64,000 bases of DNA, from assembly GCF_022271405.1 (NCBI RefSeq), contig NZ_JAJNAL010000015.1, positions 1-64,000 of the forward strand, in the 5' to 3' direction. Below are positions 1 through 64,000 of the stretch, in pieces; within the stretch, counting starts at the first letter, position 1; each line of letters starts with the position of its first letter. The stretch comes from Rhodopseudomonas infernalis (GTDB lineage Bacteria > Pseudomonadota > Alphaproteobacteria > Rhizobiales > Xanthobacteraceae). The translations under genes and the position numbers were made by a program. The notes beneath the pieces were generated by a model. The model saw only the letters and a list, made by a program, of their open reading frames with translations, had not been told where the DNA came from and did not search any database.

Positions 1-219
1 CGCACCGTCCTTCAGCGAGGTGATGTGGTCGGGCACGAGACCGAGGCCGGGTTCGTCGCGCCCGTTGATGACCGCCCACAGCGCGCCGGTCGGCGGCTCG
101 AAGCTGAGGCCGTCGGGATTGCGCAGGCCGGTGGCGAACAGCCGCCAGCGGCCGGACGCGCGATCGACTTCCCAGATCGCCGCGCGGTTCCTCTCCGCCT
201 CCATGCCGTGGTGAGCCAT
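1..219 (-). CDS. Partial PQQ/sorbosone dehydrogenase-like beta-propeller protein
   Basis: Only the first 73 codons lie in the window; the gene runs off the left edge. The residues include ATGLRNPDGLSFEPPTGALW and LVPDHITSLKDGA, which match the sugar/sorbosone dehydrogenase beta-propeller family that oxidises sugars with PQQ in the periplasm. The ATG at 219 has a good Shine-Dalgarno (AAGGAG, 229-234). In the family this motif lies well inside the protein, so the gene appears to lack the N-terminal half and any signal peptide. It is either a short paralogue or a 5'-deleted remnant. The family call is from motif recognition. Confidence 0.6.
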   Translation of the reverse strand, partial: MAHHGMEAERNRAAIWEVDRASGRWRLFATGLRNPDGLSFEPPTGALWAVINGRDEPGLGLVPDHITSLKDGA

Positions 220-583
220 GCGTGCTCTCTCCTTGCGACGATCTGCCCCCGTCGACCTTGCGGCCCCCTGCGATGTTCCGGAGCAGCCGCGGGGCTCGCT
301 TCACCTTTGCGAGGATCGGCCGGGCATCGCCGGATGCCTGCGCAGGCGATCGGCGACATGCCCCCGGAACCGTCGGTTTCGCGGAGACGCCGTTTTGCGC
401 GTAAAATCCGAGGCTTGGCTGGTCCGCCGCCACCCGGCGGATGCCAAATCCGCGACCCTCGGCACAGCCCTTGACGCCGGCGCCGGATCGCCGGCCTATG
501 GGGCCACCCGGCTGCCCGGTTGCGGCCCGAATCCGCTACTATAGATCCGGTTTCCCTCCCCGTTGCGAGCACGGCCGAAGCGT
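220..583. other. Intergenic region, divergent promoters
   Basis: This 364-base gap separates the left-edge minus-strand gene from the plus-strand SGNH gene. Open frames here are ordinary high-GC frames with no recognisable protein. I see no convincing promoter, repeat or RNA. Confidence 0.4.
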
Positions 584-2200
584 ATGTCAGACAAGCCGAA
601 ATCCCTGCTGAGCCGCCTCGCTGCGCGCGGGCCGGCGTTGGCGGTCTCTGCGGTGCTGCTGCTCAGCGTGGCCGCGCCGGCGTCGGCGCAGTTCTTCGGC
701 TTCGGCGGCCCGCCGCAGCCGCCGCCCCGGCAGCAGCGCGGCGGCGGCTATTACAACGGCGGCGGCGGCGGATTCTTCGGCAGCGACGTGTTCGCGCCGT
801 TCCAGCATCAGGCGCCGCGCCGCGCGCCGGTGCGCGAGGACTATTCGCGCGCGCCCGCGCCGGAGAAGCGTGAAGCGGCCGCCGAGCGCAACGTCGTGGT
901 GCTCGGCGACGCCATGGCCGACTGGCTCGCTTACGGCCTCGAGCAGGCCTACACCGAGCAGCCCGAGATGGGCGTGATCCGCAAGCACAAGACCGTCTCG
1001 GGCCTGCTGCGCTATCAGCCCAAGGGCGAGCCGTCCGACTGGATCGCCGCCGCCAAAGAGATCCTGGCCGGCGAGAACCCCGACGCCATCGTGATGATGC
1101 TGGGCCTCAGCGACCGCGCGCCGATCACCGAGCCGGCCGCCGAAAAGAAGAAGGACGCCGCCGACACCAAGTCTGACGCGACCAAGGCGGATGCCGCGAA
1201 GCCCGACGACAAGACCGCCGACAGCGACGCGGCCGATGACGACGAGGACGACGACGGCACGCCGCAGATCATGGCGCCGGAGAAGTCCAAGCGCGGCAGC
1301 GGCGTCGCCCAGTTCCGCGATGCGCGCTGGGTCGAGCTCTACAACAAGAAGCTCGACGACATGATCGCGGTGCTGAAGGCCAAAGGCGTGCCGGTGCTGT
1401 GGGTCGGCCTGCCGGCGGTGCGCGGCACCAAATCGACCTCCGACGCGCAGTTTCTCAACGCGCTGTATCGCGACGCCGCCACCAAAGCGGGGATTACTTA
1501 CGTCGATGTCTGGGACGGCTTCGTCGACGAGGGCGGCCGCTATATGCTGCAGGGCCCGGACTTCGAAGGCCAGACCCGCCGGCTACGCTCCTATGACGGC
1601 GTGTATTTCACCAAGGCCGGCGCCCGCAAGCTGGCGCACTATGTCGAGCGCGAGATCGCCCGGCTGCTCGCCGGTCGCTCCGGCCCGATCGAACTGCCGA
1701 CCGAACCGGCGACGCCGGACACCACGCCCGCCAAGCCCGAAGGCCCGGCGCCGCGGCCGATCGCCGGCCCGATCGTGCCGTTGGTCGCCTCGGCGGTGTC
1801 GACCGATCGGCTGCTCGGCGGGCCTGGCCCGTCGCCCGTGGCGGTCGACGCGCTGGTGTCGCGGACGCTGATGAAGGGCGAACCGCTCGCCGCGCCGGCC
1901 GGCCGCGCCGACGACTATGCCTGGCCGCGGCGCGAGATCGTGGTCGAGAAGGCGCAGGAGCCGCCGCCGCCGAAGGACCCGCCGAAGAGCGCCGTGCCGA
2001 TGGCCAGCAACACGCCGAACGGCGCCGCGCCGACGCGTCAGGGTGGATCACAGCCGCAGCAACGCCGCGTCGTCCGCGCCGCACCGCCTCCGCCGCCAGC
2101 CGCCTCCGGCTTCTTCGGCTTCGCCCCGGCTCAGCAGCAGCCCCAGGTGCGCCGCGCCTCGCCGCCGACCGCATCGGGATTCTTCTCGATCTTCCGGTGA
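584..2200 (+). CDS. Exported SGNH/GDSL-fold protein, DUF459 family
   Basis: This 538-residue protein has an N-terminal signal peptide ending near VAAPASAQ (about residue 36), so it is likely periplasmic. An SGNH hydrolase-like core follows, interrupted by an acidic, lysine/aspartate-rich insertion around residues 190-230. The C-terminal 170 residues are rich in proline and alanine and end with two similar SGFF motifs. The block I motif reads VVLGDAMADWL, so the usual nucleophile serine of GDS is alanine. The block V motif reads DGVYFTKAG, with tyrosine where catalytic histidine normally sits. It may therefore be a non-catalytic SGNH protein. The ATG at 584 was chosen because the signal peptide starts there; a TTG at 563 is the alternative. 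Confidence 0.75.
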   Translation: MSDKPKSLLSRLAARGPALAVSAVLLLSVAAPASAQFFGFGGPPQPPPRQQRGGGYYNGGGGGFFGSDVFAPFQHQAPRRAPVREDYSRAPAPEKREAAAERNVVVLGDAMADWLAYGLEQAYTEQPEMGVIRKHKTVSGLLRYQPKGEPSDWIAAAKEILAGENPDAIVMMLGLSDRAPITEPAAEKKKDAADTKSDATKADAAKPDDKTADSDAADDDEDDDGTPQIMAPEKSKRGSGVAQFRDARWVELYNKKLDDMIAVLKAKGVPVLWVGLPAVRGTKSTSDAQFLNALYRDAATKAGITYVDVWDGFVDEGGRYMLQGPDFEGQTRRLRSYDGVYFTKAGARKLAHYVEREIARLLAGRSGPIELPTEPATPDTTPAKPEGPAPRPIAGPIVPLVASAVSTDRLLGGPGPSPVAVDALVSRTLMKGEPLAAPAGRADDYAWPRREIVVEKAQEPPPPKDPPKSAVPMASNTPNGAAPTRQGGSQPQQRRVVRAAPPPPPAASGFFGFAPAQQQPQVRRASPPTASGFFSIFR

Positions 2201-2281
2201 GACTCGTTTGACAACTCGCCGCACGCGGCGCGGTTAGTGCTGATTGCTGCCTTTCCGACGGATGGCCTATCGGCGAGTCAG

Positions 2282-2392
2282 TCCGGGGCGCGCAGCGAAG
2301 CTGCGTGAACCCGGAATCTCAGCTGGGCAGAACAATTCGAGGTTCCGGGTTCGCGTAGCTGCGCTACGCGCCCCGGAACGACGGTGGGTGGG
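2282..2392. repeat. Interspersed palindromic repeat, family A, copy 1
   Basis: Two hairpin arms built on GCGTAGCTGCGCTACGC-like and GCAGCGAAGCTGC-like palindromes are joined by a short spacer, with CCCGGAA and TTCCGGG blocks inside. The same arrangement recurs at 4142-4252 and 4361-4473. It fills the gap between the convergent SGNH and SDR genes, so it may also help end transcription. Confidence 0.75.
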
Positions 2393-2409
2393 AAGAGAGG
2401 CTTTGCGCC

Positions 2410-3144
2410 TTACAAAATCAACCCGCCGTCGACCGCCAGCGTCTGGCCGAGCACGTAGCTCGACAGCGGCGAGGCGAGGAACAGGGCGACGCCGGCCATG
2501 TCCTCGGGCGTGCCGAGGCGCTTCATCGGGATGCCCTCGATGGCGCCGGCGAGGCGCTTGGGGTTGTCGGTGGTGACCTTGGTCATCTTGGTATCGACCA
2601 GTCCGGGCGCGATGCCGTTGACGCGGATGCCGTCTTCGGCCCAGGCCTGCGCCAGCGTGCGGGTCAGGCCGAAGGCGCCGGTCTTCGACGCGTTGTAGGC
2701 CGGGTTGCCCTTGGTGGCGTGGAATGCCGCGGTCGACGACACGATGATCAGCTTGCCGGACGCCGCCTTCAGCAGCGGATGAAATTTCGTCGCGCAGGCC
2801 ATCAGGCTCATCAGGTTGACTTCCATCACGTGGCGGAAGCCGTCCATCTCGAACTCACCGCGGCGATAGATCACCGCGCCCTGTGCCAGGATCAGCACGT
2901 CGAGCCGATCGATCGGCGGCGCGAATGCCTCGACGGATTGCGGCTTACCGACGTCGAGCTGCACGTAAGTGAGGCCTTCGAAATGGCTGCCGTCCGCGGC
3001 TGCGTAGTCGGTCTGCGACGCGCGCGTGCCGGTTACGCACACCTTGGCGCCGTGGGCGGCAAACGCCTGCGCGATACCGTTGCCGATGCCGCTCGAGCCG
3101 CCGACGATCAGAACCTGCTTGCCACTGAAATCGAGTTCGTTCAC
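2410..3144 (-). CDS. SDR family oxidoreductase
   Basis: A 244-residue classical short-chain dehydrogenase. The NAD(P)-binding glycine motif GGSSGIG is at about residues 15-21, the active-site YNASK motif at about 150, and the family-typical VDGGLIL at the C-terminus. It should catalyse NAD(P)H-dependent oxidoreduction of an alcohol or ketone; the substrate cannot be read from sequence. It is divergent from another SDR at 3290, suggesting one catabolic or detoxifying locus. The length is normal for the family. Confidence 0.85.
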   Translation of the reverse strand: MNELDFSGKQVLIVGGSSGIGNGIAQAFAAHGAKVCVTGTRASQTDYAAADGSHFEGLTYVQLDVGKPQSVEAFAPPIDRLDVLILAQGAVIYRRGEFEMDGFRHVMEVNLMSLMACATKFHPLLKAASGKLIIVSSTAAFHATKGNPAYNASKTGAFGLTRTLAQAWAEDGIRVNGIAPGLVDTKMTKVTTDNPKRLAGAIEGIPMKRLGTPEDMAGVALFLASPLSSYVLGQTLAVDGGLIL

Positions 3145-3289
3145 CGCGAACCTCCCGTGTTGTCGTTGCCGCGGCTCTTGCGACGGCCGCGTTTGACCTG
3201 TGTGTCGATCAGTGCGAGCCTTGTCAATCGGAGCCGGGCCGCACTACGCGGCCACTAATTCCGCAACAAGAAACAACCGGAGGAAACCG

Positions 3290-4066
3290 ATGTCGTACAA
3301 ACCCCTCAGCCGTTCCGTCAAAGGCCTGCGCGTGCTCGTCACCGGCGCTGCGAGCGGCATGGGCCGCGCCACCGCGCATGTGTTCGCCGACGAAGGCGCG
3401 CGCGTCGCCGTCACCGACGTGACACTCGCCGGCGCGCAGCCGGTCGCCGACGCCATCAAGGCGCGCGGCGGCGATGCCACTGCATTTGCGCTCGACGTCG
3501 GCGATGCACAGGCGATCAAGAGCGGCGTCGAACAGATCGCGCAGACGCTCGGCGGCCTCGACATCGTCATCAACAATGCCGGCATCTCGGCGGCGCTCCC
3601 GATCGACGATGCCAATTACGAGGCGGTGTGGGAGCGCGCGCTCAACATCCTGCTCACCGCGCATCCGCGCGTGATCCGCGCCGCGCTGCCTTATCTGCGC
3701 AAATCGCAGAGCCCGCGCATCGTCAACATCGCCTCGACCGAAGCGCTCGGCGCCACGTCGCCGCACAGCCCGTATTCGGCGGCGAAAGCCGGCGTCACGG
3801 GTCTCACGCGCTCGCTCGCGGTCGAGCTCGGCCCCGAGGGCATCACCGTCAACTGCATCTGCCCCGGCCCGATCACCACCGGCATGACCGACCGCATCAG
3901 CGCCGAGCACAAGCAAAAATACGCCCGCCGCCGCACCGCCCTGCACCGCTACGGCGACCCGGAAGAAGTCGCCCACATGACGCTCAGCCTGTGCCTGCCG
4001 GCCGCCTCGTTCCTCACCGGCGCGGTGATTCCGGTCGACGGCGGATTGATGGCAAGGAATGCGTGA
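3290..4066 (+). CDS. SDR family oxidoreductase (FabG-like)
   Basis: A 258-residue classical SDR. TGAASGMG forms the cofactor-binding glycine motif near residues 18-25, NNAG is the structural motif, and YSAAK holds the catalytic tyrosine and lysine. PVDGGLMA is near the C-terminus. The ATG at 3290 was chosen over upstream starts because the core begins immediately after it and an AGGA-type ribosome site lies just upstream. It is divergent from the SDR at 2410-3144 with a gap of about 145 bases that should hold both promoters. The substrate is unknown. Confidence 0.85.
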   Translation: MSYKPLSRSVKGLRVLVTGAASGMGRATAHVFADEGARVAVTDVTLAGAQPVADAIKARGGDATAFALDVGDAQAIKSGVEQIAQTLGGLDIVINNAGISAALPIDDANYEAVWERALNILLTAHPRVIRAALPYLRKSQSPRIVNIASTEALGATSPHSPYSAAKAGVTGLTRSLAVELGPEGITVNCICPGPITTGMTDRISAEHKQKYARRRTALHRYGDPEEVAHMTLSLCLPAASFLTGAVIPVDGGLMARNA

Positions 4067-4141
4067 GGTGATACGCGAGGGCAGACTACTCCGTTGCTAA
4101 CAAGCGACGCGTAACTCGGCCCCAGCGCTCCGCCCCTCGCA

Positions 4142-4252
4142 CCGTCGTTCCGGGGCGCATAGCACAGCTATGCGAACCCGGAACCTCGAGATGTTCTGCC
4201 CGCCTGAGATTCCGGGTTCACGCAGCTCTGCTGCGTGCCCCGGAATGACTCG
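4142..4252. repeat. Interspersed palindromic repeat, family A, copy 2
   Basis: It starts with CGTTCCGGGGCGC and ends with CCCCGGAATGAC. The two hairpin arms (GCATAGCACAGCTATGC and GCAGCTCTGCTGC) are joined by a spacer containing TTCTGCC. The organisation matches 4361-4473. Confidence 0.8.
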
Positions 4253-4269
4253 TGGATAGTTTGTAGTTC

Positions 4270-4301
4270 GTAGGATGGGTTGAGCAGCGCGAAACCCATC
4301 G
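4270..4301. repeat. Family F repeat arm; left copy of a 32-bp direct repeat
   Basis: The element begins GTAGGATGGGTTGAGC and ends CGAAACCCATCG. By eye it matches 7287-7318 at 31 of 32 positions in the same orientation. The two copies flank the AT-rich ATPase/TOPRIM island. It could be a recombination scar or simply another member of a dispersed repeat family. Confidence 0.75.
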
Positions 4302-4360
4302 CGGCGCGGCGGGGCGGGCCGGTTACAGCAGCAGAGCCGTTCTGCCGCGTTTCCCCACCC

Positions 4361-4473
4361 ACCGTCGTTCCGGGGCGCGTAGCGCAGCTACGCGAACCCG
4401 GAACCCCGAAGCGTTCTGCCTGCCTGAGATTCCGGTTCACGCAGCTTCGCTGCGTGCCCCGGAATGACTCGCG
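4361..4473. repeat. Interspersed palindromic repeat, family A, copy 3
   Basis: Two arms, GCGTAGCGCAGCTACGC and GCAGCTTCGCTGC, are flanked by CGTTCCGGGGCG and CCCCGGAATGAC. It is nearly identical to copy 2, lying about 110 bases upstream on the same strand. Confidence 0.8.
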
Positions 4474-4983
4474 GAGAGTTTGGACCTGCCACGGCAAATT
4501 ACTCTCGCGGCTCGATCGAGCCCGAGCTGTGCGCCCGTCGCTGTCACAGCGAGGGGCGGGGGCGCGCCGTGCGGCGCGGATAATTGGCAGGTCTCGCGAG
4601 GGCATGCGATCCCTCGCGCAACGCCTCACGGCGCGTCCACCGCGGCGATTTGTGACCGAGGGACCGTTCTTCCGGGACACAGCGAGCTTGCGGGCTTTCC
4701 CCGGCCTCCACTGCACCCGCCCAGCCTCTGAAGCGGCGGACGCTCGTAGTAGCGGCGGACGGTGACCCTCGGCCTCCCGGGCTGCGTGAGTACGTACCAC
4801 GATACGACGGTAGCCCCTCCTCAAGGCACTGCAGAAGCCACATCGAGGCAGCAAACGAAAGTCTATGTTATTATAGTTAGAGGGAATATGAGGAGATCAA
4901 AACCCACGATCCCAAACTTGCAAGTGACCCAGCAGATGATCTATCTGAAGCCTCGTGCGTGCTCAAATTTAAGGACGTAAGCA

Positions 4984-6303
4984 TTGTTAAGGGCAGTTAG
5001 TGTCTCCGGCTTCAAATCGCTGGACGATTTCAAGCTTGAATTCCACAAAGGGCTTAATGTCCTTATCGGACCGAATGGCTCGGGAAAGACCAACATCATC
5101 AACTTCCTCGAGTTTCTGGCGCACCTTGCTCGGAACTCATTGCTGGACGCCGTCAGCAGAAGCGGCGGCGCTGGTAAGATCTTCAGAAGGGACCACGTGG
5201 GAGCGCTCCGTCGGAGAATTTCTTTTAAGATCATCGGCGACGGCGAACACCAAGATTATCGAAGCGATCAAAAGGTATATGTTTGGTACGAGTACGACGC
5301 TGAGATCTCCCTATCCAAAAGCAATAGTGCCCTGAGCTACACCATGCAGCGACTGAGGATGGCTTTTGGAGAGCAGAGGGACCCCAACGGGATTTGGCCT
5401 ATTGATGTTGAAGTTCTGCGAGAGGACGAAGATGATTTCAAACTAAATTTTGTTTCTGCAAACACCGATCACTTCAGAGACCACTTTTCGAGAAAGAAGG
5501 AAACCTTTACGGAGCTACAGGCAAGCATCGAAGAAACCATAAAGGAAGATGCGCCAACATCATGCTTATATCAGATTTTGTCGCGATTTCTGCTCGGCTC
5601 CTCGCAGATTTCGCGAGACCTTGTAGGCGCAAAGTCCCTCAACATATCCCCTTCGGCAGTCCGGAAGCCCGAAGACATCGCCAGTGAACCTGAAATAAGC
5701 GAAGACGGCAGCGGCCTAGCGGCCGTGCTATTCGCATTGAGCGCACGCCCTAGAAATTTTTGGGCATATGGCCCCTATCTAATTCAGACAGAAAGTTCGC
5801 CCGAAACGCTAGCTAAGTTGATTTCATACTCTCGAATAGTCAACGAATCGATCGAGGACATTACTGTCGAACCAGACACGATCGAGAACCAATTGCGGAT
5901 TTTTGTTAAGGTCTCTTACGAAGATGGGACACTCAAACTGCCCTTTAGCTTGGTTTCAGACGGGACAGCAAAGTGGTTTACGCTAGTCACAGCAATCTTG
6001 ACTAGCCACTCCATCTTCGCCATCGAAGAGCCCGAAAATTTCTTACACCCACTAATGCAGCGTGAAATCGTGAAGATTGTCAGAGAGACATTCAACGGCG
6101 ATCTTGACGACCGATTCGCGATTATGACGACGCACAGCGAGACGATCCTAAACAATATCGATCCTGACGAAATGATTTTGGTTCACATGGAGAATGGTCG
6201 CACGCTCGCCAAACGACCAACCAATGCAGACGACATCAGGGAAGAAATTAACGAAACCGGCTTTGGCGCCGGCTTCTTCTACCTGTCCGGAGCATTGGAA
6301 TAA
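4984..6303 (+). CDS. AAA/OLD-like ATPase, putative defence-system subunit
   Basis: A 439-residue SMC/ABC-type ATPase of the AAA_15/AAA_21 kind. Walker A GPNGSGKT is at residues 29-36, an ABC-signature-like DGTAKW precedes the Walker B region FAIEEPENFLHP (about 344-356), and the switch histidine motif MTTHSE is near residue 384. Unlike full OLD nucleases it has no C-terminal TOPRIM domain; a TOPRIM-like protein is encoded by the next gene, which overlaps it by one base (TAATG). The start is TTG, the first start codon after an in-frame stop at 4978, preceded by AAGGA. Base composition is far more AT-rich than the neighbours, a sign of transfer. The ATPase assignment is firm; defence is inferred from architecture (compare PARIS, AbiL and OLD pairs). 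Confidence 0.8.
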   Translation: MLRAVSVSGFKSLDDFKLEFHKGLNVLIGPNGSGKTNIINFLEFLAHLARNSLLDAVSRSGGAGKIFRRDHVGALRRRISFKIIGDGEHQDYRSDQKVYVWYEYDAEISLSKSNSALSYTMQRLRMAFGEQRDPNGIWPIDVEVLREDEDDFKLNFVSANTDHFRDHFSRKKETFTELQASIEETIKEDAPTSCLYQILSRFLLGSSQISRDLVGAKSLNISPSAVRKPEDIASEPEISEDGSGLAAVLFALSARPRNFWAYGPYLIQTESSPETLAKLISYSRIVNESIEDITVEPDTIENQLRIFVKVSYEDGTLKLPFSLVSDGTAKWFTLVTAILTSHSIFAIEEPENFLHPLMQREIVKIVRETFNGDLDDRFAIMTTHSETILNNIDPDEMILVHMENGRTLAKRPTNADDIREEINETGFGAGFFYLSGALE

Positions 6304-6866
6304 TGAGCGCGGCGTTTATAGTTGACGGACTCACGGAAAAGAAAATCATTCAGCGCCTCTGCCCCGGATCGCCGATCAGAACTACAGGAATGAACGGCAA
6401 AGACGTGGCTTTAAAAGCCATTGCGAAGGCTGCAAATTCCCTCATCAAGTTGTTTAGAGGGCGATACTACCCCATTGTAATAATAGTTGACCGAGAGGGA
6501 CGCGCCCAATCCGCGATTGATATAGAACGCGATTTAACACGACTTCTTGTCGAACTTGGAGCCGTTGAGAATGAACTAATTGTCTGCTCACCTGACCGGA
6601 TGATAGAAAACTGGATGCTGGCGGACACCAAGTACTTATTTGAGATTTATGATGTTCAGGCACCAACCCCCTGCGAAGGATTACATGGAAAACAAACACT
6701 GAAGCGACTACTCGCAACTAAGAACATTAGTTACCACGAGACAACAGTTGGCGTAGATATCCTCTCTAACTGCGACCCTCACGCGATTAGCGAGCGCGCT
6801 GAAAGCTTTCAGAGACTCATGGAAAGAGCGCAGTTCTTTTGTAGATGGCTTCGGGCCACCCCCTAG
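6303..6866 (+). CDS. TOPRIM/DUF4276-like protein, putative nuclease partner of the ATPase
   Basis: A 187-residue protein whose ATG overlaps the ATPase stop codon, implying translational coupling. Visible motifs are a beta strand plus acidic residue (FIVDGLTEKK, Glu12), a hydrophobic strand ending in acidic residues (IVIIVDREGR, Asp63 and Glu65), and IENWMLAD (Glu102 to Asp108). This pattern resembles DUF4276/RloB-type TOPRIM-like proteins, in which the acidic residues bind metal. It has no signal peptide or membrane segment and shares the AT-rich composition of its partner. A nuclease effector activated by the ATPase is the best inference. The exact family is not certain without a profile search. 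Confidence 0.65.
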   Translation: MSAAFIVDGLTEKKIIQRLCPGSPIRTTGMNGKDVALKAIAKAANSLIKLFRGRYYPIVIIVDREGRAQSAIDIERDLTRLLVELGAVENELIVCSPDRMIENWMLADTKYLFEIYDVQAPTPCEGLHGKQTLKRLLATKNISYHETTVGVDILSNCDPHAISERAESFQRLMERAQFFCRWLRATP

Positions 6867-7181
6867 CTATACACACGACCTGATATCGACGATTTATAGA
6901 CCGCCCTTCTGATTGATAGATCAACTATGCGACTCATGTAAGCGCTGGCGTGCGCGACGAGCGGCAACTTAGAATGCTAAATTCATCTACAATTCATTCC
7001 CTGGAAGCTCCGGCACCAGCCTTCAACCTCATCCGAGGCCTTACGACTGCGCGCCTTTTTGGTGCTGAGGGGGAGTTTCTCCATATCCAGTTGGCGCACG
7101 TAATCGCCATTGCCGGACATAAACTGACAATCCTTTTTCCTTCGGCATTGATAAGACTTACTGATGGCGCGCTTCGCGCGC

Positions 7182-7213
7182 GATGGATGCGCGGGTCGAG
7201 CCCGCGCATGACG
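7182..7213. repeat. Partial family B repeat (one arm)
   Basis: GATGGATGCGCGGGTCGAGC followed by CCGCGCATGACG matches the right-hand arm of the family B elements at 15015, 23714 and 36782, without the left arm. It marks the right boundary where composition returns to the genomic norm. Confidence 0.6.
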
Positions 7214-7286
7214 ACCGAGCAGGTGGTCAACGCAGTGAACTCGCTCGCCGGCGGATGCCTTGCGGCGGATCGCTTGTCACGGCGGC

Positions 7287-7367
7287 GTAGGATGGGTTGA
7301 GCAACGCGAAACCCATCGGCCTCGCGGTGAGGCGACGATGGGTATCGCTGCGCTCAACCCATCCTAC
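7287..7367. repeat. Family F repeat, inverted pair; right copy of the 32-bp direct repeat
   Basis: The left arm 7287-7318 is the near-perfect direct repeat of 4270-4301. The right arm 7336-7367 is its imperfect inverse (CGATGGGTATCGCTGCG then CTCAACCCATCCTAC), so the whole can form a long hairpin immediately downstream of gltD. Confidence 0.75.
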
Positions 7368-7392
7368 GGCGGCGGTGGTTGCCGCGTGCGGC

Positions 7393-8850
<1,458 letters not shown>

Positions 8851-8883
8851 CAGACTACCAACGCCCCTGAATTCTAATCCGGT

Positions 8884-8998
8884 CGTCATCCTGAGGTGCT
8901 CGCCCGAAGGGCGAGCCTCGAAGGATGAATGTTCTGCTGTGTCCTGTCGCTGTCACCCTTCGAGGCCCGCGCGTCGCGCGGGCGCCTCAGGGTGACGG
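8884..8998. repeat. Interspersed palindromic repeat, family D, copy 1
   Basis: It begins GTCATCCTGAGGTGC and ends with the inverse CTCAGGGTGACG, with CCTCGAAGGATG and CCTTCGAGGC blocks inside. A second copy is at 42821-42942. It lies between gltB and gltD, so it sits inside a presumed operon transcript and could form a stabilising or attenuating hairpin. Confidence 0.75.
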
Positions 8999-9010
8999 CT
9001 TCGCGTGAAA

Positions 9011-13738
<4,728 letters not shown>

Positions 13739-14170
13739 GTTCGTCCTCATTCATCCTGGCAAGGATTCGTCCAGCAGCGGCACACTTCGGGCGTCCGCGG
13801 CACCCTCCGGGCCACCGCTCGCCGCCGCGAGCCACGATTTTTAGTATTCAGACCCCGGTGTCCATATCGCCCATAGGACAAGGCAGGAGTCTCGCGCGAC
13901 GTCAAACGCCGCTGTTTACGCTGCAAGGCCCGTGTGGGGCTACCACCGTAATTGAGACAGTGTTGCTGTCCTAGCAAGACCTTGTCAAATTTTTGTCTAG
14001 CACACAAGCGCGCGCGAGTCCTGCTTTGGAAGCTGTCCAAACGCAATTCCCGCCCCGGATTCACGCCGAAAGGGCCCTGATCCGGCCCAAGCGAGGCCCA
14101 ATTCCGCCCCGAGGCTCCGCCGCGCCCCGCAGCGGGCATGGGGCGTGGGCCAGAACGGCAGGAGCAGGAT
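13739..14170. other. Divergent intergenic region upstream of gltB
   Basis: 432 bases between gltB (minus) and the exported protein at 14171 (plus). A TTGACA-like hexamer reads on the minus strand at 13983-13988 inside an AT-rich patch (13980-14000), but I find no matching -10 element at good spacing. No gene or repeat was recognised. Confidence 0.4.
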
Positions 14171-14992
14171 ATGCGTGTGATGGGGTTGATGACTTCCGGA
14201 TGGGCGATCGTGGGCGGGCTCGCCGCCGCCATGACGGCGGCCAGCGCGCAGCCGGTGCCGCGGATCGCCGGGGCGCCGGTGGTGACCCAGATCTCCGATA
14301 TCGACGAGCCCTATGCGGCGGTGCCGCCGCCGCGGCTCCGTCGGGTGATCCCGGACGACGATGGCTATGCGCCGGAGGTGCTGTCGCCGCGCGAGGTCGC
14401 CGATCTGGCGCGGGACGCCGGCTTCGAGCCGCTCGGCGTGCCGTATCAACGCGGGCTGGTCTATACGATGTCGGCGCTCAATCCGGACGGTGACGACGGC
14501 CGGCTGGTGGTCGATGCCCGCAGCGGGCGGATCCTGCGCTTCATGCCGGCCTGGCAGATGGGCGACGCCATGGAGACCATGACGGTCGCGAGCTATGGCC
14601 GGATCCAGGGCCTGCCGCGCTTCATCGAGCGAAACCCGCCGCGGCCGCCACGCGCGGTCGGCCGGCTGGCAAGCCGCACCCCGACGACGCCGCTGCCGCG
14701 CCCCTCGCCGCAGCAATCCACCAGAGGCCCCTCGCCCGCCGCAGCCAGCAATGCCGCTACTGCGGTCGCCCCAGTGAAGGACGCAACCAAGCCGGCGACG
14801 GATGCGGCCAAGGTCGAGCCGGGCAAGACCGAGCCGACCAAGATTGAAGCCCCGGCAAAGCAGGAAGCCGCAGCCGCGCAGACCAAGCCCACCGCCCCAC
14901 CGGCGCCCGCGCCGACCGAAGCCAAGCCGGCCCCGGCCGGACCGACCGTTCAGCCGACCGAGCCGATGCCGCCGGTGCAGGGGCTGGAGTAG
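14171..14992 (+). CDS. Exported alanine/proline-rich protein of unknown function
   Basis: The 273-residue product begins with a signal peptide (residues 1-27, ending near TAASAQP), so it is likely exported. Residues 60-150 form a compact segment containing LVYTMSALNPDGDDGRLVVD and a PepSY-like SGRILRF. The last 110 residues are a low-complexity Ala/Pro/Lys/Thr tail, probably disordered. The start at 14171 was chosen because GGAG lies six bases upstream and the signal peptide begins there. I do not recognise a characterised family; similar proteins are usually annotated as hypothetical. A family B repeat follows the stop. Confidence 0.7.
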   Translation: MRVMGLMTSGWAIVGGLAAAMTAASAQPVPRIAGAPVVTQISDIDEPYAAVPPPRLRRVIPDDDGYAPEVLSPREVADLARDAGFEPLGVPYQRGLVYTMSALNPDGDDGRLVVDARSGRILRFMPAWQMGDAMETMTVASYGRIQGLPRFIERNPPRPPRAVGRLASRTPTTPLPRPSPQQSTRGPSPAAASNAATAVAPVKDATKPATDAAKVEPGKTEPTKIEAPAKQEAAAAQTKPTAPPAPAPTEAKPAPAGPTVQPTEPMPPVQGLE

Positions 14993-15014
14993 TAACTGCG
15001 CTTCATTCACACGC

Positions 15015-15104
15015 CGTCATGGCCGGGCTTGTCCCGGCCATCCACGCCTTTACTCGCAGCGCCGCCGTAAGGCGTGGATGCCCGCGACAAGCGCGGGCAT
15101 GACG
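15015..15104. repeat. Interspersed palindromic repeat, family B, copy 1
   Basis: The left half CGTCATGGCCGGGCTTGTCC and the right half GACAAGCGCGGGCATGACG are inverted, with GCGTGGATG blocks between. Other copies are at 23714-23803 and 36782-36911, with a single arm at 7182-7213. Confidence 0.8.
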
Positions 15105-15161
15105 GAGAGGCAGGGGCCCGCCACGTAGAGCCTGCGACGGTTGGCACACACCCCACAAACC

Positions 15162-15186
15162 AAAACGCCCCGGTTTCCCGGGGCGT
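15162..15186 (-). terminator. Intrinsic terminator of the hsp20 gene
   Basis: On the minus strand, ACGCCCCGG, a four-base loop and CCGGGGCGT form a perfect 9-bp stem followed by TTTTGG. It lies about 30 bases past the hsp20 stop codon. Confidence 0.85.
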
Positions 15187-15216
15187 CGGTGAGTCGTGGG
15201 GTGAAAGGCGCTGCAG

Positions 15217-15696
15217 TTACGCGGCGGCCTTTTCGCCGGTCTGATCGACCACTTGCGGCGCGGCTTGGGCCGAGGTGGTGATCGGAATGCTGCGGGGCTT
15301 CTTGGCCTCCGGAATCTCGCGGACGAGATCGACGTGCAGCAGACCGTTCTCGAGGCTGGCGTTCTTCACCGAGACGTAGTCGGCGAGCTGGAAGGCCCGC
15401 TCGAAGGCGCGCGCCGCAATGCCGCGATACAGCACTTCGGATTTGCCGCCGTTCTCGTTCGCGGTCTTCTCGCCCTTGATGGTGAGCTGGTTCTCCTTGG
15501 TCACGATCGACAATTCGGCCGGGGAGAAACCGGATACGGCGACGCTGATACGATACGCGTTATCGCCGGTGCGCTCGATGTTGTAGGGCGGATAGCCGGG
15601 AGCCGCCGCCTCGCCGGACGTCTGGTCCAGCAGATTGAACAGGCGGTCGAAGCCGATGGTGGAACGGTAGAACGGGGTGAGATCGAACGTACGCAT
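15217..15696 (-). CDS. Small heat shock protein, Hsp20/IbpA type
   Basis: A 159-residue class A small heat-shock protein. MRTFDLTPFYRSTIGFDRLF is the typical N-terminus of the IbpA/HspA group. The alpha-crystallin domain spans about residues 37-130, and the C-terminal extension has the RSIPI form of the conserved I-x-I motif. It should bind unfolding proteins as oligomers in the cytoplasm. The ATG at 15696 has AGGAGGA at optimal spacing. Expression is probably controlled twice, by a sigma-32-like promoter at 15824-15851 and by a ROSE-type thermometer that hides this ribosome site. Confidence 0.93.
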   Translation of the reverse strand: MRTFDLTPFYRSTIGFDRLFNLLDQTSGEAAAPGYPPYNIERTGDNAYRISVAVSGFSPAELSIVTKENQLTIKGEKTANENGGKSEVLYRGIAARAFERAFQLADYVSVKNASLENGLLHVDLVREIPEAKKPRSIPITTSAQAAPQVVDQTGEKAAA

Positions 15697-15815
15697 GGTC
15701 AAGTCCTCCTAGAAGCGACTGTTTGAATACCCGCCCGCCATCGGGCCGGGCATCGTCTGGATGCAGCCGGATCAGCTCCTGAAGCTCAGGTCCTGACCCC
15801 TTGGTGTGGCCTGCA
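15697..15815 (-). ncRNA. ROSE-type RNA thermometer in the hsp20 5' UTR
   Basis: In the 3'-terminal stem (15702-15720), UCGCU can pair with AGGA of the Shine-Dalgarno and leaves one G unpaired. That is the hallmark UYGCU/AGGA arrangement of ROSE elements. Upstream is a stable stem at 15730-15750 (CCCG-G-CCCG against CGGGCGGG) and a CCUGA/UCAGG hairpin. ROSE elements controlling small heat-shock genes are well known in Bradyrhizobium. The fold was drawn by hand, not computed. Confidence 0.75.
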
Positions 15816-15823
15816 CGAAAATG

Positions 15824-15851
15824 ATATGGGAGGGTCGTTGCGGGGTTCAAG
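15824..15851 (-). promoter_or_regulatory. Sigma-32 (RpoH) promoter of hsp20
   Basis: The minus strand reads CTTGAAC (15845-15851), 13 bases, then TCCCATAT (15824-15831). The heat-shock consensus is CTTGAAA, an 11-15 base spacer and CCCCATNT, so only one base differs in each box. Transcription should start near 15817, leaving a leader of about 120 bases that fits the ROSE element. Confidence 0.75.
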
Positions 15852-15924
15852 AGGTCTCCGCGATCTTCCGTCCGACGATTCTTCTCGCTGTCTCCCAGCG
15901 TTTTAACCCCTCCGGATTTGGCTC

Positions 15925-16869
15925 ATGACGCTCGTCTCGATTCCCGCCAATCCGGTCCCCGAGGGGGCGGTCTCCGGCACCATCAAAACGCCGGACGGCA
16001 CCGAGCTGCGCTACGCGCGCTGGCCGGCGCCGGCGGGCCGCAAGGGAACGGTCTGTGTCTTCACCGGGCGGACCGAGCAGATCGAGAAGTACTTCGAGAC
16101 GGTGCGCGACCTTCAGGACCGCGGCTTCGCGGTGGCGATGATCGACTGGCGCGGCCAGGGCCATTCGGCGCGGCGGCTGCGCGATTCCCGCAAGGGCTAT
16201 GTGCGCAACTTCGCGGACTACGAAGTCGACGTCGAAACCTTCGTCCGCGAGATCGTGCTGCCGGACTGTCCGCCGCCGCATTTCGCGCTGGCGCATTCGA
16301 TGGGCGGCGCCGTGATGCTACGCATCGCGCATTCCGGCAAGCGCTGGTTCGACCGCATGGTGCTGTCGGCGCCGATGATCGACCTGCCGGGCCGCGCCAC
16401 GTCGCTGCCGGCGCGGCTGCTGCTGCGCACGATGCGGCTGGCGGGCCAGGGCGGTCGCTACGTGCCCGGCGGCAACGACGTGCTCGCCAACACCGAGCCG
16501 TTCGTCGGCAACAAGCTGACGTCCGATCCGGTGCGCTACGCCCGCAATGCCGCGATCGTTTCCGAAGACCCGACCCTCGGCCTCGCCTCGCCGACCATCG
16601 CGTGGGCCGACACCGCCTTCCAGACCATGCACGGCTTCCGCGCCGCGAACTATCCGTCGAAGATCCGCCAGCCGATCCTGATGATGGCGGCGAGCCACGA
16701 CACCATCGTGGCGACCGCGGCGATCGAGGAGTTCGCCTATCATCTGCGCGCCGGATCGCATCTGGTCATCGCCGGCGCCAAGCACGAGATCCTGCAGGAG
16801 CAGGATCGCTATCGGCAGCAGTTCTGGGCGGCGTTCGACGCTTTCGTCCCGGGGACGCCGCTGTTTTGA
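15925..16869 (+). CDS. Alpha/beta hydrolase, lysophospholipase (PldB-like)
   Basis: A 314-residue serine hydrolase of the Hydrolase_4 (monoacylglycerol lipase/PldB) type. The nucleophile elbow is AHSMGG (Ser125), preceded by the oxyanion-region motif DWRGQGHS. The C-terminal KHEIL provides the histidine and the ASHDTIV region the acid residue. It probably deacylates lysophospholipids or monoglycerides in the cytoplasm or at the inner membrane. No signal peptide is visible. It is divergent from hsp20 and upstream of galU. The substrate is inferred only from family resemblance. Confidence 0.85.
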   Translation: MTLVSIPANPVPEGAVSGTIKTPDGTELRYARWPAPAGRKGTVCVFTGRTEQIEKYFETVRDLQDRGFAVAMIDWRGQGHSARRLRDSRKGYVRNFADYEVDVETFVREIVLPDCPPPHFALAHSMGGAVMLRIAHSGKRWFDRMVLSAPMIDLPGRATSLPARLLLRTMRLAGQGGRYVPGGNDVLANTEPFVGNKLTSDPVRYARNAAIVSEDPTLGLASPTIAWADTAFQTMHGFRAANYPSKIRQPILMMAASHDTIVATAAIEEFAYHLRAGSHLVIAGAKHEILQEQDRYRQQFWAAFDAFVPGTPLF

Positions 16870-17016
16870 TATGGCATACTGACGTGGCCGCGCCGGATGT
16901 GGCATCGTGCCGTTAACGACGTCCGTCAGCCGATCAGGAACTTCATAGATCCGCCAAGGTTGCAGGCTGCAACATTTCCCCGACCTCGCGCCATTCCGCC
17001 GAAAGATCTTCGCCCC

Positions 17017-17892
17017 ATGAAAATCCGCAAAGCCGTTTTCCCGGTTGCCGGCCTCGGCACCCGGGTCCTTCCCGCCACCAAGGCGATGCCGAAGGAGATG
17101 CTGACGATCGTCGATAAGCCGCTGATTCAGTACGTGGTCGACGAGGCCAAGGAGGCCGGGATCGAGCACTTCATCTTCGTCACCGGTCGTAACAAAGGCA
17201 TCATCGAGGATCACTTCGACCGCCAGTTCGAACTCGACGTGACGCTGGAGAAGCGCAACAAGAAAAGCGAGATGGACATTCTGGCGCGCGACCAGCCGGA
17301 GGCCGGCGCGATGAGCTTCACGCGCCAGCAGGCGCCTCACGGGCTCGGCCACGCGGTGTGGTGCGCCCGCGATATCGTCGGCAACGAACCGTTCGCGGTG
17401 GTGTTGCCCGACGAATTAGTCCTCAACGATCCGGGCTGTCTGAAGCAGATGATACTCGCCGCCGAGAAGCTCGGCGACAAGACCAACGTCATCGCAGTCG
17501 AGGAAGTTCCGGCCGACAAGACCCATCAGTACGGCATCTGCGGCGTCGGCAAGCGCGACGGCAAGATGTTCGAGATCGACGGGATGATCGAGAAGCCCAC
17601 GCCTGGCACGGCGCCGTCCAACCTCTCGATTTCGGGGCGCTACATTCTGCAGCCGGAGATCTTCCAGATCCTCGCGACGCAGGAGCGCGGCGCCGGCGGC
17701 GAGATCCAGCTCACAGATGCGATGATCGGGCTGGCGAAGACGCAGAAGTTTTACGGCGTCGAGTTCGAAGGCGAGCGCCACGATTGCGGCTCCAAGGCCG
17801 GCTTCCTGCGCGCCAATATCGCGTTCGGAATGCGCCGACCCGAGCTGCGCGACGCCCTGGTGGCCGACATGAAACGCTATCTCGGCGGTTGA
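17017..17892 (+). CDS. galU: UTP-glucose-1-phosphate uridylyltransferase
   Basis: A 291-residue GalU that makes UDP-glucose from UTP and glucose-1-phosphate for polysaccharide and envelope synthesis. The nucleotide-binding signature VAGLGTRVLPATKAMPKEML is at residues 9-28, and VDKPLIQYVV, GLGHAVWCA and ERHDCGSKAGF follow at the expected places. The ATG at 17017 was chosen because MKIRKAVFPVAG is the conserved family start; upstream in-frame codons are not conserved-looking. It converges on the diguanylate cyclase with only eight bases between stop codons. Confidence 0.96.
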   Translation: MKIRKAVFPVAGLGTRVLPATKAMPKEMLTIVDKPLIQYVVDEAKEAGIEHFIFVTGRNKGIIEDHFDRQFELDVTLEKRNKKSEMDILARDQPEAGAMSFTRQQAPHGLGHAVWCARDIVGNEPFAVVLPDELVLNDPGCLKQMILAAEKLGDKTNVIAVEEVPADKTHQYGICGVGKRDGKMFEIDGMIEKPTPGTAPSNLSISGRYILQPEIFQILATQERGAGGEIQLTDAMIGLAKTQKFYGVEFEGERHDCGSKAGFLRANIAFGMRRPELRDALVADMKRYLGG

Positions 17893-17900
17893 GGCAAAGT

Positions 17901-19415
17901 TCAAGCAACCAGATTGAGGTCGCTGCGGCTGGCAGCGACCACGCAGCGATTGCGGCCGAGATCCTTGGCCGCATAGAGCGCCTTGTCGGCGGCCTCGAAC
18001 AGCACCGACCAGTGCTGCAACGGCACCGGCGTCATGCTGGCGACGCCGACGCTGACGGTCACGCCGGCCTGGCCCTCCGACCATAGCTCGACCTTGCGGC
18101 GGATGGTTTCGGCGACGCCCTGCGACTGCGTCGCATTCATGCCTGGCAGCAGCACGGCGAATTCCTCACCACCGAATCGGGCCGCGCAATCGCTGGCGCG
18201 AGCCGCCGAATCGGCGATGCACAGCGCGATACCGACCAGCACCTGATCGCCGGCCTGATGGCCGAAGCTGTCGTTGAACGACTTGAAGTGATCGGCATCG
18301 ATGATCATCAGTGCGATCGGCGTCTTCGACCGCACCGCGCGGCGCCATTCGCGATCCATCACCAGATCGAACTTGCGGCGGTTGGTCAGCCCGGTCAGGC
18401 CATCGGTCGTCGCCAGCTCTTCGAGCCGGCGCTCGGCCTCGGCGCGGCGATTGATCTCGCGGATGAAGAACACCGTGAAGCCGGCGACGATGATGGCGAG
18501 CACCAGCAGGATGGCGCCGATCCGCAGCGCCTCATGGCGCCACATCATGAAGACGTCGCTCCACGACCGGCCGACCAGCACCATCAGCGGCCGCGCGCTG
18601 TCGGCCCAGACGTACATCCGGGCGATTTTGTCGGTCTTGCCGTGCCCGCTGAACCAGCCGCGGCGCTGGCCCAGCATCTTGCCGATGCCGATGTTGGCCA
18701 TCACGTTGGAGCCGAGCAGTCCCGGCTCGAACGGCGTCCGCATGATCAGCGTGCCGTCGCGGGCCAGCACCGCGATCACGTCGTGCGGGGCAAGGTGCAG
18801 GCGGTTGAACAGATCCTGGAAATAGCTGAAGCGGATCGAGCCGGCGACGACGCCGGCGAAGCTGCCATCGGGCGCCGAAACCCGACGGCTCAGCACCACC
18901 GAATAGATGCCGCGATGCTGCGTCGGCCCGCTGATATACAGGCCGAGATCGGGCTGCGCCACATGGGCACGAAAGAAGGCCTCGTCGGAGCGGTTGATCT
19001 TGTCGGGGGTCAAGGTCGCCGAATCCAGCCACAGGTCGCCTTTGGTATCGAAAACCCGCATCGGTCCGAAATGCTTCGCCGACACCGAACGATCGAACAG
19101 GATCAGGTTGCGGATCTTGGCGTCGACCTGGGCGAGTTCGGGCAGCGCCAGGCCGCTGACGACCGCGCGGAGCGACAGGTCGTACAGCTCGACGTTGCGA
19201 TTGATGTCGGCGCTGATCGTCGAGGCGAGGTTTTCCTGGGTCTGACGCGACAGCTCCTGGGCACTGCGGCGCATCTCCAGCATGATGCTGCCGCAGACGC
19301 CGGAGAAGCCGAGCACCGTCACGATAAACGAAATGATCAGGAGTCGGGCCGACATCCGCCGGCCTTGCCGCATTTCCTGCCTGATCCTGTCGAAGAGCCC
19401 GACGCTGCTGTCCAT
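17901..19415 (-). CDS. Diguanylate cyclase with periplasmic sensor (dCache-like)
   Basis: The 504-residue protein has a first transmembrane helix at about residues 23-45, a periplasmic domain of about 250 residues resembling a dCache sensor, a second helix at about 297-320, and a C-terminal GGDEF domain. The active-site motif is RFGGEEF, so it should make cyclic di-GMP. RASD lies five residues before GGEEF, an intact RxxD inhibitory site, so product feedback inhibition is expected. The signal is unknown. No EAL domain is present. It likely works at the inner membrane to adjust motility or biofilm state. Confidence 0.92.
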   Translation of the reverse strand: MDSSVGLFDRIRQEMRQGRRMSARLLIISFIVTVLGFSGVCGSIMLEMRRSAQELSRQTQENLASTISADINRNVELYDLSLRAVVSGLALPELAQVDAKIRNLILFDRSVSAKHFGPMRVFDTKGDLWLDSATLTPDKINRSDEAFFRAHVAQPDLGLYISGPTQHRGIYSVVLSRRVSAPDGSFAGVVAGSIRFSYFQDLFNRLHLAPHDVIAVLARDGTLIMRTPFEPGLLGSNVMANIGIGKMLGQRRGWFSGHGKTDKIARMYVWADSARPLMVLVGRSWSDVFMMWRHEALRIGAILLVLAIIVAGFTVFFIREINRRAEAERRLEELATTDGLTGLTNRRKFDLVMDREWRRAVRSKTPIALMIIDADHFKSFNDSFGHQAGDQVLVGIALCIADSAARASDCAARFGGEEFAVLLPGMNATQSQGVAETIRRKVELWSEGQAGVTVSVGVASMTPVPLQHWSVLFEAADKALYAAKDLGRNRCVVAASRSDLNLVA

Positions 19416-19570
19416 GAACGACGCTAGCCACGCAAAACTTGCGGAGCGTTTAAGTTGCGACCATGACAGAGGCTGCGGTTAACGGCGAATTTCACCGTTC
19501 TCCGCAGAGCCTGACCCTGGACTGACCCGCCGCCTGCGAAGCTGCGGGGCGCGAACGAGGACCTGCAGAC

Positions 19571-19834
19571 GTGAGCAAATTCGATCCGCTTCGCGATCAC
19601 CTGAAGCGTCAGACCGCGACCGAGCTGGTGCTGAGCATCGACGAGATCGAACAGATGCTCGGTTTCGACCTACCGCGGGCGTCGCACCGCGCCTCGTGGT
19701 GGGATTCGACCCGGGCGCCTGAAGAAAAGATGCCGCAGCGCGAAGCCTGTCTCGACGCCGGCTACATCGCCACCCGGCTGCCAGACGGTAGCGGCGTGCG
19801 GTTCCGCCGGATCAAGGCGCGCCGGCCGTACTGA
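19571..19834 (+). CDS. Small conserved protein (DUF7662-like)
   Basis: An 87-residue soluble protein starting with GTG, with GAGG about ten bases upstream. The N-terminal MSKFDPLRDHL, the middle LSIDEIEQMLGFDLP and the C-terminal GVRFRRI resemble a short widespread family seen in restriction-associated and stand-alone proteins with the pattern YdPLrdhL-lsf-eIE-ilG-pLP. Function is unknown. It stands alone between the diguanylate cyclase and a family E repeat. Confidence 0.65.
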   Translation: MSKFDPLRDHLKRQTATELVLSIDEIEQMLGFDLPRASHRASWWDSTRAPEEKMPQREACLDAGYIATRLPDGSGVRFRRIKARRPY

Positions 19835-19858
19835 CCCGCAGCCCCGGCGCTCTGCGTC

Positions 19859-19918
19859 GCCCTCACCCCAGCCCTCTCCCGCAGGCGGGAGAGGGGGCGC
19901 GCTGGGCTTGGGGAGAGG
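19859..19918. repeat. Interspersed repeat, family E, copy 1
   Basis: CCTCACCCCAGCCCTCTCCC and its hairpin core CTCTCCCGCAGGCGGGAGAG. It lies between two convergent genes and could act as a bidirectional stem-loop. Related copies are at 32910-32951, 33828-33870 and 33908-33960. Confidence 0.75.
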
Positions 19919-19931
19919 TCCTTGATCGAGC

Positions 19932-21632
19932 TCAGTTCTGCAATCTGACGACGAGCATCACCACGGTGGCGTTGTAGCTGCCGCCGGTGATGTTGGAGTC
20001 GAGCTGGTCGCGGCGCAGCGTGCCCTTGACCCAGAGCTGACGGCTCATCTTGTAGATCAGGTTGCCCTCGAGCGAGGTGTAGCGGTCGCTACGGCCCGAG
20101 CCCTGGTACTCGTAGGTCGCGTAGGTGAACTTGCCGATCGCGGTCAGCCAGCGGCGGAAGTCGTGGTCGACCTGGGCCGTGTAGGTGCGGGTCAGCACGC
20201 CGGAGACCCCGGCCAGCGGTGATTCGTCGATCGACGTGTCGGCGCCGAGCCTGAACCTGGTCAGCGGCGTGACGGTCCAGATCAGCGACGCGCTGGTGAG
20301 CAGACCGTCGAGCTTGAGCAGCCGTGGGTCGCTGTAGGTCCGCGACGCCCAGCCGATCGAGGCTTCGCCGGTCAGCAGCCGGGTCAGCTCGAAGCTGGTG
20401 CCGCCCTTGAAATAGCCGCCCGAGCTGTCGCGCCGATAGCCGTAGCGGTCGGTCGCGCTCACGTATTGGCGTTCGCTGTACTGGCCTTCGACGAACGGCT
20501 TGAGCCACGGCAGAATCTCGTAGCTGACGCGGCCGGTGCCGGCATATTGGTTGAAGTCGCGGTCCGTATTCGGATCGGTGCTGCCGTCGGTGAACACCGA
20601 TTGCTGGAACCTTCGGCTGTCGACGCCGCCGATCGCGGTGACCTGCAGGCGGTTGAAATTCTGGTCGATGCCGCCGGACACGCCGGTCTGAGTGTAGATC
20701 GGGAATTTCTGCAGGCCGAACAGGTTGTTCGGGCTGCCCGGGTTGTCGGTGCCGACGATCACCCGGCCCTGGCCGAGCAACCGCGTATCACGCGAGACAT
20801 CGAGGCGGCCGTCGATATGGCCGTCGAAATCCGGGCGGTCGAGGACGCGCGGCGCCGAAGTGACGCCGCTGGCGGGCGTATTGAACTCGTGGCCGTAGCC
20901 GATGAACGAGCCGCGCAGATCGGCCACCAGCGCATGGCGATCCCAATCCGACGTCACCATCAGCTCCGGCGACACCTTGTAGAAGCCGGAGGCCTGCGGG
21001 GTCGCGATGCGGCCCGGGTTGGTGTCGTAGCCACCGTTGAGCTCGATCGCGCCCTTGATCAGGAAGCTGCCGGCATAATCGCCGACCGGGCCGAACGGAT
21101 CGTCGTCGGCCTTGAGCCGGCGGCGCAGCGGCTGGCCCGGCAGCGTGCCGTTGAAGGCGGCCGAGACCGGCAGCTTGGCGGCGGCCTGCGACGGCGGCAG
21201 CGGCCGGGCCGGCGGCGGCGCGGGCGTCACCACCGGCGAGCCCGGACCGATCGATTTCGGCCGCGGCGCGCCGGGCAGAATCTTGGGCTGCTGGCGCTTG
21301 CGGCCGAGCGCGTCGTAGCCGGTGTTGGCCGCGCCGAGACTGGGCCGCCGCAGACCGAATTCCGGGGCCGGATCGAGCCGCGGGTTGCGGGTGCCGCGCA
21401 TATCGTCGGTGTCGGAGGAATCGGCCTGCCCCGGTCGCGGTGGCGGTGGCGTGGACAGGCGCTGCAGCGGGCGATCCTGCGCCGGCACGAAACCGCCGGG
21501 TTCCGCTCTGAACAGGTCGCGGGTCAGGCTCTGCGCCTGCGCAGAGCCGGCCGCGCCAGCCAGCGCGCACACGGCTGCGGCCAGCAGCCATGCTGCACGC
21601 CGCGGAGAGCCCGTTGCTGACGCCGCCGTCAC
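19932..21632 (-). CDS. Outer-membrane beta-barrel protein (BBP2/porin-2 like)
   Basis: A 566-residue exported protein. The signal peptide ends near AGSAQAQS (about residue 34). A proline-rich, probably unstructured segment covers about residues 40-170. The remaining 390 residues show alternating polar and aromatic strands typical of a beta-barrel, including repeated R-Y/F-x-x-G turns, and end in VVMLVVRLQN. This resembles the putative beta-barrel porin 2 family of rhizobiales. It may be an exopolysaccharide or general porin; substrate unknown. The start is GTG at 21632. It is divergent from the KpsF-type isomerase, separated by 224 bases. Confidence 0.8.
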   Translation of the reverse strand: MTAASATGSPRRAAWLLAAAVCALAGAAGSAQAQSLTRDLFRAEPGGFVPAQDRPLQRLSTPPPPRPGQADSSDTDDMRGTRNPRLDPAPEFGLRRPSLGAANTGYDALGRKRQQPKILPGAPRPKSIGPGSPVVTPAPPPARPLPPSQAAAKLPVSAAFNGTLPGQPLRRRLKADDDPFGPVGDYAGSFLIKGAIELNGGYDTNPGRIATPQASGFYKVSPELMVTSDWDRHALVADLRGSFIGYGHEFNTPASGVTSAPRVLDRPDFDGHIDGRLDVSRDTRLLGQGRVIVGTDNPGSPNNLFGLQKFPIYTQTGVSGGIDQNFNRLQVTAIGGVDSRRFQQSVFTDGSTDPNTDRDFNQYAGTGRVSYEILPWLKPFVEGQYSERQYVSATDRYGYRRDSSGGYFKGGTSFELTRLLTGEASIGWASRTYSDPRLLKLDGLLTSASLIWTVTPLTRFRLGADTSIDESPLAGVSGVLTRTYTAQVDHDFRRWLTAIGKFTYATYEYQGSGRSDRYTSLEGNLIYKMSRQLWVKGTLRRDQLDSNITGGSYNATVVMLVVRLQN

Positions 21633-21856
21633 GACCTGAAAACCCCAACAAAATCAACTTCATACGTCGACAATCCAGCGACGTGGCGCTGATCATCGTT
21701 AATGGAGTTAAAACGTTTATGGTTAAGGAGGGGTTGAGAAGCGGCCCTAACGAGCGGTTGAGAACCTTTCCGGATCGGTCCCGGGCGCGTCGCTTCCCGC
21801 CCCGCTGCATGCTAGGAAGAGGCCCGGCCGCTTCGGCTCATGCTCTGGGACCTTGC

Positions 21857-22870
21857 ATGGCTCTTTCAAAACCCCGCACCACGAAATCCGCGATGACCGC
21901 CCCAGCCCTTGCCGCGATCCCCTCCGCCCTGCGGACGCTGGAGTCGGAAGCTGACGGCGTCACCGCGCTGGCCGCGGCGTTGCGCGGTGAGCTTGGCCCT
22001 GCCCTGGTGGCCGCCGTCGAGTTGATCCAGGCCGGCAAGGGCCGCCTGATCATTACCGGCCTCGGCAAGTCCGGCCATATCGGCCGCAAGATCGCCGCCA
22101 CCTTCGCGTCGACCGGCACGCCGGCGTTTTTCGTCCATGCCTCAGAAGCCAGCCATGGCGACCTCGGCATGATCACCGCCGACGATATCATTCTGGCGAT
22201 GTCGTGGTCCGGCGAGCAGCCGGAAATGAAGAACCTGATCAGCTACGCGGCGCGCTTCAAGATCGCGCTGATCGCCATGACGTCCAACCCGGGTTCGACG
22301 CTGGCGCAGGCCGCCGACATCGCGTTGACGCTGCCGAAGGCGCGCGAGGCCTGCCCGCACAACCTGGCACCGACCACCTCGTCGCTGATGATGCTGGCGC
22401 TCGGCGACGCCATCGCGATCGCGCTTTTGGAAAGCCGCGGCTTCACCTCGACCGATTTCAGCGTGCTGCATCCGGGCGGCAAGCTCGGCGCGATGCTGAA
22501 ATACGCCCGCGACCTGATGCACACCGGCGACGCCATCCCGCTGAAGCCGCTCGGCACCAAGATGTCGGACGCGCTGGTCGAAATGTCCGCGAAAGGTTTC
22601 GGCTGCGTCGGCATCGTCGACGCCAATGGCGCAATCGCCGGCATCGTCACCGACGGCGACCTTCGCCGCCACATGCGCCCCGACCTGATGACCGCCACGG
22701 TCGACGAGGTCATGACCAAGCGGCCGAAGACGATCAGCCCCGGCCTGCTCGCCGGCGAGACGCTCGAGCTGCTGAACTCCTCGAAGATCACCGCACTGCT
22801 GGTCACCGAAGGCAAGAAGCCGGTCGGCATCGTGCATCTCCACGATCTGCTACGCGCCGGGGTGGCGTAG
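21857..22870 (+). CDS. kpsF: Arabinose-5-phosphate isomerase, KpsF/GutQ family
   Basis: A 337-residue D-arabinose-5-phosphate isomerase, the first step toward Kdo for lipopolysaccharide. The SIS sugar-isomerase domain (about residues 40-185) contains TGLGKSGHIGRKIAATFAST and HASEASHGDLG. Two CBS domains follow (about 215-335), with DGDLRRHM and the C-terminal VGIVHLHDLLRAGVA. The ATG at 21857 is the first methionine next to the conserved region; upstream starts overlap the divergent porin gene. No other Kdo genes are adjacent. Confidence 0.93.
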   Translation: MALSKPRTTKSAMTAPALAAIPSALRTLESEADGVTALAAALRGELGPALVAAVELIQAGKGRLIITGLGKSGHIGRKIAATFASTGTPAFFVHASEASHGDLGMITADDIILAMSWSGEQPEMKNLISYAARFKIALIAMTSNPGSTLAQAADIALTLPKAREACPHNLAPTTSSLMMLALGDAIAIALLESRGFTSTDFSVLHPGGKLGAMLKYARDLMHTGDAIPLKPLGTKMSDALVEMSAKGFGCVGIVDANGAIAGIVTDGDLRRHMRPDLMTATVDEVMTKRPKTISPGLLAGETLELLNSSKITALLVTEGKKPVGIVHLHDLLRAGVA

Positions 22871-23083
22871 GCCGACCACCAGCACGTCTTCAAGACGAAG
22901 GGGATCGTGCTGGTGCCAGATCCGTATGGAGATCCCACAAAATGAAAAGGAGGCAATGCTCCGGCCGATCTCCCTAGGATTTCGACCAGACCGAGCCTCC
23001 ATTTGTAAAATGGGCAGGTTGGATCGGGACGTCAACTGCTACGCCTGCGCGAGCAAGGGCCGGCAGTCAGCCGCTTAACCTGC

Positions 23084-23545
23084 TCAAGCCGCCGCGACGA
23101 TCAAATTCACCCCATCGGCCTGCACGATCTTGACCCGGCTGCCGGCGGGGGCGTCCGGGCCGGTGATGCGCCAGAAGGTGTCGTCGATCCGCACGGTGCC
23201 GACGCCGCCCACGATCGGCTTTTCCAAGACAAACTCGCGGCCGACCAGCGCGTCGGTGCGGCGGTTGAGGAATGGATTGGTGGCGCTCGATTCCGCCTCG
23301 CCGCCGCGCGCAATCCGACGCCACAGCGGCACCGCGGCGACCGACAGCAGCGCGAACAGCAGCAACTGCGCCTGCCACGACAACAACAGCATGCCCGCCA
23401 GTGCGAAGGTCGCGAGCCCAGTCAGCAGAGCCGCAAGGCCGAGCCAGAACAGGAATATCCCCGGCGCCAGCAGCTCCAGCGCCATCAGGATGAAGCCGAC
23501 GATCAGCCAGTTCCAGGCGCCGAGCGAGATGAAGAGGTCAGTCAT
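23084..23545 (-). CDS. NfeD-like membrane protein
   Basis: A 153-residue protein with two or three N-terminal transmembrane helices (about residues 8-75) and a C-terminal OB-fold beta domain (about 95-150, including GVGTVRIDDTFWRI and GSRVKIVQADG). NfeD-type proteins pair with SPFH/stomatin proteins at membrane microdomains, and the neighbouring qmcA-like gene on the same strand fits this. Two palindromic repeats occupy the 304 bases between the two genes. Confidence 0.9.
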   Translation of the reverse strand: MTDLFISLGAWNWLIVGFILMALELLAPGIFLFWLGLAALLTGLATFALAGMLLLSWQAQLLLFALLSVAAVPLWRRIARGGEAESSATNPFLNRRTDALVGREFVLEKPIVGGVGTVRIDDTFWRITGPDAPAGSRVKIVQADGVNLIVAAA

Positions 23546-23578
23546 GGCCGCACCTTATAGAGGCTCTTAGTGTAGCCC

Positions 23579-23660
23579 GTCATTGCGAGCGAAGCGAAGC
23601 AATCCAGCGCCGTGCACGGGGCTAATGGATTGCTTCGTCGGCTTCGCCTCTCGCAACGAC
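23579..23660. repeat. Interspersed palindromic repeat, family C, copy 1
   Basis: CGTCATTGCGAGCGAAGCGA and an inverted right arm ending CTCGCAACGACG surround AAGCAATCCAGCGC and GGATTGCTTCG. Other copies are at 27431-27550, 28227-28340 and 44507-44590. It lies in the nfeD-qmcA gap. Confidence 0.8.
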
Positions 23661-23713
23661 GCGACGAGGTGGTCGGCCCTGCTCGGACACTGCCTATTTC
23701 GCCTGCATATCCC

Positions 23714-23803
23714 CGTCATGGCCGGGCTCGTCTCGGCCATCCGCGCCTTGTCTGCATTGCCGTCAGCAAGGCATGGATGCCCGGCACAAGGCCGGGCATG
23801 ACG
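23714..23803. repeat. Interspersed palindromic repeat, family B, copy 2
   Basis: CGTCATGGCCGGGCTCGTC at the left and GCCGGGCATGACG at the right, with GGCATGGATGCCC inside. It lies next to a family C copy in the same intergenic gap. Confidence 0.8.
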
Positions 23804-23849
23804 GTGGAGAGGGCTGCTTCACATCGAAAGGCGTCGCCTTTTGCGGGCG

Positions 23850-24833
23850 TCACGATGTCTTGGTCGTCGGCGGCACCGAGCCGCGGCGGGCGGCGGCCTG
23901 GGTGGCGGCGGTTTCGCCGAAGGTGGCCTTGGCGATCTCGCCGATGCCGGCGAGCGAACCCAGCATGCTCATCGCCTCGACCGGCAACATGATGACCTTC
24001 TGGTTCGGCGATTCGGCGAGCTGGCCGAACGCCTTGATATACTTGTCGGCGATGAAGTAGTTCAGCGCCGCGACGTCGCCCTTGGAGATCGCCTCGCTGA
24101 CCATCTGGGTGGCGCGGGCTTCGGCCTCGGCGGAGCGCTCGCGCGCCTCGGCATCGCGGAACGCGGCTTCGCGGCGGCCTTCGGCCTGCAGGATCTGGCC
24201 CTGCTTGGCGCCTTCGGCCCGCAGGATCTCGGACTGCCGCGCGCCTTCGGCCTGCAGGATGTCGGCGCGCTTGACGCGCTCGGCCTTCATCTGCCGGCCC
24301 ATCGCCTCGACCAGATCGGCCGGCGGCACGATGTCCTTGATCTCGATGCGGTTGACCTTGACGCCCCACGGCGACACCGCGGCGTCAACCACGCGCAGCA
24401 GCCGCTCATTGATCTCGTCGCGATGCGACAGCACCTGATCGAGATCCATCGAGCCCATCACCGAACGGATGTTGGTCATCGTCAGCACGATGATGCCCTG
24501 CTCCAGATTGGAAACCTCGTAGCTCGCTTTGGCGGCGTCGAACACCTGGAAGAACGCGACGCCGTCGGCCGTGACGCTGGCATTGTCCTTGGTGATGACT
24601 TCCTGCTGCGGAATCTCGAGCACCTGCTCCATCACGTTCATCTTGCGGCCGACGCGATCGAAATACGGGATGATCAGATTGAGGCCCGGCGACAGCGTGC
24701 GGGTGAATTTGCCGAACCGCTCGATGGTCCAGTTATAGCCCTGCGGCACGGTCTTGACGCCGGCGAACAGCGTCAGGATCACCAGCAGCACGAGGACGAT
24801 GGAAAAGATATCGAAGCCCGACAGATTGTACAT
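23850..24833 (-). CDS. qmcA: SPFH/stomatin-like membrane protein (QmcA type)
   Basis: A 327-residue SPFH (band 7) protein. One N-terminal membrane anchor (residues 7-25) precedes the SPFH domain ([19 protein letters not shown] to about residue 190). A long coiled coil follows with repeats of the type [20 protein letters not shown], and the C-terminus is rich in alanine. Such proteins form large oligomers at membrane microdomains and work with NfeD partners and proteases. The ATG at 24833 follows GGAGGAG; upstream in-frame residues are arginine-rich and not family-like. It is probably co-transcribed with nfeD. Confidence 0.92.
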
Positions 24834-25007
24834 GCAACGTCTCCTCCGGCGGCGTGTCCGCACCGGGCCACCCAGCGGCCACGACGATGCGTTCGCATGG
24901 CCGGCGCAACCGCATCATGGGTCGCTTGATTGTGATGTAAGGTTCGAGCCCGGCGAAAGCGAGCACAATCGCGGCGGCCTCGTGCCGCAAGCGCGCGACC
25001 GGCAGCC

Positions 25008-25086
25008 TGCTACAGCGGTCCTGCTACAGCCCGGCTTGCTACAGCCAAGCTTGCCACAGCCAGCCTTGCTACAGCCAGCCTTGCAG
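25008..25086. repeat. 15-bp tandem repeat at the 3' end of hemH
   Basis: On the minus strand about five units of GGCTGTAGCAAGxxx (15-base period, some units degenerate) begin inside the last codons of hemH and run past its stop. Because 15 is divisible by three, one shifted frame reads as repeated Gly-Cys-Ser-Lys-x. I see no evidence that this frame is translated. Confidence 0.75.
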
Positions 25087-26106
25087 TTCGCGCAGCACCA
25101 GTTCGCGCAGCACCGAGATGCCGTCGTCGCTGTCGTTGAGGCACGGGATCGCGGAGAATTCCTCGCCGCCATTATGCAGGAAGATCTCGCAGTTCTCCTG
25201 CGCGATTTCTTCCAGTGTCTCGAGGCAGTCGGCAGCGAAGCCCGGCATCACCACCGCGATCCTGCGCACGCCGTCCTTGGCGAGCTTCTCGATGGTCTTG
25301 TCGGTGTAGGGCTGCAGCCACTCATTGAAGCCGAAGCGCGACTGGAAGGTCAGCAGCAGCTTCTTGTCGTCGAGGCCCATCCGCTCCCGCAGCGCGTCCA
25401 CGGTCGCGACGCACTGCTTCTGATAGGGATCGCCCTTTTCGATATAGGACTGCGGCATGCCGTGAAACGAGGCCACGATCAGTTCCGGCTCAAACGACAG
25501 CGTCGCCAGATGCGCATTGATCGAGTTCGCCAGCGCGTCGATGTAGGTTTCGTCGCGATAGTAAGGCGGCGTCACCCGCAGCGTCGGCTGGGCGCGCAAT
25601 TCGCGCAGCACGCGAAACGCCTGATCGCACACCGTGGCCGAGGTCGCCGCCGAATATTGTGGATAGAGCGGCACCACGAGGATCCGGGAACAGCCTTGGG
25701 CGACCAAGGCCTCGATCCGCGATTTCATCGACGGATTGCCGTAGCGCATCGCCCAGTCGACCACGAGATGGCTGCGACCACTCATCGTGGCGGCGAGCTT
25801 CTCGGCCTGCGCGCGGGTGATGGTCTTGAGCGGCGATTCGTTCTTCTCGGTGTTCCAGATCTTCTGATAGTCCTTGGCCTTGCGGGCCGGACGCGTGTTC
25901 AGAATGATGCCGTTGAGCGCCAGCTTCCAGAAGATCCCCTGATTTTCGATCACGCGCGGATCCGACAGGAACTCGCGCAGATAGACCCGCACGCCCTTGG
26001 TGTCGCAAGTATCCGGTGTGCCGAGATTGACCAGCAGCACGCCGACGCGCTCGGGCACAGGTGCCGGAGCGGGCGCGGGGCCGTGGAGGGGAACAATCAC
26101 CGTCAT
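25069..26106 (-). CDS. hemH: Ferrochelatase
   Basis: A ferrochelatase of about 345 residues that inserts iron into protoporphyrin IX, the last step of haem synthesis. VGVLLVNLGTPD opens the catalytic domain. The conserved metal-site region is IVASFHGMPQSYIEKGDPY (the SFHG histidine), and GFNEWLQPYTDKTIEKL and VVMPGFAADCLETLEE are typical C-terminal signatures. The ATG at 26106 puts the start just before a proline-rich leader; an in-frame ATG at 26166 would add 20 residues, and neither has a strong ribosome site. The stop codon lies at the edge of a 15-bp tandem repeat. Confidence 0.95.
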   Translation of the reverse strand: MTVIVPLHGPAPAPAPVPERVGVLLVNLGTPDTCDTKGVRVYLREFLSDPRVIENQGIFWKLALNGIILNTRPARKAKDYQKIWNTEKNESPLKTITRAQAEKLAATMSGRSHLVVDWAMRYGNPSMKSRIEALVAQGCSRILVVPLYPQYSAATSATVCDQAFRVLRELRAQPTLRVTPPYYRDETYIDALANSINAHLATLSFEPELIVASFHGMPQSYIEKGDPYQKQCVATVDALRERMGLDDKKLLLTFQSRFGFNEWLQPYTDKTIEKLAKDGVRRIAVVMPGFAADCLETLEEIAQENCEIFLHNGGEEFSAIPCLNDSDDGISVLRELVLRELQGWL

Positions 26107-26276
26107 GATGTCGATTGGCTTCGCGCTTTGGCCGATTGTTGTCAAGACGACGCGATGTCTGCTCATGGCCGGCCACCGTCCCTTGAGTGAGAGTTTGTAG
26201 CTAGGAAGCGATCCGCCGAGGGCAACAGCTTCGCGCGCCGCAACTGCACATTTGCTCTAAATTGCGGCCGCACTGG

Positions 26277-27608
26277 TTAAAGACAGGTCACGCGCTCGGC
26301 CGCGACATAGCCCAGTAAAAGCCCGATGCCGAACAGCAGCACCAGCCCCGCGGCACCGAACTCGATGCCGCGCATCAGCAGCGCGCCGCCGCCGGCCTGA
26401 CCGGCCGACAGCCGCCGCGCCAGCCCCTTGGCCGACACCGCGATGCTGGCAATGGTCGCCACCGTGATGGCGGTGCCGAGCCCCATCATAAAGGTGGCGG
26501 CGACGCCGGCCCAGAACAGCCCCTGCGCCAGGGCGAATACCAGCACCAGGATGGCGCCCGAGCACGGCCGGATCCCGACCGTCAGCACCGCGCCGAGCCC
26601 GCGCCGCCAGCCACCGGGGCCGGCGAGTTCCGCCGGCTCGGGGCCGTGCGAGTGCCCGCAATGGTCGCAGGACTCGCCATGGGCATGGTCGTGGTGGTGA
26701 TCGTGGTGAGCGTGATCATGCCCGTGATGATGGTCGTGCCCGGCGTGGGCCTGCAGCGCGTGGCTGTGGCCTTGATCATGGGCATGGTCGTGATGGGCGT
26801 GATCGTGCGCGTGGCCGGCATGCGCCATGGCGGGCGCCGGGGTCAGCGCCAGGCCGGGCCGCCGCGACGCGCCCTGCAGCGCGCGAAAAAAGCCGCCGCC
26901 CTTGCTCCAGACCAGCCGCAGGCCGAACGCCGCGATCAGGCCGTAGCTGGCGATCTCGATGACGCGCTCGGCGCTGCACATCGTCTTCGCCGTGGCGTTG
27001 AGCAGCCAGGCGCAGATTCCGACGATCAGCACCGCGACCAGCGCCTGCAGCATCGCCGACACGAACGACAGCACGATGCCGCGCCGCGCCGTTTCCTCGT
27101 TGGCGATCATGTAGGACGAGATCACCGCCTTGCCGTGGCCGGGGCCGGCGGCGTGGAAGATGCCGTAGGCGAACGAGATGCCGAGCAGCGTCCAGACCGC
27201 GGTGCCATCGGCCTTGGCGGCGCGGATCGTCGCCGACATCTGCTTGTAGAACGCCGACTGCTGCGCCAGCAGCCAGCCGATGATCCCGCCGGCCTGCGGT
27301 TCCGCGGCCGCCTTCGGGGCGCCGAACGGGTTCTGGGCAAGGGCAGAATGCAGCGCGGCGTCGGCGAGGACGCCTGCGGCGAGCAACGCGAGGCCCAGAA
27401 GCGCCAGGGTCCGGAACGACAACCCCTCCCCGTCATTGCGAGGAACACCCGGATCAGCGCGACGCGCTGTCCGGGCACAGGCTCCGCGACGAAGCAATCC
27501 AGCGCCGGGCGCGCAGCCCGTGGATTGCTTCGCTGCGCTCGCAATGACGGCGGTGGACGGCTGCGGACTGAAGCGCGCGCCGGCTTCGTTCATTCGTTTC
27601 ACGGACAC
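26277..27608 (-). CDS. Nickel/cobalt transporter (NicO/RcnA family) with an N-terminal repeat-encoded segment
   Basis: An integral membrane protein of up to 443 residues. HAAGPGHGKAVISSYMIANE is the NicO-family signature, with about six transmembrane helices and a long histidine/aspartate-rich cytoplasmic loop (about residues 260-315) that probably binds Ni, Co or Zn. GIRPCSGAI is a second family motif. Residues 20-60 are encoded by a family C repeat read in frame, before the first hydrophobic segment (FRTLALLGLALLAAGVLADA). The ATG at 27608 overlaps the end of the DUF1007 gene, suggesting coupling; an ATG at 27593 is possible. No well-placed start after the repeat was found. Confidence 0.85.
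   Translation of the reverse strand: MSVKRMNEAGARFSPQPSTAVIASAAKQSTGCAPGAGLLRRGACARTARRADPGVPRNDGEGLSFRTLALLGLALLAAGVLADAALHSALAQNPFGAPKAAAEPQAGGIIGWLLAQQSAFYKQMSATIRAAKADGTAVWTLLGISFAYGIFHAAGPGHGKAVISSYMIANEETARRGIVLSFVSAMLQALVAVLIVGICAWLLNATAKTMCSAERVIEIASYGLIAAFGLRLVWSKGGGFFRALQGASRRPGLALTPAPAMAHAGHAHDHAHHDHAHDQGHSHALQAHAGHDHHHGHDHAHHDHHHDHAHGESCDHCGHSHGPEPAELAGPGGWRRGLGAVLTVGIRPCSGAILVLVFALAQGLFWAGVAATFMMGLGTAITVATIASIAVSAKGLARRLSAGQAGGGALLMRGIEFGAAGLVLLFGIGLLLGYVAAERVTCL
27431..27550. repeat. Interspersed palindromic repeat, family C, copy 2, inside the transporter gene
   Basis: CGTCATTGCGAGGAACACCC to CTCGCAATGACGG, with an inserted GATCAGCGCGACGCGCTG hairpin. It lies within the 5' coding part of the NicO-type gene and keeps its frame open on the minus strand. 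Confidence 0.8.
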
Positions 27609-28231
27609 TTCACCTCGATCTTGTTGGCGAACATCGCCCCGTAGTTCGAATTGTCCCCGCTGAGGAAATTATCCTCGGACATCCGCTGCGCGGTCGCGCT
27701 GCCGTCGGTCGGGCGCTGGAAGTGGATCGCGCAACCCGCCGGCGCCCCGGCGAGCTTGACCGGGTCCTTGTCGGCGAAGGTGAAGTCGATGAAGTAGGTC
27801 GGATCGAACACTTCGACGGCGAGTTCGGGACTCTTCACCGGGGCCTTGAGCGGCAGGAAGAAGTGCAGCGTCAGCACGCCGTCGGTGTGGGACAGATAGT
27901 AGTCGACTGGCTCGCCGAACTTCTGCTTCTTGCCCGCCACCTTGGCGAAGGTGAAGTAGGCGAACTCCTTCAGCGACTCGACATTGGTCTGCGCCAGCGG
28001 CGCCAGATCCTCGCGGGTGTAGACGCCCTTCTGTTTGGTCTCGATGCCCTGCAGCGCGTAGGTCGAGAACATGTCGTCGAACGCCCAGGCGTGCCGCACC
28101 CCGGTGAACGCGCCGTCCGGCCCATACACCAGTTCGCTGGTCGCGGTGATCCAGACATGCGGATGGGCGTGCGCGGTGGCGATGCCGGCGGAGAGCGTGA
28201 AGCCACCCACAATCAGCAGCCACTTCGTCAT
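27599..28231 (-). CDS. DUF1007 family protein, partner of the Ni/Co transporter
   Basis: A 210-residue exported protein with an N-terminal signal segment (MTKWLLIVGGFTLSAG to about residue 22) and the family motif HAHPHVWITATSELVYG. The pair DUF1007 plus NicO transporter is common; the DUF1007 protein is thought to aid periplasmic metal handling. The chosen ATG at 28231 lies in the terminal CGCAATGACG of a family C repeat, so the mobile-looking repeat appears to supply the start codon. No clear ribosome site is visible. The stop overlaps the start of the transporter gene. Confidence 0.85.
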   Translation of the reverse strand: MTKWLLIVGGFTLSAGIATAHAHPHVWITATSELVYGPDGAFTGVRHAWAFDDMFSTYALQGIETKQKGVYTREDLAPLAQTNVESLKEFAYFTFAKVAGKKQKFGEPVDYYLSHTDGVLTLHFFLPLKAPVKSPELAVEVFDPTYFIDFTFADKDPVKLAGAPAGCAIHFQRPTDGSATAQRMSEDNFLSGDNSNYGAMFANKIEVKCP

Positions 28232-28340
28232 TGCGAGGAGCGAAGCGACGAAGCAATCCAGCGCGGTGCCCGAAGCCGGATTGCTTCGCGGAGCCTGTGC
28301 CCGGACGGCGCGGAGCGCCGATCCGGGTGCTCGCAATGAC
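28227..28340. repeat. Interspersed palindromic repeat, family C, copy 3
   Basis: CGTCATTGCGAGGAGCGAAG to GGGTGCTCGCAATGACGG, with AAGCAATCCAGCGC and GGATTGCTTCG inside. It occupies the 5' side of the DUF1007 gene and contributes its ATG. Confidence 0.8.
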
Positions 28341-28375
28341 GGTGTCGAGAGCGGAGCGGACAGCACAGCCATCGT

Positions 28376-30466
28376 CTACGCAGCCTCCGGCGTCTCGAGC
28401 AGGCCGCGGCGGCGCAGCAGCGCGTCGGGCTCCGGCGCGCGGCCGCGGAACGCGATGTAGGCCTCCTCGGGGTCGCGCGAACCACCGGACGCGTAGATGT
28501 CGTCGCGCAGCCTTTTGGCGACCTTCGGATCGAAGATGTCGCCCGCCTCCTCGAAGGCGCCGAACGCGTCGGCGTCCATCACTTCGCTCCACATGTAGCT
28601 GTAGTAGCCCGAGGCGTAGTGATCACCGGAGAAGATATGGCCGAACTGGGTCGGCCGGTGCCGCATCGCGATCTCTTCCGGCATCCCGATCTTTTCGAGC
28701 TCGCGCTGTTCGAAGGCACGGACCTCGCCGACATTCGCGGCCGGCTGGGTGTGGAATTCGAGATCGAGCAGCGCCGAGGAGACGAACTCCACCGTGGCAA
28801 AGCCCTGGTTGAACTTTCGCGCGGCGATGAAGCGCTTCAGAAGATCGTCGGGCAGCGGCTCGCCGGTCTGGTAGTGGCGGGCGAAGCGCTGCAGCACCTG
28901 CGGCTGCTCCTGCCAGTGCTCGTAGAGCTGTGACGGCAGCTCGACGAAGTCGGTGAACACGCTGGTGCCCGACAGCGACGGATAGGTCACGTCCGACAGC
29001 ATGCCGTGCAGGCCGTGGCCGAACTCATGGAACAGCGTGCGGGCGTCGTCGGGCGACAGCAGCGACGGCTCGTCGCCCGAGCCCTTGGCGAAGTTGCAGA
29101 CGTTGATGATCAGCGGCGAGACATTGCCGTCGAGCTTCTGCTGATCGCGCAGCGAGGTCATCCACGCGCCGGAGCGCTTCGACGGCCGGGCGTAGTAATC
29201 ACCGTAGAACAGGCCGCGATGGCTGCCATCGGCATCCTTGACCTCCCAGACCCGGACGTCCGGGTGCCACACCGGCACGTCCTTGCGCTCTTCGAAGCTG
29301 ACGCCGAACAGCCGGGTCGCGGTGTCGAAGGATGCGGCGATCATGTTGTCGAGCGACAGATACGGCTTGATCGCGGCGTCGTCGAAATTAGCGCGGCGCT
29401 GCCGCAGCTTCTCGGCGTAGTAGCGCCAGTCCCACGGCGCCAGCTTGAAGTTGCCGCCCTCCTCGGTGACCAGCTCCTGCAGTGCGTCGCGGTCGGCGAG
29501 CGCGCGGGCCCGCGCCGGCTTCCACACCCGCTCGAGCAGGCCGCGGACGGCCTCGGGCGTCTTGGCCATCGAATCGGCGAGCCGATAGGCCGCGAAGGTC
29601 GGATAGCCGAGCAGCTTGGCGCTCTCCTCGCGCAGGCTGAGGATCTCGCCGATCAGCGCGTTGTTGTCGTTGGCGTTGCCGTTGTCGCCGCGCGCGATGA
29701 AGGCGCGGTACACCTTCTCGCGCAAATCGCGGCGGCTCGACATCTTCAGGAACGGCTCGACCGACGAGCGCGACAGCGTGATCACCGCCTTGCCGGGCAG
29801 GCCGCGTTCGTCCGCCGCAGCCTTGGCGGCGGTGACGAAGCTCGCCGGCAGGCCTTCGGTGTCGCCCTCGCCGAGCTCCATGATCCACTCCTGCTCGTCG
29901 CCGAGCAGATGATGGCTGAAGCTGGTGCCGAGCTGCGCCAGGCGCTCGTTGATCTCGGCCATGCGCGCCTTGGCGGTGTCGTCGAGGCCGGCGCCGGAGC
30001 GGTGGAAGCGCGTGTAGGTGCGCTCCAGCAGCCGCAGCTGCTCGGACGTGAGGTTGAGCTCGGCGCGCTTGTCGTGCAGCGCCGCGATGCGGCCGAACAG
30101 CACGGCGTTCATCATGATCGGATTCCAGTGCCGCGCCATCCGCAGCGACACGTCCTTGTCGATCTCCAGCAGCGCCGGATTGGAGTGCGCCGACACCAGG
30201 TCGTAGAACACGCCCGCCACCTTGTTCAGCAGCTTGCCGGAGCGCTCCAGCGCCGTGACGGTGTTGTCGAAGTCCGGCTCGGACGGATCGTGGGTGATGG
30301 CGGCGATCTCGGCCGCATGATCCGCGAAGGCCTGTTCGAACGCCGGCATGAAATGCTCCAGCGCGATATCCGTGAATGGCGGCGTTTCGAATGGCGTGGT
30401 CCAGGCATCGAGCAGCGGATTGTCCGCGCGCGGGGCTGCGGCAATCGGTCCGGAGCGATCAGACAT
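28376..30466 (-). CDS. M3 family metallopeptidase (oligopeptidase A / Dcp type)
   Basis: A 696-residue cytoplasmic zinc oligopeptidase. LFHEFGHGLHGMLSD provides the HExxH zinc site near residue 470, and the downstream FVELPSQLYEHW supplies the third zinc ligand. RHRPTQFGHIFSGDHYASGYYSYMW is the typical M3 substrate-binding region. It cleaves short peptides, so it likely recycles degradation products. The ATG at 30466 was selected because AGGA lies eight bases upstream and MSDRSGPIAA begins the family-like sequence; upstream residues are unlikely to be translated. Confidence 0.93.
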   Translation of the reverse strand: MSDRSGPIAAAPRADNPLLDAWTTPFETPPFTDIALEHFMPAFEQAFADHAAEIAAITHDPSEPDFDNTVTALERSGKLLNKVAGVFYDLVSAHSNPALLEIDKDVSLRMARHWNPIMMNAVLFGRIAALHDKRAELNLTSEQLRLLERTYTRFHRSGAGLDDTAKARMAEINERLAQLGTSFSHHLLGDEQEWIMELGEGDTEGLPASFVTAAKAAADERGLPGKAVITLSRSSVEPFLKMSSRRDLREKVYRAFIARGDNGNANDNNALIGEILSLREESAKLLGYPTFAAYRLADSMAKTPEAVRGLLERVWKPARARALADRDALQELVTEEGGNFKLAPWDWRYYAEKLRQRRANFDDAAIKPYLSLDNMIAASFDTATRLFGVSFEERKDVPVWHPDVRVWEVKDADGSHRGLFYGDYYARPSKRSGAWMTSLRDQQKLDGNVSPLIINVCNFAKGSGDEPSLLSPDDARTLFHEFGHGLHGMLSDVTYPSLSGTSVFTDFVELPSQLYEHWQEQPQVLQRFARHYQTGEPLPDDLLKRFIAARKFNQGFATVEFVSSALLDLEFHTQPAANVGEVRAFEQRELEKIGMPEEIAMRHRPTQFGHIFSGDHYASGYYSYMWSEVMDADAFGAFEEAGDIFDPKVAKRLRDDIYASGGSRDPEEAYIAFRGRAPEPDALLRRRGLLETPEAA

Positions 30467-30682
30467 CAAGAAATCCTGCGTTGGCGTCGCGACTTGCGAA
30501 CATATAGCACCCGGTGGGGCTTTTTTGCGCCATCCGGCTCGGATGCCGGGATTATTCGTTCCCTGCGCCAGATGCCCAGTTGCTGCGCCCAAGTGCTGAC
30601 ACTTTACGGGATCATCGCCTTGCGCTTGCCGCGGCGGCCATTTTCGGAGAGATTGCGCGCCGCCCGAGAGGATTTGAGACCA

Positions 30683-30952
30683 ATGAACAAGACGTCAGCC
30701 CCGACCGCCTCCCGCCAGATCGCCTGGCCGAGCGTCGTCACCGTCATCAGCGCCGCGATCCTGATCGGAGCCGAAGTGTTCGGCGCTGCTTTCGCCGGCG
30801 GCTGGGCGCTCGCGATCCTGTTCGGTCTCGACGAGACCTCGACTCACATCCTGCAGGCGGTGCTGTTCGTCCTCGGTGTCGTGGTGATGGCTGGCTTCGT
30901 CCGCAATGCGCAGCGTATCGAGCCGTTCTTCAAGCGCTCCCGCGCGCGATAG
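30683..30952 (+). CDS. Small inner-membrane protein of unknown function
   Basis: An 89-residue protein with two predicted transmembrane helices (about residues 17-45 and 55-73) and a basic C-terminus ending FFKRSRAR. AGGA and GAGA sequences lie upstream of the ATG. I do not recognise a characterised family; such proteins are annotated as hypothetical in Bradyrhizobiaceae. It is divergent from the M3 peptidase gene. Confidence 0.65.
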   Translation: MNKTSAPTASRQIAWPSVVTVISAAILIGAEVFGAAFAGGWALAILFGLDETSTHILQAVLFVLGVVVMAGFVRNAQRIEPFFKRSRAR

Positions 30953-31360
30953 TCGCAAGCGGCGCCGGCGCGCGGCCGCCGCGTCGTTAACTTCATCTTC
31001 ATGGCCGCTCGACGCCGCGCTCGTCGTCAGTTCGAGTTATGCCTGTCGCACAGCGCTTTCTGTGATTGTGACAGCACCAGCGCAGCGGCCCTGAGCTTCA
31101 GCACTTGTTAGTCACCTTGAACAGACGTTCATGTTGGCGCGTGTACTGCGTGGCTGATCAGCAACGCTGAGCGACGGCGTTGGAAAAATCTCGCGCGCGG
31201 CCAAAAAAAATCTTGCGGACCAGGACTGAAACACCTATCTCCGGTCTTGCCCAATTTCGCACGTGCCTGTGGTCGTGTGTCGATCGGTAGGTATCCGGAC
31301 AAGAGGCCGGACAGCCGCCAAGGGATGAAGAAGCCGAGGGTCGCCTGATCGCAAGGTCAG

Positions 31361-31530
31361 TGGCCAGCATCTCTCTCAAGAGATGCCGTTGAAGGTAACT
31401 TCTTCTCTTGCAACCGTGATCGGCAGCCGGAGGCGAACCGGCGCACCCCGCTCTCAACGGGGGACGCGACTTAAAGCAACGACGGAGCGGGCTTTTTTGG
31501 TCTCTGCTGGCTTTCCATCAGCCAGCGCGA
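31361..31530 (+). ncRNA. Structured leader upstream of ornithine decarboxylase (candidate speF-type element)
   Basis: GCATCTCT (31367-31374) pairs perfectly with AGAGATGC (31379-31386) over a four-base loop. A GCCGG/CCGGC stem follows, then a terminator. An alternative CCCCG/CGGGG pairing (31446-31450 with 31458-31462) uses the same bases as the 5' terminator arm. Alphaproteobacterial ornithine decarboxylase genes are known to carry a conserved speF RNA leader (Rfam RF00518). Identity with that family is inferred from position and structure, not from an alignment. Confidence 0.55.
31447..31498 (+). terminator. Putative attenuator upstream of ornithine decarboxylase
   Basis: CCCGCTC (31447-31453) pairs with GAGCGGG (31485-31491), followed by CTTTTTT. 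It lies about 215 bases upstream of the start codon and on the same strand, so it would stop leader transcripts unless an alternative fold forms. Confidence 0.65.
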
Positions 31531-31711
31531 ATACCGAAGAGGCTTGTCCTTCATTGCCAGGCGAGCGGGCGGGAGCACTCCCAACCAATCGACGGCAGAC
31601 CTGTCTTCCCGAGCTGACCGCTCGTCGCGCCTCCATCGCGTGACGGCGTCGCAGTCGTCGGGACGGCGTCACTGTTGAACGCGTCCGTCGCTGGGCGTTT
31701 GGGAGAGTGCC

Positions 31712-32854
31712 ATGACCGAACGTATTCGGGATTTTCTGCGCGACCGTCGCACCAATGGTCTGGATGTCGAGCCCTGCCTCGTCGTCGACCTCGAGGTCGT
31801 GCGCGACAACTTCTCCAGCTTTGCCAAGGCGCTGCCGGACAGCCGCGTGTTCTACGCGGTGAAGGCCAATCCGGCCCCGGAAGTGCTGTCGCTGCTGGCT
31901 TCGCTCGGCTCGTGCTTCGACTGCGCCTCGGTGCAGGAGATCCAGATGGCGCTGGCCGCTGGCGCGACCGCCGATCGCATCTCGTTCGGCAACACCATCA
32001 AGAAGGAGCGCGACATCGCGCGCGCCTTCGAGCTCGGCATTCGCCTGTTCTCGGTCGACTGCACCGCCGAGGTGGAGAAGATCGCGCGCGCGGCGCCGGG
32101 GTCCAAGGTGTTCTGCCGTATCCTGTACGATTGCGCCGGCGCCGAGTGGCCGCTGTCGCGCAAGTTCGGCTGCGATCCGGAGATGGCGGTGGACGTGCTC
32201 GATTCGGCCAAGCGTCTCGGCCTGGAAGCCTATGGGATCTCGTTCCATGTCGGCTCCCAGCAGCGCAAGGTGAAGGCGTGGGACCGTGCGCTGGCGATGG
32301 CCGCGACCGTGTTCCGCGACTGCGCCGAGCGCGGCATCACGCTCTCGATGGTCAACATGGGTGGTGGCTTCCCGACCAAGTATCTCAAGGAAGTCCCGCC
32401 GGTGGTGCAGTACGGCCGCTCGATCTTCCGGGCGCTGCGTAAGCACTTCGGCAACCAGATCCCGGAGACCATCATCGAGCCGGGCCGCGGCATGGTCGGC
32501 AACGCCGGCGTGATCGAGACCGAAGTCGTTCTGATCTCGAAGAAGAGCGACGACGACGAGGTGCGTTGGGTCTATCTCGACATCGGCAAGTTCGGCGGTC
32601 TCGCCGAGACGATGGACGAGTCGATCCGTTACGCCATCAAGTCTCGCCACGACGGCGCCGAGATGACGCCCTGCGTGCTCGCCGGCCCGACCTGCGATTC
32701 GGCCGACGTGATGTACGAGAAGATGCCGTACCCGCTGCCGGTGACGCTCGAGATCGGCGACAAGCTGCTGATCGAAGGCACCGGAGCGTATACGTCGACC
32801 TACTCGTCGGTGGCTTTCAACGGCTTCCCGCCGCTGCGGACCTACCACATCTGA
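31712..32854 (+). CDS. Ornithine decarboxylase (type III PLP, Orn/DAP/Arg decarboxylase 2 family)
   Basis: A 380-residue fold-III PLP enzyme that converts ornithine (possibly also lysine) to putrescine. FYAVKANP carries the PLP lysine (Lys51), GISFHVGSQ and NMGGGFPTKY are cofactor-binding motifs, EPGRGMVG binds the phosphate, and GPTCDSADVMYE carries the active-site cysteine of eukaryotic-type ornithine decarboxylases. The ATG at 31712 follows GGGAGAG. It is preceded by a long structured leader with an attenuator, so polyamine or ornithine feedback is likely. It may be co-transcribed with the GNAT gene downstream. Confidence 0.92.
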   Translation: MTERIRDFLRDRRTNGLDVEPCLVVDLEVVRDNFSSFAKALPDSRVFYAVKANPAPEVLSLLASLGSCFDCASVQEIQMALAAGATADRISFGNTIKKERDIARAFELGIRLFSVDCTAEVEKIARAAPGSKVFCRILYDCAGAEWPLSRKFGCDPEMAVDVLDSAKRLGLEAYGISFHVGSQQRKVKAWDRALAMAATVFRDCAERGITLSMVNMGGGFPTKYLKEVPPVVQYGRSIFRALRKHFGNQIPETIIEPGRGMVGNAGVIETEVVLISKKSDDDEVRWVYLDIGKFGGLAETMDESIRYAIKSRHDGAEMTPCVLAGPTCDSADVMYEKMPYPLPVTLEIGDKLLIEGTGAYTSTYSSVAFNGFPPLRTYHI

Positions 32855-32909
32855 GTATTCACCTCCTCGCTTGCGGGGAGGTCGGATAGCGGGAAAGGGC
32901 GGCTCGCGT

Positions 32910-32951
32910 CGCCCTCACCCCGGCCCTCTCCCGCAGGCGGGAGAGGGAGCA
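32910..32951. repeat. Interspersed repeat, family E, copy 2
   Basis: GCCCTCACCCCGGCCCTCTC and CCGCAGGCGGGAGAGGGAG, nearly identical to the copy at 19859. It lies between the ornithine decarboxylase and GNAT genes. Confidence 0.75.
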
Positions 32952-33053
32952 GAACAATTGAGGCCGGCTTGCCGGCCTCTCCCTGTCACATCGCTATCTG
33001 CTGACAACATGCTGCCGGCGCGGTTCGCCGGATAGCGTGGGGATCGACGTGCC

Positions 33054-33644
33054 ATGACCAACGTTCTCGCCACCAACCTGACTGCCTTGAACGTCGCAGC
33101 TCTCCCGTTCGCGATCCGTGCGGAAAAGAGCTCCGATATTGCTGCGCGTGAGAGCCTGTTGGATGCGTGCTTCGGCGAAGGCCGGCATGCGCGCACCTGC
33201 CAGCGTTTGCGCGATGGACGCGCGCCCGCCGAAGGCCTCGCCTTCTCGGCGGTCCGTCAAGGCCGGCTGGTGGGGACTGTGCGTCTTTGGCATGTCGACG
33301 CAGGGGGCCGAGCCGCACTCGTGCTCGGCCCCCTCGCCGTCGATTCGTCGTGCCGCGAATTCGGCCTCGGCGGCGCGCTGATGCGCGCGGCGCTGGCCGA
33401 AGCCGCGGCGCGCGGCCACGGCGCGGTGATCCTGCTCGGCGATGCACCGTACTACGCGCGGTTCGGCTTCTCGGCCGACAAGATGGCTGCGCTGGCGCTG
33501 CCGGGTCCGTTCGAACGCGACCGCCTGCTCGGCCTCGAACTCCGCGAGGGTGCGCTCGACGGCGCGGCCGGCCTGATCGTCGCGACCGGCGTTGCCGCCA
33601 AGCCGGCGCGCGCCGAACGGTCGCGTCTTCGCCGCGCCGCGTAA
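33054..33644 (+). CDS. GNAT family N-acetyltransferase (YhbS-like)
   Basis: A 196-residue GNAT protein. LVGTVRLWHVD and VLGPLAVDSSCREFGLGGAL show the central strands and the acetyl-CoA pyrophosphate loop, and VILLGDAPYYARFGF is the YhbS-type motif before the C-terminal strand. It should transfer an acetyl group from acetyl-CoA to a small molecule or protein amine. Position just downstream of ornithine decarboxylase makes a polyamine-related substrate plausible, but that is inference. Confidence 0.87.
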   Translation: MTNVLATNLTALNVAALPFAIRAEKSSDIAARESLLDACFGEGRHARTCQRLRDGRAPAEGLAFSAVRQGRLVGTVRLWHVDAGGRAALVLGPLAVDSSCREFGLGGALMRAALAEAAARGHGAVILLGDAPYYARFGFSADKMAALALPGPFERDRLLGLELREGALDGAAGLIVATGVAAKPARAERSRLRRAA

Positions 33645-33654
33645 GGAGGGTCCG

Positions 33655-33813
33655 ATGCGTTTTCCCCGTCCGACCCACCGCGTCTTCGGGCGCCGCGATC
33701 CGGCCAAGCGCCCGCGCGTCACCGCACTGGTGCTGACCGTGTTCGTGCTGAAGATCGCCGTCGACGCCTGGCGCCGCCGACGGACCCGCAGTCCGGAGAC
33801 GACGACGGCGTAA
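33655..33813 (+). CDS. Small membrane protein, 52 residues
   Basis: A short gene with a strong ribosome site (AAGGAGGG four bases before the ATG) ten bases after the GNAT stop. It has one hydrophobic helix (VTALVLTVFVLKIAVDAW, about residues 22-39) flanked by basic residues. No family is recognised. Ribosome site, spacing and an open frame that ends before a repeat support a real gene. Confidence 0.55.
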   Translation: MRFPRPTHRVFGRRDPAKRPRVTALVLTVFVLKIAVDAWRRRRTRSPETTTA

Positions 33814-33827
33814 GCCCCGCGTCGCAG

Positions 33828-33870
33828 CCCGCCCCCTCTCCCGCGTGCGGGAGAGGGCCGGGGTGAGGGC
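33828..33870. repeat. Interspersed repeat, family E, copy 3
   Basis: CCCCCTCTCCCGCGTGCGGG then AGAGGGCCGGGGTGAGGGC. Family E hairpin core with flanking CCCTCACC complement. It is adjacent to copy 4 in the convergent gap before the CoA-transferase gene. Confidence 0.7.
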
Positions 33871-33907
33871 GCCCCGGGCAGTGAGGCTGTGATACGCGGA
33901 GAGGAGT

Positions 33908-33960
33908 GCCCTCACCCGGATCGCTACGCGATCCGACCTCTCCCGCAAGCGGGAGAGGTT
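33908..33960. repeat. Interspersed repeat, family E, copy 4
   Basis: GCCCTCACCCGGATCGCTAC then GCGATCCGACCTCTCCCGC and GCGGGAGAGG. It carries an extra GGATCGCTACGCGATCC palindrome compared with copies 1-3. Confidence 0.7.
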
Positions 33961-33997
33961 GCGCCGTGGGCCGCCGCAAAGGGGAGCTGGCGCCGCC

Positions 33998-35191
33998 TCA
34001 TCCCTCCGCGACTGCGCCGGCCTGCACCAGCCCGTCAATCTCGGCAGCGCTGAAGCCGGCCTCGGTCAGCACTTCGCGCGAGTGTTCGCCGAGACGGGGC
34101 GGCACGCGGTGCAGATTGGGCGGGGCTTCGGAGAATTTGGTGGCGGGGCGGGCCTGGCGGATCCTGCCTTCGGTCGGGTGATCGATCGCGGCGAAGTAAT
34201 CGACCGCCTTGAGATGCTCCTGCTCGGCGATCTCGCTGATCCGCGCGAACGCGGTGTGCGGGACGTCGAGCCACAGCAGCAGCTCCTGCCACTGCGCCGT
34301 GGTGCGGCTCGGCGCGATCTCGTTCATCGCCGCGTAGATGCGGTCGATGTTTTCGGAGCGCGCCACCGGATCGCGCACCTGCAACTCCTCGATCAGTTCG
34401 GGCCGTCCGACCGCCTCGAAGAACGCGCACCAATTGTCGCCCGAGTACGGCAGCATGGTGATCCAGCCGTCCTTGGTACGGGCCGGCCTGCGCTCCTTCA
34501 TGCGCTTGTAGCCCGAGGGGCCGATCGGCGGATCGAACGCGTAGCCCCCCAACATCTCGATGCTGTTGAAGCCCGCGATGGTCTCCAGCATCGGCACCTC
34601 GACCAGTTGGCCCTTGCCGGAGCGTTCGCGGCTGAACAGCGCCGTCGACACCGCACCGGCGAGAGCCTGGCCGCAGATCTTGTCGCCGACCAGGCTCGGC
34701 ACGAATTGCGGCTCGTCATCAGAGCCGATCGACGAGGCGAGGCCCGACGCCGCCTGGATGATCTCGTCGAAGGCGGGCCGCTTGGCCCACGGCCCGTCCT
34801 GGCCGAAGCCGGTCGCCGCCGCATAGATCAGACGCGGATTGAGGGCGCGACAATCCTCGTAGCCGAAACCGAGCCGCGCCATCGCGGCCGGGCGCACATT
34901 GGTGAGCAGCACGTCGGCGGTGGGGATCAGCCGCTGCAGCGCCGCCTTGCCGTGCGGATGCTTGAGGTCGACCGCCAGACTGCGCTTGTTGCGGTTCACC
35001 GCCATGAACTGGCCGCTCATGCCGCGATTGCGGAACGCGCCGGTGTAGCGCCACATGTCGCCGGCCAGCGTTTCGACCTTGATGACGTCGGCGCCCCAGT
35101 CACCGAGGATCGCCGCCGCATAGGGGCCGAACAGCACGCTGGTGAGATCGAGAATGCGAATGCCGGCGAGCGGCCCGGTCGGTGCGGTCAT
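33998..35191 (-). CDS. CaiB/BaiF family CoA-transferase
   Basis: A 397-residue class III CoA-transferase that moves CoA between carboxylic acids. The N-terminus GIRILDLTSVLFGPYAAAIL and GADVIKVE are diagnostic, as are NRNKRSLAVDLK and NVRPAAMARLGFGYE; the catalytic aspartate should lie near residue 165. The substrate is not readable. The downstream neighbour of a branched-chain-type solute-binding gene on the same strand suggests uptake and activation of an aromatic or organic acid. The ATG at 35191 was chosen; the upstream TTG is less likely. Confidence 0.9.
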   Translation of the reverse strand: MTAPTGPLAGIRILDLTSVLFGPYAAAILGDWGADVIKVETLAGDMWRYTGAFRNRGMSGQFMAVNRNKRSLAVDLKHPHGKAALQRLIPTADVLLTNVRPAAMARLGFGYEDCRALNPRLIYAAATGFGQDGPWAKRPAFDEIIQAASGLASSIGSDDEPQFVPSLVGDKICGQALAGAVSTALFSRERSGKGQLVEVPMLETIAGFNSIEMLGGYAFDPPIGPSGYKRMKERRPARTKDGWITMLPYSGDNWCAFFEAVGRPELIEELQVRDPVARSENIDRIYAAMNEIAPSRTTAQWQELLLWLDVPHTAFARISEIAEQEHLKAVDYFAAIDHPTEGRIRQARPATKFSEAPPNLHRVPPRLGEHSREVLTEAGFSAAEIDGLVQAGAVAEG

Positions 35192-35279
35192 GATGGTTCG
35201 CAATGAGAGGGAATGGGGACGATCGTGCCTGGCTTGGCGGCACGATCGGTGATAGCTGAGGCCGCTCGCTCCGAGCGGA

Positions 35280-36488
35280 CTACTCGCTCAGCACGTCGCC
35301 GAACAGCTCCCAGGACGTGCCGTTGAAACGCGCCATCTGCAGCTGCCGGATCGGGATGCGCTGATCCGGAGACATCTGCAGCTTGATGCCGGGCAGCAGC
35401 ATCGGCAGCTCGACAGCATTCAGCGACTCCGCCTGCTTCATCAGGTTCGCCCGGGTGAGATCGTCGCCGGCGCGCTTCAGGACCAATTCCATCATCTGCG
35501 CGAAGGTGTAGCCCGAGACGTTGAAGACGTCGGCCGGATCGGCGCCGGGATTGTAGGTCTGCATCCAGGCGCGCCATTGCTGCATGCCTGGATCGTTGGC
35601 CCAGCGCGGATCGCCCGGGTCCTTCAGATAAGCGCCGGTGACGATGCCGACCGCATTCTCCAGCCCCGCCGGCTTCAGCACCGAGCCGACCGAGTTTGAC
35701 ACCGCCGGCAGGATGATCTGCGGCTTCCAGCCGAGCTCGGCTGCCTTCTTGATCACCTGCGCGGCGAATTTCGGCGTGCATTCGTTGAACAGCACGTCGG
35801 CCCCGGCGGCCTTGAACTTGACGATCTGCGAGTCGACGGTCGGGTCGGTCGACTCGTACACCGCCTCCGACACGATCTGGTTCACATGATCTCCGAGGCC
35901 TTCCTTGAAGCCGGCGAGATAATCGCGCCCCGCTTCTTCGGCCGGCGTGATCACCGCGATCTTGGCGTTCGGTTTGTTGGCGAGAATCCACTTCGCGTAG
36001 ATCTTGCCCTCGGTCTTGTAGGTCGGCTGCGAACCGGTGCTCCACGGAAAATGCGCAGCGTCGTTCCAGCGGCTGGCGCCGCTGAACGGAAACAGCTGCG
36101 GCACTTTCTTGACGTTGAGATATTTCTGCACCGCGATATTCGGGCCGGTGCCGAGATTGGAGAACAGCGCCAACACTTCGTCGCTCTCGACCAGCCGGCG
36201 CACCTGCTCGACCGTCTTGGAGGGCGAATAGGCGTCGTCCATGCTGAGCAGCTCGATCTTGCGGCCGTTGATGCCGCCCTTCTCGTTCAGCATCTTGAAG
36301 TAAGCGGCCTCGGCGCGGCCGATCACCGAATAGGCCGACGCCGGCCCGGAATACGGCATGGTCTGGCCGAGCTTGATGACGCTGTCGGTGGCACCGGGGT
36401 CGTAGCTGCCGCCGGCCTGGGCCGTGCCGCCGCCGGCTGTCGCGAGCAGCGCAGCCGTCACGACCAGCATTCGCCGAAACTGTCTCAT
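35280..36488 (-). CDS. ABC transporter substrate-binding protein (LivJ/Peripla_BP_6 type)
   Basis: A 402-residue periplasmic binding protein. The signal peptide ends near GGGTAQAG (about residue 25), and IKLGQTMPYSGPASAYSVIG begins the first lobe. ELLSMDDAYSPSKTVEQVRRLV is the usual sugar/amino-acid-like lobe hinge. The ATG at 36488 follows GAGGAGGAAA. No permease or ATPase is adjacent, so it must borrow a transporter encoded elsewhere. With the CoA-transferase just downstream it may capture an organic acid. Confidence 0.88.
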   Translation of the reverse strand: MRQFRRMLVVTAALLATAGGGTAQAGGSYDPGATDSVIKLGQTMPYSGPASAYSVIGRAEAAYFKMLNEKGGINGRKIELLSMDDAYSPSKTVEQVRRLVESDEVLALFSNLGTGPNIAVQKYLNVKKVPQLFPFSGASRWNDAAHFPWSTGSQPTYKTEGKIYAKWILANKPNAKIAVITPAEEAGRDYLAGFKEGLGDHVNQIVSEAVYESTDPTVDSQIVKFKAAGADVLFNECTPKFAAQVIKKAAELGWKPQIILPAVSNSVGSVLKPAGLENAVGIVTGAYLKDPGDPRWANDPGMQQWRAWMQTYNPGADPADVFNVSGYTFAQMMELVLKRAGDDLTRANLMKQAESLNAVELPMLLPGIKLQMSPDQRIPIRQLQMARFNGTSWELFGDVLSE

Positions 36489-36954
36489 GCAGGTTTCCTC
36501 CTCATTCCGCCCCGCATCGTCTGCGCGATGCTTGCGGTGTCGCTCCCTCGCAACCTCGCGGCCGCGATGCGCGGCCGAGCCGGCATTGCCGGCGCCAACA
36601 CGCGCTTGTTGGTGAGCCGGGCGGCTCACATCTTGCAGCAAACATACATGCTGGCCCGCCATTGAGACGTCCCCTTGACCGCGCATCCGTATGTGTTTTT
36701 TGCAGGCTCGGGATTTGGCTCGATTCAAGGGACGGCCGGGCAACGAGCCCACGCCGTCCGATCGGCACCTGCCTCTCAACTCGTCATGGCCGGGCTCGTC
36801 CCGGCCATCCACGCCTTGCCGCGTATCAGGACCGTAAAGACGTGGATGCCCAGGCCTCCGCCGCGCCGAAGCGGCTTCGGCCGCGCAGGCGGGACAAGCC
36901 CGGGCATGACGGAGTCTGTGATTGTTGGGACGTGGCGTGGCGTGGCGCCTCGCC
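36489..36954. other. Intergenic region with a family B repeat
   Basis: 466 bases between the solute-binding gene (upstream, minus strand) and the 3' end of the cyanase gene. A family B repeat with an extra internal palindrome fills 36782-36911. The rest should hold the promoter of the solute-binding/CoA-transferase unit; no clear promoter is seen. Confidence 0.5.
36782..36911. repeat. Interspersed palindromic repeat, family B, copy 3
   Basis: CGTCATGGCCGGGCTCGTCC at the left and GACAAGCCCGGGCATGACG at the right. Between GGATGCCC and the right arm an additional GCCGCGCCGAAGCGGC-like palindrome of about 40 bases is present, absent from copies 1 and 2. Confidence 0.8.
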
Positions 36955-37443
36955 TCACTCCTCCTTGAAGCCGTATTCCTGATTGTTGCCGGTCGCGCCG
37001 TAATATTTGTACGGCAGGAACTTGCCCGACATCGTGATCTTGACGCGGTCGCCCTTCGGGTTGGGCAGGCGGTCCATCACCATGTCGAAATCGATCGCCG
37101 ACATGATGCCGTCGCCGAATTCTTCCTCGATCAGCGCCTTCCAGGCCGGACCGTTGATCATCACCAGCTCGTAGAAGCGATAGATCAGCGGGTCGGTCGG
37201 CGGCATGGTGATGCCCTCGCCGCGCATCGGCACCTCGTTGAGCATCGTGGTCTCGACCTTGGAGAGCCCGAACAGCTCGGCGGCGGCGGCGGCCTGCGGC
37301 TTGGTCAGCTTCATCTGGCCGAGGATCGCGCCGACCACCAGCACCTCGGAATGGCCGCCGATCTTTTCGCAGATGTACTTCCAGGTCCAGCCCTTCTCGC
37401 GCTTGAGGTCGACGAGCTTTTCGGTGAGTTGCGCACGCTTCAT
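36955..37443 (-). CDS. cynS: Cyanate hydratase (cyanase)
   Basis: A 162-residue cyanase that converts cyanate and bicarbonate to ammonia and carbon dioxide. The N-terminal helical domain covers residues 1-75 and the catalytic domain the rest. Arg89, Glu92 and Ser115 (in YRFYELV and DGIMSAIDF) align with the catalytic Arg96, Glu99 and Ser122 of the E. coli enzyme with a constant offset of seven. It is last in a minus-strand operon behind an NrtABD-type transporter, 43 bases after the ATPase gene, which strongly suggests cyanate import and use as nitrogen source. Confidence 0.96.
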   Translation of the reverse strand: MKRAQLTEKLVDLKREKGWTWKYICEKIGGHSEVLVVGAILGQMKLTKPQAAAAAELFGLSKVETTMLNEVPMRGEGITMPPTDPLIYRFYELVMINGPAWKALIEEEFGDGIMSAIDFDMVMDRLPNPKGDRVKITMSGKFLPYKYYGATGNNQEYGFKEE

Positions 37444-37486
37444 GATGGTCTCCTTGGCAGGTCAGCGATAATCGGGAGGGATGTGG

Positions 37487-38410
37487 TCAGCGGGCGCGGA
37501 GCTGCGCCGCGCCGGGAACGGCGACGCTGCTTCCTTGCGGCACCAGCGCCGGCTCGACGAGGCCGGGCCGCACCAGCGGCACGCTGCGCGGATCGTGCTG
37601 CGGATTCTCGGCCGCGAAGGTCTTGCTGCGCGTCACCAGGAAATCGATGATGTGATTACGCAGCGCGTAGTAATAAGGATGCCGGTGCAGGTCGATGCGG
37701 GCGCGATCCTTCGGCAGCGGGTTCTCGACGATCTCGGCCACCACGGCGCCGGGTCCGTTGGTCATCAGATAGATTTTGTCGGCCAGATACATCGCCTCGT
37801 CGACATCGTGGGTGATCATGAAGGTGGTCTGGCCGGTCTCGAGACAAATGCGGCGGACCTCGTCCTGCAGCGAACCGCGGGTCAGCGCGTCGAGCGCCGA
37901 GAACGGCTCGTCCATCAGCATGATCTTCGGCGTGATACTGAGTGCGCGGGCGATGCCAACGCGTTGCTTCATGCCGCCCGAGAGTTCCGACGGCCGCTTG
38001 TGTTCGGAGCCGGTGAGGCCGACGAGGTCGATGAACTGCTGCGCGTGGGCGCGGACCCTGGCCTTGTCCCACTTGCGCCATTTCGAACTCACCGCATAGG
38101 CGACGTTGCCCATCACGGTGCGCCACGGCAGCAGCGCGTGGCTCTGGAAGATCACTGCGCGGTCGAGGCTGGTGCCCTCGATCGCCTGCCCATCGACGAT
38201 CACCGCGCCTTCGCTCGGCTCATCGAGCCCGGCGAGGATGTTCAGCACCGTGGTCTTGCCGCAGCCCGAGTGCCCGATCACGCAACCGAACTCCCCGCGC
38301 GGCAGCGACAGCCACAGATCTTCGAAAATCGTGGTAGCTCCGCCACCCGCAGCCGGATAGCGCTTGGCGATGCCTTCGATCGAGATGAACCTGTCGACCA
38401 TGGCGCTCAC
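37487..38410 (-). CDS. ABC transporter ATPase (NrtD/CynD/TauB type)
   Basis: A 307-residue ATPase of the nitrate/sulfonate/taurine group. Walker A GHSGCGKTT is at about residues 45-53, LSGGMKQRVGIARAL is the ABC signature, LMDEPFSALDA the Walker B, and ITHDVDEA the switch region. The tail after residue 265 is an extension of proline-rich sequence. The start is GTG at 38410, whose GTGA overlaps the permease stop codon, so translation is coupled. It powers the cyanate or nitrate-type importer of this operon. Confidence 0.92.
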   Translation of the reverse strand: MSAMVDRFISIEGIAKRYPAAGGGATTIFEDLWLSLPRGEFGCVIGHSGCGKTTVLNILAGLDEPSEGAVIVDGQAIEGTSLDRAVIFQSHALLPWRTVMGNVAYAVSSKWRKWDKARVRAHAQQFIDLVGLTGSEHKRPSELSGGMKQRVGIARALSITPKIMLMDEPFSALDALTRGSLQDEVRRICLETGQTTFMITHDVDEAMYLADKIYLMTNGPGAVVAEIVENPLPKDRARIDLHRHPYYYALRNHIIDFLVTRSKTFAAENPQHDPRSVPLVRPGLVEPALVPQGSSVAVPGAAQLRAR

Positions 38411-39246
38411 TCCGGAAACGTCACAAGACGCGTGAATCGCGCCAGGATCTGATCGAGCAACATCCCGACCACCCCGATCGACAGGATCGCGATGATCACG
38501 TTCACGATCGACAGATTATTCCACTCGTTCCACACGAAGTAGCCAATGCCCGTCCCCCCGACCAACATCTCGGCGGCGACGATCACCAGCCAGGCGATGC
38601 CGATCGAGATACGCATGCCGGTGAGGATGGTCGGCGCCGCGGCCGGCAGGATCACCGTGAAGGCACGGCGCACGGTGCCGACTTCGAGCGTGCGGGCGAC
38701 GTTGACCCATTCCTTGCGCACCGAGGCGACGCCGAACACGGTGTTGAGCAGCATCGGCCAGATCGAACAGATGAAGATCACGAAGATCGCCGACAGACCG
38801 GAGTCCTTGATGGTGTAGAGCGCCAGCGGCATCCACGCGAGCGGCGAGATCGGCTTCAGCACCTGGATGAACGGATCCAGCGCCTTGCTCATCAGCGGCG
38901 ACATCCCGATCAGGAAGCCGAGCGGGATCGCCACGATCACGGCGAGCAAGTAACCGGCCGCCACCCGCGCGATCGAATAGCCGAGCTGGATGCCGAGCCC
39001 CTTGTCGTTCGGCCCGTTGTCGTATAACGGGTGCCGAAGGTGCTCCCACAGCTTGGCGCCGACGTCGAGCGGGCCGGGCATTGCCGATTTGCCCTGCGTG
39101 GCGGTGAGCCCCATCAGCTTGGCGTATTCGGGACTCATCGCCGCGGTCGCGCCGGTGCCGCGCGTCGCCAGATGCCAGACGCCGATGAAGCTGAGAAACA
39201 GCAGAATCGAGACCAGCGCGGCGCGCAGCGTGAGAGACTTCGCCAT
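38407..39246 (-). CDS. ABC transporter permease (NrtB/CynB type)
   Basis: A 279-residue inner-membrane permease with about six transmembrane helices. The cytoplasmic EAA-type loop is RTLEVGTVRRAFTVILPAAAP and is followed by GMRISIGIAWLVIVAAEML, typical of the NrtB/SsuC/TauC group. It overlaps the ATPase gene by four bases and starts three bases after the binding-protein stop, a tight operon. It should form the channel for cyanate, nitrate or a related anion. Confidence 0.92.
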   Translation of the reverse strand: MAKSLTLRAALVSILLFLSFIGVWHLATRGTGATAAMSPEYAKLMGLTATQGKSAMPGPLDVGAKLWEHLRHPLYDNGPNDKGLGIQLGYSIARVAAGYLLAVIVAIPLGFLIGMSPLMSKALDPFIQVLKPISPLAWMPLALYTIKDSGLSAIFVIFICSIWPMLLNTVFGVASVRKEWVNVARTLEVGTVRRAFTVILPAAAPTILTGMRISIGIAWLVIVAAEMLVGGTGIGYFVWNEWNNLSIVNVIIAILSIGVVGMLLDQILARFTRLVTFPE

Positions 39247-39249
39247 CGC

Positions 39250-40638
39250 TTACGATGCCTTCTTGATCTTGAAGCTGGCGAGATAATCGTCGGGCTTTTC
39301 GGGATCGAAGCTCTTGCCCATCACGGTGAACGACTTGTACGCGGTGGTCGGCGGCGTCAGCCCCATCTCCTTCATCACCTTGGCGGTGTCGGTCGCGAGA
39401 TAGACCTGCTCGGCGACGGCCTTGTAGTCGACGTCGCCCTTGATCTGCCCCCAGCGCTTCATCTGGGTCATGATCCACACGGCGAAGGACTGCCACGGGA
39501 ACGGATCGAAATCGACCCGCTTCGGATCGGTCTTGATCTCGCCGAGGCCGTCCGCGTAGGTGCCGGTGAGCGACTGCTCCACCACCGTCACCGGCGCGTT
39601 GAGATAGTTCGCCGGCGCGATCGCCTCGGCGATCGATTTGCGGTTCTCCGCCTTGGAGGCGTAGGCGGTGGCGTCGACGATGGCGCGTGTCAGCGCCGCG
39701 AACGAATTCGGCGCGGTGGTGATGAATTCGCGGCTGGCCGCGAAGCTGCAGCACGGATGCCCGTCCCAGATCTGCTTGGACAGGATGTGCATGAAGCCGA
39801 CGCCGTCATAGATGGCGCGCTGGCAGATGTTGTCGGGCGCCAGGAAGCCGTCGATATTGTCGGCGCGCAGATTGGCCACCATCTCCGGCGGCGGCACCGA
39901 GCGGATCTGGACGTCCTGATCCGGATCGAGGCCGTGCTCCGCCAGGTAGTAGCGCAGCAGGTAGTTGTGCATCGAATAGTCGAACGGCACCGCGAGCTTC
40001 ATGCCCTTCCACAGCTTCGGATCGCGCTTGTCCTTGTGCTTGGTGGCAAGCGTGATGCCCTGGCCGTTGATGTTCTCGATCGCCGGCACGGTGAACGGCA
40101 CCGCGTTGGCGCCGAGCCCGAGCGTGATGGCGATCGGCATCGGCGCCAGCATGTGGGCGGCGTCGTATTCCTTGTTCATCGTCTTGTCGCGCACCACCGC
40201 CCAACCGGCGGTCTTGACGACGTCGACGTTGAGGCCGTGCTTGGCGTAGAAGCCCATCGGCGCGCCCATGATGATCGGCGTCGCGCAGGTGATCGGGATG
40301 AAGCCGACCTTGAGGTCCTTCTTCTCCAGCGGGCCACCCTGCGCGAAGACTTCGGTCGCGGTTGCCAGCGGGAAGACCTGCGAGATCGCCGCCAGCGCGG
40401 TGCCGGCACCGACCGCCTTCAGGAAGGCGCGCCGCGAGGCGTCCTGCGGAAACATCGCGCGCATCACCGCAGAGGCGACCACGCCCTCGAGCCGCTTGTC
40501 CTCACTCTCCAGCATCGGCTGCTGCGCCAGCATCGCGCCATCGGCCGCATGGTCGGCCTCGGTGGCGTGCCGGCCGCAGCTGCATCCGCCTGCGCCGAGG
40601 CGGCGGTTAGGATCGAACGGATTGTCGAATGTGGACAT
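39250..40638 (-). CDS. ABC transporter substrate-binding protein (NrtA/CynA/CmpA type)
   Basis: A 462-residue binding protein of the nitrate/cyanate/bicarbonate family. It has an unusually long N-terminus: a GGCSCGRH cysteine pair at residues 18-24, about 45 more residues, then a Tat signal SRRAFLKAVGAG (Arg69-Arg70). The mature domain opens KVGFIPITCATPIIMG. Tat export and the family fold are clear; the choice of cyanate over nitrate rests on the cyanase gene in the same operon. The ATG follows AGGAGGG. Transcription probably starts at the sigma-54 promoter at 40711-40725. Confidence 0.9.
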   Translation of the reverse strand: MSTFDNPFDPNRRLGAGGCSCGRHATEADHAADGAMLAQQPMLESEDKRLEGVVASAVMRAMFPQDASRRAFLKAVGAGTALAAISQVFPLATATEVFAQGGPLEKKDLKVGFIPITCATPIIMGAPMGFYAKHGLNVDVVKTAGWAVVRDKTMNKEYDAAHMLAPMPIAITLGLGANAVPFTVPAIENINGQGITLATKHKDKRDPKLWKGMKLAVPFDYSMHNYLLRYYLAEHGLDPDQDVQIRSVPPPEMVANLRADNIDGFLAPDNICQRAIYDGVGFMHILSKQIWDGHPCCSFAASREFITTAPNSFAALTRAIVDATAYASKAENRKSIAEAIAPANYLNAPVTVVEQSLTGTYADGLGEIKTDPKRVDFDPFPWQSFAVWIMTQMKRWGQIKGDVDYKAVAEQVYLATDTAKVMKEMGLTPPTTAYKSFTVMGKSFDPEKPDDYLASFKIKKAS

Positions 40639-40710
40639 GAGGCCCTCCTGCGGTGATGCGGCCGGCGGGGATGCGTGATGCGCATTCGCCGATCATTCCG
40701 CTTCTCAAAC

Positions 40711-40725
40711 GCAAGGAGTGTGCCA
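40711..40725 (-). promoter_or_regulatory. Sigma-54 promoter of the transporter-cyanase operon
   Basis: The minus strand reads TGGCACACTCCTTGC, a perfect -24/-12 match (TGGCAC-N5-TTGC). It lies about 75 bases upstream of the NrtA-type start codon. It sits 45-110 bases downstream of three operator palindromes, the usual distance for sigma-54 enhancer sites. Confidence 0.85.
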
Positions 40726-40770
40726 GCCCCTCGATCGCCGGCTTTCAAGGATATAGCGCGGTTTGCCCAG

Positions 40771-40822
40771 TACGAGATTTCGTAATATACGAGATTTCGT
40801 AGGCCGGTTACGAAATTTCGGA
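40771..40822. promoter_or_regulatory. Triple operator: TACGAGATTTCGTA palindromes
   Basis: Two identical copies of TACGAGATTTCGTA at 40771-40784 and 40788-40801 and a third, TACGAAATTTCGGA, at 40809-40822. Starts are 17 and 21 bases apart. They lie between the divergent sigma-54 activator gene and the sigma-54 promoter of the cyanase operon, so they are likely the activator's enhancer sites and may also allow autoregulation because the third copy ends seven bases before the activator's ATG. Confidence 0.8.
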
Positions 40823-40828
40823 GCGAAC

Positions 40829-42766
<1,938 letters not shown>

Positions 42767-42820
42767 TCGTGTCAGGTCCACCGGGTTAAAGACTCGTTCT
42801 GCTTCTGCTAGAAACACCGC

Positions 42821-42942
42821 CGTCATCCTGAGGTGCCCGCTGGGCCGCGCTCCGGCGCGGCGCTGCGGGCCTCGAAGGATGTTGACGCAAACCTCTTGGC
42901 CGCATCCTTCGAGGCGCGCGACGCGCGCACCTCAGGATGACG
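42821..42942. repeat. Interspersed palindromic repeat, family D, copy 2
   Basis: GTCATCCTGAGGTGCCCGC at the left and GCACCTCAGGATGACG at the right, with CCTCGAAGGATG and CATCCTTCGAGGC inside. It lies between the convergent activator and amidase genes. Confidence 0.75.
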
Positions 42943-42998
42943 ACTCCGCGCTTGAGGAGACGGCGACGCTTCGATCAATCGATGAAGCGTCTCGCCGC

Positions 42999-44399
42999 TC
43001 ATGCGATCGGCGGACGCCTGGTGTGCCAATCGGTGATCGACTGATAGGCATGCCCGGCGCGGGCCAGCACGTGCTCGGACAGATGCGGTCCGACGAGTTG
43101 GAAGCTCAGCGGCATCGCATCGCTGGCCATGCCCATCGGCATGGTGATGGTCGGGCTGCCGCTGAAATCGAACGGCGCGGTGAAGCGCAGGATGTTCAGC
43201 AGCACATTGGGATCGGCGCCGTATTCACCCATTTTGGTCAGGGTCGGGATCGGCACCGGCATGGTCGGCACCAGCAGCAGATCGATGTCCTCGAACAGCG
43301 CCGCCAGCGCGCCGGAGAATTTCAGCCGCTCGTGATGGATCGCGGCGATCTCGACGCCGGTCACCGTATGGCCCTGCTCGATCAGTTGCGCCAGATCGGG
43401 GCCGTAGTCCTGCTTGCGCGAATGGTACGTCGCCAGATGCGCCTCGGCGGTTTCCACCGAGCACATCGGAATCCACTGGCTGACCAGCTTCTGATAGTCG
43501 GGGAATTTCACCTCGCGAATGCTGGCGCCGAGATCCGCCAGCGCACGCTCGGCTTCGCCAAGCGCCGCCACGACCTGCGGATCGATGCCGTCCTGCGTGT
43601 AGCTGCGATCAACCCCGATCCGCAGCCCGCGCACGCCCCCGCCAAGCTGCGCCAGATAGTTCGGCACCGGCGCCTGCAGCGCGGTCGGGTCGTTCGGATC
43701 GGCACCGGCGATCACACCGAGCATCGCCGCCGCATCGGCCGCGCTGCGGCACATCGGGCCGACGTGGTCGAGCGAATCCGCCAGCGGAAACACGCCGTAG
43801 CGGCTGACGCGTCCCCAGGTCGGCTTGATACCTGTGAGACCGCAGGTCGCCGACGGAAACCGAATCGAGCCGCCGGTGTCGCTGCCGATCGCGCCGTAGC
43901 AAAGCCCCGCGGAGGTCGCGACGCCCGAGCCGCTCGACGACGAGCCGACCCAATGATCGAGGCTCCACGGATTGAGCGGAGCTGTGTCGTCGGGGTGGTG
44001 GCTGGTGTAAGCCCCCTCCGTCATCTTCAGCTTGCCGATCGAAATCGCGCCGCCGAGTTCGAGACGGTCGACGACCGTCGCATTGAAAGACGGAACGAAC
44101 TTGGCGTGGATCATAGTGCCGCCGCCGGTCGGGGCGAAGCTGGTGTAGCACAGGTCCTTCAGCCCGATCGGCACGCCGTGCAGCGGCCCGCGATCGATCC
44201 CCTTGGCGATTTCGTCATCGGCCCGGTGGGCGTGCTGCAACGCGCGTTCGCCGAGCACCGTCATGTAGGCGTTGAAGCGCTTGTCGAGCTGCGCGATGCG
44301 ATCGAGCGAAGCCTGCGTCACCTCGGAGGGCTTCAGCTCCTTGCGGCGATAGAGATCCGACAGTTCGACGATGGACTTGTAGTGCAGATCCGCAGTCAT
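42999..44399 (-). CDS. Amidase (amidase signature family)
   Basis: A 466-residue serine amidase with the Ser-cisSer-Lys triad: Lys81 in IGLKDLC, the cis-Ser region GSSSSGSG (about Ser155), and nucleophile Ser178 in SDTGGSIR. PTWGRVSRYG and the C-terminal GPHLSEH follow the family order. It hydrolyses a carboxamide to acid and ammonia; the substrate is unknown. It is a close paralogue of the amidase at 51297, with shared blocks such as GVATSAGLC/GSATAAGLC and WHTRRP/WHARHP endings. It lies at the far end of the amide gene run and may belong to that operon, although a repeat intervenes. Confidence 0.9.
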   Translation of the reverse strand: MTADLHYKSIVELSDLYRRKELKPSEVTQASLDRIAQLDKRFNAYMTVLGERALQHAHRADDEIAKGIDRGPLHGVPIGLKDLCYTSFAPTGGGTMIHAKFVPSFNATVVDRLELGGAISIGKLKMTEGAYTSHHPDDTAPLNPWSLDHWVGSSSSGSGVATSAGLCYGAIGSDTGGSIRFPSATCGLTGIKPTWGRVSRYGVFPLADSLDHVGPMCRSAADAAAMLGVIAGADPNDPTALQAPVPNYLAQLGGGVRGLRIGVDRSYTQDGIDPQVVAALGEAERALADLGASIREVKFPDYQKLVSQWIPMCSVETAEAHLATYHSRKQDYGPDLAQLIEQGHTVTGVEIAAIHHERLKFSGALAALFEDIDLLLVPTMPVPIPTLTKMGEYGADPNVLLNILRFTAPFDFSGSPTITMPMGMASDAMPLSFQLVGPHLSEHVLARAGHAYQSITDWHTRRPPIA

Positions 44400-44506
44400 T
44401 GTTGACGCCTTGTTTGTTGGGTTCGTTTCCTCATGCGGCGCGGTCCAGAGACCGCGAGGCTCTACTGCGTCGCCAGAGTTGACGCTTCCAGCGACGTCGC
44501 CCGCCC

Positions 44507-44590
44507 CGTCATTGCGAGGAGGCGTAGCCGACGAAGCAATCCAGCGCGGTGCACGGGCTTCTGGATTGCTTCGCTTCGCTCGCAGTGACG
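44507..44590. repeat. Interspersed palindromic repeat, family C, copy 4
   Basis: CGTCATTGCGAGGAGGCGTA to TTCGCTCGCAGTGACG, with AAGCAATCCAGCGC and GGATTGCTTCG. It separates the SDR and amidase genes of the amide gene run. Confidence 0.8.
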
Positions 44591-44635
44591 GGGAGAGTCC
44601 GTCGTTTCACTTCGAAATTAGTCTTCCGCCCGGCG

Positions 44636-45397
44636 CTAGAACTGCACGCCCTTGGTCAGCGCGCCGTCGACGACGAGGTTGGTCCCGGTGATGAAGCTCG
44701 CCGCCTTGCTGCCGAGGAACACCACGGCGTTGGCCATCTCCTGCGGCGTGCCCATGCGGCCGGTCGGGTTGAGCGCGAGCGCGGCCTTGTATAGTTCGGG
44801 ATTGCCGTCCTTGATCTGATTCCAGACGCCGCCCTCGAAGTAGGTGTTGCCCGGCGACACCGAATTGGCGCGGATGTTCTTGGCGGCGAGTTGATAGGCG
44901 AGGCCTTGCGTGTAGTGAATGATCGCCGCTTTAAACGTGCCGTAAGGCCCCGCGGCGAAATCGACTTCGCGGCCGGAGACGCTGGAGATGGTGACGATCG
45001 CACCGGCGCCGCTCTTTTCCAGATACGGCATCGCCGCATCGACCAGCCGCACCGTGCCCATCATGTCGGTGGCGAATTCCTTCTCCCAGCTCTCTTCGTC
45101 CTGCCCGATCGCGAGCGCGCTGACATTGGCGACGATCACGTCGACGCCGCCGAGTTTGCTCGCCATGTCGGCGACCCACGCCTTCAGCGCTGGCCCGTTG
45201 GCGACATCGACCGCGCCGCCGAACGCCGCGACGCCCTTGGCTTTCAGCGCCGTGACGGTGGCATCAACCTCGGCCGCGTTGCGCGCGCAGATGCCGACGT
45301 CGGCGCCTTCGGCCGCGAACGTCTCAGCCACAGCCCGGCCGATCCCCTTGGTGCCGCCGGTGACCAGCACCTTGGCGCCCTTCAATCCCAGATCCAT
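44636..45397 (-). CDS. SDR family oxidoreductase
   Basis: A 253-residue classical short-chain dehydrogenase. TGGTKGIG is the glycine motif (about residues 13-20), and SSVSGREV then YGTFK carry catalytic Ser, Tyr and Lys. The NxSPGNTYFEGG segment after the active site is less common and may shape substrate choice. The C-terminal GTNLVVDGALTKGVQF is family-like. The ATG at 45397 follows GGGAGA. It is part of the amide transport and hydrolysis gene run; its substrate may be a product of amide breakdown, which is inference. Confidence 0.87.
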   Translation of the reverse strand: MDLGLKGAKVLVTGGTKGIGRAVAETFAAEGADVGICARNAAEVDATVTALKAKGVAAFGGAVDVANGPALKAWVADMASKLGGVDVIVANVSALAIGQDEESWEKEFATDMMGTVRLVDAAMPYLEKSGAGAIVTISSVSGREVDFAAGPYGTFKAAIIHYTQGLAYQLAAKNIRANSVSPGNTYFEGGVWNQIKDGNPELYKAALALNPTGRMGTPQEMANAVVFLGSKAASFITGTNLVVDGALTKGVQF

Positions 45398-45476
45398 GTT
45401 CGTCTCCCACTGTGGCCGGCCGCCCGGGTGCGGCGGCTCCCCGATACAATCGATGATTGCGCCCGCTCGCCGCGCG

Positions 45477-46202
45477 TCACAGCAGCAGCTGCGCCCGCAC
45501 CTTGTCTTCGTTGACGTCGTCGCCGACCAGCGAATGGGTGATGCGGCCTTTTTCCATGATGTAGCAGCGCTGCGCGATGGCCAGGATGGTGTCGAGATTC
45601 TGCTCGACGAACACGATCGTGGTGCCGAGCTCATCCCGGAATGATTTGAGCGCCTCGCAGATGTGCTGCACGATCGACGGCTGGATGCCTTCGGACGGTT
45701 CATCGAGGATCATCAGCGCCGGGTTGCCGATCAGCGCCCGCCCGATCGCGAGCTGCTGCTGCTCGCCGCCCGACATGGTGCCGGCCGCCTGCCTGCGCCG
45801 CTCCTTGAGTCGCGGGAAGTACTCGTAGACCAGTTCGGGCAGCTTCTTGCCTTTCGGCCCGCCGATCAGTTCGCCGACCTGTAGATTCTCCTCGACGGTC
45901 ATCTGCGGGAACACGTCGCGGCCCTGCGGGATGTAACCGAAGCCGGCGCGCGCCCGCGCATCCGCCTGCAGCGGCGTGACGTCGCGGTCCATAAAGGTGA
46001 TCGAACCACGCCAGCTATCGAGCAGGCCGATGATGCAGCGCATCAGCGTCGACTTGCCGACGCCGTTGCGGCCGATCACCCCGACGATCTCGCCGCGATA
46101 GACCGTCATGTCGACGCCCTGCAGGATCGGCGTGGCGCCATAGCCGGCCCACAGGCCCGAGACGTCGAGGATGCGATCGGCCGGCGCGTGGTCAATGGGC
46201 AT
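45477..46202 (-). CDS. Urea/amide ABC transporter ATPase (UrtE/LivF type)
   Basis: A 241-residue ATPase. Walker A is GRNGVGKST (about residues 42-50), the signature is MSGGEQQQLAIGRAL, and Walker B is LMILDEPSEGIQP. The SEGIQP form is typical of UrtE. It begins 11 bases before the end of the UrtD gene, so the two are translationally coupled. It is last of the five-part HAAT transporter, which imports urea or short-chain amides. Confidence 0.9.
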   Translation of the reverse strand: MPIDHAPADRILDVSGLWAGYGATPILQGVDMTVYRGEIVGVIGRNGVGKSTLMRCIIGLLDSWRGSITFMDRDVTPLQADARARAGFGYIPQGRDVFPQMTVEENLQVGELIGGPKGKKLPELVYEYFPRLKERRRQAAGTMSGGEQQQLAIGRALIGNPALMILDEPSEGIQPSIVQHICEALKSFRDELGTTIVFVEQNLDTILAIAQRCYIMEKGRITHSLVGDDVNEDKVRAQLLL

Positions 46203-46917
46203 GGGTTTTCCCGAGATAGATTTCGGCGACCTGCTCGTCGTTGAGGATCTCGTCGAGACTGCCGCGCGCAAAAATCTTGCCGAGATGCAGCACGGTGACG
46301 CGCTGGGCGATCTGGCGCACGAACGCCATGTCGTGCTCCACCACCAGCACCGTCATGCCCTCGGCGTTGAACGACTTGATCAGCTCGCCGGTCTTGTAGG
46401 TTTCTTCCGGCGACATGCCGGCAGTCGGCTCGTCGAGCAGCAACAGTTGCGGCCGCAGCGCCAGCGCCATGCCGATCTCCAGCCATTGCTGCTGACCGTG
46501 CGACAACGCACCCGCCATCTTTTCGGCATCGGCGGCGAGGCCGAGGAGCTCGAGCAGACGCTGCTCTTCGAGCGCACGCTCCGCGCCGGAGACGCGATCC
46601 TGCAGCGCGATCTGGATGTTCTGCTGCACCGGCAGTTCCTTGAACACGCTCGGCGCCTGCATCTTGATGCTCATGCCGCGCTGAACACGCGCGAACGGCC
46701 GCTCCGCGGTGACATCGACCGAGTCGAACAGGATGCTGCCGGCGGTCGGCGGAAACAGGCCGACGATCAGTTTGAACAGCGTGCTCTTGCCGGCGCCGTT
46801 GGGGCCGATCAGGCAATGCACCTCGCCGGCCTTCACGCTGAGATCGACATCGGACACCGCGGTGAGACCGCCGAACCGCTTGGTGACACCTTTGACTTCG
46901 ACCAGCGACATGCTCAC
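46192..46917 (-). CDS. Urea/amide ABC transporter ATPase (UrtD/LivG type)
   Basis: A 241-residue ATPase. Walker A is GPNGAGKST, and the signature is LSHGQQQWLEIGMAL, the LSHGQ form that separates UrtD from LivG, which has LSYG. Walker B is LLLLDEPTAGMSPEE and the switch is VVEHDM. GTG at 46917 overlaps the permease stop (GTGA); ATG at 46911 is the alternative start. It pairs with the UrtE-type ATPase to power the amide importer. Confidence 0.9.
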   Translation of the reverse strand: MSMSLVEVKGVTKRFGGLTAVSDVDLSVKAGEVHCLIGPNGAGKSTLFKLIVGLFPPTAGSILFDSVDVTAERPFARVQRGMSIKMQAPSVFKELPVQQNIQIALQDRVSGAERALEEQRLLELLGLAADAEKMAGALSHGQQQWLEIGMALALRPQLLLLDEPTAGMSPEETYKTGELIKSFNAEGMTVLVVEHDMAFVRQIAQRVTVLHLGKIFARGSLDEILNDEQVAEIYLGKTHAH

Positions 46918-47990
46918 ACCTTGTCCGGCTCGAGTTGCGGCTGGTCACGCAGGTCCGTCCCCGCACCTCGTTTGCTCTGCCGCGCCACGCGATCGGCCAC
47001 GAACTTGCCGATGCCGAGCACGAAGCCTTGCGGCGCCGCCATCACGGTGGCGAGCAGCAGCGCGCCCATCAGCACCAATGCGGCCTGTTGGCTGTAGACT
47101 GTAATGGTCTGGAAGCCGAACAGCAGCAGGAAGGAGCCGACCAACGTCGCCGTCAGGTCGCTGCGGCCGGAGAACGCCACCCAGACGATCGGCATCGCGG
47201 CGGCCGGCAGGCCGATGCTCGACGGCGTGATGAACTGCCCCCACGAGGTGTAGAGCGCGCCGCTGAGGCCGGCGAGGCCGCTGCCGATCACGAAGGTCAG
47301 GAGCTGATATCTGCGGACGTCGTAGCCGAGCATTTCGGCGCGCTGCGGATTCTCGCGGGTGGCGACGATGACGTTGCCGATCCCGGAATTCACCAGCATC
47401 CGCAGCGCCAGATAGACGACGACGATCAGCGCCACCATCACATAGTATAGCGCCGAGCCCTCGATATAGAGGTCGCCGATCGCCAGCGGGTCCATGCCCT
47501 TCATGCCGTTGAAGCCGTTGAGGCGGGCGTCGCCGATCCGCCATTCCGGGCCGGCGGTCTGGCCGAGAAAGAAGGCCAGTACCAGCGTCGCCGATAGCGT
47601 GACGATGCCGAAGAAGATGCCGTTGATGCCGCCCCAGATCATGAAATAGCCGAGGATGCCGGCCGCGATCATCGCGACGACGACCGACAGCAGCAGCGCT
47701 GCGATCGTCGTGGTGCCGCCGCCCATGTTGATCGCCAGTACGCCGTACGCATAGCCGGCGATGCCGAAGAACAGCGTCTGGCCGAACGACAGCATGCCGC
47801 CATAGCCCCACATCAGGCACAGCCCGAGGGCCATGAAGATCCAGATCAGGAAGTAGGAGAAGTTGCCGACGTCGTAGGAATCGGCGAACAGCGGATAGAT
47901 GAGCGCGCCGGCCAGGACGGCGACGAAGCAACCCCAGAACACGCGGCCGCGCCCCAGCGTCTGCGGACCTTCGAGCAGTTTGAACATCAT
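46914..47990 (-). CDS. Urea/amide ABC transporter permease (UrtC/LivM type)
   Basis: A 358-residue inner-membrane permease with about nine transmembrane helices. Conserved cytoplasmic motifs are MWGYGGMLSFGQTLFFGIAG and ATRENPQRAEMLGYDVRRYQ. It forms the translocation path with the UrtB-type permease, whose stop lies ten bases before this start. The C-terminal 20 residues are polar and cytoplasmic. Confidence 0.91.
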   Translation of the reverse strand: MMFKLLEGPQTLGRGRVFWGCFVAVLAGALIYPLFADSYDVGNFSYFLIWIFMALGLCLMWGYGGMLSFGQTLFFGIAGYAYGVLAINMGGGTTTIAALLLSVVVAMIAAGILGYFMIWGGINGIFFGIVTLSATLVLAFFLGQTAGPEWRIGDARLNGFNGMKGMDPLAIGDLYIEGSALYYVMVALIVVVYLALRMLVNSGIGNVIVATRENPQRAEMLGYDVRRYQLLTFVIGSGLAGLSGALYTSWGQFITPSSIGLPAAAMPIVWVAFSGRSDLTATLVGSFLLLFGFQTITVYSQQAALVLMGALLLATVMAAPQGFVLGIGKFVADRVARQSKRGAGTDLRDQPQLEPDKV

Positions 47991-48000
47991 CCCTCTCCGC

Positions 48001-48867
48001 TCAACGTCCGCGCCGCGCCAGCACGCTGGACAATCCTTCGGGCAGCACCCGGATGATCAGGATGACGGCAACCAGCATGCCGATCTGGCCGATGATCTGG
48101 CCATAGCTCGCGTTCAACGTCATCCGGATCGCCGCCAGCAGCAGCGCCGCCGGCGCGGTGCCGAGCAGCACGTTGGCGCCGCCGATCACCACGGTGACGA
48201 AACTCTCGACCACGAAGGTTGCGCCCATCGTCGGGATCAGCGTCATGGTTGGCGCATACAGCGCGCCGCACAGGCCGGCGAGGCCGGCGCCGATGCCGAA
48301 GCTGATCGCGTAGATCCGCCCGGTGCGCGCGCCGAGCGCCCGTGCCATCGCGGCGTTCTGCATCGTCGCCCGCGCGATCACGCCGAACCGCGTCTTCATG
48401 AACACCACGTAGAGCCCCGCCAGCACCGCGACCGCGGCGCCGAACAGCACCAGCCGATAGGTCGAGAAGGTGTAGGCGCCGATCGCGAAATTGCCCTCGG
48501 GCGTGCCGATGCCACGCACCGACGAGCCGACGATCAGCAGCATGGATTGCGTGACGATCAGGCTGAGGCCCCAGGTCGCGAGCAGCGAATCCAGTGGCCG
48601 CTTGTAGAAGCGGCGGACGATGAAATATTCGACCACGACGCCGATCAGGCCTGCCGTAATCGCAGCAGCGACCTGCGCGATCGGCAGCGGCACACCGAGG
48701 TTGACGAGGCCAACGGTGACGTAGGCGCCGCACATGATGAACTCGCCGTGGGCCATGTTGATCACGCCCATCATGCCGAACACGATGGCGAGGCCGGCGG
48801 CCGAGAGGATCAGGAAGGCGAAGACATCGGCGAACTGATAGAAGACCGAGAACACTTCAGCCGACAT
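48001..48867 (-). CDS. Urea/amide ABC transporter permease (UrtB/LivH type)
   Basis: A 288-residue inner-membrane permease with about eight helices. GMMGVINMAHGEFIMCGAY and ATMQNAAMARALGARTGRIY are the diagnostic LivH/UrtB motifs, and VVIGGANVLLGTAPAALLL follows. An AGGAGA ribosome site precedes the ATG. It follows the solute-binding gene after 134 bases that contain a stem-loop. Confidence 0.92.
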   Translation of the reverse strand: MSAEVFSVFYQFADVFAFLILSAAGLAIVFGMMGVINMAHGEFIMCGAYVTVGLVNLGVPLPIAQVAAAITAGLIGVVVEYFIVRRFYKRPLDSLLATWGLSLIVTQSMLLIVGSSVRGIGTPEGNFAIGAYTFSTYRLVLFGAAVAVLAGLYVVFMKTRFGVIARATMQNAAMARALGARTGRIYAISFGIGAGLAGLCGALYAPTMTLIPTMGATFVVESFVTVVIGGANVLLGTAPAALLLAAIRMTLNASYGQIIGQIGMLVAVILIIRVLPEGLSSVLARRGR

Positions 48868-48891
48868 CTTGGTCTCCTGGTTGCGAGGATC

Positions 48892-48913
48892 GGCGCCGCC
48901 GCACTGCGGCGCC
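48892..48913 (-). promoter_or_regulatory. Intercistronic stem-loop between binding-protein and permease genes
   Basis: GGCGCCG and CGGCGCC form a 7-bp GC stem without a T-tract. In many ABC operons such hairpins protect the upstream solute-binding message and raise its yield over the permeases. It does not look like a full terminator. Confidence 0.5.
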
Positions 48914-49001
48914 GAGGTGGTGGTGATCCGTCACGCGATCAGCCCCGATAGTCTTGCAAGTTCGATGCCGCTGCGCGTGAGGGATGCCATAGCAGTCGCT
49001 C

Positions 49002-50240
49002 TCACGACTTCTTCGGCAGATGGCTCGGCGTGTACTGATCCTTGTCGTTCTTCTTGGTGAGATCGCAGCCGATCTCGCCGAGCCAATACGGCTGGATCGT
49101 GCCGTAGTCCTTCTCGACCTTGACCTCGTGCTTCGGCCCGACCGAAATCAGGCGCATGCGGTGCGAGGTGTGCTGGCTCTTGGGATCGATGCAGACCTTG
49201 CCTTCCGGCGCATCGATGCAGGCGTCACCGGTGGCGATGACCTTGCGCAGATCCTCGAGCTTGGTCGACTTCGCCTTCTCCACCAGCGTCTTGTACATGT
49301 AGAGCGCGTTGTAGGCGTTGTAGCCCATGTCGTTGATGTACATCTCGTCCGGGAACTTGGCCTTCCAGCGCTTCTTGAACTCGTTGGCTTCGGGCGTATC
49401 GATTTCCTCGAACCAGTTGGCGGTGGCGTGCATGTTGTTGAGCGCCGGCGGCTTGAAGCGCTTGTGCTCGAAGCCGAGCATCACCTTGATGGACGAGCCC
49501 ATCGGCAGATTGAGGTTGGCGGCCGCCGCCTGCTCGAAGAACGAGTCCTGCGCGGCGCCGACATTGATGGTCAGCAACCAGTCCGGTTTGGCCTTCTGGA
49601 TGTTCTGAATGGTCTGGGCGAATTGCGAGACGCCGAGCGGGATGAACTCCTCGCCGACCACTTCGCCGCCGAGATCCTTCATGATCTTGCGGTTCCACTC
49701 CGCCGAGATCTGGCCGAAGTTGTAATCAGCGGCGATGACGTAGACCTTTTTGCCGAACTTCTCGACCATCCAGGGGATCAGCGTCGAGAACTGCTGCTCG
49801 GGCACCGCGCCCATGCTGATCATGCTGGCGTCGCAGACGCCGCCTTCATACTGGTTGGTGTAGAAATACGGCGTCGTGGTGCGATCGACGATCGGGCGCA
49901 CCGCTTCGCGCGACGCCGAGGTGATGCCGCCGATCAGCACGTCGACCTTGTCGCGGTTGAGCAGGCGGCGGGCGAACTCCTGATAGCGCGCGTTGTCGCC
50001 CTGCGGATCGAGATGGATCAGCTCGATCTGCCGGCCCATGATGCCGCCGCTTTTGTTGATCTCCTCGACCGCGAGCTGCGAGCCGTGCAGCTTCGGCATG
50101 CCCATGAAGGCGAGGTCGCCGGAGATGTCTTCGAGCAGGCCGACCTTGAGCGGCGGATCCGCCGCCAGCGCAGCGACCGGCGCAACGGCGCCGAGCGCGA
50201 GGCCGAGCAAGGCCGTGCGGAGCAGATGTCTCGTTTGCAT
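49002..50240 (-). CDS. Urea/short-chain amide ABC transporter substrate-binding protein (UrtA/FmdD type)
   Basis: A 412-residue periplasmic binding protein. The signal peptide ends near PVAALAADP (about residue 27). VGLLEDISGDLAFMGMPKLHG opens lobe 1 and PYFYTNQYEGGVCDASMIS is a strong match to UrtA/FmdD/AmiC-like amide binders. It shares its ligand-pocket style with AmiC (YPARYEGFECSDNVMY at 53103-54260). It precedes the matched UrtB-E genes and follows the formamidase gene. Short-chain amides or urea are the probable ligands. Confidence 0.92.
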   Translation of the reverse strand: MQTRHLLRTALLGLALGAVAPVAALAADPPLKVGLLEDISGDLAFMGMPKLHGSQLAVEEINKSGGIMGRQIELIHLDPQGDNARYQEFARRLLNRDKVDVLIGGITSASREAVRPIVDRTTTPYFYTNQYEGGVCDASMISMGAVPEQQFSTLIPWMVEKFGKKVYVIAADYNFGQISAEWNRKIMKDLGGEVVGEEFIPLGVSQFAQTIQNIQKAKPDWLLTINVGAAQDSFFEQAAAANLNLPMGSSIKVMLGFEHKRFKPPALNNMHATANWFEEIDTPEANEFKKRWKAKFPDEMYINDMGYNAYNALYMYKTLVEKAKSTKLEDLRKVIATGDACIDAPEGKVCIDPKSQHTSHRMRLISVGPKHEVKVEKDYGTIQPYWLGEIGCDLTKKNDKDQYTPSHLPKKS

Positions 50241-50282
50241 GTCTGATCGTCCCCTTTGGTGAAGCCGCGCTGAGAAGCCGAG

Positions 50283-51281
50283 TTAGGTCTTCAGGTAATT
50301 CTTCAGGATCGACGCGCCCATCGTGTATTTGGGGTCGACCATGTTGCCGAGGCGGATGCGGCCGGCCTGGCTGAGCAGCATGTAGGCGTCGATCTCGTCG
50401 AACCCGTAATCGGCCGCCATCCAGCGCGTCAGTTCGCGATAGGCGATGCGCGCCGCGTCCTCGAGCGGGCGCGCGCTGCCGATCGTCATGATGAAGTCCT
50501 TCGTCTCCAGCCGCGGCCAGGCAAAGCTCCAGTTCTTGATCAGATCGACCTGGAGCGTGACGGTGGCGCGCTGTTCGAGCGCCACGCCCGATAGTTCGCC
50601 GTCGCCCTGCGTGGCGTGGCAGTCGCCGACATAGAGCATGCCGCCGTCGGTATGCACCGGGAAGTAGATCACCGCGCCGGGCGCGACGTCCGGCAGGTCC
50701 ATATTGCCGCCGTGATAGTCCGGCTGCAGCGACGAGATCGCCTCGATCTCCGGCGATACCCCGATGGTGCCGATGAACGGCTCGTAGGGCAGCGTGATCT
50801 TGTCACTCCATTTCACGCCGTTGCGGTCGACGTGCAGTTTCTTGACGCGCTCCGGCAGCGGCGGATTGAGCAGTGCGGTCGCCGCGGTGCCGACCAGGCC
50901 GCCGAATTCCGGCATGATGCAGGTGGTGCCGGCCGGCTGCTCGCCGCGGGTCTCGACATCGCGGATGTAGATCGCCAGACAATCGCCCTTCTTGGCGCCG
51001 TTGATGGCGATCGGGCCGCATTGCGGATTGAGATAGGGGAAGTTCAGCTTCGCGGTCGGGCTGTCGCTCTCGCTGGTGATCACGCCGCCAAACGCGTCCT
51101 CGGTCTCGACCACGACGACGGAGCCGGGATCGATCGTCAGGGTCGGCTTGGCGTAGGGCCCGTAGACGTAGTGAAACGCGCCCTGCTGTTCGATCGTCAG
51201 GCTGTGCGAGGCGCCCGCCGCCCCTTTGGCGACGCCGCGCTGCGCCATGATCGAACTCTTCAACCAATCTTCCGACGACAT
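50283..51281 (-). CDS. fmdA: Formamidase/acetamidase (FmdA/AmdA family)
   Basis: A 332-residue member of the FmdA_AmdA family, unrelated in fold to amidase-signature enzymes. GPYAKPTLTIDPGSVVVVET, NPQCGPIAINGAKKGDCLAI, GGNMDLPDVAPGAVIYFPV and GDCHATQGDGELSGVALE are the metal and active-site blocks. It should hydrolyse formamide or acetamide to formate or acetate plus ammonia. The ATG at 51281 has AAGGAG six bases upstream. It begins 15 bases after the amidase stop and is 42 bases before the solute-binding gene, as in amide operons of methylotrophs. Confidence 0.93.
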   Translation of the reverse strand: MSSEDWLKSSIMAQRGVAKGAAGASHSLTIEQQGAFHYVYGPYAKPTLTIDPGSVVVVETEDAFGGVITSESDSPTAKLNFPYLNPQCGPIAINGAKKGDCLAIYIRDVETRGEQPAGTTCIMPEFGGLVGTAATALLNPPLPERVKKLHVDRNGVKWSDKITLPYEPFIGTIGVSPEIEAISSLQPDYHGGNMDLPDVAPGAVIYFPVHTDGGMLYVGDCHATQGDGELSGVALEQRATVTLQVDLIKNWSFAWPRLETKDFIMTIGSARPLEDAARIAYRELTRWMAADYGFDEIDAYMLLSQAGRIRLGNMVDPKYTMGASILKNYLKT

Positions 51282-51296
51282 GAGAACTCCTTCGAC

Positions 51297-52706
51297 TCAC
51301 AAAGCGGGGTGACGCGCGTGCCAGTCGGTCGCGCGTTGAAATGCATCGCCGGCGGCGACCAGCCGCGCTTCGTCGAAGTGACGGCCGACGAACTGGAATG
51401 CGACCGGCCCGCCGTTCGAAGCGAAACCGCCGGGCAGCGTGATGGTCGGGCTGCCGGTCATGTCGAACGGACAGGTGAAGCGCAGCAGCCCGCCGATCAG
51501 CGACGGGTCCTCGCCGAGCGACGCCATTTTGGCGAGCGTCGGAGCCGCGTAGGCCTGCGCCGGCACGGCGATCAGATCCACCGTCTCGAACAACGCCCGC
51601 AGTGCGCCGCGGAACGCTTCACGGCGCAGCACGATCTTCTGATAGTCGGTGCCTGATTGTTGCAAGCCGAGATCGAGCAGACCGGCGAGGCCGGGGCCGT
51701 ACTCGCCCTTGCGCGCCGGATAGGTCGCTGCATGCGCCACGGCCGCCTCGACGCCGCACAGCGGAAACCAATCGTCGGTCACGGCCTGCGCATCCGGGAA
51801 CGTGATGTCCTTGATGGTCGCGCCGAGATCCTTGGCGACGCGCAGCGCATCGTCGAGCACCTTCACGGCCGCTTCGTCCGTGCCCTGCGTGGTCCAGCGG
51901 CGATCGACGCCGATCACCACGCCCTTGAGGTCGCCGGACAGGCTCGCCGTGTAGTTCGGCACCGACAACGGCACCGCCGTGGTGTCGTTCGGATCGGCGC
52001 CCGCGATCACGCTCAGCATCGCGCCGCAATCCACCGCGCTGCGGGCCATCGGGCCGATGTGATCGAGCGTCGCGGCGAGTTCGTAAGCGCCATAGCGGCT
52101 GACGCGGCCCCAGGTCGGCTTCAGCCCGGTGATGCCATTGGCGGCCGACGGAAACCGGATCGACCCGCCGGTGTCGGTGCCGAGTGAGCCGAAGCACAGG
52201 CCGGCCGCCGTCGCCGAGCCCGATCCGCTCGACGATGCGCCCGACCACAGCTCCTTGTCCCAGGGGTTTTTCGGCGGATCGATGTCGGGGTGATGATCGG
52301 CGTAGGCGCCTTCGGTCTGCTGCAGCTTGCCCAGAATGATCGCGCCGGCCTGTTTGAGGCGAACCACGACGGTCGCGTCCTCACCCGGCATGAAATCGCG
52401 ATGGATCGGCATGCCGTGCGCCGCGGGCATACCCTTGACCCAGCACAGATCCTTGACGGCGATCGGCACGCCGTGCAGCGGCCCCTTCACTTTGCCGGCG
52501 GCGATCTCCTTCTCGGCGACCGCCGCGTCCTGCAGTGCGAGCTCCGGAGACACATGCGCGTAGCTCTTCAGCGCGCCATCGAGCTTGTCGATGCGCTGCA
52601 ACATCGCCTGCGTGACTTCGACCGGGGACAGCTTCTTGCCCTGAATGTTCTGTCCGATCTCGACGAGCCCGCGATAATGAAGATCTGTCGTCCCCAATGC
52701 CTTCAC
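51297..52706 (-). CDS. Amidase (amidase signature family)
   Basis: A 469-residue serine amidase. Lys85 (AVKDLCW), the cis-Ser region GASSSGSG (about Ser159) and nucleophile Ser182 (TDTGGSIRF) complete the triad. It is the first gene of the amide run and a paralogue of 42999-44399. The start is GTG at 52706. An intrinsic terminator about 95 bases upstream lies in its leader and is the likely target of the AmiR antiterminator encoded divergently. Amide specificity is not readable, but the AmiC sensor suggests a short-chain aliphatic amide. Confidence 0.9.
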   Translation of the reverse strand: MKALGTTDLHYRGLVEIGQNIQGKKLSPVEVTQAMLQRIDKLDGALKSYAHVSPELALQDAAVAEKEIAAGKVKGPLHGVPIAVKDLCWVKGMPAAHGMPIHRDFMPGEDATVVVRLKQAGAIILGKLQQTEGAYADHHPDIDPPKNPWDKELWSGASSSGSGSATAAGLCFGSLGTDTGGSIRFPSAANGITGLKPTWGRVSRYGAYELAATLDHIGPMARSAVDCGAMLSVIAGADPNDTTAVPLSVPNYTASLSGDLKGVVIGVDRRWTTQGTDEAAVKVLDDALRVAKDLGATIKDITFPDAQAVTDDWFPLCGVEAAVAHAATYPARKGEYGPGLAGLLDLGLQQSGTDYQKIVLRREAFRGALRALFETVDLIAVPAQAYAAPTLAKMASLGEDPSLIGGLLRFTCPFDMTGSPTITLPGGFASNGGPVAFQFVGRHFDEARLVAAGDAFQRATDWHARHPAL

Positions 52707-53102
52707 TCCCGATGTGCCGTCATCGCCGCGGCGTTCGCCGGGCGTGCAGCCGCGTTCCGGCGACGCGCCTGCGTCGCCAAATTGGTTTCAAGCGACAAAC
52801 GAAAAAAGCCATCCGCTCCTCGAAAGAGGCGCGAATGGCTCGGATGCCGCGGCTATGGTCTATCGCGTAGGTGCTTAGTCGACCGAAACGTTCATGCTTG
52901 AATTCGGACGTCGTCGGCCAAATTCAAACTCGGTTCGAGTGTCACCCGATAACGAAAGTCTAGGTTGGAGAGGTTCGCCATGTCAACGCGTGAGCTTGCA
53001 CAAATCCTGCCCGAGTGCTGCGCAGCAAATCAGCACCGCAGCTCTTGATCAGTTCGCGCGCTTGATGATCTCATGCACGCCTAGCGCGAGCGACCGTCCT
53101 CC
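52707..53102. other. Divergent leader/promoter region between the amide operon and amiC
   Basis: 396 bases. On the minus strand it holds the amidase leader with a strong terminator. The rest must hold the minus-strand promoter and the amiC promoter, but I see no convincing -35/-10 or sigma-54 match. Confidence 0.5.
52802..52840 (-). terminator. Leader terminator of the amide operon, candidate AmiR target
   Basis: On the minus strand a 15-bp stem (AGCCATTCGCGCCTC against GAGGAGCGGATGGCT; one G-T wobble and one mismatch) with a TTTC loop is followed by six Ts. It lies 95 bases upstream of the first amidase start, so it must be read through for expression. A small GGC-AUCCGA-GCC hexaloop hairpin (52837-52848) uses the start of the 5' arm and could be an ANTAR-type competing structure, but it is only three base pairs. 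Confidence 0.8.
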
Positions 53103-54260
53103 ATGTCGAAACCTTCGATCCCGATCGGCATCTTGTCGTCGACGTCCGGCCCGTATCAGGCGATGGGACGTGAGATCCTCAAATCGGCGCTGATGGCGAT
53201 CGACGAGGTCAACGGCAGTTCCGACTTCGATTTCAGCCTCAGGGCGCATGTCCGTGACCCCGGCGGCGTGCTGGGCGCGTATCACACGGCCTGCGACGAC
53301 CTGATTCGCAATGTCGGCGTCGACCACATCATCGGCTGCTACACCTCGGCGGCGCGCAAACAGGTGCTGCCGATCGTCGAGCGCACCGAGCGGCTGCTGT
53401 GGTATCCGGCCCGCTACGAAGGCTTCGAGTGCTCCGACAACGTGATGTATGTCGGCGCCTCGCCGAACCACAACGTCGTGCCGCTGGTGCGCTACGTGCT
53501 GGACAGTCTTTCGCCGCAGCTGTTCTGCGTCGGCTCCAACTACATCTGGACCTGGGAGACCAATCGCGTGACCCGCGAGCTGGTGACCGCCTCCGACGGC
53601 CGCATCGTGGCGGAGCGGCTGCTCGAACTCGGCGAAAGCCGGGTCGAGCACATCGTCGACGAGATCGTTCGCAAGCGTCCGCCGATCGTGTTCAACACGC
53701 TGGTCGGCAGTTCGAGTTATGATTTCATCCGGGCCTTCCACTCCGCCACACAGGGCCTGAACATCCCGATGCTGAGCTGCAGCCTGTGCGAGCCCGAGTT
53801 GAAGATCGTCGGCGCGGCCGGAGCCGGCTGCATCACCTCGTCGGCCTATTTCGAGAGTATCCGCCTGCCGGAAAACCGCGCCTTCGTGGCACGCTGGAAG
53901 GCGCGCTATGGCGACGACAGCAGCCCGTCGGTGGACGGGCAGTCGGCCTATGTGGCGGTGTTCCTGCTGGCGCGGGCGATCCAGCGCGCCGGCACCTGCA
54001 ACGTCAACGACGTCCGCCGCGCCGCCGCCGGTTATCGCTACGACTCGCCACAAGGTCCGGTGTGGATCGACGGCGATAACAATCACTGCGTCCTTACGCC
54101 ACGTCTGGCGGTGTCCAACGCCATCGGGCAGTTCGATATCTTCTGGGAAGCGGACGCTCCCGTGAAGCCGGACCCTTATTTGTCGCAACTCGATGTCGCG
54201 GTCCGACCGTCGAAAGACGGGCGGATTCCCAATGCGCCTCACCTGAGGATCGTCAAATGA
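53103..54260 (+). CDS. amiC: Aliphatic amide sensor, AmiC type
   Basis: A 385-residue cytoplasmic binding protein of the same length as Pseudomonas AmiC, with no signal peptide. IGILSSTSGPYQAMGREI opens lobe 1. LWYPARYEGFECSDNVMYVGA is the amide-pocket hallmark and FCVGSNYIWTWETNRV a second AmiC motif. In the model system AmiC holds AmiR inactive until an amide such as acetamide binds. Its ATGA overlaps the amiR start. It is divergent from the amide operon. The ribosome site is weak. Confidence 0.95.
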   Translation: MSKPSIPIGILSSTSGPYQAMGREILKSALMAIDEVNGSSDFDFSLRAHVRDPGGVLGAYHTACDDLIRNVGVDHIIGCYTSAARKQVLPIVERTERLLWYPARYEGFECSDNVMYVGASPNHNVVPLVRYVLDSLSPQLFCVGSNYIWTWETNRVTRELVTASDGRIVAERLLELGESRVEHIVDEIVRKRPPIVFNTLVGSSSYDFIRAFHSATQGLNIPMLSCSLCEPELKIVGAAGAGCITSSAYFESIRLPENRAFVARWKARYGDDSSPSVDGQSAYVAVFLLARAIQRAGTCNVNDVRRAAAGYRYDSPQGPVWIDGDNNHCVLTPRLAVSNAIGQFDIFWEADAPVKPDPYLSQLDVAVRPSKDGRIPNAPHLRIVK

Positions 54261-54844
54261 GCAAGCCGTCATCGTTTTCCCTGCGCGGCCGCAAGGCCCT
54301 GCTCGCCGTCAAGGACGAGCGCGATGCCTCGATCGTCCGGCGTCAGTTCGATCGCCTCGGCATCGAGATGGTCAGCTGGGTGCCGGGCGAAGCACCGTGT
54401 TGCGCTCCCGACATCGTGCTGATCGACGACGACTACCTGCCGATCGCCGGCGCCGAGGATCGGCCGCTGCCGGAGGGATGCGCCGTCATCGTCCTGCTCG
54501 GCACCGAGACGCCGAGCCGGCTCAAGCTGGTGCTCGATCTCGATCCCACGTCGTTCCTGGTCAAGCCGCTGCGCTCCGCCGGCATCTACGCGGCCGTGGT
54601 GATGGCGCTCGAGCGCGTCGCGCGCACCACCGAGCTGAAGCAGCAGCTCAGCAAGATGGACGCCCGTATGCGCGCACGGCGGGTGGTGCTGGCAGCGCTG
54701 GTTCAGCTGATGCATGCGCAGGGCCTGCCGGAGCCGGCGGCCTTCGCGCTGCTGCGACGGATGGCGATGGAGCAGCGCAAGACCATCGAGCAGCTCGCGG
54801 CCGAATTGGTCGCGCAGGACCCGCTCGCCCGCGCGACCGGGTAG
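54257..54844 (+). CDS. amiR: Transcription antiterminator AmiR (ANTAR domain)
   Basis: A 195-residue protein. The N-terminal half is a pseudo-receiver domain that lacks the usual phosphorylation pocket (ALLAVKDERDAS, IVLIDDDYL), followed by a coiled coil (about 122-140). The C-terminal ANTAR domain ends the protein (about 135-190), which binds nascent RNA hairpins and prevents termination. The four-base ATGA overlap with amiC implies coupled synthesis of the AmiC-AmiR complex. Its likely target is the leader terminator at 52802-52840. Confidence 0.93.
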   Translation: MSKPSSFSLRGRKALLAVKDERDASIVRRQFDRLGIEMVSWVPGEAPCCAPDIVLIDDDYLPIAGAEDRPLPEGCAVIVLLGTETPSRLKLVLDLDPTSFLVKPLRSAGIYAAVVMALERVARTTELKQQLSKMDARMRARRVVLAALVQLMHAQGLPEPAAFALLRRMAMEQRKTIEQLAAELVAQDPLARATG

Positions 54845-54856
54845 CGCGGCGCGCAG

Positions 54857-55630
54857 CTACGTGCCTAGCACGATCCACGCCGGCGCATGGTCGCTCGCCT
54901 CTTCCGCAGCGCGGACCTTGCGGTCGACGCCCGCACGCTTCAGCCGCCCGGCCAGCGTCGGATCGAGCAGCAGATGATCGAGCCGCAATCCCTTGTCCTG
55001 CTCGAAGCGATTGCGCCAATAGGTCCAGAACGTATAGGGCGCATCGTCCGGATGCAGCGCCCGCAGAGCGTCGGTCCAGCCCTGCTTCAGCAGCGCCGCG
55101 AACAGCGCGCGCGCTTCCGGCTGCAGCAGCGCATCCTTGGTCCACGATTTGGTCGGATAGATATCGGTCGGCGTCGGCACCACGTTGTAGTCGCCGGCCA
55201 GCACCACGGGTGCGCCGCTCTTCATCAGCGTGGCGGCGTGGCGATTGAGCCGCTTCAACCAGGCCAGCTTGGCGTCGAATTTCGGCCCCGGCTGCGGATT
55301 GCCGTTCGGCGCATACAGCGACGCGATGATGATGCCGGACACCGCGGCTTCGAGGTAGCGTGCATCGCTGTCCTTCGGATCGCCCGGCAGCCGCTTCCGC
55401 GTCACCACGATCTCGGCCTTGCGGGCCAGAATGGCGACGCCGTTCCAGCTCTTCTGCCCGACCCAGGCGGCCGAATACCCGGCCCTGCGCAGCGCCTCTT
55501 CGGGAAAGTCCGCCTGCGCCGCCTTGAGCTCCTGCAGGCAGACGATGTCCGGCTTGGCCGCACGCAGCCACGCCAGCAGATTGGGCAGCCGCTTGTTGAC
55601 GTTGTTGATGTTGAAGGTCGCGATCTTCAC
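54857..55630 (-). CDS. xthA: Exodeoxyribonuclease III
   Basis: A 257-residue exonuclease III/AP endonuclease of base-excision repair. KIATFNINNVNKRLPNLLAWL, DIVCLQELKA (catalytic Glu), YAPNGNP, LAGDYNVVPTPTDIY (Asp, Asn) and the C-terminal SDHAPAW (catalytic Asp-His) are all present. The start is GTG at 55630 at the canonical family N-terminus. It converges on amiR. Confidence 0.95.
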   Translation of the reverse strand: MKIATFNINNVNKRLPNLLAWLRAAKPDIVCLQELKAAQADFPEEALRRAGYSAAWVGQKSWNGVAILARKAEIVVTRKRLPGDPKDSDARYLEAAVSGIIIASLYAPNGNPQPGPKFDAKLAWLKRLNRHAATLMKSGAPVVLAGDYNVVPTPTDIYPTKSWTKDALLQPEARALFAALLKQGWTDALRALHPDDAPYTFWTYWRNRFEQDKGLRLDHLLLDPTLAGRLKRAGVDRKVRAAEEASDHAPAWIVLGT

Positions 55631-55726
55631 GCCAGCCCTTTTCGACGGACGCGCGTATGCGGCGCGTGCCGTCAATCGCGGCGAGCCGCTCGAAGTTCCA
55701 TCGGCCGTGACGGCGAGAGCGCCGGG

Positions 55727-57166
55727 CTAGCCGGAGAACTGGCTGACGTATTTGAGCGACTGGAAATCCTGCAGGCCTTCGATGCCGCCTTCGCTGCCGA
55801 CGCCGCTGTCCTTGTAGCCGCCGAACGGCGTTTCCGGCAGCGAGGCCTGCCAGTGATTGATGATGACGTTGCCGGCCGCAATGCCGTCGGCCATCGCGGC
55901 CGCGTTGCGCAGGTCGTTGGTCATCACATAGGAGGCCAGGCCGAACGGCAGCCGGTTGGCGAGCGCGATGGCTTCATCCCTGGTCCGGAACGACGCCGTG
56001 GCCGCCAGCGGGCCGAACGGCTCGACATTGGAGGCCATGCAGTCCTGATCGACCTGCGTCAGCACGGTCGGCCGGAAGAAGAAGCCACGCTCTGCGCAGC
56101 GCACGCCGCCAGCGGACACGGCAATGCTGCGCGATCGCGCATCGTCGACGAAGCGCTCGATCGCCTCGACCCGCCGCGCATTCGCCAGCGGTCCCATCCT
56201 GGTGGCCGCATCGAAGCCGTCACCCACGGCCAAGCCGTTGGCGAGCTCCGACAGCTTCGCGGCGAAGCGGTCGTGGATCGACTCGTGCACGAAGAAGCGT
56301 GTCGGCGAGGTGCAGACCTGACCGGAATTGCGGAACTTCGCCGCCACCGCCGAGACCGCGGCGGCTTCCGGATCGACATCGCCGAAGATGACCACCGGCG
56401 CATGGCCGCCGAGTTCGAGTGTCATCCGCTTCATCGTCTGCACGGCCAGCGCGCCGAGCTGCTTGCCGATCGCGGTCGAGCCGGTGAACGTGATGCCGCG
56501 AATGATCGGCGAGCCGACCAGGGCATCCGAAATCATCGCCGGCTGGCCGAACACCACGTTCAGCACGCCGGCCGGCAGTCCGGCTTCCTGCAACAGCTCG
56601 GCGATGGCCAGAGCGGTCGCCGGGGTTTCTTCCGAGGGCTTGATGATCACCGAGCAGCCGGCCGCGAGCGCGCTGCTGATCTTGCGGGCGGGCGTGATCG
56701 CAGGCGCATTCCACGGCGCGAACGCCGCAATCGGGCCGAGCGGCTCGCGCACCGCAATCTGCTGGATGGCCGGATTGCGCGACGGGATCACCCGCCCGTA
56801 GGCGCGACGGCCTTCCTCGGCATTCCAGGCGAAGATGCCGGCCGCGGTCTCGACTTCCACCCGCGATTCAGCCATCGGCTTGCCGAGCTCGAGCGTGATC
56901 AGACTGGCGATGGCCTCGCGGCGATCCAGGATCAGCGTCGCGGCGCGCTGCAAAATCCGGCCGCGGTCGACCGCGGACATCTTGCGCCAGACCTCGTGTC
57001 CACGCGCCGAGGCGGCAAGCGCCTCGTCGAGATCGGCCGCACGCGCATGCGGCAGTTCGCCGAGCACTGCGCCGGTCGCGGGATTCAACACCGGCTCGGC
57101 GTTGCGCCCGGCAGCATCCAGCCATCGACCGTCGATCAGCAGGCGCAACGCAGGATAATCGATCAC
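55727..57166 (-). CDS. Aldehyde dehydrogenase (NAD-dependent)
   Basis: A 479-residue ALDH superfamily enzyme. Asn153 in FAPWNAPAI, Glu251 in LELGGHAP and nucleophile Cys285 in GQVCTSPTR are at the expected places, and FTGSTAIGK is the cofactor loop. It oxidises an aldehyde to the acid; the succinate-semialdehyde/betaine-type fold is the nearest look. The GTG at 57166 follows AAGGGAGA. It is last in the LysR-linked catabolic run and separated from the binding-protein gene by 72 bases. Confidence 0.93.
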   Translation of the reverse strand: MIDYPALRLLIDGRWLDAAGRNAEPVLNPATGAVLGELPHARAADLDEALAASARGHEVWRKMSAVDRGRILQRAATLILDRREAIASLITLELGKPMAESRVEVETAAGIFAWNAEEGRRAYGRVIPSRNPAIQQIAVREPLGPIAAFAPWNAPAITPARKISSALAAGCSVIIKPSEETPATALAIAELLQEAGLPAGVLNVVFGQPAMISDALVGSPIIRGITFTGSTAIGKQLGALAVQTMKRMTLELGGHAPVVIFGDVDPEAAAVSAVAAKFRNSGQVCTSPTRFFVHESIHDRFAAKLSELANGLAVGDGFDAATRMGPLANARRVEAIERFVDDARSRSIAVSAGGVRCAERGFFFRPTVLTQVDQDCMASNVEPFGPLAATASFRTRDEAIALANRLPFGLASYVMTNDLRNAAAMADGIAAGNVIINHWQASLPETPFGGYKDSGVGSEGGIEGLQDFQSLKYVSQFSG

Positions 57167-57238
57167 GGTCCGTCTCCCTTGTCCGGCGGGCGCGCCGATC
57201 CGCGCCCGCCGGTCTGTCACGTCAATGGCGCAGAGCGG

Positions 57239-58453
57239 TTACTTCGCCGCATTCACCAGCGGGCAATTGCCATCCTTGAGCGGACGGAACGCCTGGTCGC
57301 CCGGAACCGTGGAGAGGATCTTGTAGTAATCCCACGGATACTTCGACTCGGAAGGCTGCTTCACCTGCAGCAGATACATGTCGCGGATGACACGCCCGTC
57401 CTCGCGGATGCTGGCGTTGGTGGTGTAGAAATCGTTGATCGGCATCTTCTTCATCTCGGCGACCACCACCGAGCCGGCATCGCTCTTGGTGGCGTCGACA
57501 GCCTTCAAATAATGCGTCACCGCGCCATACACCGCGGCCTGCAGGCTACCCGGCGCCTTGCCGCCGAACCGCGCCATGAAGCGCTTGCTCCATTCCCGGG
57601 TCTTGTCGTTCGCGTCCCAATAGAAGCTGTCGGCGAAGATCAGGCCCTTGGCGCTATTGAGGCCGAGCGCATGGATGTCCGGGAGATTGACCAGCAAGGC
57701 GGCGATGCTCTGGCCGCCCGATGTCAGGCCGAACTCGTTGGCCTGCTTCAGCGCCGTCATCATGTCGGCGCCGGCGTTGGCGAGACCGATCACCTGCGCC
57801 TTGGAGGCCTGCGCCTGCAGCAGATAGGAGGAGAAGTCCGACGAATTGAGCGGATGCTTCGACGAGCCGAGCACGGTGCCGCCGTTGGCGAGGATCACCT
57901 TGCTGGCTTCGGCTTCGAGCGCCTGGCCGAAGCTGTAGTCGGCCGTGAGGAAATACCAGCTCTTGAGGCCCTTCTTCACCAGCGGCGCGGTCGCGACGTT
58001 CGCCAGCGCATAGTTGTCGTAGGCCCAGTGCACGCCGACCGGCGAGCACGCCTTGCCAGTGAGATCCGGGGTGCCGGGGCCGGTCGCGAGGAATGCCTTG
58101 TCCTTGTCGCGCGACAATTGCTGCACGGCGAGCGCCACACCCGACGACACCACCTCGGTGATGGTGTCGACACCCTCGGTGTCGTACCATTTGCGCGCCA
58201 GCGCGAGGCCGATATCAGCCTTGTTCTGGTGGTCGGCCGAGATCACCTCGACCGGCATGCCGGCGGCCTTGCCGCCGAAATCCTCGACCGCCATCTTGGC
58301 GGCCAGCACCGAGCCGGCGCCGACGTTATCGGCGTAGGGCCCTGACATATCGGTGAGCACGCCGATCTTTACGGTGCCGTTGGAGATTTCGGCCGAGGCC
58401 GACGCCACCGACATCAACACGGCGGCGGTCGCCAGACAGGTTTGCAGCTTCAC
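57239..58453 (-). CDS. ABC transporter substrate-binding protein (Peripla_BP_6)
   Basis: A 404-residue periplasmic binding protein. The signal peptide ends near ASASAEIS (residue 22), and VKIGVLTDMSGPYADNVGAG opens lobe 1. WYFLTADYSFGQALEAEASK is a lobe-linking motif common in aromatic/organic acid binders of this order. The start is GTG with GGGAGG upstream. No permease or ATPase lies nearby. Context suggests it captures the substrate of the adjacent hydrolase and CoA-ligase genes. Confidence 0.9.
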   Translation of the reverse strand: MKLQTCLATAAVLMSVASASAEISNGTVKIGVLTDMSGPYADNVGAGSVLAAKMAVEDFGGKAAGMPVEVISADHQNKADIGLALARKWYDTEGVDTITEVVSSGVALAVQQLSRDKDKAFLATGPGTPDLTGKACSPVGVHWAYDNYALANVATAPLVKKGLKSWYFLTADYSFGQALEAEASKVILANGGTVLGSSKHPLNSSDFSSYLLQAQASKAQVIGLANAGADMMTALKQANEFGLTSGGQSIAALLVNLPDIHALGLNSAKGLIFADSFYWDANDKTREWSKRFMARFGGKAPGSLQAAVYGAVTHYLKAVDATKSDAGSVVVAEMKKMPINDFYTTNASIREDGRVIRDMYLLQVKQPSESKYPWDYYKILSTVPGDQAFRPLKDGNCPLVNAAK

Positions 58454-58505
58454 GATTTCAATCCTCCCTTGTGTTTTATGAGCCGGCGCGAAAGCCGCCT
58501 GCCGC

Positions 58506-59348
58506 TTACTTGATGGCCGCGAGCACCGGCAGCAGATGGCCGAGAAAGGCCTCGGGATCTTCGCTCATCGGAAAATGGCCGAGGCCCTTCATGATCGCCA
58601 CGCTGCTGCCCGTAATGCTGCGCGCGACCGCCAGCGTCTCTTCCGGCGTGCACGAGTAGTCGTACTCGCCGGACAGCAGGAACAGCGGGCACTTCGTGGT
58701 GTCGATCTGCGCGACGCGGTCGCGGATGTCACCGTCCTGCTTGTAGAAATACAGGTCGCCCTTGAACACGCCGGGGCCGCCCTGCATGTAGTGCCACAGC
58801 GTTTCCCAGCGCTCCTTGTCGGGCGCGTCCGGGCCGACCAGGCCCGACACGATCGCGGCGCAGACTTCGCCGCCGTGCACGTCCGGCCGATGCAGGAAGC
58901 TCAGATCGTAATACGGATCGACATGCGCACCGGCCTGCAGGCCGATGATGGCGCGGAAGCGTTCGGGATGCTCGAGCGCGAGATGCAGGACGATCCGGCC
59001 GCCGATCGAGCAGCCCATCACGATCGGACGATCGAGCTCCAGCGCCGTCATGATCTCGAGGATCATGGTGGTGTATTGCGCCGAGCTGAGTTGATACTCT
59101 TCGTTGTGCCAGCCGGCGGGCGGCGACGACTTGCCGTGCCAGGGCATGTCGAAGGCAATGACACGATGCGTCGCGGTGACCCGGGCATCGTTCATCAGGC
59201 CGCGATACTGCCTGCCGTCGGCGCCCGCCGTGTGCAGGCAGAGCAGCGGCGTGCCGGAGCCGGCCTCTTCCACATAAATGCGGTGCGGCCGACCAAACAG
59301 GTCGAGATTGAGATAGCGCCCGATGACGGGCTCGAACGAGGCGGTCAT
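58506..59348 (-). CDS. Alpha/beta hydrolase
   Basis: A 280-residue alpha/beta hydrolase. The nucleophile elbow is MGCSIGGR (Ser114), the acid lies in SGEYDYSC, and the histidine in GLGHFPMSEDP. LHTAGADGRQYRG is the HGGG-like oxyanion region. No signal peptide is present. The ATG at 59348 overlaps the stop of the upstream gene (ATGA). It may cleave an ester or C-C bond of a catabolic intermediate; substrate unknown. Confidence 0.9.
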   Translation of the reverse strand: MTASFEPVIGRYLNLDLFGRPHRIYVEEAGSGTPLLCLHTAGADGRQYRGLMNDARVTATHRVIAFDMPWHGKSSPPAGWHNEEYQLSSAQYTTMILEIMTALELDRPIVMGCSIGGRIVLHLALEHPERFRAIIGLQAGAHVDPYYDLSFLHRPDVHGGEVCAAIVSGLVGPDAPDKERWETLWHYMQGGPGVFKGDLYFYKQDGDIRDRVAQIDTTKCPLFLLSGEYDYSCTPEETLAVARSITGSSVAIMKGLGHFPMSEDPEAFLGHLLPVLAAIK

Positions 59349-59713
59349 GCCGAGGCTCCCGTCGCACGTAGTTTCGCCAGCGCTTCCTTGAAGTAGCGCA
59401 GATTGGCCATGAAGATCTGCAGATTGCCCTCGGCCTTCAGGGTGCGCCGCTTGATCAGCGCCATCAGGTCGTGCGAGCCCGGCCGCGGCTTCGCGGCCCA
59501 GAACTGCGCCCATTCCTCCTCGGACGCGCGCAGCGCGAACGACCACGACGGCATCACGAACGGGCCGCGTGTCACCGACACGATGCGGCCTTCGGCGATC
59601 GTCACCAGCCAATCGGTCGGTCCGACCGCGAGCAGCAGCGTGGTCGACAGAAAGCGTCCACGCTTCACCAGCATCTCGTCCGCATTGACCCTGGATGTCA
59701 GGCTTTCGATCAT
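59345..59713 (-). CDS. Small SCP2/sterol-carrier-like protein of unknown function
   Basis: A 122-residue protein. The central LLLAVGPTDWLVTIAEGRIV and the C-terminal LIKRRTLKAEGNLQIFMANL resemble the SCP2-type lipid-binding fold in loose pattern. It lies between the CoA-synthetase gene, whose stop codon overlaps its start, and the hydrolase gene, whose start overlaps its stop. Tight coupling suggests an accessory role, perhaps binding an acyl-CoA intermediate. Confidence 0.6.
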   Translation of the reverse strand: MIESLTSRVNADEMLVKRGRFLSTTLLLAVGPTDWLVTIAEGRIVSVTRGPFVMPSWSFALRASEEEWAQFWAAKPRPGSHDLMALIKRRTLKAEGNLQIFMANLRYFKEALAKLRATGASA

Positions 59714-61812
59714 GTGTCCTCCTTGTCGGCGAGCGCGACCAGCGCATCGACCGCGACGACGCCGCTCCCCACCGCGTTGATGATCAGGGGGTTGATTTCG
59801 GCGTCGCGCACGTGAACCTCTTCATCGACCGCGAGCCGCGACAACGCAACGATCGCCTGCGCCAGCGCGTCGAGATCGCCGTGCGGCTTGTTGCGGAAGC
59901 CGCGGAATACGCGGGTGATCGCCAGCTCGTCGATCATCTCGCGCGCGGCGCCCAGATCCACCGGCGCGAGGCGGATGCTGCGGTCGCGATAGATCTCGGT
60001 GAACACGCCGCCGGCCGCGAGCAGCACGATGGGCCCGGCCTCCGGATCGACCCGGTAGCCGAGCAGCATCTCGCCGAGGCCCGACGTCATGGGCTGCACC
60101 AGCACCTGCGTCGGCGTGGCGCCCGGCCGATGCGCCGCGACATTCGTGGCGATCTTGGATGCAGCCTGCTTGACGCCGGCTTCGTCGCCGACGTTGAGGA
60201 CGACACCGCCGACTTCGGTCTTGTGCGCGATCTCGGCCGACAACAGCTTCACGGCGACCGGATAGGCGAAGGGTAAGTCGACGGCCTGCGCGCCGACCTC
60301 GACCGCGACAGCGGGCGCATGAGCGATGCCGAGGCGATCGAGCAACCGATAGGCCTGCATCTCGTCGAGCTGGCGCGTGGCGCCGGCGAGCGGTCGCAGC
60401 AATGGCAACTCACGCCGCGGCTGCCGGCGTAGCAGCGCCGCGCTGATGGCGTCGGCACAGCTCTCCGGCGTGCGGAAGTTGGGCACGCCGGCCTGGGTGA
60501 GCATCGCCAGCGCATCGGGCGCGTCGGGCACCACGAAGGCGACCAGCGGCTTGGCAGAACCGGCGCTGTCGATCACCGGCTTGACGGCGAGGTCGGGTTG
60601 AAACCGCGCGGACGAACCGGTGACGGCGACCACGACATCAAACTCGGGCGCCGTCAGCATCGTCTGCAGCGCGGCCTTCATCACCTCGTAGCGGGTGCCG
60701 GCCAGCGTCAGGTCGATGATCCGCTCGTGCTGCGCCGTGACGCCGGCTTCGCCGAGACGATCGAACGTGGCGTGGGTCGGCTTGACCACCTCGATATCAC
60801 GGATGCCGAGCTCATCGACCACCATGGCGGCGCCGCCGCCGGTCGTGGTCACGACGCCGACGCGCCGAGTGTGCTGACCGGCCGGGCGCGCCGGCAGCTT
60901 GTGCAACAGCGGCAGCGTCTCGATCAGGGTCTCGAAATTGTTCACGCGGGCGATGCCGCAGTCGGCCAGGAACGCGGCCGCGACGTCGTCTTCGCCGGCC
61001 AGCGCGCCGGTGTGCGACAACGCCAGTTCGGCCGCCACTGCGGAGCGGCCCAGCTTGTAGGCGACCACCGGCTTGCCGCGGTCCGCAGCCGCGAGCGCGA
61101 AGTCACGCAGGTCCTGCGCGCGCCGGATGCTTTCGAGGAACAGCATGTAGCCGGTCACGTTCGGATCATCCAACGTGGCGGCGCAGATCTCGCCGAGGCT
61201 GAGATCGATCTCGTTGCCGACCGACACTAGCCCGGCAAAGCCGACATTGCGCGCCTTGCCACGCGAGATCAGGCCGCCGAGCAGGCTGCCGCTGTGCGAC
61301 GCGACGAAGATGCCGCCGCGCGGCAGGTCGCTCTCGGCGAACGCCGCGTTGGCGGTGATGATGGTGCGGCTGTGCAGATTGATGGCGCCGAGGCTGGACG
61401 GGCCGAGGATGCGCAGCGAACTCGCCGCGCAGATCGCCTTCAGCCGTTCGACCCGCGCGAGCCCTGCCTCGCCGCCCTCGGAAAAATTCGATGCCAGAAT
61501 CGTCGCCACCGGAATGCCTATCCGCGCACAGGCTTCGGCTGCGGCGATCGCGTCATCGGTCGGCGTCAGGATGAAGGCGTGATCCGGCACCGCGGGCAAC
61601 GCATCGAGCGACGGCCACGCGGTCTCGCCGAGCACCGTCGCGCGCCGCGGATTGATCGGATAGATCGTGCCCTGATAACCGGCGCGCCGCAGATATTGCA
61701 GCGGCCGCGACGACGTCTTCGACAGATCGTCGGACGCGCCGACCAGCGCGATGCTGCGCGGCGCCAGCAGCGCCTGCGCCCAGCTCGACGTTGGGGCGCT
61801 ATTCGGCGGCAC
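59710..61812 (-). CDS. NDP-forming acyl-CoA synthetase (acetate-CoA ligase family)
   Basis: A 700-residue fused ADP-forming-type acyl-CoA synthetase. The N-terminal CoA-binding domain (about 10-110, PRSIALVGASDDLSKTSS), a succinyl-CoA ligase-like region with phospho-histidine motif LSHTGALAGED (about 255-265), and a C-terminal ATP-grasp domain (about 470-690, YPVAVKLLSAEIAHKTEVGG) are visible. It joins an acid to CoA using ATP or runs in reverse. The start is GTG at 61812, overlapping the acyl-CoA dehydrogenase end by 14 bases. Confidence 0.92.
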   Translation of the reverse strand: MPPNSAPTSSWAQALLAPRSIALVGASDDLSKTSSRPLQYLRRAGYQGTIYPINPRRATVLGETAWPSLDALPAVPDHAFILTPTDDAIAAAEACARIGIPVATILASNFSEGGEAGLARVERLKAICAASSLRILGPSSLGAINLHSRTIITANAAFAESDLPRGGIFVASHSGSLLGGLISRGKARNVGFAGLVSVGNEIDLSLGEICAATLDDPNVTGYMLFLESIRRAQDLRDFALAAADRGKPVVAYKLGRSAVAAELALSHTGALAGEDDVAAAFLADCGIARVNNFETLIETLPLLHKLPARPAGQHTRRVGVVTTTGGGAAMVVDELGIRDIEVVKPTHATFDRLGEAGVTAQHERIIDLTLAGTRYEVMKAALQTMLTAPEFDVVVAVTGSSARFQPDLAVKPVIDSAGSAKPLVAFVVPDAPDALAMLTQAGVPNFRTPESCADAISAALLRRQPRRELPLLRPLAGATRQLDEMQAYRLLDRLGIAHAPAVAVEVGAQAVDLPFAYPVAVKLLSAEIAHKTEVGGVVLNVGDEAGVKQAASKIATNVAAHRPGATPTQVLVQPMTSGLGEMLLGYRVDPEAGPIVLLAAGGVFTEIYRDRSIRLAPVDLGAAREMIDELAITRVFRGFRNKPHGDLDALAQAIVALSRLAVDEEVHVRDAEINPLIINAVGSGVVAVDALVALADKEDT

Positions 61813-62962
61813 GTGCCACAGATCCGCGCTGATCGAAGCGGCGCTCGAACACGTCTTCGGCTATCCGGTTCTTGAGGATTTCGGTGGAGCCGCCGGCGAT
61901 CATCCAGCCGCGGGTTCGGCGCATGCAATATTCGGCGAGCGACTCCTGGCTGTAGCCGAGCCCGCCCATGATCTGCACCGCCTCGTTCGCCACCTCGAAG
62001 CCGGCCTGATTGCAGGCGAGCTTGGCGATCGCGGTCTGATACGGCGACGGCAGGCCCTCGGTGATACTTGCGGCGCGATACAGCAGCAGCTGCGCCGATT
62101 CCAGCTTCAGCGCCATGTCGGCGAATTTCCACTGCAGGCCCTGAAACTCACAAAGCGGACGACCGAACTGCATGCGGATCAGCGCATGCTCGCGCGCCAG
62201 ATTGAAGGCATGGCGCCCGAGCGCCAGCGACCGCGCCGAATTGCCGAGCCGTTCGACGTTGAAACCGGAAATCTGCTTCTTGAAGCCGCCGAGCCCGAGC
62301 AGCACGTTGGCGGCGGGGATCCGGCAGCTCTCGAAATAGAGCTGGCTCCATTGCTCGCCGCTCATGAAGGCGGTCGGCTTGCCGACCGTGAAGCCAGGCG
62401 TGCCGCGCTCGATCAGCACCGAGCCGATGCCGCCGACGCCCGGCCCGAACCGGACATAGACCAGGTACACCGCCGCATCCGGGCTGTGGGTGCCAAACAC
62501 CTTGCTGCCGTTGATCAAGTAATCGTCGCCGTCGGCGGTCGCAGACGTCTTCAGCTCGGTCGCCGCGGAGCCGGCGTCGGGCTCGCTCATGCCGAGGCTG
62601 ATGCAGCTGCGGCCGGCGAGCAGGTCGGGCAGGAAGCGCGCTTTCTGCTCGGGCGTCGCATATTCCACGAACGTGCGGATCGGACCGAAATTGCCGGCCT
62701 GCACGATATCGGCGCTGCGCGGACACACCGCGGCGACCTGCTCGATCGCGATCACCGCGTCCATCAACGTGCCGCCCTGGCCACCATCCTCCGGATCGAA
62801 CGGGATGCCGAGCAGTCCCTGCTCGGCGAGCAGCTTCGCGGTCTCGAACGGAAAATGCGGATCGTGCGCGCGCGCCAGCGCACCATCCTTCAGATGGGCT
62901 TCGGCGAAGCGCCGAACCGAGGTGGCGAAAGCTTGTTGTTCTTCTGTGAGTTGGAAATCCAT
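61799..62962 (-). CDS. Acyl-CoA dehydrogenase
   Basis: A 387-residue flavoprotein dehydrogenase that oxidises acyl-CoA to enoyl-CoA. ISLGMSEPDAGSAATELKTS is the FAD/substrate motif and QIMGGLGYSQE the C-terminal one. The usual medium-chain catalytic glutamate is replaced (IAGGSTEI has Gly there), whereas NVERLGN supplies a Glu in the position used by isovaleryl- and long-chain enzymes. A branched or aromatic-side-chain substrate is therefore plausible. The ATG at 62962 is the family start. It is first in the catabolic run and divergent from the LysR gene. Confidence 0.92.
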   Translation of the reverse strand: MDFQLTEEQQAFATSVRRFAEAHLKDGALARAHDPHFPFETAKLLAEQGLLGIPFDPEDGGQGGTLMDAVIAIEQVAAVCPRSADIVQAGNFGPIRTFVEYATPEQKARFLPDLLAGRSCISLGMSEPDAGSAATELKTSATADGDDYLINGSKVFGTHSPDAAVYLVYVRFGPGVGGIGSVLIERGTPGFTVGKPTAFMSGEQWSQLYFESCRIPAANVLLGLGGFKKQISGFNVERLGNSARSLALGRHAFNLAREHALIRMQFGRPLCEFQGLQWKFADMALKLESAQLLLYRAASITEGLPSPYQTAIAKLACNQAGFEVANEAVQIMGGLGYSQESLAEYCMRRTRGWMIAGGSTEILKNRIAEDVFERRFDQRGSVARAAE

Positions 62963-63039
62963 GGGTCCGCCGCAGATCAAGGTGGCCCCTGTTTCCCAGC
63001 GCAGCGCTGGACGGGCAACTGTGCATCGGTTATTGCTTT

Positions 63040-63054
63040 ATTACATTTTGTAAT
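63040..63054. promoter_or_regulatory. LysR operator candidate
   Basis: ATTACATTTTGTAAT is a perfect 15-bp palindrome (6-bp arms, 3-bp centre) with the T-N11-A pattern of LysR boxes. It lies in the 106-base gap between the acyl-CoA dehydrogenase and LysR genes, 14 bases before the LysR start codon. Confidence 0.7.
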
Positions 63055-63068
63055 GTCAGAGGCGAGTC

Positions 63069-63998
63069 ATGGCCGAGAAGGAAATGCCTCAGTCGGAGTG
63101 GCTTCCGCCGCTGAACCCGCTGCACGTGTTCGAAGTCGCGGCCCGGCTCGGCAGCTTCACCAAGGCGGCCGAAAAGCTGCGCGTCACGCAGCCGGCGATC
63201 AGCCGACAGGTCCGCACACTGGAAGACTTTCTCGGCGTTCGGCTGTTCGAGCGTGACAAGCAGGGCATCCGGCTGACGCCGGCGGGCGAGCAGTTTCAGC
63301 GCGAGGTCTCGCCTGCATTTCACATCATCCGGACCGCGGCCGCCAACCTCAAGGAGACCCGCCGGGTCGAGCCGCTCAAGATCCGCGCCTACACGACCTT
63401 CGCGTCGAAATGGCTGATCCAGCGGCTGCCATCATTTCACGTCGCGCATCCGAACATCCGGCTGAACATCAGCAACGTGGTCGCCCCGATCGACTTCGCC
63501 AAGGACCGCGTCGATCTCGCAATCCAGTTCGGCGACGGCAACTGGCCGGGCGTCGTTTCGGAGTTGCTGTTCACGGATCTCATTCAGCCGGTGTGCAGTC
63601 CGAAGCTGCTCAGGAGCGCGCGGCTGGTGGAGGTGGACGATCTCCGGCGAGTGCAGATGCTGCACTCGCATTATCGCCGCACCGACTGGCACGATTGGCT
63701 GGCGGCCGTGAACCGCACCGATCTACTGTCCAGCAACGAGATCAGCTTCTCGTCGTCGATCCTGACTTATCAGGCCGCTGCCGAGGGTGTCGGCGTGGCG
63801 ATCGGCCAGATCCATCTGCTACGCAACGAAATTGCCGACGGAACGCTGGTGCCGCTGTTCGATGCGCCATTCGAACGCAAGCTGGCGCACTACGTGGTGC
63901 GACCGAAAGGCCGCCCCCTCAATCGCAAAGCGCGCAGCTTCCTGACCTGGCTAAGTAAGAGCATGGACGATTTTGTGGCTGCGCAACCAACGCGCTAG
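63069..63998 (+). CDS. LysR-type transcriptional regulator (GcvA-like)
   Basis: A 309-residue LysR regulator. The winged helix-turn-helix (about residues 15-75) contains FEVAARLGSFTKAAEKLRVT and QPAISRQVRTLEDFLGVRLF. The GcvA-type effector domain follows from about residue 95, with WLIQRLPSFHVAHPNIRLNI and VCSPKLL. It is divergent from the acyl-CoA dehydrogenase operon and probably controls it through the palindrome at 63040-63054, with a CoA ester or organic acid as inducer. The stop lies three bases before the window ends. Confidence 0.93.
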   Translation: MAEKEMPQSEWLPPLNPLHVFEVAARLGSFTKAAEKLRVTQPAISRQVRTLEDFLGVRLFERDKQGIRLTPAGEQFQREVSPAFHIIRTAAANLKETRRVEPLKIRAYTTFASKWLIQRLPSFHVAHPNIRLNISNVVAPIDFAKDRVDLAIQFGDGNWPGVVSELLFTDLIQPVCSPKLLRSARLVEVDDLRRVQMLHSHYRRTDWHDWLAAVNRTDLLSSNEISFSSSILTYQAAAEGVGVAIGQIHLLRNEIADGTLVPLFDAPFERKLAHYVVRPKGRPLNRKARSFLTWLSKSMDDFVAAQPTR

Positions 63999-64000
63999 CG

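What the first reader, a model, noticed from the sequence alone, without database searches (positions are those of the whole stretch)
4984..6866. AT-rich island with an overlapping ATPase / TOPRIM-like gene pair: candidate phage-defence system
Seen: an OLD-like AAA ATPase (Walker A 29-36, Walker B about 344-349, His384) without its own TOPRIM domain, overlapping by one base with a 187-residue gene carrying Glu12, Asp63/Glu65 and an ENWMLAD motif. Both are far more AT-rich than the flanks. Known: PARIS (AriA/AriB), AbiL and OLD-type systems pair such ATPases with TOPRIM-like nucleases. Inference: a two-gene abortive-infection or nuclease system, possibly a split variant not yet named.
Basis: partly seen in the sequence, partly recalled or inferred. 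Interest (0 to 1): 0.78.

Follow-up and report, generated by a model that had tools for sequence, protein, structure and literature searches.

The report
Split OLD-type ATPase–nuclease defence gene pair
A bacterium carries, in a chromosomal slot where some relatives keep other foreign-looking genes, a two-gene cassette (an ATPase that probably senses phage and a Toprim-like nuclease) that looks like a divergent, not yet tested relative of known anti-phage systems such as PARIS and HEC-01.

Summary
Gene A (4984-6303) is an OLD-type ABC ATPase without a nuclease domain. Gene B (6303-6866) overlaps it by one base and belongs to Pfam DUF4276. Both are far more AT-rich than the flanks. Profile comparison puts B with Toprim nucleases: it scores against OLD-TOPRIM and DUF4435 (the AriB family) nearly as well as those two score against each other, above all 60 column shuffles in each comparison. 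But no solved structure matches B significantly. PADLOC's candidate HEC-01 fits A well (3e-41) and B only weakly and in part (3e-4). PARIS by its published rule is excluded (no DUF4435 match). Six such pairs were found in different hosts (B 24-42% identical to the window's); two lie in phage contigs near tail or head genes. B is absent from the 15 genus relatives, and the slot varies: 3 of 10 relatives with both flanks hold other cargo, one a SIR2-STAND protein. Best reading: a mobile two-gene abortive-infection module in which A senses phage and releases or activates nuclease B. Defence, trigger and target are inferred. Novelty is modest: a divergent member of a known kind (split OLD-ABC + Toprim).

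The parts
4984..6303 (+). Gene A: OLD-type ABC ATPase, 439 aa, TTG start with AAGGA 8 bases upstream; no Toprim domain
   Evidence: AAA_21 6.7e-26, AAA_15 5e-20; HEC-01A 3e-41, AriA 1.7e-27, AbiLi 5e-26; AF2 model pLDDT 81, Foldseek best PtuA and Rad50/SMC heads, 195 matches at E<=0.001
6303..6866 (+). Gene B: DUF4276 Toprim-like protein, 187 aa; probable effector nuclease
   Evidence: PF14103 6e-8 over cut-off; profile match to OLD-TOPRIM and DUF4435 against shuffle controls; AF2 model pLDDT 87, pTM 0.84
6324..6338 (+). B motif 1: D8-G9-x-x-E12 after the first strand
   Evidence: D/E at 8, G9 and E12 invariant in six pairs; D8-G9 aligned to the EG of VEG in OLD and DUF4435
6489..6503 (+). B motif 2: D63-R64-E65-x-R67 after the third strand
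   Evidence: invariant in six pairs; D63-E65 aligned to DND/DAD of OLD and DUF4435
6594..6626 (+). B motif 3: D98-R99-x-x-E102-N-W104-x-x-x-D108
   Evidence: D98, R99, E102, W104 invariant in six pairs; E102 and W104 kept in 8 of 8 rows of a wider alignment
4823..7285 (.). Inserted AT-rich segment between conserved flanks (approximate limits)
   Evidence: 5 of 15 fetched relatives align up to 4822 on the left; right-hand alignments begin between 7286 and 7392; GC step. No clean empty site was found
3200..4066 (+). Left flank: SDR oxidoreductase gene of the chromosome
   Evidence: adh_short_C2 9e-62; on one piece with gltD in 10 of 15 fetched relatives
7393..8889 (-). Right flank: gltD-like glutamate synthase small subunit
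   Evidence: Pyr_redox_2 and Fer4_20 (the name gltD is recalled); DNA match in 16 of 16 genus genomes, own included

Best explanation
A mobile two-gene anti-phage module of the split OLD-ABC + Toprim kind. A forms ATP-bound dimers or higher rings through its ABC head and holds B inactive; a phage product or infection-caused change acts on A; B is released or activated and, using D/E8, E12, D63 and E65 to bind Mg2+, cleaves a cellular nucleic acid (tRNA or other RNA more likely than DNA), stopping growth before the phage matures. Shown here: the pair, its recurrence as a unit, ATPase motifs, Toprim-like profile, position in a variable slot, presence in phage contigs. Inferred: the complex, the sensing, the nuclease activity, the target, the defence.
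For: A is OLD/ABC. B against OLD-TOPRIM: hhalign score 35.3 and 36.8 (six-row and eight-row B alignment); against DUF4435: 30.4 and 39.4; the two Toprim families against each other: 39.3; highest of 60 column shuffles in any B comparison: 16.8; three non-Toprim controls 11.4-14.3. Motifs sit after strands 1 and 3 of the B model, as recalled for Toprim. Foldseek in viral models: best hit RloB-like protein (probability 0.99), second a DNA topoisomerase (0.91), with E 0.014 and 0.026. 8 of 8 loci examined that hold a close or profile-level B homologue have an A homologue directly upstream: window, L002, L089, L090, L091 found by B; L033, L051, L052 found by A. A and B identities correlate over the 15 comparisons among six pairs, r = 0.88 (not independent). 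B in 1 of 296 family genomes, in a slot where 3 of 10 relatives hold other cargo, one SIR2_2 + nSTAND. Two pairs lie in phage contigs near tail and head genes. A distant pair (E. coli, HEC-01) lies inside BREX between pglX and pglZ. PARIS, of the same two-part build, works as stated (PMC12409363, introduction read).
Against: No bench data. Foldseek found no solved structure at E<=0.001 for B; a topoisomerase I stands only at rank 25. Profile searches of PDB sequences gave only what I take as chance hits. B's hhalign probabilities are 29-76%, the controls are few and shallow (one to six rows), and motif 2 is D-R-E, not DxD. B is not in the DUF4435 or RloB lists, and HEC-01B fits only weakly and in part. 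Apart from A and B no ORF of 120 aa or more lies wholly in the inserted segment, so no recombinase was seen. The other cargo of the slot is not recognised as defence by PADLOC except for a local Dsr1 similarity (4e-10) of one protein and a 0.003 match of another.
Confidence: 0.6

Rival explanations
1. Same two-part build, but B nicks or degrades DNA (like OLD/GajA), so the pair destroys phage or host DNA rather than tRNA (a sub-case that overlaps the best explanation).
For: B aligns to OLD-TOPRIM about as well as to DUF4435; the second-best viral fold match is a DNA topoisomerase; Toprims of OLD nucleases cut DNA (PMC10568477, passages).
Against: The stand-alone Toprim partner that has been worked out, AriB, cuts tRNA (PMC12409363, introduction). 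Nothing here separates RNA from DNA.
Confidence: 0.25
2. An OLD-type pair with a housekeeping or DNA-repair role, not defence.
For: A resembles Rad50/SMC heads in structure; an archaeal OLD-family ATPase, Cran1, acts in cell-cycle progression and apparently not in antiviral defence (PMC12796447, start of abstract in a listing).
Against: B absent from 295 of 296 family genomes; AT-rich segment in a variable slot; found in phage contigs.
Confidence: 0.08
3. A selfish or toxin-antitoxin cassette: B toxin, A antitoxin, kept by addiction rather than by phage selection.
For: Two overlapping genes with fixed order and scattered distribution; PF13304 is itself labelled 'putative AbiEii toxin, Type IV TA system'.
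Against: In the PARIS analogue deletion of either gene was non-toxic (PMC9122126, passages). A is an ATPase of sensor type.
Confidence: 0.1
4. A decaying, non-functional remnant.
For: No close homologue was found with which to measure selection (best relatives 41-42% in B); the AT-rich stretch after B (6867-7200) holds no long ORF.
Against: Both frames are intact, the motif residues are kept and the overlap is preserved.
Confidence: 0.05

Closest known systems
HEC-01 (PADLOC candidate system: HEC-01A ATPase + HEC-01B DUF4276)
   Same: Two adjacent genes, OLD-ABC ATPase then DUF4276 protein; HEC-01A is A's best of 153 PADLOC models at E<=10 (3e-41).
   Different: B matches HEC-01B models at best at 3.3e-4 and over 43% of the model; A is 23% and B 20% identical to the E. 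coli HEC-01 pair.
PARIS (AriA/AriB)
   Same: Separate ABC ATPase and Toprim-like partner; AriA model 1.7e-27; B profile aligns to DUF4435, in one of two alignments on through the IEN motif.
   Different: No DUF4435 match at E<=10, so it fails the published PARIS rule (PMC9122126, passages).
MADS MAD3/MAD4
   Same: ATPase + small partner; mad4 model matches B at 5.7e-4 and L002 B at 2.6e-6. MADS is named among ABC ATPase + Toprim systems in PMC12409363 (introduction).
   Different: Far below NCBIfam cut-offs (75.1 of 420 and 18.5 of 160 bits); the neighbours are an SDR and gltD, not MADS genes.
AbiL (AbiLi/AbiLii)
   Same: AbiLi model matches A at 5e-26; best viral fold match of B is an RloB-like protein. 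That AbiLii is RloB-like is recalled.
   Different: No RloB in the Pfam list of B at E<=10.
OLD / Gabija GajA / retron OLD
   Same: Same ATPase type and Toprim-like module.
   Different: There both domains are in one chain (PMC10568477, passages); here they are two genes and no helicase or reverse-transcriptase-sized ORF lies in the segment.

Membership tests
PARIS | AAA_15 (32 bits) or AAA_21 (27 bits) ATPase | tested here: met
   92.5 bits AAA_21, 72.9 bits AAA_15; thresholds from PMC9122126 (passages)
PARIS | partner with DUF4435 at 27 bits or more | tested here: not met
   only DUF4276 listed at E<=10
PARIS | triggered by Ocr-like protein; cleaves tRNA-Lys | not testable with these tools
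   needs bench work
HEC-01 | ATPase matching HEC-01A | tested here: met
   3e-41, protein 3-416, model 4-348 of 371
HEC-01 | partner matching HEC-01B | tested here: inconclusive
   3.3e-4, model 109-195 of 202 only; PADLOC's own cut-offs were not at hand
HEC-01 | the two genes adjacent | tested here: met
   one-base overlap
DUF4276 (PF14103) | score over the curated cut-off | tested here: met
   33.6 against 30.2 bits; of the five other close B proteins only L051 passes (45.2); L002 29.3, L033 28.3, L052 26.8, L089 23.9 do not
Toprim nucleases | profile similarity to known Toprim families beyond controls | tested here: met
   scores 30.4-39.4 against shuffle maximum 16.8 and three non-Toprim controls 11.4-14.3
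Toprim nucleases | acidic motif 1 and a DxD motif 2 (recalled) | tested here: inconclusive
   D/E8 and E12 present; motif 2 is D-R-E in six pairs, D-L-E in the E. coli pair, D-R-D in L055/L059
Toprim nucleases | fold matches a solved Toprim structure | tested here: not met
   838 matches at E<=10, none at E<=0.001; a topoisomerase I only at rank 25
OLD class 1/2/3 | ATPase and Toprim in one chain | tested here: not met
   A ends after the ATPase; the Toprim-like part is gene B
MADS | MAD3 and MAD4 at NCBIfam cut-offs | tested here: not met
   75.1 of 420 and 18.5 of 160 bits
AbiL | AbiLii (RloB-type, recalled) partner | tested here: inconclusive
   no RloB in the Pfam list at E<=10, but the best viral fold match is an RloB-like protein at E 0.014

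The most novel reading that the evidence does not exclude
The five or six pairs form their own split OLD-ABC/Toprim defence system, neither PARIS nor HEC-01 proper, with a D-R-E-x-R / D-R-x-x-E-N-W nuclease signature and its own trigger and target. It moves between bacterial chromosomes and phage genomes, where it would act against rival phages.
Probability: 0.35. Interest if true: 0.5.

Novelty: new member of a known kind. Interest (0 to 1): 0.36.

Why it matters
If it works as proposed it adds a clade to the split OLD-ABC + Toprim systems, of which PARIS is the one whose trigger and target I found described in the papers consulted, and gives a compact 1.9-kb pair with which to ask what DUF4276 proteins do. 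The word DUF4276 occurs in none of the 5.39 million main texts searched (supplements not searched). The SDR/gltD slot would also be a place to look for further defence genes in this genus.

Tried and rejected
PARIS as the name: rejected, no DUF4435 match. Insertion at an RNA gene: the conserved 335-base element 4488-4822 left of the island has no Rfam match; the three hits in 3900-7500 are microRNA families far below gathering scores on the palindromic repeats. ARAGORN's tRNA-Ile at 3511-3604 lies inside the SDR gene and is taken as spurious. Clean empty site: not obtained; relatives differ by repeats between the flanks. Plasmid and phage records for B: no match at 1e-5. Viral contigs for B: none by the B protein or alignment A2; through the A alignment 34 loci came, of which two are full-length pairs of the close kind. 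Most of the A matches in 181 of 397 genomes of the order are short and were not examined for a partner. PDB sequences by B profile: chance hits only. PDB fold search for B: nothing significant. Papers: searches for HEC-01 with PADLOC, DUF4276, and MAD3/MAD4 gave nothing useful. First hhalign run read five OLD loci and one DUF4435 locus on the wrong strand, so its weak Toprim scores are void; its control scores stand. One search repeats it with strands put right, 11 OLD and 7 DUF4435 rows (five further OLD-TOPRIM loci, L110, L111, L112, L114 and L115, were left out). One search failed to find the locus files and was redone. The fold models used only window proteins and loci from the search for related loci.

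Full report
Observation. Composition is as claimed: GC 0.490 and 0.484 against 0.66-0.68 for four neighbouring genes, GC3 0.57 and 0.51 against 0.84-0.90; the lowest 1883-base stretch elsewhere, sampled every 50 bases, is 0.619.

What A is. Pfam gives AAA_21 (6.7e-26) and AAA_15 (5e-20). The best PADLOC models are HEC-01A (3e-41 and three more), then AriA, PDC-M07A and AbiLi. The AF2 model (mean pLDDT 81; stretches 160-169 and 257-270 poorly modelled) finds PtuA of Septu and retrons and Rad50/SMC heads, 195 matches at E<=0.001. AriA is not among the 50 rows shown. There is no Toprim domain after the ATPase.

What B is. Pfam DUF4276 at 6e-8 is the only family listed at E<=10. I tested the Toprim idea by profile-profile comparison with families fetched from other genomes: OLD-like TOPRIM (PF20469, 11 rows) and DUF4435 (PF14491, the AriB family, 7 rows, some below the family cut-off). 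The six-row B alignment scores 35.3 and 30.4, the eight-row one 36.8 and 39.4; the two Toprim families score 39.3 against each other; none of 60 column shuffles per comparison reaches the observed score (highest in the B comparisons 16.8). An SDR pair, a single gltD part and the A family score 13.3-13.6 against the six-row alignment and 11.4-14.3 against the eight-row one; these controls are few and shallow. The alignments put D8-G9 on the EG of the VEG motif and D63-R-E65 on the DxD motif; for DUF4435 one of the two runs on through the IEN motif. The AF2 model of B (pLDDT 87, pTM 0.84, six sequences) has motif 1 after strand 1 and motif 2 after strand 3, as recalled for Toprim. Against this, Foldseek finds no solved structure at E<=0.001, and in viral models only an RloB-like protein (E 0.014, probability 0.99, TM 0.51) and a topoisomerase (E 0.026, probability 0.91) stand out. 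For comparison, the authors of PARIS had an HHpred E-value of 0.02 for AriB against the Toprim of OLD nucleases (PMC9122126, passages).

Relatives. A pattern scan of 84,980 species genomes with B, which finds close relatives only, gave one: Luteimonas marina (39% in the best segment), with A directly upstream. A search with A over 397 genomes of the order matched 181, nearly all in short stretches; apart from the window's own, one match is full-length and strong, G364 (35%, 6.5e-72), with B beside it, downstream of a gene that reads as uvrB (the gene name is recalled). The B profile over 398 genomes of the phylum matched 4 including the window's own: G899 strongly, G761 and G967 weakly; all three have an A-type gene directly upstream. 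Two IMG/VR contigs hold full-length pairs: in one the next gene is a tail protein, with a tape-measure protein further on; in the other a major head protein lies about 1.7 kb downstream and a replication-type protein upstream. So 8 of 8 loci examined have both genes. In a FastTree of 13 A proteins the six close pairs are parted from the rest with support 0.999, and five of them (without L089) with 0.982; in the B tree of 9 the six are parted from the other three with 0.892 and the rest is poorly resolved. The E. coli HEC-01 pair is in 26 of 5426 genomes; 8 of the 26 rows were shown and each overlaps pglX of BREX.

Place. None of the other 15 genus genomes has B. I fetched the gltD region of all 15; 10 hold both flanks on one piece. 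The SDR-gltD distance varies from 326 to 5397 bases (3327 in the window); 7 of the 10 hold no ORF of 300 aa or more, 3 hold other cargo: an 824-aa SIR2_2 + nSTAND protein (GC 0.48), a 473-aa P-loop protein with a 200-aa partner (GC 0.47-0.50), and a 1140-aa protein with a local Dsr1 similarity (4e-10; GC 0.59). PADLOC gives nothing for the P-loop protein and only a 0.003 match for the SIR2 protein. SIR2 domains replacing TIR in an NLR-like anti-phage family are mentioned in PMC9122126 (passage). The window's copy is a fourth kind of cargo. Of the other 5 relatives, 2 end at a contig break and 3 lack the SDR (at 70% identity) in the roughly 12 kb fetched.

How it probably works. In PARIS an ABC ATPase hexamer holds three Toprim subunits inactive until a phage protein binds, then the released nuclease dimerises and cuts tRNA (PMC12409363, introduction read). 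A recent survey sees OLD-ABC + nuclease dyads as backup suicidal effectors of BREX (PMC12839542, passages). The window's pair has the same two parts, so sensor A and effector B is the economical reading. The target (RNA or DNA) and trigger are open.

What is known. Split OLD-ABC/Toprim pairs are a known kind (PARIS; AbiL and MADS are named with it in PMC12409363; HEC-01 from the models used here). This pair meets the HEC-01A half, is inconclusive for HEC-01B, and fails the PARIS and MADS rules. I file it as a divergent member of the kind, nearest to HEC-01, not as a PARIS. Several HEC candidates have shown antiviral activity (PMC12988326, passages); whether HEC-01 itself was tested I could not find.

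Noticed in passing
L044 (G215) 2028-4499, minus strand: The same SDR-gltD slot in a relative holds an 824-aa SIR2_2 + nSTAND_NTPase5 protein at GC 0.48, a likely defence gene, though PADLOC gives only a 0.003 match.
   Followed up: partly
L046 (G190) 2995-5023, plus strand: The slot in another relative holds a 473-aa P-loop ATPase and a 200-aa protein with no Pfam match, both AT-rich; no PADLOC match for the ATPase.
   Followed up: partly
L045 (G156) 2658-6077, minus strand: A 1140-aa protein with a local Dsr1 similarity (4e-10); a fragment of a similar gene remains in L044.
   Followed up: partly
window 4488-4822: 335-base conserved element left of the island, matched at 79-88% in 6 of 15 fetched relatives (one only in part); six partial copies elsewhere in the genome; no Rfam family.
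   Followed up: partly
window 4133-4482 and 7280-7375: Palindromic intergenic repeats on both sides of the island, including a 33-base unit shared by both sides at 97%.
   Followed up: no
window 4888-4980: A 30-codon ATG ORF that stops three bases before the start codon of A (read); leader peptide or chance.
   Followed up: no
L034 (E. coli plasmid) 3980-5664: HEC-01 pair embedded in BREX between pglX and pglZ; in 26 of 5426 E. coli genomes. PARIS genes are likewise co-located with a Salmonella BREX (PMC11341690, passages).
   Followed up: partly
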